Part shown: in pieces, positions 1 through 64,000 of the stretch
Numbering within the stretch: the first letter of the stretch is position 1
Layout: each line of letters opens with the position of its first letter
Position numbers and translations under genes: made by a program
NCBI GenBank assembly: GCA_963924555.1
Contig: OZ004586.1
Span: 1,364,001-1,428,000, forward strand
From: Crambe crambe
Taxonomy: Eukaryota; Porifera; Demospongiae; Poecilosclerida; Crambeidae
DNA: 64,000 nt
Direction of reading: 5' to 3'
The notes under the pieces: generated by a model
What the model saw: the letters and a program-made list of their open reading frames with translations, nothing else
Told to the model about the DNA's origin: nothing
The model's database searches: none

Positions 1-67
1 CCTTTGAAGAGTAGGAACCTCTGCTGGTCTCCACTAGCACTCTGTAGCTTATCAATTACAATTAATT

Positions 68-293
68 GGTGCCATCCCATGGCTAACAGATACAAGCAGG
101 TGCCATATAGCTAACAGAATACAAGCAGGTGCCATGTAGCTAACAGAATACAAGCAGGTGCCATGTAGCTAACAGAATACAAGCAGGTGCCATGTAGCAA
201 AATACAAGCAGGTGCCATGTAGCTAACAGAATACAAGCAGGTGCCATGTAGCTAACAGAATACAAGCAGGTGCCATGTAGCAATACAAGCAGG
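68..293. repeat. 29-bp minisatellite upstream of the first visible dynein exon
   Basis: About eight head-to-tail copies of a unit of roughly 29 bases containing CAGGTGCCATGTAGCTAACA. Some copies are shortened by about 6-9 bases (they lack the CTAACAGA part). It lies in what is probably an intron of the dynein gene. There are no unique spacers, so it is a minisatellite. The stretch 1-457 has no other coding signal. Confidence 0.9.
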
Positions 294-457
294 CCTGAGC
301 ACCCTTATAATTAGAGGGACACAATCAACTATCCCCACTCCCTTATATAATTACAGGGACCAGTCATCTTATCCCCCATTCTCTTGCCCTTTTGTATAAA
401 CTTTTCTTGTCTATACTGTGTAACTTATATTCATTTCTCAAGTGAATCCTATTCTAG

Positions 458-3400
458 ATCTCGTGAGAAGTCCAAGCAGACGGATGGGACCCCACTGGCC
501 CTCTTCAACATGTTCATAGACCGTGTGCGCGAGCAGCTCCACATCGTCCTGGCAATGAGTCCCATCGGAGACGCATTCCGTACCAGGCTCAGAATGTTCC
601 CATCTCTCGTCAACTGCTGTACCATTGACTGGTTCCAGGTCTGAAGAATTTACATTTGTTTGTTTGTTTATTTGTTATCTTTTTTTGCATATAGTTTATT
701 TGTTGTTTGTTTGTTTGTTTGTTTGTTTGTTTGTTTGTTTGTTTGTTTGGTTGGTTGGTTGGTTGTTTGTTTTAGAACAATGCATATACAATCATTCTTT
801 GGTATGTAGAGCTGGCCAGATGATGCCCTGACGATCGTTGCTCGAAGATTCCTTGACGACGTTGAGATGGAGGAGAGCACCAAAGAACACTGTGTGGACA
901 TGTGCAAAGAGTTCCACCAGAGCACTCGAGCTCTCTCCACTCACTTCCTCAGCATACTTCAACGACACAACTACGTCACGCCTACTTCCTACCTGGAACT
1001 CATTTCAACTTACAAGACGCTACTTGGCAAGAAGAGGAGCGAGGTGTTGAAGTTGAAGAGACGTTACGAGATGGGTTTGGAGAAGTTGGAGTCTGCTAGT
1101 GCACAGGTGGCTGGGATGCAGCAACAACTGGAGGAATTGCAGCCACAACTTGAAGAATCAAGCAAACAGGTTTGAACAAGATTCTGTTCGGTTTGCAGAA
1201 CCAAAAACAGGAGATCAAATTGATCATTATCTCACCCTGGGGGGAGAGGAGACCCGCATGTACAATGATATACTTTAAACTATGGGTAGTGGGCTGGCTT
1301 ATTTCCTTGGTCTAGGGAGGGAAACCCTTGCTAATTAGCTAGTAATTGCTTGTTTGGGTGGATAATATTAATGGGGGACCCCAACTAATTAACTAGATAT
1401 AGACTATGTTTGGGTGGGTGATGGGCTTCACTCTAGGGGAGACCCTGGCTAATTAGCTAGTAATTGAGATGCATATAGTGGGTAGTGGGCTGGTCTATGG
1501 AGGGAGACCCTGGCTAATTAGCTAGTAATTGAGATGCATATAGTGGATAGTGGGCTGGCTTATTTCTTGGTCTATGGAGGGAGACCCTGGCTAATTAGCT
1601 CGTAATTGCTGCTTGTTTTAGGTGTCAGCTATGATGATTGTGATTGAGAAAGAATCAAAGGAGGTAGCAGAGAAGGAGACAGTGGTGAAGGCTGACGAGG
1701 AGGTGGCCAACAAACAGGCCATGGCAGCCAAAGCCATCAAGGACGAGTGTGACGCTGACCTGGCAGTGGCTATTCCTATCTTGGAGGCTGCTCTCAGTGC
1801 TTTGAACACCCTCACTTCACAGGTACAGTAACAGAATACTAGATCATCATTGGGTATAATAAGGGCATTGTAATATGGAATATTCTATTGAAATCCACTA
1901 GTTAAATAATTTTCTACTCATTTCCTCTAATAGTAACTATAATAATTGATTCTGACACTTATAGCCTCTAACCCATCACTCCTTTTGGATCTTCATCAAA
2001 AAAACAACTTTTTTTTCTGTTTAGGATATTACAGTGGTTAAGACCATGAAGAGTCCTCCAGATGGTGTCAAGCTGGTGATGGAAGCTGTGTGCATCCTCA
2101 AGGGGATCAAGCCCGGTCGTATCCCCGATCCCTCTGGCTCCGGCAAGATGATAGAAGATTTTTGGGGACCTTCGAAGAGAGTGCTTGGAGATATGAAGTT
2201 CCTGCAGAGTCTGAAGGAGTATGATAAGGTACATTACAATGGTTCATTAGATTTCTACAGTTCTCAAAAATTGTGTGGTAAACAACAAAGGTAAACTTTC
2301 ATTTCAGGACTACTTCCAGTTTTAGCAGCCCCTGTTGTTAATTAAGTAATGATTCCTTACCTTTGTATCCTTCTTATGAGAACTTATTCTGCATGTAAAA
2401 AAAAATAACTCTAAATTTTTTGATGTCGTAGGATAACATTAATCCTAGCATCATTGCCAAGATTCGTAACACTTACACTTGTAATCCTGAGTTTGTCCCA
2501 GCAAAGATCAGGAATGCTTCTACAGCTGCTGAAGGCTTGTGCAAGTGGGTCTGTGCCATTGAGAAATATGAAAAGTGAGTTCTCTCTCTCCTCTCCTCTC
2601 CTCTCCTCTCCTCTCCTCTCTCCTCTCTCCTCTCTCTCCTCACTGTCTTGAGATTTCATTATGATTTCTCTCTTAGAGTTGCTCGAGTGGTTGCTCCCAA
2701 GAAGATCAAGCTGAAGGAAGCAGAGGCAGACTTGAAGGTGGCCATGGATGCCCTGGAGAAGAAGAGGACAAACTTGAGAGCCGTACAGAAAAAACTAGCT
2801 GACCTCCAGGCAAGTTTCAAGGAGAATAACGACAAAAAGAAACAGCTGGAAAAGGATGTGGAATTATGCTCCAAGAAACTAAACAGGTATGAAGAAATGC
2901 TGACAGAAGTGCATGGTTTATAAGTTTTTCAAAAGGCCGATGATCCCAGTAGCTGGCTTATGAAGGTCAAATTCGAGTTCCCAATGATAGAGCACACTTT
3001 GCTGAGAGCTCCTTCTTTGCCAGTCTTAATTTCTAAGATTTCTAACTGTCCTACAGGATGCATTATACAATGTGCTGTCATTGTTTTCAGAGCTGAACAG
3101 CTGATTGGTGGACTTGGAGGGGAGAAGGACAGATGGGGCAAGGCTGCTAAGGATCTTGCTGTACAGTACGAGAACCTGACGGGAGACGTGCTCATAGCAT
3201 CGGGTGTGGTGGCTTATCTTGGAGCTTTCACTTCTTCTTTCAGACAGGTGAGTTTAAAAACCAACAAACAAACGAATAAAATCCCAACCATATTTACAAA
3301 AACAGAAAAAACGAACACATTATAAAACTAACTAACGTACAAACTGGTAGTTAGTTCATGAGGTTGCGGATATGCTGTTGGTTTTAGATTGTGATTTCAT

Positions 3401-6400
3401 TTAGATATTCTTGTCTTTGCACACTCTTAGGATCAAGTGAGTGAGTGGGTGAAGCAGTGTCAGAGTTGTGGTGTGCCCTGCTCTGCTGACTTCTCTCTCA
3501 ACACCACACTGGGAGAACAGGTCAAGATTCGCGAGTGGAACATTGCCGGTCTGCCCAATGATAGCTTCTCCATTGATAATGGCATTGTAATCAGGTCAGT
3601 ATACGTAATAGATATGACAAAAGATGAAATTTCAGTGCTGAATGTGTGTCAAAATTTAATCTCTCACCTCAGAGAGTAAGTACCTATCATTATATGTTTT
3701 ATTCTTCAGCAATGCTCGTCGCTGGCCTCTGATGATAGATCCCCAAGGCCAGGCCAACAAGTGGATCAAAAACATGGAGAAATCAAAGAACCTTCACGTC
3801 ATAAAACTCACAGACTCTGATTTCGTCCGCACACTTGAAAACTGCATCCAATTCGGCACTCCAGTCCTGCTTGAAAACATTGGAGAAGAACTGGACCCTA
3901 TTCTGGAGCCACTGCTGCTCAAACAGACTTTCAAGCAAGGAGGAAGTGTTTGTATCAAACTCGGAGACAGCACTATTGAATATTCTAAAGACTTTCGGTT
4001 CTACATAACCACAAAGTTGAGGAACCCGCATTACTTGCCCGAGACTGCAGTCAAGGTCACCCTGCTCAATTTCATGATCACCATGGAGGGCTTGCAGGAC
4101 CAGCTGCTGGGAATTGTCGTGGCCAGGGAGAGACCTGAACTAGAGGAAGAAAAGAATCAACTCATTCTACAGGCAAGAAAAAGTTGATCAAATTTCTGCA
4201 TAACCACCAGTTTCTGCTAGCACAATATTGTAGTCATTATAAGAACTCTTGATCAGAGTTCTCAGTTTCTATCTATATTGTAATCACTATACAGATCTAA
4301 TATCCCCTCATTTCTTCTTAGTCTGCAGAGAATAAGAAGCAGCTGAAGGAGATTGAGGATAAGATTCTTGAAGTTCTATCCAGCTCAGAAGGGAACATTC
4401 TTGAAGATGAGACAGCCATTGAGATTCTGTCTTCTTCAAAGAAACTAGCCAATGAAATCCAAGAGAAGCAGGTGAGAAATGGGTGAGGGAGAAGGTCCTA
4501 GGAATGAAACTTTTTTTTTACAGGAAGTAGCTGAGGCTACAGAGAAGAAGATAGACACGGCTCGTCTTGGCTACAAACCCATTGCCATCCACTCCTCCGT
4601 CCTGTTCTTTTCCATTTCTGACTTGGCCAACATTGAGCCCATGTACCAATACTCTCTCACATGGTAAGCATTGTGTCAGTAGTCAATCCATGCATGTGAT
4701 GTGCATGTCATATGCATATTATGTGTTTTAGTCTTATTAGTCTTGTGTCTTTTGTTGTTGTTTTTTTCTTTCTTTTCTTTCTTTTCCTTTTGTCCTTCAT
4801 GTTTCTCTTCTTACCTCCTTACTCTCATTCCTACATCTACTCTCTTCAAGGGGGCCTTAATAATAGCTTATCATAGCTAGTTGGCCCACCTCATTGCTTG
4901 CAATGAAATTTATTAGAGAAAAAAAAAAGTGAGACATGTGATGTGCATGTCACATGCATGTAATGTGAGACATACATGTGATATGCATGTCACATGCATG
5001 TGATGTGAGACATACATTTGATATGCATGTCACATGCATATATCAATAATCGGTGATCAGAAAAGATGTCCCGTTTAGAAGGGTGTCCTCATTTCTAGGG
5101 GTGAATTACTCTATTGCTGTGTGACAGGAAAGAAGTCTCTTATTTAGTTTTTGCATATTCCGACTCTAATTGATTCTCTGACTGTTTATATGTAGGTTTG
5201 TGAATCTGTTTGTGCTCTCAATTGAGAATGCTGATCAGTCAGATGACCTGCAAACAAGGCTGGATAACCTCAAAGCTCACTTCACCTACTCCCTCTACTG
5301 CAACGTTTGCAGGTCCCTCTTTGAAAAGGATAAGGTATAATATATGATCCAAGTGAGCCTAAATGCAGAGTCAGCCTAATTACAGCTACCAAGAACCTGC
5401 GAACTGCAAGGGTTCTTCAGAAAGTATTTATATGAAGTAGCATTAATTTATGATCTTGAAGCCTAATGCAGTTGAAGGGCAGGGCTGATCGATCCACACA
5501 TTTTTGAGAAATGAACACATAATCTGTTTTCTCTTGTCCATTGTATTTAGCTTCTCTTTTCTTTTGTGCTGTGTGCCAACTTACTGAAGTACCACAAAGA
5601 AATACAGGAGGATGATTGGCGCTTCCTACTCACCGGAGGAATCGGATTGGACAACCCCCACAGTAACCCCGCCTCCTGGCTCCTGCAGAAATCCTGGGAT
5701 GAGTTATGCAGACTGGATGACCTCAAACAGTGAGTAGCCCTAGGTCATAAACCCTCTGAACCTTTGAATCTCTAAAACTAACAAAAAGTTTCGTGGATTT
5801 AGATTCCGGAATTTATATGACCCATGAAAGTTCAACACTTTATAGTATAGATAAGAAACTAATATTCTTCTATGACAGGTTTAAGGGCATTAGGACTCAC
5901 TTCAAGATGTACCTGAAGCAGTGGAAGGCTTACTATGACAGTGTTGATCCTCAGACAGAGAAATTGCCGGGAGACTGGGAAACTAAATTGGGCCACTTCC
6001 AAAAAATCATTGTACTCAGATGCCTCAGGCCGGACAAGGTATATAATAATGGTGGAGTTGTACTATCAGAATTACTTTGTGGCACACATGGTAACTCAGC
6101 TTACAACCATTGAATATTTCAGAACCTGTTCTTATGTAATGTAATAAACTTGGATTGTGTTTAATCTCTGTCACAGGTGATTCCTGCGGTTCAGGATTTT
6201 GTGGTAGCCAAGTCAGGCCGCAAATTCATAGAACCTCCACCTTTCAATCTGCCCAAGACATTTGATGACTCGCACTGCTGTGCACCCCTCATCTTTGTCC
6301 TCTCTCCCGGAGGTGACCCCATGAATGCCCTCCTCAAGTTCGCAGATGACCAGGTAAGTACAAGATTATTGTACTATTACTAACATTGCGAAAATTCCCA

Positions 6401-9400
6401 GATCGTATTTGTTTTCTGTTTTATTTATTTTTTTGTTTATTTGTTTGTTTGTTTGTTCGTTCGTTTGTTTGTTTCTATTAACTATTATTCTTTTATTCAA
6501 GGGATTTGGAGGTGCTAAACTGAGCTCCCTGTCCCTGGGTCAGGGTCAAGGTCCCATTGCCCTCAAAATGATAGAATCAGGCAAGAAGGATGGCACGTGG
6601 GTAGTCCTCCAAAACTGCCACTTGGCCGTCTCCTGGATGCCAACTCTGGAAAAGGTCTGTGAGGAGTTCAACCCTGACACTACCCATCCTGACTTCCGTC
6701 TCTGGCTGACCTCATATCCTTCGCCTCACTTTCCTGTGTCTGTCCTTCAGAATGGGGTTAAAATGACCAATGAGCCCCCGAAGGGAATGAGGGCTAACAT
6801 CATACGCTCTTACCTCAGTGACCCCATCTCGGACCCAGAGTTCTTCGGAGGCTGTTCAAAAGATGTAAGGAGAGAGGCTATTTCTCAAGCACATCTTCTA
6901 AAACCATTTCTGATTATTTCGTTTTCAGCGAGAATGGAAGAGGCTACTCTTTGGCCTGTGCTTCTTCCACGCCCTGGTTCAGGAGAGGAGGAAATTTGGT
7001 CCCCTAGGGTGGAACATTTCCTACGAGTTCAATGAAACTGACCTCAGAATCAGTGTCAGGCAACTGCAGATGTTCCTCAATCAATACGATGTGAGTCAAA
7101 AGACATACAGGCTAAGAGATTATCCTATTTTGAGCTGAACTTCTAATGCTTTAGCACTTAACTTCCTTGATCATTATGACAAGATGGCTATAGCCTTGCT
7201 ACAGTGCATAAAAGACTGTTCTTAATCCACTTAAAAGCCCCTTGAATAAGAAGCAATTACTGTATTATAGATGAAAGTACATATGACATTTGAATCTATT
7301 TTTAGCATGTTCCATTTGCTGCCTTGAGTTACCTGACGGGACAGTGTAATTATGGTGGGCGTGTGACTGACGATTGGGACAGGAGGACCCTGGTCACCAT
7401 CCTGGACAAGTTCTTCTGTAAACCAATCCTAGAAGTGCCAAAGTACAAGTTCTCCTCCAGTGGCACTTACTACTGTCCTCATGAGGGAGATGTGAGTTGC
7501 AGAACTAGTTCCTCCCACCTCTCCCCCCCCCCCCTTGCCCCCTCCCCTTCTCTCTCTGGGGAGGTATCATGTTACCCTCCCCTCCCCCACCCTTCCTCCT
7601 CCTCCCTCTCCCCTTCCCCCTCCCCCTCCCCCACCCTTCCTCCTCCCCCTCTTCCCTCTCCCCTTTGCTTTCTGGGGCGGTATCATGTCGTAATCACACA
7701 TCCCCTTTTTGTCTTGCAGCATGAGCACTATCTTGAGTACGTTCGTTCCCTACCCATTATCCCCCATCCTGAAGTCTTTGGCATGAATGCCAATGCTGAC
7801 ATCACAAAAGACCAACAGGAAACCAACCAGCTCTTCAACAGTATCCTCCTCACACAGGTCAGTACATAGCCTCCAGAGGATCCCACCAAACCTCTTGAGG
7901 ATGGACCCCTCTATTGTGTGCTTTACCGAAGACCCCTTTATGCTTTTAGGCTCGTACTACTTCGGGTGGAGGCAAATCCAACGATGAAATCCTTCAGGAA
8001 GTGGCCACAGATATCCTCAATAAGCTTCCAAAGGACTTTGACACCGAAGACGCTTTAAGAAAGTACCCCACCACATACTCACAGGTAGTTATCCTTCCAA
8101 TACATATACTGTAGAACCACCCTTAAAAGAGGTGATTTCCCTTGTATGGTTTTATTTCTAATAAAGCCATAGCTTTTGATATCTCCACTAATCCAGTTGA
8201 TCTTCGTTGCCCTATATATCAGCATGCACTATAGTCACTAAACACCATTCAACAGTTCTTAACTTTCATAAAATCTGTGCACAAGTTTAATGACCACGAA
8301 CGAAGAAATAATAAACCACAAATTACACTATTGTCCATTAGTCTATAATAATACTACAACCCTATACTTTTCCTCCCTATTTATTTATAACTACAGAGTA
8401 TGAATACTGTACTGGTCCAAGAAATGGTGAGATTTAATCGCCTGACTCAAATAGTCCGCTCGTCTCTGGTCAACATCCGCAAAGCCATCAAAGGACTGGT
8501 GGTCATGTCAGTGGAGCTGGAAGAAGTGGCTGACTCGATGCTGAAAGGAAAGATCCCAGGTCTCTGGATGAAGAAATCCTACCCTTCTCTCAAGCCCCTG
8601 GGATCCTACGTCAACGATCTGCTGGCCAGACTCAAGTTCCTCCAGGACTGGTTCGACAACGGACCACCAGTTGTGTTTTGGATTTCCGGCTTCTATTTCA
8701 CTCAAGCTTTTCTCACAGGTTTGTAATTCTTCGGAATTTGAATTAACTTTCTGCTCTTTCTGTCTATTATATCATTCAGTGTTTCAAGCTGTCTTTTCTG
8801 ATTCTTTACTGCAGGTTCTCGTCAGAATTATGCTCGTAAATTTCAAATTCCTATCGATCTATTGGGTTTCGACTACGAAGTATTAGAGGACAAAGATTAC
8901 ACCCAACCACCTGAAGATGGTGAGTTAGACTATAGGTCAATGGGGCATGTATCTGCTCAAGGACACCTGAAGTCATTAGCCAAGGCTACTAGTGATGAGG
9001 GCTAAAGCATATGTGTCCTAAGTGAATGTGTTAAACTATGCAATCTTGCTCTATAATATACAGGTGTATATGTCCATGGACTGTTTGTGGATGGCGCCAG
9101 GTGGGACAGGAAGACCAAAATGCTGGGAGAATCTGAGCCAAAGATACTTACAGACCCCATGCCAGTGGTATGTCATTTCATATTAAATAGCTATGATTAC
9201 CACCCTTGGCAGTGAAAACCACCCCTTTGATCATTGCCCAAGTAAGAATCACTTCAAATGAGGCCACCCCTTAATTAAGAATCCTTGATTGAGGACATTG
9301 CTTTGACATTATAAGATGTGAGAATGACCTTCCAATTAATAATGTCCCACGTGCCCCTAGGATATCAGGACACAACTTTTGATTCAGAGGATAACCCTCT

Positions 9401-9666
9401 AATTAAGTCATTATGCAAGGGATAGCATGCATGTTCTTGATGTGACATTGTTATCTTAGATCTGGATGAAGCCCCAGAAGAGAGATGAGATCCCAGACCG
9501 CCCCTCGTACATTGCCCCCATCTATAAGACCAGTGACAGACGAGGGACCCTCTCCACTACTGGACACTCCACCAACTTTGTGATTGCCATCAAGATCCCT
9601 ACTGATAAACCAGAGAAACACTGGGTGGAGAGGGGTGTGGCTCTCCTCTGTCAGTTAGATGACTAA
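458..9666 (+). CDS. DNAH7: Axonemal dynein heavy chain, DNAH7-like, C-terminal 24 exons (5' end outside window)
   Basis: Inner-arm axonemal dynein motor subunit acting in cilia and flagella. Exons: 458-638, 810-1169, 1622-1822, 2025-2228, 2432-2574, 2677-2886, 3091-3247, 3431-3594, 3710-4172, 4322-4471, 4524-4663, 5196-5334, 5551-5729, 5879-6038, 6177-6353, 6502-6864, 6929-7090, 7306-7491, 7720-7857, 7950-8084, 8397-8718, 8815-8919, 9064-9167, 9460-9666. Phases agree throughout and give about 1,582 residues. They cover the end of AAA4 ([16 protein letters not shown]), the coiled-coil stalk and microtubule-binding region (exons 2-6), AAA5 ([25 protein letters not shown]), AAA6 ([11 protein letters not shown]) and the C-terminal domain ([15 protein letters not shown], ending [10 protein letters not shown]). 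As I remember human DNAH7, similarity is very high from end to end, which favours DNAH7 over DNAH3/12. The intron after 4172 starts with GC instead of GT. The first exon begins with the last base of a split codon, so the gene continues upstream. Confidence 0.95.
690..762. repeat. (TTTG)n microsatellite in dynein intron
   Basis: Uninterrupted TTTG/GGTT tetranucleotide repeats between dynein exons ending at 638 and starting at 810. A shorter similar tract lies at about 6410-6475. The ORFs across it are repeat artefacts. Confidence 0.9.
1290..1612. repeat. Imperfect tandem repeat of about 80-90 bp in dynein intron
   Basis: About four degenerate copies containing GGGAGACCCTGGCTAATTAG, followed by CTAGTAATTG and a TAGTGGGCTGG segment. 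It fills most of the intron between 1169 and 1622. No coding signal. Confidence 0.8.
2576..2640. repeat. CTCTC-rich microsatellite just after a dynein splice donor
   Basis: A pyrimidine-only CTCTC repeat occupying most of the intron 2575-2676. A short tract of this kind could act as an extended polypyrimidine signal, but it is most simply a microsatellite. Confidence 0.85.
4922..5040. repeat. About 42-bp tandem repeat (CACATGCATGTGATGTGAGA type) in dynein intron
   Basis: Three imperfect copies of a unit built from GTGATATGCATGTCACATGC, followed by TGTGAGACATACAT. They lie in the intron between exons ending at 4663 and starting at 5196. Each unit has internal dyad symmetry (GCATGTCACATGC). 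Confidence 0.8.
7513..7672. repeat. C/T-only tract in dynein intron
   Basis: A run of CCCCTCC/CCTTCC motifs between the exons ending at 7491 and starting at 7720. An internal segment (GGGGCGGTATCATG / GGGGAGGTATCATG) occurs twice, so it is partly a local duplication. The ORF through it is an artefact. Confidence 0.85.
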
Positions 9667-10536
9667 GAACTTAATAACACTGCGCTTTAACTCTAATAAC
9701 AGTTACAATACTACATCATACTGTACATGTTTTAATTTTTTTCTCCTTCAAATTCTATTTTTTTAAACAATTATTGGGGCACAAGTTCTGCCTGGATTCT
9801 GTGACATTGAAAGAACATTGGGGCACAAGTTCTGCCTGGATTCTGTGACATTGAAAGAACCGTGCCTTGTTGGCTAAAATTAATTTTTGTGCCCAAAAAT
9901 CTAGCTGCTTGTAATGAATTATAGCTACAAAAATATACAAAAATTGAGGAGAAATATAATAAACACACAAAAACAACAAACAAAAAAACAAACAAAATGT
10001 GTCCATACAATGAATCCGGTGTCTATAGTTGCTACTTTGATACTCTTGGTAAACATAATGAGTGCAGTCTGTACCACAAGTCAATGTAACCCATAGTGTA
10101 GTGATAAGCAAAACTTAACTCATGATTCCAATGCCAATTATAATGCCAACCCCAATCCCCACTCCGATCACAAGGAGCCCGAACCCTAAACCCCACCCAC
10201 TATCTAAACCTCTCAACATTTTTTGCAACCCTAAGTCTGGTTAGCTTCTGAATGTAAATGTGCATGCATGCACATTTACAATAGGGTTGTAGTGGTGAGC
10301 TGATTTATTGTTGTTGTTGTTGTTGTTTTTGTTTTATTTGAAGTGTGAACAATTCCCCTCCTGATTAGCTATTATGGTTCTGTTCTGATGTTGGAGCTTT
10401 GAATAGCTATTTCCAGGAACTGCCAGTCTCACAAAAAAAATATGGCTATTTCTTATGCCAAAAATACTTATACAAATTTACAAAAAATAATTTAGAAGAA
10501 AAATATAATGTTCATGGATGTAGCTACATGTGAAGA
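9667..10536. other. Intergenic: convergent 3' ends of the dynein and helicase genes
   Basis: About 870 bases between the dynein stop (+) and the helicase stop (-). It holds the perfect 44-bp tandem duplication listed separately, A-rich stretches, a CCAAYCCC-rich stretch near 10125-10190, and a (TTG)n run near 10308-10330. No coding signal on either strand; ORFs near 9755-10111 merely run across the repeat. Confidence 0.75.
9773..9860. repeat. Perfect 44-bp tandem duplication
   Basis: Two adjacent identical 44-base copies (9773-9816 and 9817-9860) beginning ATTGGGGCACAAGTTCTGCC. Perfect identity suggests a recent duplication just downstream of the dynein stop codon, probably in its 3' untranslated region. 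Confidence 0.95.
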
Positions 10537-12021
10537 TCACTCATTGAGTTCTTCTCTAAGTGCTAGAAGCCAATCATCTAAGTCTTGATTAAGTAACCCA
10601 ATCTCATCCAGTAGTAGATTTTCATCCTCATTGATACATGGATCAAGGTAATCTTGAAGCAGATGGTTTTGTTTGAAATACTTGTGTGTAATAATATCGG
10701 CCTTGATACCAGTTTCAACCTCATTCTTCACTCGCACAATTCGCTGAACTCTACCAATAAACTGTGCAAACTTAACTGGTGATTGTATGGAGGTTACTAT
10801 TCCAGCAATGCTTAATGGTGGGTAGTCGAACCCTTCCAGAAGCATTTTCACGATAACCACAATCTCAACATTGCCAGCTTGTATCTCTTTCAGAGCTTTT
10901 TCTTTCATTTTACGGTTTTTTAATGTTTTTCCATGTGCAACAATGACTCGATGTTCAACAAATCCCAGTTCTCTAGTGCATAGTTCTTTAACCATGTTGG
11001 CTTCTGCTATATTCTTAGCTATGACTATGGAAGCATGCTTTATGTTGCAAGGTAGAGGCTGCGTTTTATTTTTCTCTTTCAGACGCTTTTTCACTTCTAT
11101 TAGGACTTCCATGGCATATTTCATCCTCTCAGCAGTAGATTTTTCACCATCATCCTGGATGTCAAAAGCTACTTTCATTCGTTCTGCTGCTGAAGGACAA
11201 GGATCTTTTTCAATAATCACAGGATTGATTTCACGAATTAACTTTTTTTCGATTACGTCATTCCGTAAAAGCTTGTATGCAAATCCTTTTGTGTGGATAG
11301 CACGATCTGTCGTAATTTCTCTTTCATCTGCCCTGTAAGGTGTGGCAGTGAAGAATACTATTTTGGCATGCGGCCGAAACTGTTTGACAATCTCTTCCCA
11401 TTGGGATGCTGGCAGATGGTGTGCTTCATCTATTATCACCATGGAAAATAAATCCTTGGGAAGATCTTCGTAAATCAGTGTATCATCTTTTTTCTTACGC
11501 CATTTTTGAGAATTAGATAAGATTATTTCTGGTAAATTATCTCTACTACTCAACTGCTTAACCTCCTCAGAATTAATCAAAGTTCCAGAGGTGTAGAGGG
11601 CATCTCGTTCTATATCTCTCTGTGTTAAAATACCCCTTTTCTTCAGAAATCCATTTGGTGAAAAGTTCTCTTCTAATTGCTTCATAATGACAAGGCTTGG
11701 TGCAATGATAAGTATTGGCTTACTCAGTTGGATTTGATCTGAAGCAATCCTCTTCTCTTCAATAGCTGCACCGATGGAGTATGGTAAACAGCAAATCACA
11801 CCAGATTTACCAGTGCCTGTAGGCATGACTACAACTGCAGTTAGATTCTGTGTTTCTTCATTGCTGAACCAATTAACTACAGCCTCGAGAGCATCTCTCT
11901 GTTCCTGGTAGAGTGAAGACCGCGAATCCATGAGACGTTTGTTTAAATGCTTACCATAGTGTTGGAGTTTGGGGGGTAGTGGGGGGCAGTCGTCCCATTC
12001 ACATTCATCATCATCACTCAT
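10537..12021 (-). CDS. Intronless superfamily-2 DEAD/DEAH helicase (ResIII/UvrB-like)
   Basis: A 494-residue ATP-dependent nucleic-acid helicase or translocase in one uninterrupted frame. Visible SF2 motifs in order: motif I MPTGTGKSG (about residue 66), motif II IIDEAHH (about 197), motif III FFTATPYR (about 225), a motif V-like region with LLEGFDYP (about 395), and motif VI QFIGRVQRIVR (about 420). This is a bare two-RecA core with an acidic N-terminus (MSDDDECEWDD) and no extra domain that I recognise. The layout resembles the ResIII-type helicases of bacteria, fungi and mobile elements rather than a named animal RNA helicase. Lack of introns beside intron-rich neighbours suggests retroposition or horizontal transfer. 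Substrate and role are unknown. The start is the first ATG, preceded by a short in-frame-stop-containing leader. Confidence 0.85.
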   Translation of the reverse strand: MSDDDECEWDDCPPLPPKLQHYGKHLNKRLMDSRSSLYQEQRDALEAVVNWFSNEETQNLTAVVVMPTGTGKSGVICCLPYSIGAAIEEKRIASDQIQLSKPILIIAPSLVIMKQLEENFSPNGFLKKRGILTQRDIERDALYTSGTLINSEEVKQLSSRDNLPEIILSNSQKWRKKKDDTLIYEDLPKDLFSMVIIDEAHHLPASQWEEIVKQFRPHAKIVFFTATPYRADEREITTDRAIHTKGFAYKLLRNDVIEKKLIREINPVIIEKDPCPSAAERMKVAFDIQDDGEKSTAERMKYAMEVLIEVKKRLKEKNKTQPLPCNIKHASIVIAKNIAEANMVKELCTRELGFVEHRVIVAHGKTLKNRKMKEKALKEIQAGNVEIVVIVKMLLEGFDYPPLSIAGIVTSIQSPVKFAQFIGRVQRIVRVKNEVETGIKADIITHKYFKQNHLLQDYLDPCINEDENLLLDEIGLLNQDLDDWLLALREELNE

Positions 12022-12791
12022 GACGATCAGATGACTGTTCTAGCTACGCTGTTAATTTCGGATGGTATGAGACTCGAGCGTTGCAAACGCTAGAGCTGCA
12101 CTGTACTGATGCGCATGCGCGCATGCAGCTTTAATAACGCCTACATAACTACTTCGTGTAACATATTCAATCGGCGAGCGAAACAGTTGGTGAAAGTCAT
12201 TTGTACTTTGACTTATTGGACTAAGCCTAAGATATTGCAGTGGTTGTGGCAGTGTGGCAGCTGCATACACACTGACAGGAGGCTGTATAATGCTTACCAC
12301 AAGCACTTAGAAAGCCATGCGCCTACAATCCACTTAGCGCCTCTATGACAAAATGCTGTAGAAAGCAATAAGCTCTAGCTATTTGTTCTAAGTGCTATGG
12401 GCACGTTTCATTTATGGGGTCAAAGGTCAAACGAACGTGCGCATGCGTATTAAGCTATGCCCGCTAGCTATGACGTACGTATATCGCTTCGCTCGCCAAT
12501 TACAGCGGAGCCACTACCACACATACACCAAGCAGCAGCCACACCCTCTTGGTGGGCGTCAGAGGGAGTTGGACACAGATCTCTTACCTGACTGGCAGCC
12601 CTTTTAATATTTATACGTTGCTCGCGGATGATAAAGAGTTAAGCAAGGCCACGCCCTCGGACACGGATTCAACGGGTTAATGTGCCGTTTCCAAGTATCT
12701 ATGATAATATCAACTGCTTGATAGATTGTTTTCTGACAAGAAGACCTGATCAAAGAGAACTTATTATTATCATGTGATAGCTACACAATTG
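12022..12791. other. Intergenic: 5' region of the helicase and 3' flank of the next minus-strand gene
   Basis: Contains two CGCATGCG-type palindromes (listed separately) and locally CpG-containing sequence (12030-12650). Only short unsupported ORFs occur (12052-12306, 12109-12348, 12392-12607), none with family features or good splice context. The left part probably holds the helicase promoter. Confidence 0.6.
12110..12121. promoter_or_regulatory. NRF1-like palindromic site upstream of the helicase
   Basis: TGCGCATGCGCG at about 90 bases upstream of the helicase ATG closely matches the animal NRF1 consensus (YGCGCAYGCGCR). A second near match, TGCGCATGCGTA, lies at about 12438-12449. Known of the factor: NRF1 drives TATA-less housekeeping promoters. 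Binding here is inference. Confidence 0.45.
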
Positions 12792-14344
12792 TTAGCTGCT
12801 GTCAGCCTTACTGCAACACTGTTTTTCTTTTTTCTGTGGGTGATTTTTCTTCTTCTGTATTACACAACAAGTAATACACCATCCAATGATGACAAAAATT
12901 AGATTGATGATTACGACAATCAATATGGCGGTTAGACTACCAACTGCAGCTTGGTGTGATAAAAGTTGCTCTGCATGTGACGAAATAAGATGGGAATTAT
13001 ACTATGCTATAGTGGCATGGCTGGCCTATAATAGCTAATTAGACACTGAGGCCTAGGAATTCAGTACGGGGGATGTAAAAACCTGAAGACCCTTAGGCTG
13101 TTTCTAGAACTGTAGATTCTATTGGTCTGTCTAATAACTTGTTTAGATTATAGCTAGCACCTTATTGTCATGGAATGATGCATGTCTTGTGCATGGTTTT
13201 GATCTTTAAGTGTGATGTCTAAGGTTTGACATTTTGATGTCTAAGTGTGTTACACTGACTGACCAATCAGATTGCTCAACTCTACTAATTATAAATTGAT
13301 GCCATAGTAATTGTAGGAAACAAACCAAGGCTTCTCTGCATACCTTAATTGCCATGGAGTAAACAACATGGTTTCAAATCAGTGGAACTAAAGTCTCACC
13401 TTGCCCCTTGATCATTCATGACTATAGCTAACTGCTAGCTATAACTTTCTCGATTCTTAACCAAATTTCTAATGCAAATTGACTTTAGCTAGATTGAACA
13501 GTTGCCATGCACTATTTATCTTACTTCTCACTAGTCCAATTCCTTCATTAGTTCGCAGACGAAGTTCCCCTGATGTGTATACTCTTCTGAATCCATGAGG
13601 ATCTTCAAAATGCACTCGAAGACGCCTAGAATCACCATTACCTCCGAAGGTGATGAAGGATTCAATCTGGAATGTGGAAATTAAAATAATACCTAGTTGG
13701 CTGATTATCCAGTGTTGCCAAGGAAAAGAAAATTATCTATGGATGTCTATGCATGGTATCCTTTTCTGTCTGTGAATTTTTTAAGAGCTAGAGCAACCTG
13801 GCAACACTGATGAATACGTTGCTTTACAGTTATTTTTAGTTGTTACAGCTTCAGCCATGTAGCTATAATGGATAGCATTAACCATAATTTTTAGGTATCA
13901 CTTCTGATGCTATAGCTAATGCCTATATTATAGGTAGAGTTTACTCCTACCAGCATAGCATACCATGCAGATACCAGTCTGTCTACTTGCCAGTTGCTAG
14001 ATACTATAGTCTGCCTATAACTAACTACAGCTAAACTCGCCACAAAACTTCCATCTGAGATATTATAATAATCATCATTGCAGGGCAATGTTACTCTAGT
14101 GCTGGAAGACTCCTCTAGATGAAGTTGAAGGGACTCTCCTCCAATACCGCAATATTCAGGCGGTTCACTCCTGTTGTTATTGATCAACATAGTTATTAAC
14201 TCATATCCTTCTGCTTCTAGCCTTGATGCCTGTAATATTGTTTATCCAATCAGCTATGGTTACAGTATAATGGCTAGCTATACTCTCACTCACCAGTGAA
14301 AGGCCAAGAAGAAGAAGTAGCATTTTAGGAACTGGCCCTCCCAT
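12792..14344 (-). CDS. Four-exon type I membrane protein with signal peptide, unknown family
   Basis: I do not recognise this gene. Exons on the minus strand: 14344-14294, 14229-13951, 13666-13525, 12970-12792, total 651 bases (216 residues plus stop). All junctions are GT-AG with consistent phases (0, 0, 1). The N-terminus is a signal peptide (MLLLLLGLSL at residues 8-17). An ectodomain of about 130 residues follows, with two cysteines and NIS sequons. Then come one transmembrane helix (AVGSLTAILIVVIINLIFVI, roughly residues 165-184), a cysteine cluster (CITCCV) and a short Lys-rich cytoplasmic tail ending KEKQCCSKADSS. The signal peptide, helix and tail all fall in frame only with this splicing, which supports the model. 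It could be a small receptor or adhesion protein. A decayed copy lies at 14880-15145. Confidence 0.65.
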
Positions 14345-14879
14345 TAGTACGTAGCTACTGCCTGAGTCAGAACAAGTTGTGTAACTATTATACCATTTGA
14401 TAGTAAAATTAATATTTATAGGAAAGACAAGGTTGTTAGTTGTTATGGTTTCTATATGGTTTCTATAGGTATTTATAATTTAATTTATTTATTAGATTCA
14501 GAGTTAATTTTGTATGTGATACCAGTTATTATTGCGCATGCTTGATGGAGGCTATGGAGCACATGTGCACACAATGGATATGCAAAGGGCTCCAAAACCC
14601 TCAGCAATCAATCCATGCCACACAATGGAAACAATAAAACTTTCCATCTGGGTACAGAGGGAATAACTTCTATTCTTTGGATCTAGCTACTCCATGCAAA
14701 ATCTGCTATGACGAAATTATGTCCTCAATGACCATTGCACACATGACCAGGGCGAGATTGAGAAGATTCTAACAGCTGCCATGGCTCTCCGAATATAGCA
14801 CCAATCTTGGGTTAGCAGGATCAACTCCACTCCATATTCAGTGGTACCTGCTTTGTGGTTGTGTAATGCACTTGTTGTA

Positions 14880-15145
14880 TCATTCTGTCTGCCTTGATGT
14901 CTATAATATTGTTGCATAGTAAGCCAATTAGCTATACAATTAGACTGGCTAGTCATGGCTACACCAGTTACAGTAGCCACATGCAGGGCTTTTATGCATT
15001 TCACTCACTATAGTGAAAGACCAAGAAGAAGTATATAGCATTTTAGGAGCTGTTAGTATTCTGTGCCCGAGTTCTAGCTCAGAATGTTTATGGTTTCTAG
15101 GTATTCTAGGTATTTATAATTTAGACTTGTCAACTTATACCAGTT
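14880..15145 (-). pseudogene. Degenerate partial copy of the small type I membrane protein gene
   Basis: Aligns by eye with about 14215-14545. The exon 2 acceptor region (CCTTGATGYCTRTAATATTG on the plus strand), the exon 1 segment around CCTAAAATGCT with its GTGAGTGA donor, and the upstream TAGGTATTTATAATTTA all recur. The Leu-rich signal-peptide core is broken (CTA TAT ACT TCT), the exon 2 body does not continue the homology, and exons 3-4 are absent. The rest of 14345-15542 shows no gene. Confidence 0.55.
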
Positions 15146-15542
15146 ATTATGCACACTTGATGGAGATGAGGGTTCCAAGAGGAGATTGGGAGAAGAATTC
15201 TGTTTCTGTGGCTACCACTCAGAAAGAGCTAACTGTCCATGTGGCCCAAGAATGGCCCCTATAGTCTCTGCTTGCATGTACGTATGATAGGCCTTGATTA
15301 AAGTGAGGACATTTCTCTAAAATATTATGAGGACAATCCCCCAATTAAGCCACTAATTACCCCACTCCATAGAATCTGAAGGGCACAGCTTTGGGAATCC
15401 TTTAATCAAATATACATGGCTGTCCAGGTTGACTGAGGACATAAACAGAACTATTTTAACATTATTTACCCTTCTGTCAGCTAAAAATTTACATCATACT
15501 TCGGGAATAAAATGTAATAATGTCAGAATGGGACACAATAGT

Positions 15543-17669
15543 TTAAAATATTTGGACACGATTATTCTCATTGTCACACACATACACCATTCCACTGTTA
15601 TCCACTGCTACACCATATGGGTACTTTAACTCTCCCGGTTGTACTCCCTCTTTACCAAATGATGTAATGAAGTCACCCTTGGAGGTAAAAACAGACACAC
15701 GATGAGTCCATAACTCACTGACATACACAATGTCATTTGTGTCGACAGCAACACCCCAAGGAACATTCAGTTCCCCTCTACCAACACCATGCTTCCCAAA
15801 TGCCCTACAAAACTGCCCCTCGGCTGTGAAGACTTGGATGCGATGGTTACCAGTATCAGCCAAATATACATTTCCAGCAGTATCACAGGCTATACCACAC
15901 AGGGAATGGAATTGTCCCTTGCCACTACCGCTCTTTCTAAACATGTGATAAAAACTGAAGTCAGAGTTCAGTACTTGAACACGTTCGTTCCCGTTTTCAG
16001 CAACATATACCTTGTTATTAGCAGCATTAAAGGCAATGCCTCTAGGATAGGAGAACTGAAGAGGTCCTTCACCTCGTGTACCAACTGCAGAGAGAAACTG
16101 GCCTTTTGCTGTGAACTTCTGTATACGATGATTGCCACAATCTGCCACAAGGATATTGCCTTCACCATCCACTGCCACTCCTTGAAGTGTGTAAAATTGT
16201 CCTTGACGAAAACCTTGTATGCCAAATGTAAGACGTTTCTCACCACTGGGACTAAAAATAGAAATACATTCCTTCTCTTCTTCTGAGATCACCATCTCCC
16301 CCCTCTGGTTGATTGCTATTCCCCATGGAAGATTCAGTTCTGGACCAGTAATACTTTTGATTGGAGTGCCAAGCTTCTCAACTGGCAGCTTTGCATGTAC
16401 AGCAAATGGACTCCCTCTGATGTGTGTGTCCTCAACTTTAATGCTTAGCTGGTGCTTCCCCTTGATGGTGGGCTGGTAGCTGATCTCATAAAGGTTCTGT
16501 CCTTTGTATTCGAAATTTCCTCTCTCGGTAGTACTTGTCATCTCAGACACCAGCTCACATTTCAACGAATCATCAAATGCAGTGCATGGTTTACCTTGTA
16601 TATCATTGACTCGTAAGATTGTGAGAGATTTTTCGTCAACCACTGCCACCTCCAAACCCCTACCTGTGGCCTGGCATTTTGATGGATCAGGTGACCCTAG
16701 TAAGAGTACTCGTCCATAGTTCTGACACTTTGCTATGATGTCTTGTGATACTGAAAACTGCATGTCAGCTTCTTCATTAGGCTTCAGTGTATCTGGTTGG
16801 AAAGGTGAAGTCAGTTCCTTCACTTGGTTCATTATGTTTGACTTCATCATCAGCACTTCTCCCTGACTGTCTGTCTTCAGGCTCTCCCTGACAAAGTCAA
16901 GACAACTGCTCAGCTGTGCCAGGATGGTCTCCATCCGGTCCCTCTGGACTGCAAGGTCTTTCAACTTTCTCTGAGTGATTTGATCTAACTGGCCAATTAG
17001 CTTGGTCTTCCTAACGTTGAGGGTTTCCTGGAGTCGTTCGAAAGTGTCATGTATGTCGGTTTCAATAGCTTCCCGTTGGTCGGATATCTCCCCACAATGC
17101 TTTTCCAACACTGCCAGTGCTTCCTTGACAGCCACCAGTTTCCCTTCCATCGGCTCAAGAGATGGTGCAACCTCTCCCTTGTACCTCTCAAATGCCTCGT
17201 CCAATAGATGGTGATCGTGATCATGATGCTTCCCCCCTTTAATCGCACACTTAAAACAGATCAGGTCCTCACACGTCTCGCAGTAAAGCTGTCGTTCTGT
17301 GCCTTTGTGTTCAAAGCAGTTGGCAATAATCTTCTTTGGAGGAATGCAGTGTGCCACGGCACTCTTCACCACCTCCTGACTGACTGCTGTATCTTTAGCC
17401 TTCTTGTGTTGCTCCAAGATCTCCAAGAGGTGGTTGACTTGAAATGCTGACTGGAGGCCTGTCACTCCATTGACTGGAATAGATGTTGCCTGACGACAGG
17501 TTGGGCAAGTTAGGGAGAGTTGTCCCTGCTGGTCTCTGACTACAAGCTTCACAAGGCAGTCCCTGCAGTAGATGTGGAAGCACTGGAGTAGTTTAGGGTC
17601 TTTATAGGTCTCAAGACAGATGGCACAATTGAGCTGTCCTTCAAGTTTCTTGATGATACTATCAGCCAT
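15543..17669 (-). CDS. Intronless TRIM-NHL protein (RING, B-box, coiled coil, filamin, six NHL repeats)
   Basis: A 708-residue putative E3 ubiquitin ligase or RNA-binding regulator of the TRIM2/3/71 (LIN-41/Brat) type. In order: a C3HC4 RING at about residues 16-60 (CAICLETYKDPKLLQCFHIY through CPTC); a B-box 2 at about 115-155 (CFEHKGTERQLYCETCEDLI then CFKC and a His-rich end); a coiled coil at about 165-280; a filamin/ABP280-type domain at about 325-430; and six NHL repeats from about 440 to the end (for example GVAVDGEGNILVADCGNHRI), closing a six-bladed propeller. The protein ends right after the last blade (NRVQIF), as is usual in the family. A single 2.1-kb exon contrasts with the multi-exon neighbours and suggests a retrogene or lineage expansion. 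The exact orthologue is uncertain. RING zinc ligands look complete, so ligase activity is plausible. Confidence 0.92.
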   Translation of the reverse strand: MADSIIKKLEGQLNCAICLETYKDPKLLQCFHIYCRDCLVKLVVRDQQGQLSLTCPTCRQATSIPVNGVTGLQSAFQVNHLLEILEQHKKAKDTAVSQEVVKSAVAHCIPPKKIIANCFEHKGTERQLYCETCEDLICFKCAIKGGKHHDHDHHLLDEAFERYKGEVAPSLEPMEGKLVAVKEALAVLEKHCGEISDQREAIETDIHDTFERLQETLNVRKTKLIGQLDQITQRKLKDLAVQRDRMETILAQLSSCLDFVRESLKTDSQGEVLMMKSNIMNQVKELTSPFQPDTLKPNEEADMQFSVSQDIIAKCQNYGRVLLLGSPDPSKCQATGRGLEVAVVDEKSLTILRVNDIQGKPCTAFDDSLKCELVSEMTSTTERGNFEYKGQNLYEISYQPTIKGKHQLSIKVEDTHIRGSPFAVHAKLPVEKLGTPIKSITGPELNLPWGIAINQRGEMVISEEEKECISIFSPSGEKRLTFGIQGFRQGQFYTLQGVAVDGEGNILVADCGNHRIQKFTAKGQFLSAVGTRGEGPLQFSYPRGIAFNAANNKVYVAENGNERVQVLNSDFSFYHMFRKSGSGKGQFHSLCGIACDTAGNVYLADTGNHRIQVFTAEGQFCRAFGKHGVGRGELNVPWGVAVDTNDIVYVSELWTHRVSVFTSKGDFITSFGKEGVQPGELKYPYGVAVDNSGMVYVCDNENNRVQIF

Positions 17670-18138
17670 GACTTTCTAGAATCATTAAACTTTTCAAGGG
17701 ACATTTCCTGCGATATCTAATTGACCTCATTGTATCATATATGGTATCTATTTATGGTATCCATGACAGTATCAATTCATTAGAGTCACTGTGTTAGCTA
17801 GCTACAATACCACAGCCATTTCAATAAATATTGGTTTAATTTTGATCTTCACCTCTGGAGAAAATATTGTGCTCTTCTTTTCTTATAGCTAGTTAGTGTA
17901 TGAACACAAGCAACACACCAATAACATGCATATAACAATAATATATACCTTTTTATCGCGCTCATACTCGTATATAAAGGTCAACAGGCATTACAGCTAA
18001 TGCAAATGTTAATTTATATAATCAGATCAATGTCAGCATTGAAAAATAAGATTAGTAGCTAAAATACTGTTGGTCTATGCAATACAATTATGACAACAGA
18101 ACTTGATTGGAAAGAAGTTCAGCTCCACCTGCTTATTC
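17670..18138. other. Intergenic between TRIM-NHL 5' end and prohibitin 3' end
   Basis: AT-rich sequence without coding signal. It should hold the TRIM-NHL promoter (near 17700-17900) and the prohibitin 3' untranslated region and poly(A) site. A TATATAAAGG string near 17971 is on the strand with no gene behind it. Confidence 0.5.
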
Positions 18139-19684
18139 TCACGTCGGTATATTCAACAGCAAATTCTGTCCACTTCCTGGTAAGTATGCCACGTTCCTTG
18201 ACATGGAGAGAGTGTTAGCGATGTCTTCAGCGGCTTCCAGCCGCCTGAGCTCGATCAGACCGTCACCAGCTGCTGTGAAAGCTGAAGAGAGGAGGGCAGC
18301 TGCTTCGGAGTCACCGGATGACGAAATGATAGCAGCTTGTTTGATTTGCTCTGCCTGGAGGGAATAATAGCTGGGAGTAAGGGCCTAGGGAAATATTTTT
18401 AATTTTGAGTGCTGTCGTACCTTTTCTACGACGAATCTAGCCCGTTCAGCATCTTGCTGAGCTGTAAATAGAGAAAGTAGTGTACATTTAAATCACTTCA
18501 AAGTCATAAATCATCAGGTAAAGGGTCACCACTTGGCAATGGCCACAGTACAGCCAGCCACACAATATTATCCAGGCTTACCAACTTGTTTCATTTCAAC
18601 TGCTTCCGTGAACTCCCTCCCGAAACTCAAATGAGTCTGAAATAAAAATAAAAATAACTGTCTATTCTTTTTAATGCACATCATCACTTACAATAGAGAT
18701 ATCGTCCAATATCAAGCCAAAGGATTGTGCTCTGTCAGTGAGGAGTTCATTCACACGCTGAGATACCACCTCCCTCTGCGTGATCAGCTCACTGGCATCA
18801 AATTCAGCCTAGAATATGAAGACATTTGTCACAAAAAAAAAGAAAGAAGCCATTTTAACATAAAACTGATAGATAAATGCAGGGATTTCAATTGAACCAA
18901 TAGTGCTATGATATACAGTGGAATCTCTGCATAATGGACATTCCGAATAAAGGAATTTCAGTGTCCCCAACTTGTCCATTATTCGGAGGTTCCATTGCAG
19001 AATATAATATAGTGCCACTTACCACAACAGCCTTGAGGACTTCAGTGGTGATTGATGGAAGGATCCTCTCATCATAGTCCACGCCGACATTGGCATAGAT
19101 ATGAGGAAGTTTCTCCTCCAATGGCCGAAACAGAATACGCAGTGTGATATCCACATTCTGCAGATCTACACAATAATGAACTCATAATATTGCCTCCACT
19201 CCTTAGGAAAAATTAATGCAGAGTGGGTAGGGGTGGAGCATTTTTAATAACCTGTTGCAAAGGTATTCAATATATTAAAATATTAGCCTGATTCTTCCTA
19301 GAGGAGTATGAATGGCCATGGTTTCACTGTCTGGTAAAGGGTCTCCACGGTTACATACATACCTTTGCTTCCTGTGATGACTGGAACTCTTCGTGGCTTG
19401 CTACGGATACTAAAAATGATTGGCTTCTGAACCCATGGGATGAGAAAATGGGTCCCCTCTCCGCTGACACTATCAAGCACCCCCCTAAACCTGTCAAATA
19501 TCACAGCTCTTTCCCCACCATCCACTACAAAAGAAATAAAATTCCCATTTTTTCAAGCGGACTCGATTTTTAACCCTGCTTTACCATTATAGAGTGTGGT
19601 GTTAATCACAGAGCCTGTGACAATAGCAGCTGCCCCTAGCTTGATGAAGTTATTCAGGATTCTCGGATTCAAGAAAGCAGCCAT
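18139..19684 (-). CDS. PHB1: Prohibitin 1, seven exons
   Basis: Inner-mitochondrial-membrane scaffold that forms rings with prohibitin 2 and supports mitochondrial quality control and cristae. Minus-strand exons: 19684-19585, 19524-19363, 19165-19023, 18808-18692, 18636-18582, 18461-18421, 18354-18139, all GT-AG with consistent phase. Diagnostic SPFH/PHB segments are present: [62 protein letters not shown], and in the C-terminal coiled coil [16 protein letters not shown]. The hydrophobic N-terminus ([18 protein letters not shown]) matches the membrane anchor. It ends LLLNIPT*, at the usual length (about 277 residues). It lies head to head with the BRO1-domain gene, 184 bases away, so the two probably share a promoter. 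PHB1 is preferred to PHB2 from the DRFRGV/KPIIF wording. Confidence 0.96.
18916..18997. repeat. Short inverted-repeat element (pogo/Tigger-like MITE) in prohibitin intron
   Basis: An 82-base element that starts CAGTGGAATCTC and ends GAGGTTCCATTG, near-perfect terminal inverted repeats, next to a TA on the left. The inside is also nearly palindromic (TAATGGACA ... TGTCCATTA). Related pieces lie at 30137-30278, 40715-40860, 48885-49045 and about 21095-21345. No transposase is encoded. Confidence 0.65.
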
Positions 19685-19868
19685 GATTGCCACGTGTACG
19701 TCGAATATTGACCTTTGAACCTAGACCAGTGGGCGGAAACCGGAAATCACATGCTTTCCGGCTCTAGAATTAAGTACGTGCTGTGCTGTGCTGTATTTTA
19801 CCATAGATATCCCTAGCCCTATTAATTTCTCAGTTTGTTGTGAAGTCCCAAAGAAGATTTCGTGAAAT
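19685..19868. promoter_or_regulatory. Bidirectional promoter between prohibitin and the BRO1-domain gene
   Basis: Only 184 bases separate the two divergent ATG codons (19684 minus, 19869 plus). No TATA box is obvious. A core promoter serving both genes is inferred from the spacing. Confidence 0.6.
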
Positions 19869-30606
<10,738 letters not shown>

Positions 30607-30820
30607 TTTTTCATAGAAGATTTGTTTTAACTACGCTGTTCAGTGTTCACGTCAGTGTTCACACATCCATAATTATAATACAGATTGCACTGGGCGGGGC
30701 TTCAGGGAGGGCACACAATGAGCATGCGTAGTGTGTACAAGGGTGTGGCTGTAGGTGAAACTTTTCTCGAGGCCAGGCGTGTAGCTAGCTATGTATTAAT
30801 GCAGCACAGGATACAGCAAA

Positions 30821-33800
30821 ATGGGTGCAGTGATAAAGAAAATCACAAAGCATCCGGCAGAAACTTTGCTCGAGAGTATCCCCCAAGAGAAGCTAGATAA
30901 GCCTCTGACACATCAAGAACTGGCTGTCATCTCTAAACATCTGTTGGACTGGCCAGCTAAGGCAGTTAGTGTTTTTGGATTGTCTCTAGGGGAGGTAGAG
31001 AACATTAGGGAGAATCACAAGAACAGTCTTGACAGTCAGAAGATGGAGATGATGATTTGGTGGGGAGATAACTGCGAAAGAGACAAGAACACTCTGAGGG
31101 AGTTAATCCTCCTGTCACGAGAACATGGATTGATGGATTTTATACAAGGAGCATGTGAAAGTCTAGGATACTTAAAGAGGAGTGATGGAGGTACGTTCCA
31201 ATTGGAAAACCCTCCCCCAGCCTTGCTTAACTGTTGATGTAATGATTTCCTCTAGGTCATAAGATTAGAAAGAGTGATTCAGGTGAGCACATAGGCCTAG
31301 CTAGATCTAGCTAAAAAGACCTGGGTAGAATTAGGCAACTTTGTCATACTTCAGTTCCCCATAACTAGCCTTTGAGGGTGTAGACAAAAGTTTATTTGCC
31401 CTTGATCCTATCAATTCTTATTTCAAAACAGCTCCCTGCTGGTATTCTGCCAGTGAAATTTTGAGCTGATATAGCAGGGATCAAGTGAATACAAATTATA
31501 GAACACAGATCAGAGAAGTCTAGAAACTTCTACCTGGGATATTTACATGACTTAGTAGTCTTTGATTAACTCTAGGTTCATCCTGGTGCTATTATCTTGG
31601 TGTAGCTCTTGTTTCCATGCTGTTGCTATGCATTTACATATACAACAGAGAGATCCGCATGACACTCTATAGACCATTCTCTCCTAAATTCCCTTACCCA
31701 CCAGAGAATTTTGTTGGTCGTGAGGATGACGTTAAAGAACTAATGGAACTGATAGATTTCTCTGATGATGAATCGGCTGATATCATCAGCATAGTGGGAT
31801 CACCTGGTATAGGAAAAACAGCATTGGCTGTTTATGTTGGCAATGAGATGATACTTAATCGTGTCGTAGTTCATTATGTCAATATGAAGGAGTTTCCCAA
31901 TGAACACTTAAAGCAGGAAATTGCTGAGAGAATACTTGGTAACTTAGAATCTGACAAACCCGCAAATATAACATTTGATAAGTTATTGAAATGGGCAGGG
32001 AATAGGTTTTGGTACAACTTAATCGTGCTGGATGATTGTGATAATTGTATCAATAGTCAAAGGGAAGAGTTCCAAGATGCCATTGATAAATTACTGTTTT
32101 TCTCTGATAACATCAAGATACTGACGACAAGCAGAGATATAATAGCGCACTCTGAAGATTATCACACTTACCAGCTGAAACCACTAAGTGAAGAATCAGC
32201 ATGTAAGTATCTGGACCTTAAGCTTCACTCACGTTTGAACGATACAGGAAGAAGAATGATTGCTAATTTGACAGGAGCAATGCCTCTCGCTCTCAAGATC
32301 GTTAGATCACTTTTAACTCTAAAGGTGGACCCACCCACCCCTGAGGAAATCATTACGAAACTCGAGAGTAATCCCATTCCTGAACTTAGTCCTCCTGAAC
32401 TAAAACGAGAATATCAGTTGAACTTTTCAATAGGGTTGTCGTATGATTTTCTTAGCATAAAATTACAAAAAATCGGCAGATATCTTGCTCATTTCCCCGG
32501 CTCTTTTGAAAAGAACACTGCTACTTTTATGCTGAAGGAGATATTCAATGAGACAAGTACCGATGAGAAATACTTGGCAAACTCCCTCAATGAGTTGGTA
32601 AAACACTCATTACTTGAGTTAGATGAGCTTACACAGCGCTATCACTTCCACAGACTCATCAAGGAGTTCTTTTTGCTCTACAGCAATCACGATGAATCAC
32701 GAGAATTTAACTTTAAATTTCAAGTGTATTACTCTCTGGTACTATCACTAGCGGCTTTTAATAATGAAAGAGCATCAGCATTAGATATAGAACGTCATAA
32801 CATACAACATTTTATGACTATCATTCAAGTATATCCAACAGATCGGCAGTTTTTTTATAACACGGCTCTCACTAGCTTTGGCTTCGCTTTGGAAAAAAAA
32901 ATACTGGGATCTCTCTTTTCCCCAAAGGAATTAATCGGACCAGTAAGAAAAGTCACCGACATCGTTCAGGGAATGTTAACTGAGGATTATAGAAATGAGA
33001 GTGATATTCGGAATCTGTTTTTGACTTTTGTTCAACTGCTTGATAGCTTGTCTTATCTGACTCAAACTTTAGAAGGGAGACGCAAAGCCCTCACTCAACT
33101 AATGGAGAGAGAGAATCTGGTTGAAGACTTGGAGAGCAGAAATATTCCAGGTATTGGTTCTCAATATAAAGAATTCTATATGTTGATTTTGCTATACAAG
33201 GAGTATCTTGATGATGATTTGAAGAAGACGTATCATGCACGCGTTCTGAGAAAAGTGTACGACCCAAATTTCTGTCGTTCAAGTGAATGCGATTTTGCTA
33301 CAATTGGAAAGGCTTACTATCAGTTGGAAATTTATCCAGAGTGCATCTACTTTTATGAAAGGGCACTACAAAACGATACACTTGCACAGAGTTTCGATGC
33401 AATTTCTGTGCTTTTGAACCTCAGAGATGCTTATACCAAGTCGCGGTCATACAACAGTTCTTTTACTGAAGCAATTGATGATCAATTGCTGGATCTTTTC
33501 CCTCTGATGATGAACCAAACTTTCTCAAAAGTTCATCACAATAGTGATATATACGAGTCTTATTATATGATTTTTCACGAAATGGAGGAATTCAATGCAT
33601 CGTTAGCTATCGGTGAAAAACTGATTGAATCATACAGTGCATTCAACTGGACTAAAGATAAATATGAAGCAGTGCTTCTTGCTCATCTTGTTGCAGAAGT
33701 GCTATTGAAGAGGAAGGAGTTTGAAAGAGCTGCTAGAATGGCAACTTCTGTCTTGAAGTTCTTTAATGACACTAAACAACAGCACTTTATGGCTAGTGAT

Positions 33801-34655
33801 TATATCGAAATCCGTTTACTCTTGGGTGAGTCCACTTATTCATTAGGCAATTTCAGTGAAGCTGATGTTATCTTTGTGAGCACTTTGAAGTTTATATCGG
33901 AAAATAACCTGACTCATATTCACTACTTGGACTGTGTCAAAGTATGCTCATACCTGCTTTACTTGGGGAACTTGGAACACATTTACAGCTGCTATCTTTC
34001 ATCTTTGTTTGGAGGAATCAAAGCCAACTTTGGTGGCCTGTTCCATGCAATTTTTGGTCTACCATTCAATTGTCAAAAACAGAACGACATTTTACCAACC
34101 CCGATTATCCAATTTTCCAAATCTCTCAGTGTTAGTAAGAAAGGTTTATCATCATCTCTCACTTCAGATGTTTTTGCTTCTCTTATAAAGAAAAACGAAA
34201 TGTATGACACTATGGCACTTTACAAGTATCCTCGCATCTGTTTCTTGCTGAATGCAGCATCGATATTCGTTCGTGTCTACATCACAGTGCTTCTACTGAG
34301 CATGTTCTGCTATGGATTTCTGAGTGCCATCATTTTATGTCATTTAATGGGATTTACAGACAAACTAACTTTACTGGAAGCTAAAATCTTCTCAATCTTT
34401 TTAATGAATTTTTACATACACAAGTTCAGCTTCATCTTCTTGTTTTTCATGAATGCAATTGAATTTCTTTATAGATACGCTACCTTTTATCTAACATTAT
34501 GGTCACAGTTCTTTCATCTTCATGTACTTTATGTTTGTCGAAGGGAATCTTATACCATTAGTCCTTTTTTCTTTCTTTATTTGCTCATGTTTATAGCCTT
34601 TGTGTGTATTTGTCTATCAAATTATTTCCTGTTACAAAGTAATGAAAATTATTAA
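30821..34655 (+). CDS. Receptor gene A: Death / TM / NB-ARC / TPR / C-terminal multi-TM
   Basis: Three exons (30821-31190, 31256-31282, 31576-34655), 3,477 bases, 1,158 residues. Residues about 25-118 form a Death-fold domain (LTHQELAVISKHLLDW ... TLRELILLSREHGLMDFI). Exon 3 begins with a membrane helix (WCYYLGVALVSMLLLCIYIY, about 136-155). NB-ARC follows: P-loop GSPGIGKT (about 207-214), Walker B LIVLDDCDN, RNBS-B-like ILTTSRD, GLPL-type TGAMPLALK, a winged-helix region, and RYHFHRLIKEF in the MHD position. A TPR region follows (GKAYYQLEIYPECIYFYERA), preceded by CRSSEC. The last 150 residues hold three to four hydrophobic helices (for example FSFIFLFFMNAIEFLYRYAT). No LRR is present. An APAF1/CED-4-like signalling ATPase in a membrane is the inferred nature; the ligand is unknown. 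It starts 214 bases after the BRO1 gene on the same strand. The start is the ATG giving MGAVIKK, conserved in gene B. Confidence 0.88.
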
Positions 34656-34872
34656 AGATCAAGTAGCCATGTTTTGGGCATGCTGCAGCTGCATGGGGGT
34701 AGGGCTTCTAGGGCTCCAACTATACCTATAAAACAAAGCTATTTTACCATTATTTTTCACCTATGACAGTGTAGGTCCTCCAGAAATATGTAGTAGCTGT
34801 TGAAGAATCTTCAGAATTTGGGCATGCGCAGATATAGAAGGGCGGGGCCGGCTGTAGCACTCGATCATGATC

Positions 34873-37800
34873 ATGGGCGCAGCGATAAAGAAGCATCCGG
34901 CAGAAACTTTGCTCGAGAGTATCCCCAAAGAGAAGCTAAATAAGCCTCTGACACATCAAGAACTGGCTGTCATCTCTAAACATCTGTTGGACTGGCCAAC
35001 GAAAGCAGTTAGTGTTTTTGGATTGCCTCTAGAGGAGGTAGAGAACATCAGGGAGAATCGCAAAAATAGCCATGAAGGTCAGAAGATGGAGATGATGATT
35101 TGGTGGGGAGATAACTGCGAAAGAGGCAAGAACACTCTGAGGGAATTAATCCTTGTGTCACAAGAACATGGATTGATGGATTTTATACAAGGAGCATGTG
35201 AAAGTCTAGGATATTTAAAGAGTATGTTAGAGTATAAGAGTAATCCTGCTAGCCATGCTTACCTGTCATTATTTCCTAGGTCACAAGAGAGGAAGGAGTA
35301 CAAAAAAAGATTCAGGTAAGAACAACCTAGTCTCGCATAGCCAGACCCTTTCCCGTTGTTGTTGTGTTGTTGTTTTTTTGGCACAAGGAGGGAAAGGGTC
35401 TGGCCCACTGACATTAGGTGTTTTGTTCTGAGCTCCACTGGATGCAGGGTGGACGATAATTGCCCAGTAGTCAATGAATCTCATTAAGTGCACATGATGC
35501 AATTGTGTGTGAGTAGCTAAGCTTACTAATAGACATGTATTTGTTTAATGAGATTCATCGACTACCACCACCCCCAATCCTGCCAGAACAAAATGTCAAA
35601 TGTTAGTGGGCCAGACCCTTTCTCTCCTCATGCCAATAATTGGAAAGCTACACGAAACTAGTAAGCACCTGCTGTGAATTAGAATCACTATACCATATGA
35701 AAAGTCCTAGTCTCGTGAACCAGACCCTATACCAGTTTTGTTGCAGAGAAATTTAATTACATGCCCACAACATATGACATGCACATACAAGGTGCTCTCT
35801 TCTCGGCAAGTTTTTGCTCTCTCTCTCCAGGCGGTAAGTCAAGTTGAAGCTGCTACCTTTGCAATCACTGACGTCATACGTATCATAAGAATTCTCCATT
35901 CAATCTTTATGATTCGGTGCAATAGCATAAGCTATCAAATTGCCAACCAACACACCACTATTCAATTTTAAAAATATTCGGAGTTATATGAGTTTACTGG
36001 GTGGGTTCTGTAAACTGTAGTGCTGCCAGCTATGAAGAAGCTGAACGAGGTCAAGAATAAGAAAGCTAATTATCCAGCAAAACTTAAGCAGTGGTCGGAG
36101 GAGAATATGCCAAGCTGTACATGAAGGGACATTTGGGATAAATTGGACAGCACTGGGGCACTCTGTTCCAGCTACAACTCTGAAGAACTGACTTAGCATG
36201 CTGCTGGATATGTGTGCTCTTTGCTTTAATGTGTTCAGTTAAGCTTTCTTGTATAAAACATTAAATTTATTCAGGTCAACTTTAATAATACTGTTTTCAA
36301 TCGATGGTCAACAATATGGTAATGGACGACAATAGATGGTCGATGATGTGTATACTAGCTAGTATAGTCAGGTCGAGTTTATGTACTGCCAGTCAACTTA
36401 ATGTGTCTGCAGCCTGATCGGTTAGCTGAGGTCAGCTCTTTGCAGTCAGCTGGATCGGATCGCTGCTCCTACAGTAGCTTCAGATGGTCACAGAGCTGCT
36501 ATTAATACATCAAGTGACGTTGTACCTGTGAGTATAAAGAATTAGCAAAGGTTAGTAACTAAGGCGGTTGAGTATCGATAGCTTATATGCTATATGCAAA
36601 GTTTTATCATTCAAAGTCCAACAAAACTGGTATAGCACACTCACCAGACCCTTCTGCTTTTTCGTGCATCTGGTTCACAAGACATGAACAGTCCTGGGTA
36701 GAAATAAATTATCATTAGTGGTCTCCATGATTTAGTAGCAGTCCAGCATATCTGAAGAAACTTGTCATGATTATATTTCTATATGAAAAACTCTAGGTTC
36801 ATCCTGGTGCTGTTATATCATCAGTGTAGTAGCTCTTGTTTCCATGCTGTTGCTATGCATTTACATATACAACAGAGAGATCCGCATGACACTCTATAGA
36901 CCATTCTCTCCTAAATTCCCTTACCTGCCAGAGAATTTTGTTGGTCGTGAGGATGACGTTAAAGAACTAATGGAACTGATTGATTTCTCTGATGATGAAT
37001 CGGCTGATATCATTAGCATAGTGGGATCACCTGGTATAGGAAAAACAGCACTGGCTGTTTATGTCGGCAATGAGATGATACTTAATCGTGTCGTAGTTCA
37101 TTATGTCGATATGAAGGAGTTTCCCAATGAACACTTAAAGCAGGAAATTGCTGAGAGAATATTTGGTAACTTAGCATCTCAATCAGACAAACCCGCAAAT
37201 GTAACATTTGATAAGTTATTGAAATGGGCAGGGAATAAGTTTTGGTACAACTTAATCGTGCTGGATGATTGCGATGATTGTATCAATAGTCAAAAGGAAG
37301 AGTTCCAAGACACCATTGATAAATTACTGTTTTTCTCTGATAGCATCAAGATACTGACGACAAGCAGAGAAATAATAGTGCACTCTGAAAATTATCACAC
37401 TTACCAGCTGAAACCACTAAGTGAAGAATCAGCATGTGAGTTTTTGGACTTTAGACTTTCCTCAGTCTTAAATGGTACTGAAAAGGAAGCAATAGCAGAA
37501 TTAACAGGAGCAATGCCACTAGCTCTCAAGATCATAGGATCATTATTGAGCAAGGTGAATCATCCTACTCCTGCAGAAGTTATTGCGAAACTCAAAAGTA
37601 GTCCTATTTCTGCACTCAGCTCCCCTAAGCTTGCTAGAAGTATGCGGCTAAATAATTCAATTTGGTTATCGTATGATTATCTTAGCAAAGAGTTACAGGG
37701 AATTGGCAGATATCTTGCACACTTTCCCAGCTTTTTTGAAAAACATACTGCTTGTAGTGTACTGAAGTTGATATTCAATAACAGTGGAACAGAACTTTTA

Positions 37801-39996
37801 GCAGCGGAAGAATATTTAGCGGAAAGCCTGATTGAATTAGTAGAGCATTCATTGCTTGAGTTTGATGAACTTTCACAGCGTTATCATTTTCACAGACTCA
37901 TCAAGGATTTTTTCTTGTGCTATAGCAGCCTTAATGAATCTGAAAGATTTCGTCTAGCATTTCAAGAGCATTTTGCCTCTAAACTGTGTGAAATAGATGC
38001 AGTTATAAAATCACAGAACACAAAGAAAGGATTGACTATGCTTGACACGGAGCGTCATAATATACGATACTTTATGATGATTATTCAAAAACCAGTGAGT
38101 CTAAGTCATAATATATCATATATTTTTGCTGTTAATTGTTTTGCCTCGGCTGTGGAACATCAGTATCTACGTTCTCTTTTTTCCCCAAGTGAATTAATTG
38201 GTCCAATAGAAAGTGCTACAAACATAGTTCATGGATTTTCAACTCAATTAATAAATGATACAGATCTTAATGAAGAATATGCTCAGCAATTTTTTTCTGA
38301 TTTCATGAAATTATTTACCAGTTTAGTATCTCTAATTGAAATTTTGGAAGGAAGAGACCAAGCTCTTGATCGATTGCTAGAAAGAGAGCATTTTGTGGAA
38401 GAGGTGAGTAATAGCGGTGTTTCAGGAATAGTAACTCCATATATGACATTTTATGCATCAATTTTATGTTATCAGAATCATAACGACAACTCAACAAAGT
38501 TATACCTTGAACGAATGTTGAAAAAAATATATGATCCAAATTTTTGTAATTCAAATGATTGTGACTACTTTTCAGTCGGAAATGCTTACTATCGGAAACA
38601 CCTCTATCCAGAAAGCATCAAGTTTTATGAATTGGCAATACAAAATGATTCGTATGAACAGTCTTTGAATACAGTTTGTAATATTTTGACACTTCGATCA
38701 TTATACATTACATCATCGAAGTACAACAATAGCATCACTGAAATGATAATAGTTAATGAGAAACTATTGAATATGTTTTCAATCATGGAGAATCAAAATC
38801 TTTCTATGGTACATTATGCAATTCACATGTATAATAGCTATTATGATTTTTTGAACAGTATTAATGAATTCAATAAATCATTAATCATTGGAGAAGTAAT
38901 GATCGAGTCACATCATACTTTCAACTGGACTAAAGGTGATCATGAAGCAGTAAAGCTTTCTTATGATATTGCAACGAAATTATATGAAAGAAAAGAATTT
39001 AACAAAAGTAAAAAAATTGCATCTTACACCTTGCATTGTTTTAACGATACAACTCGACTGTCAATGGTACATGAATATGTAGGAACCTGCATGATCCTGA
39101 GTAAGGCAACATATTCCTTGAATAATTTCAGTGGGGCTAATATGGTCCTTGTGAGCACTTTGAAATTCATATCAGAAAATAATTTAACTCACATCCTTAG
39201 GTCAGATTATAATGAAGCATGTTCGTATTCAGTACGTTTGGGAAATTTTGAATTCCTGTACAGTTGCTATGTTACTGCTTCATTTCAGGTACTTAGGGAA
39301 AATTTACACAAATGTACATCTCTGGTGTTTTATTTTTTCTTTGGTTTACCACTAAATTGTACCAAGTCCACAAAGAATAGGCTTCGAAATACTGACCTAC
39401 CCATTGAATTATACCCCTCTATAACGAGACTTTCTAAATCAACTACTTTAAATATCAAAGATAGTTCAATGTCAAAGATAGATTTTGGAAATTGGCCTTC
39501 AATAATGATAGTTGGGTCATCAATAACTGCTCTCATAAAAAGATTTACAACTTTAAAATACCAGAATTGGGTGTGCATTTTGCTGAATGTCACATCTATA
39601 TTTATACGTGTGTATCTCACTGTTATCATACTGAGTATTTGTTCTAGTTTTTTAAGTTATAAAATTCTTTTGACAACTTGTTTTGGTTCCTTTCTTGATT
39701 TTATAGCAAGAATATACTTTAGATTGTTATCGAAGTCAGATTATGATGCAGTTACTTTTAAGATTTTATTATATGTGTATAATGTGAGTGCATTCTTTTA
39801 TAGATATTGGTTTTTTTATAGTTATTTACTACCATTATGGTTCATCTTTCAACATATACAACTTTTACTTCAAGATGAAACTACTTATAATATTATTTTG
39901 ATTTCTAATATAGTTCATAATCATCGTGGATATTATCTGATTGATTTTTTAATTTTTACTTTATTGATATTTTTGTTATTATTATGTATTGGATAA
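34873..39996 (+). CDS. Receptor gene B: Death / TM / NB-ARC / TPR / C-terminal multi-TM
   Basis: Three exons (34873-35221, 35280-35315, 36797-39996), 3,585 bases, 1,194 residues; same intron positions and phases as gene A. The second intron is 1.5 kb and carries a foldback element. The Death exon is almost the same as in A. The TM helix (ISVVALVSMLLLCIYIY) and the NB-ARC up to LKPLSEESAC are near-identical to A at base level; beyond that, identity drops sharply. Motifs: P-loop GSPGIGKT, LIVLDDCDD, ILTTSRE, TGAMPLALK, RYHFHRLIKDF. The TPR region carries CNSNDC followed by GNAYYRKHLYPESIKFYELA. Several C-terminal TM helices follow (VCILLNVTSIFIRVYLTVII and others) with a hydrophobic end (LIFTLLIFLLLLCIG). 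An upstream in-frame ATG at 34867 is possible, but 34873 matches gene A. Function is inferred as for A. Confidence 0.88.
35377..35640. repeat. Foldback (inverted-repeat) element in the second intron of gene B
   Basis: Left arm about 35377-35488 and right arm about 35546-35640 are inverted copies: GAAAGGGTCTGGCCCACT against AGTGGGCCAGACCCTTTC, GTTTTGTTCTG against CAGAACAAAAT, and GAATCTCATTAA against TTAATGAGATTC. CCAGACCCTTTC also occurs at 35341 and CCAGACCCTA at 35720. No ORF; probably a non-autonomous MITE. The rest of the intron (35641-36796) shows nothing recognisable. Confidence 0.75.
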
Positions 39997-40049
39997 TTTT
40001 GTTTAGGATAATGATTTTTATTTTGTTAGAATTTTTTTGTTAACAAGAA

Positions 40050-40240
40050 TGTACATAGGAAGAGGGGGAGGAAGCTAAAGTGTCAACTGGAAGTGGGTGT
40101 GTGACTGTATGTACAAGGCTGTGATGAATAATCATGAATATGCTCAGCTTAGTCAGTTATGGACATGTAGGCACATCACATGACAGGGTAATAGTGGGTG
40201 TGTATCCATGTCTTGTATAGTGTTGCAGAAATTGATATTA
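40050..40240 (+). pseudogene. Relic promoter and start of a lost gene C-like receptor
   Basis: Aligns with the region just upstream of gene C (about 40965-41150): shared GTGTCAACTGGAAGTGGGTG, TGAATATGCTC, ACATGACAGGGTRATAGTGG, GTGTGTATC and TTGTGTAGTGCTGCAGAAATG. At the place of the gene C start the relic reads GCAGAAATTGAT, so the ATG is lost and no Death exon follows. Confidence 0.7.
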
Positions 40241-40424
40241 TTAAGACAGCATTTTTGATCTCACTAATGAAGATATCATTTTCTCCTAAAAGACTGGTTA
40301 CTGTGATGATACTGCTGTTGCTGACTCCCCTGATTCACAGCCAGTCACATGTGATCTGCCTACATATCTGTAGCTGAACATATTCATTCGTACACTAATT
40401 CACAGCCCTATCAAGATAACAATT

Positions 40425-40690
40425 GACATCTCAGTCAGGTCACATGATCCAAGGCACCCTGGGATGGGAGCACAGGGGCAAGGACATCATACACAGGGGC
40501 AGCCCCAATTAGGAGGAGGGTGGACTTTACCACATGCTTCTAGTCAACAGATGCTCCCCCCACATCAGCCAACAGCAAGTATCCAATGACAACTCACCCT
40601 CGGCAACTGGTGGGGCAAGGGATCATAGATTATAAGGGGACATGTCAGCTATGGGCAACTCAGAACTCTGCAACAACAGAACCCCATTAA
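40425..40690 (+). pseudogene. Relic of the 3' part of the BRO1-domain (PTPN23-like) large exon
   Basis: Closely resembles about 29695-30010 of the BRO1 gene: TTGACATCTCAGTCAGGTCA, GGGGCAAGGACATCATACAC, AGTCAACAGATGCTYCCCCC and others, in the same order but with internal deletions and frame breaks. It lies 450 bases before gene C, far from its parent, and must have travelled in a segmental duplication. Confidence 0.8.
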
Positions 40691-40714
40691 CCCAAACTTT
40701 AAAAGTTTTGGGAC

Positions 40715-40860
40715 TCAGTTTTTTTTCCCCCTTTGTAGAGAGGTTGTCCTCTTTCTTTTGGAGGTTATTTCATGTAGCTAGAGAGTGTATCTACATCATC
40801 CTTTATTGAGGTTTCTTTCAGAGTGTCCTAGCTATATTGGAGGTTCCATTGTACCATGCA
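40715..40860. repeat. MITE-like fragment (GAGGTTGTCCTCTTT ... GGAGGTTCCATTGTA)
   Basis: Shares GTAGAGAGGTTGTCCTCTTT and the end GGAGGTTCCATTGTAC with the elements at 18916-18997 and 30137-30278. The left terminal repeat is missing. Confidence 0.5.
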
Positions 40861-41144
40861 TAAAATAAACCCATCACGGTTTAATTGACAACCATGAATT
40901 TTTTCCTAAAAGATGAGGTCCCTCCTCTACCATACATGCCGTCATAGAATCCTCTAACTATGTACATCAAGGGTGTCAACTGGAAGTGGGTGGATATGTC
41001 TGAAGGCTACATGTGAATTAGCATTATGAATAATAACCCTGCCTTATGAATATGCTCGCTGAGCCATGCATGTGACTACTAGCATGTGACAGGGTGATAG
41101 TGGGTGTGTATCTGTGTCTATAGTTCTTGTGTAGTGCTGCAGAA

Positions 41145-44100
41145 ATGGCTACTCTATTGAAGAAACCTCCAATTGCAAAAGTGATGAAAGGAATTCCCAA
41201 ACCAAGGTTGAATAAGGGATTCACTGATGAAGAATTAGCAGCTATTTCCAGGCATGTACTGGAGTGGCAAGCTAAGGCCAGTGCTCTGGGTCTCACTGAA
41301 AGTGAGATTGAGGATATCAGAGAGGACCACAGGAATAGCAACGAAGTGCAGAAGATAGCCATGCTGAGGAAGTGGGCACAGAAATATGGAGACAAGGCCA
41401 CACTTAGGGAGCTGATACTGATATCTAGGAAAAATAAGTGGAAGAAATTCATCCATCAAGTCTGCAGAGAGTTAGGATATGGACTTAAAGGTATGGGTTT
41501 ATTTATTATTACAGGTGATAGCTAGCTATAGGTATTTTGTCTATTTATAATACAGAAGATCCAGGGGTCAAGTCTGTCCCTCAGCTGATACTGCACAGCA
41601 CGAAAAAGCATTATATCCTTATTCTCATTTTACTCATCAGCCTTGTACTCATTGGTATGGGATTATGGAGACATAGATCTTCTTTAACTTATTCTGAGCT
41701 ACATGATCTACCACCCCCTATTAGAAAATTTGTTGGTCGTCAAGAGGAAATTGAGGGTGTAATCCAGCTGCTACAATACAACTCCGAAGCACCTCAAATC
41801 GTAAGTATCACTGGTCCACCAGGATATGGTAAGTCCACACTTGCTATACACATCGGGCACAAAATGATTAGTGATGGAGTAACCATTGTATATGTTGATA
41901 TGGAACCACTTTCCAGTACGCATGCATTAGCACTGACGATACTGTCTAATGATGAAACTTCAACAAAAAATATCACACTGAAAGATTTATATCAATGGAG
42001 CAAGGTGCTTAAAAAAAAAACATTATTAATATTGGATAATTGTGATAAACAATTATATTTTAATCAAGAAAGATTTCAAAGACTTATTAAAAATCTGATA
42101 AAAAATTCTAAATTCACATTTTTAAAAATTCTGACAACCAGCCGGCAACAGATAATGTATCCTGTCAAACACAAATTGTATCCAATAACTGAGCTTGCAA
42201 CTTCATATGCTTGTGAATTATTACTTGATTTAGCAAGTTCTCTTGACCATAACCTCTGCAGAGAAATTGTTAACCTTACGGGTGGTGCTCCTCTGGCTTT
42301 GCACGTTGTTGGAGCATTAATGAGTATGCCATATGCACCACATCCTAATGATATCATTGCTCAATTAAAAGAGAGATTAATTGAAACATTAAGTCCAGAA
42401 GGTTTACCAACTGAAGACAGGGTTAATGTATCGATATACTTATCCTATCAGCATCTCAAAAATGATACACAAAATGCAGGTAGGTTTCTGTCATACTTTC
42501 CAGGTTCATTTGATAAGAAGGCTGCATGTAAAATCATCCTTGAAAGTATACAAATCAATGATTGTGACAAAAATCTCGAAATTCTAGTGCAAAGGTCATT
42601 ACTAGACTATGATCATCGGACTTATAGATATATGTACCACAAATTAATCAAGGTTTTTTTTAAAGATGTGTCAACGGCCAGTGAATCTACAGCTTTCCAT
42701 AAGACATTCATGAATTACTACATTTCTGTTTTGGAAAACTTAGATTTTAAGGGACCATTTGTCACCCTTAATCTTGAGCAACACAATATCAATTATTTAT
42801 TTGACTGGCTTAATGGTATAAGTGAGTATGAAAAAAGGATAGCTGATATAATTATGAAAATTGCTGATACCATTGACAGTAGTCTGAATCGCCCTGGAAA
42901 CATATTCTCCTCTACACTATCAGACTTAAAAAATTACATAAAGACTATCATTGCATATTTAACACAGACAAGAGTACAAATGATCAAGATGTATGGTAAG
43001 AAAAGGTTTATACATGTCTATTCCAAGATGATAATGCACTTAGTAAAGATTGAACAGCTTATTATCAGAGACATCCATACAATATCATTACTAAAAAATA
43101 TGCAAATATATCGAACAGTTTTTGAAAAGTACAAGCATTTGATATCAACTCGTCTATACACGACTTTCTTCTCAACACTAGCAAGTTATTATGAAAAAAC
43201 AGGAAATAAGGAACAAGCAAAAGTATGTTATGATAAAGTATTGAGAAGACATAATGAACTACATGATTGTGATCCAGGAAACTGTAGTAATATTCAAATG
43301 GCTGAGGCTTATTTTCACTTGAAAGACTACAAGAAGAGTATTCAATATTATGAAATGGAATTTAATGCAAACATCGAACCAATATCAAAGGCAGAAATAC
43401 TAAAAAAATTATATGATATATATTCACTACTACAAGATGATCATGGCATAGATATGATTACTGGGAGATTAGTTGAGATCGTTGACAGTTTAATGGGTGA
43501 ACTTCCTGTATCTATTATCAGAAATGGACGTACAATAATTAAGATTAGTGAAATTCTGGAATCAAGAAACCAGTACACCTCATCTTTAAAATTGGATGAA
43601 TATTTCACCACATGTGTACATGAGGCAACGATACATGAGATAGAACCCATGATTCAGTTAATGATAAAAATGTTCAGAGAGTACATGAACGGTAATATCA
43701 TTAAAGACACTCGTAAATCTATCATTACTGTATTCTTAGGGAAAAGCATCTTAAATCTCATCAGACAGACAGGTGTAGGTAAAGAAATAAGACCAAATAT
43801 GTTGTATATCATTGGAATTACTCAATTTGAATCAGGAGAATGGAAAGAAAGTTACTTCTATCTATCAGAATTTTTGAAATATTCGAAATCATTCACTTGG
43901 GCAGAATATGACGCATGTAATTATATTATATTGATGGGATCAAGAGAATGTATAGCCTTGCTTCCTAAATTATTGTGGTATCATTTAACCTATGAGAAAC
44001 ACAGTCACAGTGTCATACCGATCCCATCCCCAGATTATGGATCTGACTTCCTCTCAAGCGATTTGATACCAGTAACAAGTAGTGCTTTGACGGTGTATGA

Positions 44101-44440
44101 GCAAAAAACTTCAAGCTTCAATAAGTACTCCAGTAAGGATCGTATAAGAGTCCTCTTTGATGGTGTCATTAGCTGGATAGCTGGTTCAAATCTCAAGTAT
44201 TTTTTAATATTATATCATTTTGTAACCATATTTTACGGTTGTGTGTATCCAAAATATTACAAAGAGCAAGTTTTGTGCTTGATATTCATCATACTATTAT
44301 CTCAATGTATCATTGTTGTACCTTTTCTTATTTGGTTTTTCTTAATATTTTTCTACATGATGATAATAAAGCCCAGAGAAATATTTGCCAATTCATTATT
44401 TATCACTATACTTTTATATATCATTATTACAATTTTTTGA
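41145..44440 (+). CDS. Receptor gene C: Death / TM / NB-ARC / TPR / C-terminal TM
   Basis: Two exons (41145-41490, 41556-44440), 3,231 bases, 1,076 residues; the small middle exon of A and B is absent. Death-fold domain at about residues 24-112 (FTDEELAAISRHVLEW, LTESEIEDIREDH, ATLRELILISRKNKWKKFI). The TM helix is at about 136-154 (YILILILLISLVLIGMGLW). NB-ARC: KFVGRQEEIEGV, P-loop GPPGYGKST, Walker B LLILDNCD, ILTTSRQ, GLPL-type TGGAPLALH, and YRYMYHKLIKVF in the MHD position. The TPR segment (AEAYFHLKDYKKSIQYYEME) follows CDPGNC. The end is hydrophobic (LKYFLILYHFVTIFYGCVYP, then two to three more helices). It diverges strongly from A and B, so it is an older branch of the family. It converges with the COA1 gene, 143 bases from its stop. 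An ORF in another frame at 44239-44649 is not a gene. Confidence 0.87.
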
Positions 44441-44583
44441 TGAAACCACTCAAGTTACCTTGCTCAGTTAGGACTAGATTCACAATTTTTGTATCCACCT
44501 GTATACCCCACTGTGATTTAGTTACACATGAAGTACTGTCCAGAATAGCCTTACTTTATTATGATTTCTCCTTCATTAATTTG

Positions 44584-45176
44584 TTACTCAGTTACTTTGA
44601 TGCATTTATGAATAATCTCAATTTCTTCTGGTCTATGACTGAGTTGTAATGTTACACTGTCCAGTTCCCATTTCCCATTCCTGACACTGGCATTGGACTT
44701 CAACACCCCAGATGTTCTGGAACCAGAAACTGGAATCAAAACCTAAGCAGAGAAAAAGTAATCATGCATTATGACTTTTTTAAAACTCACATGTGCATGA
44801 TAAGGAGAGATCTGGTTTTCTTTATCTCCTAGTCGAAGGGCCTTGATTCTCACTGGTTCTCCCAATAAATAACAGACTTTCTTATCTCTCTTCAATGCTG
44901 CCACTGCTTCAGTGAAGTATGGACCTGATGATAAGTTCCCTAAACAGAAACAATCATGTGGACACCATAGAGCAGTGAATAATGTTTCTTACTTTGTGTA
45001 AGGTAGTAGAGGATAGAGCTTCCAGCAACTGATAGGACAGCTCCATACACTGCTGCTTTCTGTAGAGTCTGAAGTGATATCCTACCCAACATGACAGTAA
45101 CGTTAGGTAAAGGGTCTCCATAGTCCAGACTGCGTTTCCGGAGGGGATATCCGGAAATATCAGCTTGCATATTCAT
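44584..45176 (-). CDS. COA1: COA1-like mitochondrial assembly factor (COA1/TIM21 superfamily), three exons
   Basis: Minus-strand exons 45176-44993, 44939-44791, 44742-44584; 492 bases, 163 residues, phases consistent. One membrane helix near residues 42-61 (AVYGAVLSVAGSSILYYLTQ) is followed by a soluble domain with FTEAVAALKRDKKVCYLLGE and the hallmark LIPVSGSRTSGVL, then WELDSVTLQL. This matches what I recall of COA1 (LIPVSGSKSEG in human), an inner-membrane factor for assembly of respiratory complexes, related to TIM21. Length is close to human COA1. It is head to head with ATG9, 84 bases between ATGs. TIM21 proper is the alternative, but the short length and single N-terminal helix favour COA1. 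Confidence 0.8.
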
Positions 45177-45260
45177 TCCGCGCCCGGCCGGTTAATGAAA
45201 TATACAAAGGCGTGTCCAATTATATAAGTAAACAATGATGATAGGTCTATGCAAAGAGAA
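45177..45260. promoter_or_regulatory. Divergent COA1/ATG9 promoter
   Basis: Only 84 bases lie between the two ATG codons (72 if ATG9 starts at the in-frame ATG 45249). It contains CGCGCCCGGCCGG near 45178-45191 and a TATATAAG near 45221. Shared regulation is inferred from the spacing. Confidence 0.55.
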
Positions 45261-50668
<5,408 letters not shown>

Positions 50669-50696
50669 CGCTATATTAATTAGTGATTTGATCATA

Positions 50697-53600
50697 TCAA
50701 AAAACATAAAAGAATGATATCAATGATAACAAAAGGGTATAAATATATTGCATGCACTTAACTATCAACATAATTTGACAATAAAGTATTGCAATATAGA
50801 AGATAAGAAATATACTAAACAATATGATGAAATAAGGTGTCAACAGAATTATTTGATTGATAATATTCATCTTAGCAAAATCAAAAGGAAGTGTATAAAA
50901 GTAATAGTGGGCATTCTTATGAGTTACTTCAATTACATACACACATAATAGCAACACATCTTGAAGGTAAGTATTCGTCAAGAAGTAGAGATAGACTCTA
51001 GCCAAGAATGGGACAAGAGGTTTAAAACACCAGCAAATGCATACACGCAGAATGTGAATAATATTCACAATGTTTAAAATCACTGAGCTCAATAGAACTA
51101 GAATAACATCAATACGAATTGAAATTGATGCTACATTTAGACAAAAACAGATAGGAGGATATTTAAAAAATTTATACCAATAATTTATACGTGTCCATTC
51201 CAGCTGCTGTGTATATGGAAAGAGGTTGTTTTTCAATAGCATACCCAAGGGATCGTTGTTGTTAATGACTTCTAGTTCTTTTCTTGAAGACGCTACAGGT
51301 TGAGTAAGATCTGATCCAATGTCATGGCTTCTTGTATTTGTTGGAAAACAATTAAAAGGTGAAACAAAAGTGTAATATAAAACATTTGTGACCACTATAG
51401 GTAATACTCTTAAGATTGGACTTACAAAGCAAATATGAAGATATTTATATCGTGGTACTAATAACAAACAACATATCCCGTACTTCTCAAATTTGTGAGC
51501 TGAATTATTATGAATGATGTAGTTCATTACATATTCTAGATAGTCAAGTCCCTCGGAATAGTTCCCAGAGTTAAGAGTAGCCAATCCAATGAAGTATGAA
51601 ATATTAACCCTGTGAAGCTCAGAGTTTGGGGGTAATTTCTTTAATGCATGCATACCTAGTTTAACAACTTCTGTGTAGTTTTGCTTCTTGTTAAGTAGGT
51701 CAAGGAGGTAAATTATCCTATCTGGGTGATTATCAGGACCAATATCTATAAGAGCTTGAGCCACAGATTCATATAACATGTAAGCTTTGTTTGCTAGTTC
51801 ATTTTCTTGTAAAAATGATATTAGATTATGAATAAACTCCATATGCTGATAGACTTCGTGACTCTGTAATTTTAACACATTTGGCAATAAAGACACAATA
51901 TCTTTTAATACTTTCTTAGCAGCATCTTTTTTATATAATTTTTTATAAATTTGATTCAAACGCAGTAATACTTCAAAACTCGTGAATAAATTAAGATTCT
52001 CTACTGTTACCGATAAGTTGTAGAAATACGCAGCTTTTTCATAATCATTGCCTAGGTAATGGTACTCCCCTAGATCGATATATGAACAATGAGTCCCATT
52101 TTTGCACTTTTCCAGTGATCGTTGTGAGAAATTCAGAGCATATTTATAATGCTGAATAGCATGTTCATGCTCTCCTACAAGTGTATAAAGTTCACCGACA
52201 AGCACTTGAATTCTAACATAGTATGATACTTGTTCAAACTGAGGAGGGGGCTTGAAAGATCCTACTGTTGCAGCATAGTCACCATACAAGACTAAAGCTT
52301 TTTCTGCTGAATGGCTTGTCCATTTGAGTTTAATAAGTTTGTAAACCAAGTTTAAGTATTCAAGACCTGTTTCTGTGTCTGGAAAGTCTTTTCTGTTAAG
52401 ATGTATTAAACAAGCAGCACTAATTTGGATAATCTGCAGCAGTTCATCAGAAGAAAATCTACAAGCTAAATATCCAGTATCAAGTGCATTAACTATAGCT
52501 GCTATGTTAAAATATATGACATTATGTTTTTTCATATCCTTGATCAACTGTAGAAAATTATGCCGCTCAGTGTCAAGAATAGATATAGACTTCATGTATG
52601 AAGGTGTTTTAAAGTCATTAGAAGCAGCATGCAATGCTCCAAAGTAGTACTTCTGAAAATTAGCAGTAAATGTAACTATTTCTTCACTATAATTAGAAGT
52701 AGCTTCTTTATGGAGTTTAAGGAAAAATTCCCTTATTAAGCGATGAAAGTGATAACGATCATTACGTCCTTGATATTCGAGCAAAGACCTCTGTACTAGA
52801 ACTTCTACAGCATCATTAATAATATTCTCAACTTCAGCATTTGAGTTGGCCTGAATAAATCCATGCTTTAGAACAGATATATATGCTTCTTTATCAAATG
52901 ATCCAGGGAAATTGGCTAGAAGTTTTCCAATCATCTTTTCATTAGTGCTCAAATAATTGTATGATAAACTGAAAGATGCATTGATCTGTTCTTTTTTTGG
53001 AAGTTGTTTGGGGCTGAGAGTTGGAATTGGCTGCTTTTTAAGCTTTGCTATGATAGCTCCAGTGCCAGCTATATCAGGCAGTTGTAAAAGTGAGCCTATA
53101 ATTAGTAAAGCTAAAGGAACTTTCCCTGTTAGTTCAGCGATCTCTTCTTTCTCAGAAGCAGTTAGTGTGATCCTCATTGGAGCTTTGAACTGCAGCAAGT
53201 CACAAGCAGCTTTAGTACTCAGTGTGTCCAACTTATATTGCTCAAAATTACTAGTGTCTAAAGTTGCCTCACGACTGGTCATTAGGAATTTGACATAATG
53301 AGAGTTCTTGATTACCTTTTTTATAGCATCCTGTAACTCTTCTTTTTGATAATGTAAGCTTTCATCACAATTATCCAATATAATCAATGTGTAAAAATAC
53401 CTTTCCCTCGCCCAACGCAAAAGCCTATCAAATGTAATGGCCTTATCGTGTACATTGGAACTATCAAGTACTTTTTCAGCCAAAATTTGCTTAATTTTCT
53501 CTCTTGGGAATTCATCTAAATTAACATAATGTACTATATATCCACGTTTTAGCATAAGATGCCCGATATGAATAGCCAAAGTTGACTTCCCAAATCCTGG

Positions 53601-54735
53601 AGAACCAATGACACTAACTATCCTTGTTTTAGAGTCAAACCATCCAGCTATAGTGTTCATTGCATCATCTCGGCCAGTAAAGTGGTCAGAAGGATAAGGA
53701 AGACTTTTGGAGCTCTCCATGTTAACATAATACATTATTGAAGGATAGCACATATAAAGAGCAACGCCTACCACTAATAATAATATTATGGCCAGACACT
53801 TGATTAGCATACCTAATGTATTCATGACAAAAATATTCATGAGACAGAAAAACCACAAGATTGAAATAATCTAGTGAACTCACCACATCTGTGGTTTGGA
53901 GTATTCAAGCTCTGCTCTTGCTCAGTATCAATGTTTGTCTCATGGTTAATGTCAGGAGAACCTGCTCTCTGCTGTTGTAAAGAAGGCACTAGAGGAGGAG
54001 ATCGTGAGTTTGTTAAAGGAGCAGAAAAAAACAACAAACAAAATAAACAAACATGTCAAGTCAAGTTGAGAACAGAGGGTCTGGGTAGTGGTATAAGAAG
54101 GATGATTATAGGGACTATCGATGTGGGGTTATGACCACTCCAAGTGTGCCTTGGGTATGCCTCCCTCCCACCTCCTGGCAGGGATTATCATGAATTGCAT
54201 GTGATGTTTCAGTTGAGATTATGTCATAATTATGACAAGTGGTTAGCTATGTACCTTGTGGGATACTGTCGGCAAGTCCTGTCTGACCGATTTTTCCAAG
54301 TGCTGTCTTTAAACTATTCCAACTGGGTTCACCACTCTGCTCCATCACTTTATCTTCCTTATTGAGCCATGCAGCGACCATATCCTCACACAAATGCTCC
54401 ATATTCCTTAGCTTGGGGTAGGAGAGTCCCAATGCCCCACCCAATTTCTTTAAGTCCCTTTTATCCAAATTTTTTAGAAATTGAATAACTTCAAAGTGGT
54501 CGTCCATTGTTAATATTATTGCTACATAAAAAAAGGTAATTTTTGTAACAGCTAAGCAAGTGAATTACCAGACTGTTGCTCAACTATACTCACCAGGTCC
54601 TGGATTCATTTCAATATCACCAGCCAGTATCAGTAACAAGGGGATGACCACTTGGCTACCACTAAAATGGACTCCATCATCTCTTCTTTGTAGATACACA
54701 CTTCCAACACCCTTCCAGCGATGGGATCGAGCCAT
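50697..54735 (-). CDS. Receptor gene D: 2A-like leader / Death / TM / NB-ARC / TPR / C-terminal multi-TM
   Basis: Minus-strand exons 54735-54594, 54521-54255, 53988-53884, 53812-50697; 3,630 bases, 1,209 residues, phases consistent. Exon 1 encodes 47 residues with a hydrophobic stretch (VVIPLLLILA) and the 2A-like motif GDIEMNPGP. Exon 2 is a Death domain (residues about 53-135; FLKNLDKRDLKKLGGALGLS ... SWNSLKTALGKIGQ). Exon 3 is a short Ser/Gln linker. Exon 4 opens with a TM helix (CLAIILLLVVGVALYMCY, about 177-194), then NB-ARC: HFTGRDDAM, P-loop GSPGFGKST (about 241-249), LIILDNCDE, LMTSREA, TGKVPLALL, RYHFHRLIREF. The TPR region has CKNGTHC before GEYHYLGNDYEKAAYFYNLS, plus sequon GNYSEG. 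About four hydrophobic segments end the protein. The 71-base intron 53883-53813 contains stops, so splicing is needed. A tract ending TTTGCAG just before the ATG suggests an upstream noncoding exon. Function is inferred: innate sensor or cell-death ATPase at a membrane. Confidence 0.87.
54595..54639 (-). other. 2A-like ribosome-skipping motif in exon 1 of gene D
   Basis: Codons for LLLILAGDIEMNPGP end exon 1, with the exon boundary one base after the final Pro codon. The tail fits the 2A consensus D(V/I)ExNPG^P, where the ribosome skips the Gly-Pro bond. The upstream Leu/Ile run fits the usual hydrophobic context. Activity is not shown by sequence alone. Confidence 0.85.
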
Positions 54736-55140
54736 ATTCACTCTGCAAACACAGCTAGCTAAGATTAATGACATCAAGTGAATAGGCTATTATAGATAAA
54801 AGCTGGACTTCACAGTAGCCTAAACACACAATTAGCTAAATAGCTACTCAATGAACTTTCAAATATAGGCTTACTGTAACTATAACGCAGTAAGGTAAAG
54901 GGGTAGCCTGGTATGGCATAATGATGCTAGTAAGTCACTTCTTCCTGCATTCATTACTTACATATGGGTCTTGATGATCACAACTTGCTAGATTGATCTC
55001 TTATGTTCACACCTGTGGCTGTGATAAAAAGTTCTGGTCAGAGCCAGGAATCAATCTGTTGACTTTAGCTAGCTGGTGGTTACCTTAGAGATAAACAAGT
55101 AGTCATGTGACTATAGCTAGAGCTATGAATAATAGCTAGT
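54736..55140. other. 5' flank of receptor gene D
   Basis: No coding signal. Parts recur upstream of gene E (about 61840-62200) and beside pseudogene F (about 57115-57290), for example TGATGATCACAACTTGCTAG and GATTGATCTC, which marks it as part of the duplicated unit. The promoter of D should lie here. Confidence 0.6.
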
Positions 55141-55247
55141 TAATTCATGATTTTCTTGGACTCAGGGTGCCAGGATCCAGAGGGGGAGCTGAACATATTG
55201 TGTTCAGCTACCCCTCTGGATCCTGAGTCCAAGAAAATCACGAATTA
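55141..55247. repeat. Near-perfect palindrome at a duplication junction
   Basis: Left arm 55141-55197 and right arm 55200-55247 are inverted copies (GATTTTCTTGGACTCAGG against CCTGAGTCCAAGAAAATC; GGATCCAGAGGGG and GAGCTGAACA against TGTTCAGC and CCCCTCTGGATCC). The left arm has a 6-base extra (GTGCCA). Only a few bases separate the arms. Single-arm versions occur near 57281 and 62206-62263. Confidence 0.9.
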
Positions 55248-55439
55248 AGATCAATAGCGCTATATAGCCCATGTCATAATCATTGGTTTTGTTGATTACA
55301 GCAGTTGCTTGCAATTTCTGAGTCTCAATAACGTACAATAATAATTATTACAAAACTGAGAAAAAAAATATGATAACAACAATAATTATGATGATAAATA
55401 ACAAAAATACGTTTATTGTAATAAAATTGTAAGGAAGGA

Positions 55440-57095
55440 TATAAAAATAAAAATGGGCATTCTTATAAATTACTTCAATTACATGCACACATAAGAACAC
55501 ATCTTGAAGGTAAGTATTTACGTATCAAGAAGTAGAGATAGATTCTAGCTAAGAATGGGACAAGAGGTTTAAAACAAAAGAAAATGCAAACACGTAAAAT
55601 ATAAATAAAATGTACAATACATAAAATCTCCAAGCTCAATAGAAGTAAAGCAAGATCAATACGAATTAAAATTGATACTGCTTTCAGATAAAGGAGGAAA
55701 TTTTATAATTTTCTGTAGCCACATCCATTGCAGCTGCTGTGGATTTGGAAAGAACCCGTTTGTCAACAGCACACCCAAGGGGTTGTTGTTATTAATAATT
55801 CTTTTCTTGAAGATAGTACAACATGAGTAAGTTGTGATCCAATGTCATGGCTACTTGCTGGAAGACAATTAAAAGGTATAGCAAAAGTGAGATATGCTAT
55901 ACCTTATATGCTCACTATAAGTGATGCTATTGATTTAAAAAGAAAAACCAAACTGAACATCTGTGACCACTCTAGAAGTAGGGCTTACGAAGCATGCGTA
56001 AAGGTATTTATAGCGTGGTGCTAACAGCAAACAACATTTCCAGTACTTTAAAAGACGATGAAGAAGTATGAATCATGTAGTTCATTACATATTCTAGATA
56101 GTCAAGTCCTTCAGAAATAGTTCCCAGAGTGAAAAGTAGCCAATCCAATGAAGTATGAAATATTAACCTTGTGATGTTCATTGTGTTCAGGTAAGTTATT
56201 TAATATAAATTGCATTCAAATGAATTAATATTTCAAGCTTCGTGAATAAAGTAAGATTCTCTACTGTTAATGATAAGTTGTAGAAATGCATAGCTAGCAT
56301 TTTCAAAATCATTGCCTAGGTAATGGTAATTCCTTAGATCGATAATTATATGAACAATGATTCTCACTCTCACATTCTTTCAGTGATCGTCGTGTGAATT
56401 TCAGAGCATATTGATAATGCTGAATAGAACATTTATGCTGGAAAATGGGCTAGAAGTTTTCCAATCATCTTTTCATTAGTGCTCAGATAAACTGAAAGAT
56501 GCATTGATCTGTTTGTTTCTTGGAAGTTATTTGGGGCTGAGAGTTGGAATTGGCTGGTTTTTAAGCTCTGCTATGATAGCTAGCTCCATATCAGGCAGTT
56601 GTAAAAGTGAACCTATTATTAGTAAAGCTAAAGGAACTTTCCCTGTCTGTTCAGCAATCTCTTCTTTCTCAGAAGCAGTTAGTGTGATCTTCATTGGAGC
56701 TTTGAACTGTAGCAAGTCACAAGCAGCTTTAGTATTCAGTGCACAACTGGTCATTAGGAATTTCACAGTAGCATCTTATAACTCTTCTTTTTGATAGTGC
56801 AAGCTTTCACCAATATTACTCATGTATTAAGATTCCTTTCCCTGGCCCAACGCAAAAGCCTATCAAGGCCTTATTATGTTATCATGACAAAAATATTCAT
56901 GAGACAAAGAAAATCACAAGATTGGTAAACTCACCATATTTGTGTCTTGGAGTATTCAAGCTCGTCTCATCGTAAATGTAGGGAGAACATGCTCTTAATT
57001 CCATCTGTGATAGAGAAGGCACTATAGGGGGGCAAGAAGAGTTCAGATTGAGCACAGAGGGTGTGGGCAGTGGTGATTTGAATGGGGGGACCACA
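55440..57095 (-). pseudogene. Receptor pseudogene F (decayed D/E-type copy)
   Basis: Segments match genes D and E in order: 3' flank and C-terminal TM region (55440-56000), TPR region (56050-56440), then a deletion that jumps to the winged-helix/NB-ARC part (56440-56840), then the start of the TM exon and the linker exon (56885-57065). Frameshifts and stops are frequent and most of NB-ARC, including the P-loop, is missing; the longest frames are 79 and 96 codons. The Death and 2A exons are not found upstream. A short readable piece is TGKVPLALLIIGSLLQLPDM. Confidence 0.88.
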
Positions 57096-57429
57096 GTCAG
57101 AGTATATGGGGTTATGCAACTAGCTAGATTAGTCTCTATGTTTCACACCTGTGATAAATTCTTGTCTGAGCCAAGGAACAAAGAAAGTTCTGTGACTTTA
57201 TATATAGCTACCTTAGCTAGCTAGCTATAGAGATAAAATGTCATGTGACTAGCTAGATCAGCAAATTAGCTAGTTTATGATTTTCTTGGACTCTAATTAT
57301 TGTATAGCTGGGAATCATGAAATTTTGACTAAACATTATGAAAATGGAATAGCTAATATTGACTAGTACCCACACACAAGGTGAGCATACTTTATTATTC
57401 AAGCAGCTGATGGATAAGAGTCAATTTCG

Positions 57430-57730
57430 TCAAGCTTGTAGACGTCAGTCCCAGACGATCCCCATGCGATGCCAGCACAAAGATATGAAAAAAGTATCTC
57501 AACATGTCTTTGAATGCCAGGTGACCCATGCATGAGTGTGAGTGGCTCTCATGATCCAGTGACCTGTTCATTGCTTGTGAAGGGAATGTTCATGAGTTGG
57601 TGGTATCTAAGTTCAAAGGTAACTAGTTCATGTTCATGCAGAAGAACTTTGATAGACAGCTTTCTTCGTAATACCATCAGTTTGGGGAATCAACTGTTGT
57701 AGAGCACTAAGATCAATAGCGCTATAGCTA
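57430..57730 (+). pseudogene. Relic of the 3' end of ATG9, beside gene E
   Basis: Matches the last two ATG9 exons with gaps: CCCAGACGAT and GCGATGCC, ATATGAAAAAAGTATCT (ATG9 ATATGAAGAAAGTATCT), AACTTTGATAGACAGC, CATCAGTTTGGGGAATCAAC, and AAGATCAATAGCGCTATA, which in ATG9 spans the stop codon. Deletions break the frame. It lies downstream of gene E on the opposite strand, the same relation intact ATG9 has to gene D. Confidence 0.82.
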
Positions 57731-57777
57731 ATCACATAGAAAGCTTTTTGACTGATATGGTCATAAATGCTGAACCA

Positions 57778-60700
57778 TTATAAGATAAATTGAAACAATA
57801 TACATACGACAATAAAGACAATACATACGATAATAAAGATAATACATATGATAATAAAGACAATAAATAATATGATGAAAAAAATATATAAAATTAATAT
57901 ATTAATGTTTATTGTAATAAAATTGTAAGGAAGTATATAAGAATAAAAAATGGTGTTCTTATAAGTTACTTCAATTACATGCACACATAATAGCAACACA
58001 TCTTGAAGGTAAGTATTTATCATGAAGTAGAAATAGATTCTAGCTAAGAATGGGACAAGAGGCTCAAAACGATAGCAAATGCACTTGCACAGAATGTGAA
58101 TAAAAACTACTATGTGGAAAATCACCAAGCTCAATAAAAGTACAGTAGGATAAATACGAATTAAAATTGATGCTGTATTCAGAAAAAAACACACAGGAGG
58201 ATATTTTATAATTTTTGACCAATTTATGTTTAGTTGCAGCTGCTGTGGTGTATGTAAAAAGAAGTTGTTTTTTAATAGCACACCAAAGGGGTTGCTATCA
58301 ATGACTTCTAGTTCTTTTCTCGAAGACGGTACAGCATGAGTAAGTTCTGATCCAGTGCTACTTGTTTGAAAGCAATAAAAAGGTGAAACAAAAATGTAAT
58401 ATATGACATTTGTGACTACTATATTATTATGTAATACTCTTGGTTTAAAAGGCAAAACAAAACTTAAATATAAAATATTCGTGACCACTCTTGAAGTGGG
58501 ACTTATAAAGCATGTATGAAGGTAATTATATCGTATTGCTAACAACCAACAACATGTCCAGTGGTCAGATTCGTGAAAAGATGAAGGATTTTGAATGATA
58601 TAGTTTAGCACATATTCTAAATAGTCAAGTCCTTCAGAATAGTTCCCAGAGTGAAAAGTAGCCAATCCAATAAAGTATGAAAGCTTAGCCTTAACAATTT
58701 CGTGATGCTTATAGTGTGCTGGTAATTTCTTTAATGCAGGAATACCTATTTTAAGAGCTTCTGCATATTTTCCCTCCTGAACAAGTAGGTAAAGCATGTG
58801 GATGACATTGATTATCCTACCTGGGTGATCATCAATACCAATGTCTACAATAACTTGAGCTGCACATTCCAATAACATGTCACTTTCAATCCTTAGTTTA
58901 TTTTCTTGTAAACATGATATTAGATTATAAATGCACTGCATATGCTGATAGACTTCATAACTCTGTAATTTTGATACATTTGGCAATAGCGACACAATAT
59001 CTTTTAATGATTTTTCAGCAGCATCTTCTTGATTTAATTTTTTATAAATTCGATTCAAAATTGGTAATATATCAAGTGTTTTGAATAAATCAAGATTCTC
59101 TACTGTTAATGACAAGTTGTAGAAATATGCAGCCTTTTCAAAATCATTACCTAGGTAATGGTAAACCCCTAGATCTCTATATGAACAATGAGTCACATTT
59201 TCACACCTTTCCAGAGATCGTCGTGAGAATTTCAGAGCATATTTATAAAGCTGAATAGAACGTTCATGCTCTCCTACAAGTGAATAAAGTTTACTGACAA
59301 GTATTTGAATTCTAACATAGTTTGATACTAGTTCAAATTGAGGAGGGGGCTTGAAAGAATCAACAATCGCATCATAGTCACCATATAAGACTAAAGCCTC
59401 TTCTGCTGAATGGCTTGTCAATTTGAGATTAATAAGTTCATAAATGAACTTCAAGTATATCTCTTCCATTCCCGTGACATTAAATTTTGTATCAACATTT
59501 TGTAAAAAGCTGTGAAGATAAGCAGCACTAACTTGGATAATCTGCAATATATCATCAGAAGAAAATCTACAAGCTAAATATCCAGTATCAAGAGCATTAA
59601 CTATAGCTGCTATGTTGAAATGTTTGACATTATATGTCTTCATATCCTTGATCAACTGTAGAAAATTATGCTGCTCAGTATCAAGAATAGATACAGACTT
59701 CATGTATGAAGGTGTTTTAAAGTCATTAGAAGCAGCATGCAATACTCCAAAGTAGTACTTCTGAAAATTAGCAGTGAATGTAATTATTTCTTCACTATAA
59801 TTAGAAGCAGTTTCTTTATGCAGTTTAAGGAAAAATTCCCTTATTAAGTGATGAAAGTGAAAACGATCATTGCGTCTTTGATATTCAAGCAAGGACCTCT
59901 GTACTAAAACTTTTACAGCAGCATTAATAATATTCTCAACTTCAGCATTCGAGTCTGCCTGGATAAATCTATGCTTTAGAACAGACATGTATGCTTCTTT
60001 ATCAAATGATCCAGGGAAATTGGATAAGATTTTTCCAATCATCTTTTCATTAGTGTTCAGATAGCTATATGATAAACTGAAAGATGCATTGATCTGTTCA
60101 TTTCTTGGAAGTTGTTTGGGGCTGAGAGTTGGAATTGGCTGTTTTTTAAGCTCTGCTATGATAGCTCCAGTCCCAGCTGTATCAGGAAGTTGTAAAAGTG
60201 AGCCTATTATTAGCAAAGCTAGAGGAACTTTCCCTGTTAATTCAGCAATCTCTTCTTTCTCAGAAGCAGTTAGTGTGATCCTCATTGGAGCTTTGAACTG
60301 CAGCAAGTCACAAGCAGCTTTAGTACTCAGTGCGTCTAGCTTATATTGCTCAAAGTTACTAGTAAGCATTATTGCCTCACGACTAGTCATTAGGAATTTG
60401 ACAGTATGAGAGTTCTTGAGTACCTTTTCTATAGCATCTTGCAACTCTTCTTTTTGATAGTGTAAGCTTTCATCACAATTATCCAATATTATTAATGTGT
60501 AAAAATATCTTTCTCTAGCCCAATGCAAAAGTGTATCAAATGTAATGGTTTTGTCGTATAAATTGGAACTTTTTAGTACTTTTTCAGCTAAAATTTGTTT
60601 GATTTTCTTTCTTGGGAATTCATCTAAATTAACATAATGCACTATATATCCACGTTTTAGCATAAGATGCCCAATATGAATAGCCAAAGTTGACTTCCCA

Positions 60701-61836
60701 AATCCTGGAGAACCAATGACACTAACTATCCTTCTTTCAGAGTCAAACCATCCAGCTATAGTGTTCATTGCATCATCTCGGCCATTGAAGTGGTCAGAAG
60801 GATAAGGAAGACTTTTTGAGCTCTCCATGTTAACATAATACATTATTGTAGGATAGTACATAAAAAGAGCAACGCCTACCACTAATATGGCCAGATACTT
60901 GATTAGCATACCTAATGTATTCATGACAAAAATATTCACGAGACAAAAAAACCACAAGATTGACTCACCACATTTGTGTTTTGGAGTATTCAAGCTCTGC
61001 TCTTGCTCAGTATCAAGGTTTATCTCAGAAGAACATTTTCTCTGCTGTTGTGGAGCTGATAAAGAAGGCACTAGAGGAGGAGATTGTGAGTCTATCAAAA
61101 GAGAGGGGCAAAAAAGATACCATAAATCAGTGCAAGTTGAGCACAGAGGGTCTGGGCAGTGGTGTAGGAAGATGATTTTGAATGGGGGGACAACTATCAG
61201 AGTATGTGGGGTTATGACCACATAACTAGCATGCAAGTGCACCATCTAAGGAGATCTGGGGCACTCCCCCCAAGGGAAATTTTGATTCGCAATCTGAGAG
61301 GGATTGGCTAGCTAGCTACTGATGGTTTATGTTGCAAGTGGCTATAGCTACCTTGCATGATAATGTTAGACTCAGCAAGTCCTGTCTGACCAATTTTTTT
61401 GAGTGCTGTTTTTAAACTATTCCAACTGGGTTCACCGCTCTGCTCTATCACTTCATCTTCCTTATTGAGCCATGCAGCAATCATGTCCTCACACAATGAC
61501 TCCATATTCCTTAGCTTGGGGTAGGAGAGTCCCAGTGCCCCACCCAAACTGGTCAAATCCTTCTTATTCAAATTTTTCAGAAATTGAACAACTCTGAAGT
61601 GGTCTTTCATTGTTAATAATATTGCTACATAAAAAAGAATAAAGTTTTGTAACAGCTATAGCTAGTGAAGCACCAGACGCTCAACTATGCTCACCAGGTC
61701 CTGGATTCATTTCAATATCACCAGCCAGTATCAGTAACAAGGGGATGATCACTTGACTACCACTATAATGGACACCATCATCTCTTCTTCGCAGATACAT
61801 ACTTCCAACACCCTTCCAGTAGTGGGATTGAGCCAT
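57778..61836 (-). CDS. Receptor gene E: 2A-like leader / Death / TM / NB-ARC / TPR / C-terminal multi-TM
   Basis: Minus-strand exons 61836-61695, 61624-61352, 61070-60969, 60911-57778; 3,651 bases, 1,216 residues. A close paralogue of D throughout. Exon 1 encodes a 47-residue leader ending LAGDIEMNPGP. Exon 2 is a Death domain (FLKNLNKKDLTSLGGALGLS, SWNSLKTALKKIGQ). Exon 4 gives the TM helix (YLAILVVGVALFMYYP) and NB-ARC: P-loop GSPGFGKST, LIILDNCDE, LMTSREA, TGKVPLALL, and RFHFHHLIREF. The TPR region has CENVTHC before GVYHYLGNDFEKAAYFYNLS, and GNYSEG. C-terminal helices are Ile-rich and end in a repetitive run of Ile, Phe and Val. The last intron (60968-60912) is 57 bases with no in-frame stop, so unspliced RNA would add 19 residues. 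An alternative exon 3 acceptor at about 61091 also keeps frame. An upstream ATG at 61245 lies in an intron and is rejected. Function is inferred as for D. Confidence 0.87.
61696..61740 (-). other. 2A-like ribosome-skipping motif in exon 1 of gene E
   Basis: Encodes LLLILAGDIEMNPGP at the end of exon 1, identical to gene D although the leader before it has several substitutions (for example SHYWKGVGSMYLRRRDD in place of SHRWKGVGSVYLQRRDD). Confidence 0.85.
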
Positions 61837-62369
61837 ATTCACTCTGTAAAAACAGCTAGCTAAGATTAACAGCATAAAGTGAATTAGCTAGCTATAGAAA
61901 AGCTGGACTTTGAAGTAGCTAGCTAGCTAAGTACTCAACCAGGTGACTTTGGCCATACTAAAACACAGAAAGCTAAAGGATGCTGTTAGCAAGTTAGAGC
62001 AACCACTTCTTCGTGCATGGATTCATTTATAACTTACATAATTATGGGTTTTGATGATCACAACTTGCTAGATTGATCTCTGTTTCACAGTTGTGGCTGT
62101 GATAAGTTCTTATTCAGAGCCAAAAGTTCTGTGCTGTGACTTTATGGTGGAGTCATGTGACTAACATCAGCAGCTATGAATAATAATAGCTATAGTGTAT
62201 GAATTATGATTTTGGACTCATGCAGGGGTGCCAGCCTGCCAGGATCCAGAGGGGTAGCTGATAGTCTTAAAGGGGACTGTGGGAAATCATATGGTGAAAT
62301 TTGACTATATAAAACATGTTGCATGCACTGAATAAATTAATGGTAGCAGTGACTGGAACCATGCAACAT
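61837..62369. other. 5' flank of receptor gene E
   Basis: No coding signal. It shares blocks with the 5' flank of gene D (GATGATCACAACTTGCTAGA; GGATCCAGAGGGGTAGCTGA near 62243). It is part of the duplicated unit and probably holds the promoter of E. Confidence 0.55.
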
Positions 62370-62545
62370 ATGAGATTCACCCACTCATATCCCTCAATTA
62401 CATAACCCCCAGGAGTTAATTACACCAACACCAATGTAGAGTCACTGAGGGAACACTTCCAGACCTATCATGTTCAGCAATACCATGCAGTGGTCATCAC
62501 GGGAGTGGGTTCTCAAATTCCAAGGGATGGCTGAAGGACAAACAG
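62370..62545 (+). pseudogene. Second relic of ATG9, beside gene G
   Basis: Matches the penultimate ATG9 exon with deletions: CACCCACTCATATCCCTCAA, TTACATA, CCCCCAGGAGTTAATTA, ATACCATGCAGTGGTC, GGGAGTGGGTTCTC and AAGGGATGGCTGAAGGA, all in ATG9 order. The frame is lost. Confidence 0.8.
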
Positions 62546-62616
62546 CGATATAATGATCAGTTAGAGGAGTTAACTGCTGCTGCAACATAATCAATTCCTT
62601 CAATTTATAAAAATAC

Positions 62617-64000
62617 TTAAGTACAAAGCAATACTAATAATAAAACCAATAAAATGAAATGGAAAGAAGTAATCAAGAAAGTAAATCCAAAATCATCTCG
62701 TATGAGAATATTAATAATTGCTGCTGCATTTTTGTTAGGAGCTAGAGGATTAGTAAATATATGAATAAAAATGAACCAAATCGGTAATGTGACACAATAA
62801 AACCAAAGCAATTTACTCACATACATGAATAATAAAATCAGAAAACTAAACTTATTTAAGTATTGATTCATCAAGAATGCATTATAGATTTTGGCAATAC
62901 ATGAACGCATCAATGTATAGATGAGAGGGTATTTTATAACTAAAATATAACGTGTTTTTACTACAAAACCTAGATGACACAGAGACAGTATTAATAGAGT
63001 AAAATAGATGCGCAAAAATATTGATACTACATTTAATAAAAAGCATATTAAAGGGTTTTTATTCATGAATATCATTAATTTATGATAAACTAACCATGCA
63101 CCCTGGTATATGCGCTGATAAAAATTTAGTATAAAGTGCTGGTGAACTATTTCAGAAAATCTCTGAGCAAGCATGCTTAGAGAATCATCACTAACTACCT
63201 CGACATCTCTTCTAGATGAAAGCTTAATGTGGGTAAGTTCAGGAAAGAAGGACTTCTCTTGTTCTTTAAAGTCATGGTTACTTGTCTGAGAACAGCTCAG
63301 TGGCGATACAAATATCAAATAGGCTGTTCCATACACCACCTTTAGAATGGGGCTCCAAAAGCATGTATGAATGTACCTGAAACGTGGTATAAGATAAAAA
63401 CAACTTTCCCAGTACTCGTCATCAACATGACTCGATATAATATTAGCATTTTTTATGATATAGTTCAGCACATCTTCAATATCATTAAGTCCTTCTGAGT
63501 AGTTTCCAGAGTAATATTTAGCCTTTCCAATTACAAATAATAACCTAATCAATTGATACTCATACTTCTCAAGTTCAGGTATTTTCTCATATGAGTTTAA
63601 TGCATAAGTACCTATTTTAATGGCTTCTGCATAGTTACTTTTCCTGTAAAGTAGTTTAACAATATAAATTGTTCTAGCAGAATAAAGGAGCTTTTTGCTA
63701 TAATGATCGTTGGCACCTATATCGATAATAACTTGAACAGCACGCCCTTCCAACATATCAGCTTCATTCATTCGATCCTTATCCCTCAAACATGATATTA
63801 AAGAATAAAGAGTGTCTACATGTTGATACAGCTCATTACTTGATGATGCTAAAACAGTTGGCAATAAAGACACAATGTTCTCAAATGCTCTATCAGCATC
63901 ATCATTTTGGCCAAGATACTGATATACTTCAATTAGACAGTTTAATGTTTCAAGTCTTTCGAATAAATCCAGTTTTTCTACCGATATAGACAGATTTAAG
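62617..64000 (-). CDS. Receptor gene G, C-terminal part (5' end outside window)
   Basis: An open frame from the window edge to the stop at 62617 (about 461 residues), the same family as A-E. It starts inside the TPR region (SVEKLDLFERLETLNCLIEV, matching TVENLDLF in E), continues with EDVLNYIIKN and sequon SGNYSEG, then hydrophobic helices (PLICFLLNVVSIFLRIYFTL; FSFLILLFMYVSKLLWFY) and a hydrophobic end (ILLVLLLVLLCT). It is more divergent from D and E than they are from each other; several C-terminal words (FSFLILLFM, RIYFTLLILSL) sit between the A/B and D/E types. NB-ARC, Death and any 2A exon would lie beyond 64000. Confidence 0.85.
   Translation of the reverse strand, partial: LNLSISVEKLDLFERLETLNCLIEVYQYLGQNDDADRAFENIVSLLPTVLASSSNELYQHVDTLYSLISCLRDKDRMNEADMLEGRAVQVIIDIGANDHYSKKLLYSARTIYIVKLLYRKSNYAEAIKIGTYALNSYEKIPELEKYEYQLIRLLFVIGKAKYYSGNYSEGLNDIEDVLNYIIKNANIISSHVDDEYWESCFYLIPRFRYIHTCFWSPILKVVYGTAYLIFVSPLSCSQTSNHDFKEQEKSFFPELTHIKLSSRRDVEVVSDDSLSMLAQRFSEIVHQHFILNFYQRIYQGAWLVYHKLMIFMNKNPLICFLLNVVSIFLRIYFTLLILSLCHLGFVVKTRYILVIKYPLIYTLMRSCIAKIYNAFLMNQYLNKFSFLILLFMYVSKLLWFYCVTLPIWFIFIHIFTNPLAPNKNAAAIINILIRDDFGFTFLITSFHFILLVLLLVLLCT

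Follow-up and report, generated by a model that had tools for sequence, protein, structure and literature searches.

A candidate StopGo (2A) leader exon on a membrane-bound NB-ARC receptor gene of the sponge Crambe crambe

The gene for a predicted membrane-bound NB-ARC–TPR receptor of Crambe crambe, here called gene D, begins with a short separate exon that likely works as a StopGo (2A) element. As we read the gene, ribosomes would fail to form the bond between Gly-46 and Pro-47 of the leader on most passes, and a single mRNA would give rise to a 46-residue leader and a receptor that starts with proline, followed by a Death-like domain. The uncleaved leader–receptor fusion would be the minority product. 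The leader and the Death-like exon would have arrived together as a phase-1 cassette that is common to other receptor-like gene families of the genome, the recipient being a membrane NB-ARC–TPR lineage in which the first exons of the other members encode Death or CARD and no leader precedes them. Splicing and skipping in vivo, as well as the ratio of the products, we infer from the features described below.

Leader exon and receptor model of gene D

The DNA analyzed is a 64,000-nucleotide stretch of the C. crambe genome (assembly GCA_963924555.1, contig OZ004586.1, positions 1,364,001 to 1,428,000 of the forward strand), referred to as the window; coordinates are those of the window. A first-pass annotation had proposed a separate 142-base first exon whose phase joins it in frame to an exon at 54521. 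At the level of the DNA this observation is confirmed in sequence, coordinates, frame, and phase. The exon translates into MARSHRWKGVGSVYLQRRDDGVHFSGSQVVIPLLLILAGDIEMNPGP plus one base, which corresponds to a leader of 47 residues with the C-terminal end LLLILAGDIEMNPGP. Its DIEMNPGP core matches the D(V/I)ExNPGP consensus of StopGo/2A elements and is directly preceded by LLLILAG, a permissive L-rich context ending in (A/S/C)G. The methionine at core position 4 lies outside the residues favored in viral StopGo, as far as the accessible text of PMC12846837 describes them.

The frame past the core stays open through the modeled splice into the Death-like exon, which starts at 54521 right after an acceptor ending in TTTTATGTAG; the bases preceding this exon (54521-54255) are TTTTTTTATGTAG. 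Because a CAG stands directly 5′ of AGTGAATATGG in both gene D and its paralogue D2, the leader exon may start 7 nt further 5′, behind an intron in the 5′-UTR. The same CAG is absent from L035, a relative of the gene D leader on contig C8.

With predicted joins, the four exons of gene D form an open model of 1209 amino acids, the stop of which ends at 50697, and all three introns are in phase 1. This model supports the claim that the phase of a 2A-type leader exon fits a Death-like exon and an NB-ARC receptor. The receptor possesses a STAND nucleotide-binding domain (NB-ARC), whereas NACHT scored 22.5 bits, below the cut-off of 26.7, and no LRR was present among the 18 families listed. A TM segment is predicted directly before NB-ARC and several more at the C terminus. 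Among 121 relatives fetched, 60 of the 67 that could be judged have a TM segment no more than 110 residues ahead of the P-loop, and at least two C-terminal TM segments are present in 47 of 64.

Paralogue D2 (61836-57778, minus strand) has the same leader type and exon layout, with a model of 1216 amino acids. Between the two genes lies a degenerate NB-ARC–TPR copy (55400-57150, minus strand), comprising linker-exon and C-terminal stretches without a leader exon. Some 400 nt before the leader exon, a near-palindrome of ∼110 bases (55140-55248; 80% against its own reverse complement) resembles a small hairpin transposon. The window also contains a long GA-rich simple repeat (46450-46710) inside a multi-exon gene region.

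Features of gene D and paralogue D2 in the window
Feature	Positions	Strand	Description
2A leader exon, gene D	54594..54735	-	142 nt, phase 1 end
StopGo core codons D-I-E-M-N-P-G-P, residues 40-47	54595..54618	-	pattern match 54596-54618 and translation
Hydrophobic stretch VVIPLLLILAG, residues 29-39	54619..54651	-	AG end directly before core
Intron 1, gene D	54522..54593	-	72 nt, donor GTGAGT, acceptor ...TTATGTAG
Death-like exon, gene D	54255..54521	-	phase 1 at both ends; in-frame ATG 54507-54505
35-aa linker exon, gene D	53884..53988	-	phase 1 at both ends; apparent shortened CARD exon remnant
Main exon, gene D	50697..53812	-	TM segment, NB-ARC, TPR, C-terminal TM segments, stop
NB-ARC match, gene D	53073..53666	-	Pfam PF00931, E 1.2e-8
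TPR match, gene D	52011..52214	-	Pfam PF13424, E 5.9e-8
2A leader exon, D2	61695..61836	-	core pattern match and gene model
Death-like exon, D2	61352..61624	-	gene model and family alignment
Linker exon, D2	60969..61070	-	gene model
Main exon, D2	57778..60911	-	NB-ARC E 2.3e-8

The assignment of the second exon to the Death family, as made in the first-pass annotation, is tentative; its support comes from the relatives and the predicted fold of the exon, whereas the Pfam Death match of the exon by itself is below the cut-off (E = 0.086). The exon belongs to a family with at least 154 matches in the genome (E ≤ 0.01; scoring covered 150 of 428 candidates). Four of 18 aligned members match Pfam Death (best E = 2.7e-4), and a profile comparison of the family with six exons, most of them better Death matches, gave a probability of 82% (E = 1e-5). 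The AlphaFold2 model of the exon is all-helical (pLDDT 94.6). A search of PDB sequences with the family profile recovered no protein of the death fold. P0121, a protein of 730 amino acids encoded on an NCBI/ENA contig, combines a hydrophobic N terminus with a C-terminal domain that is 46% identical to the Death-like exon of gene D.

Recurrence of the leader in the genome

The DxExNPGP pattern has 210 matches in the 143-Mb genome, all of them listed (54 + 49 + 41 + 66), compared with a single match for the reversed pattern; the two matches in the window compare with a mean of 0.00 over 100 shuffles. These controls rule out chance occurrence of the core. We read 90 of the 210 sites (8 from the top of the list, the 20 that follow in contig order, 60 covering other clusters, and 2 from the window), a non-random sample in which paralogues are non-independent. 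Leader-like sequences were found at 88 of them, including one degenerate leader (L076), and the other two (L066 and L075) look like chance matches. For the genome as a whole, candidate leader exons of the same type number about 207.

Several features outside the search pattern recur at these sites. Glycine stands directly before the core in 87 of 90 cases and alanine, serine, or cysteine before that in 87, with both present in 86; valine or isoleucine occupies the second core position, which is free in the pattern, in 87 of 90. Of the 73 sites with a strong splice donor, 72 have the first such donor in phase 1. This donor lies within 13 nt of the core at 70 of 90 sites, as opposed to 7.8% in a set of 4,500 random positions. 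A weaker donor, AAAG/GTATT, by eye likewise in phase 1, is used at twelve sites, all from one group; L001 and L003 show GC instead of GT, and the donor is lost in L073 and L074. Core variants with G or C at p12 had no match genome-wide, with a pattern that covered two of the four Gly codons.

In a rough single-linkage clustering that left out the last six residues, the 88 leaders fell into 16 groups, eight of them with at least two members and some of the singletons short. Several groups show no similarity to one another, yet they share the core, the L-rich context, and the phase. One set of nine near-identical leaders (L001–L009, contig C1, 3.55-4.0 Mb) features a 24-residue uncharged run before the core.

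Since the core served as the search key, its constancy in these sites is uninformative, and we therefore searched with the 24 bases 5′ of the core, taken from the leader class of gene D, without the core itself. This pattern had 69 matches, 62 of them with at most two mismatches, compared with three matches for the control. An intact core stands at the expected offset in 61 of the 62, and the remaining one has a core ∼500 nt further on. The seven matches with three mismatches have no core nearby; being about as few as the three of the control, they are probably due to chance. Many of the copies are close tandem relatives, and retention of the core is therefore support rather than proof. In 35 leaders of the gene D class, pN/pS drops from 0.84 (codons −28 to −15) to 0.54, 0.43, and finally 0.14 in the core, where all letters but positions 2 and 4 are fixed by the search. 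The weak constraint on the N-terminal part of the leader argues against a conserved peptide product, and we set aside a peptide hormone or similar on the same value.

Genes behind the leaders and origin of the leader–Death cassette

The genes that follow the leaders differ between loci. Two Ig domains lie downstream of L009, one just above the cut-off (E = 5.8e-7) and one just below it (E = 9.3e-7); among L001–L009, this is the locus at which downstream exons were read. Other leaders are followed by a Death domain (E = 1.1e-5) and ankyrin repeats (L010), by Death just below the cut-off (L012), by Death at E = 1.3e-5 (L027), or by weak Death and weak Roc matches (L016), the large ORF of the latter having at least 53 matches in the genome. 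In the 8 kb upstream, a leader on the same strand is present for 5 of 103 NACHT matches listed (opposite-strand control, 0) and for 2 of 14 NB-ARC matches, namely D and D2. For the Death-like exons, 148 of the 154 matches were used: 46 of the 148 listed have a core within 1 kb upstream and 102 have none, and the sequences L091–L094, which precede four Death exons for which no core is listed, show no leader by eye. Leader-bearing genes are thus varied and most Death exons lack a leader, which means that the leader is no mark of NLRs as such. In seven listed cases from a cluster of NACHT genes on contig C9 (7.06-7.53 Mb), a relative of the Death-like exon of gene D is located 1.2-1.8 kb upstream, with no listed core.

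One cluster around the window holds 7 of the 14 NB-ARC matches of the genome. By eye-made joins, three NB-ARC neighbors on the plus strand start with a Death exon bearing its own ATG, at 30821 (E = 7.5e-5), 34873 (E = 0.0053, below the cut-off), and 41145 (E = 2.9e-10), and the next NB-ARC gene on the minus strand (L090) opens with a short exon, followed by one that encodes CARD (E = 6.6e-10). The seventh NB-ARC match of the cluster has no core among the matches listed there. The border of the D2 linker exon matches the start of the L090 CARD exon (89% over 56 nt), and the TM/NB-ARC exon matches as well. From the border match, the linker looks like a CARD remnant.

The stretch from leader through intron 1 to Death-like exon of gene D aligns with L035 on contig C8 (78% over 524 nt) up to a point 20 nt past the Death exon. 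Neither the 5.5 kb that follow the L035 cassette nor the rest of its surroundings yielded an NB-ARC match. Given that the four neighbors that were read start with leaderless Death or CARD exons, the leader and Death exon of gene D were probably gained by exon shuffling. This direction we infer as the simplest reading; the neighbors may instead have lost the leader, and the tree of Death exons lacks the resolution to identify the donor gene of the D exon or to settle gain versus loss. A search among 1266 candidates from other organisms revealed no leader-bearing relative; the one protein that matched at E ≤ 1 did so in the Death-like part alone. NPGP is absent from the first 300 residues of all 121 NB-ARC relatives, although many of these are gene calls made without introns, in which a leader exon would be missed. 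A single-frame Death–TM–NB-ARC–TPR relative from another source (P0015, 911 amino acids) starts without a 2A leader.

A wider scenario, which we put forward tentatively and consider rather doubtful, takes StopGo leaders as a mobile exon module, in phase 1, that serves receptor genes of all kinds. Several unrelated leader lineages, each with the same recoding core at its end, would have been shuffled before Death–GTPase, Ig, NACHT, and NB-ARC genes, and the skipping ratio would set the membrane side of the effector domain, not a split between cytosol and secretion.

Alternative readings and known systems

The first-pass annotation had pointed to 2A-like leaders in sea urchins, and this precedent exists. 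The NLRs of Strongylocentrotus purpuratus carry N-terminal 2A-like signal sequences, SpNLR2A (Roulston et al. 2016, PMC4981915); SpNLR2A6 skips at ∼80% in vitro, and the unskipped form enters the secretory pathway (PMC4981915). A corresponding switch between two locations would be a stronger claim for the Crambe leaders, compatible with a working StopGo element, and we regard it as a serious possibility although on balance slightly the less probable outcome: after failed skipping, the hydrophobic leader would send the fusion to the ER, and after successful skipping, the receptor would be made without it. For gene D, the TM segments of the receptor itself, which had been overlooked in the first-pass annotation, turn this idea into a question of membrane sides. 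Since a TM segment separates Death from NB-ARC, success or failure of skipping would determine the side on which the Death domain lies and hence whether signaling is possible. Such a switch is consistent with the sea urchin leader, with the TM segment before the P-loop in most relatives, with the hydrophobic character of the leaders (best 12-residue window of at least 2 in 72 of 88), and with the Ig-encoding exons behind the L009 leader and its long uncharged run. Ig domains are normally outside the cytosol. However, the hydrophobic run of gene D comprises just 11 residues and begins at residue 29, 28 residues away from the Met, and an in-frame Met lies within 35 residues of the run in just 34 of 88 leaders, the starts of which are uncertain. 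Moreover, L-rich stretches are needed for StopGo itself (accessible text of PMC12846837), and they are therefore no evidence of a signal sequence in the leader.

The remaining alternatives concern the StopGo element as such. It is unlikely that the receptor is mostly made from the ATG of the Death-like exon, by another promoter or by leaky scanning, with the leader exon as a minor isoform. This ATG is common to D2 and several relatives, and the 102 Death exons without a nearby core would fit such a product, but other leader-bearing relatives have isoleucine or valine at the Met position, and the shortness of intron 1 and the phase and frame kept in both D and D2 speak for a joined leader. Slightly less probable still is a real exon with a passive motif, in which the core would be inherited with the exon without any skipping and the leader would be an ordinary N terminus or signal sequence. 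The unusual methionine in the core points in this direction, and the changes between the leaders of D and D2 (7 replacement and 4 silent) are too few to show constraint; the near-complete retention of the core in the upstream-only matches and its occurrence, together with L-rich context and phase, in dissimilar leader groups argue against it. Finally, 2A-like sequences are present in non-LTR elements of several animals (PMC4981915, PMC11512398), and the leader could in principle be the N terminus of such an ORF, which we consider very improbable. At nearly all sites with a strong donor, the frame does not run on past the core but stops shortly behind it at a phase-1 donor. The downstream ORFs tested at the sampled loci matched Death, Ig, Ank, or, weakly, P-loop or GTPase, or had no match; reverse transcriptase was not among the results. 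In D and D2, the place of an in-frame reverse transcriptase/endonuclease ORF is taken by a splice donor, followed by the Death and NB-ARC exons.

A working StopGo leader on gene D would thus belong to a kind known on immune receptors since 2016. Our literature search, run over journals other than preprints and most subscription titles, returned no report of leaders this numerous or widespread, nor of any that precede NB-ARC, Ig, or GTPase genes. Among cellular genes, StopGo is described as very rare (PMC12846837, in the part accessible). Some 207 leader exons of unrelated groups on varied receptors would open cellular ribosome skipping to comparison, including the sequences that set the ratio and the response to infection or stress, and such a genome would also make it possible to follow the spread of a recoding element through exon shuffling. 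The paralogues with and without leader within 40 kb of one cluster constitute a natural experiment on leader function.

Three known systems resemble the arrangement in Crambe. Membrane-bound NLRs of sponges (PMC12909245) are likewise NLR-like receptors with TM domains and an N-terminal Death or CARD; in contrast to gene D, they are described as NACHT–LRR proteins, and the accessible part of that report mentions no skipping leader. With viral StopGo/2A elements, the Crambe leaders share the core D(V/I)ExNPGP and the L-rich stretch ending in (A/S/C)G right before it; such stretches before the D represent two upstream motif classes in viruses, one of which was assayed and found active (PMC12846837, accessible text). 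They differ in being an exon of a host gene at the protein N terminus, whereas the viral elements are internal polyprotein sites, and gene D differs in the methionine at core position 4. The third system is SpNLR2A, the dual-function leader of which is N-terminal as is that of the gene D model. Both comprise 2A-like sequences on Death/nucleotide-binding immune receptors, a hydrophobic run before GD(V/I)ExNPGP, and many gene copies, as far as the available text of PMC4981915 allows the comparison. However, the sea urchin leader has ∼26 residues and sits on NACHT–LRR proteins, whereas the Crambe leaders, predicted from the genome sequence, are longer, form a separate phase-1 exon, fall into several unrelated groups, and precede different kinds of genes, the receptor of gene D being an NB-ARC–TPR protein with TM segments of its own.
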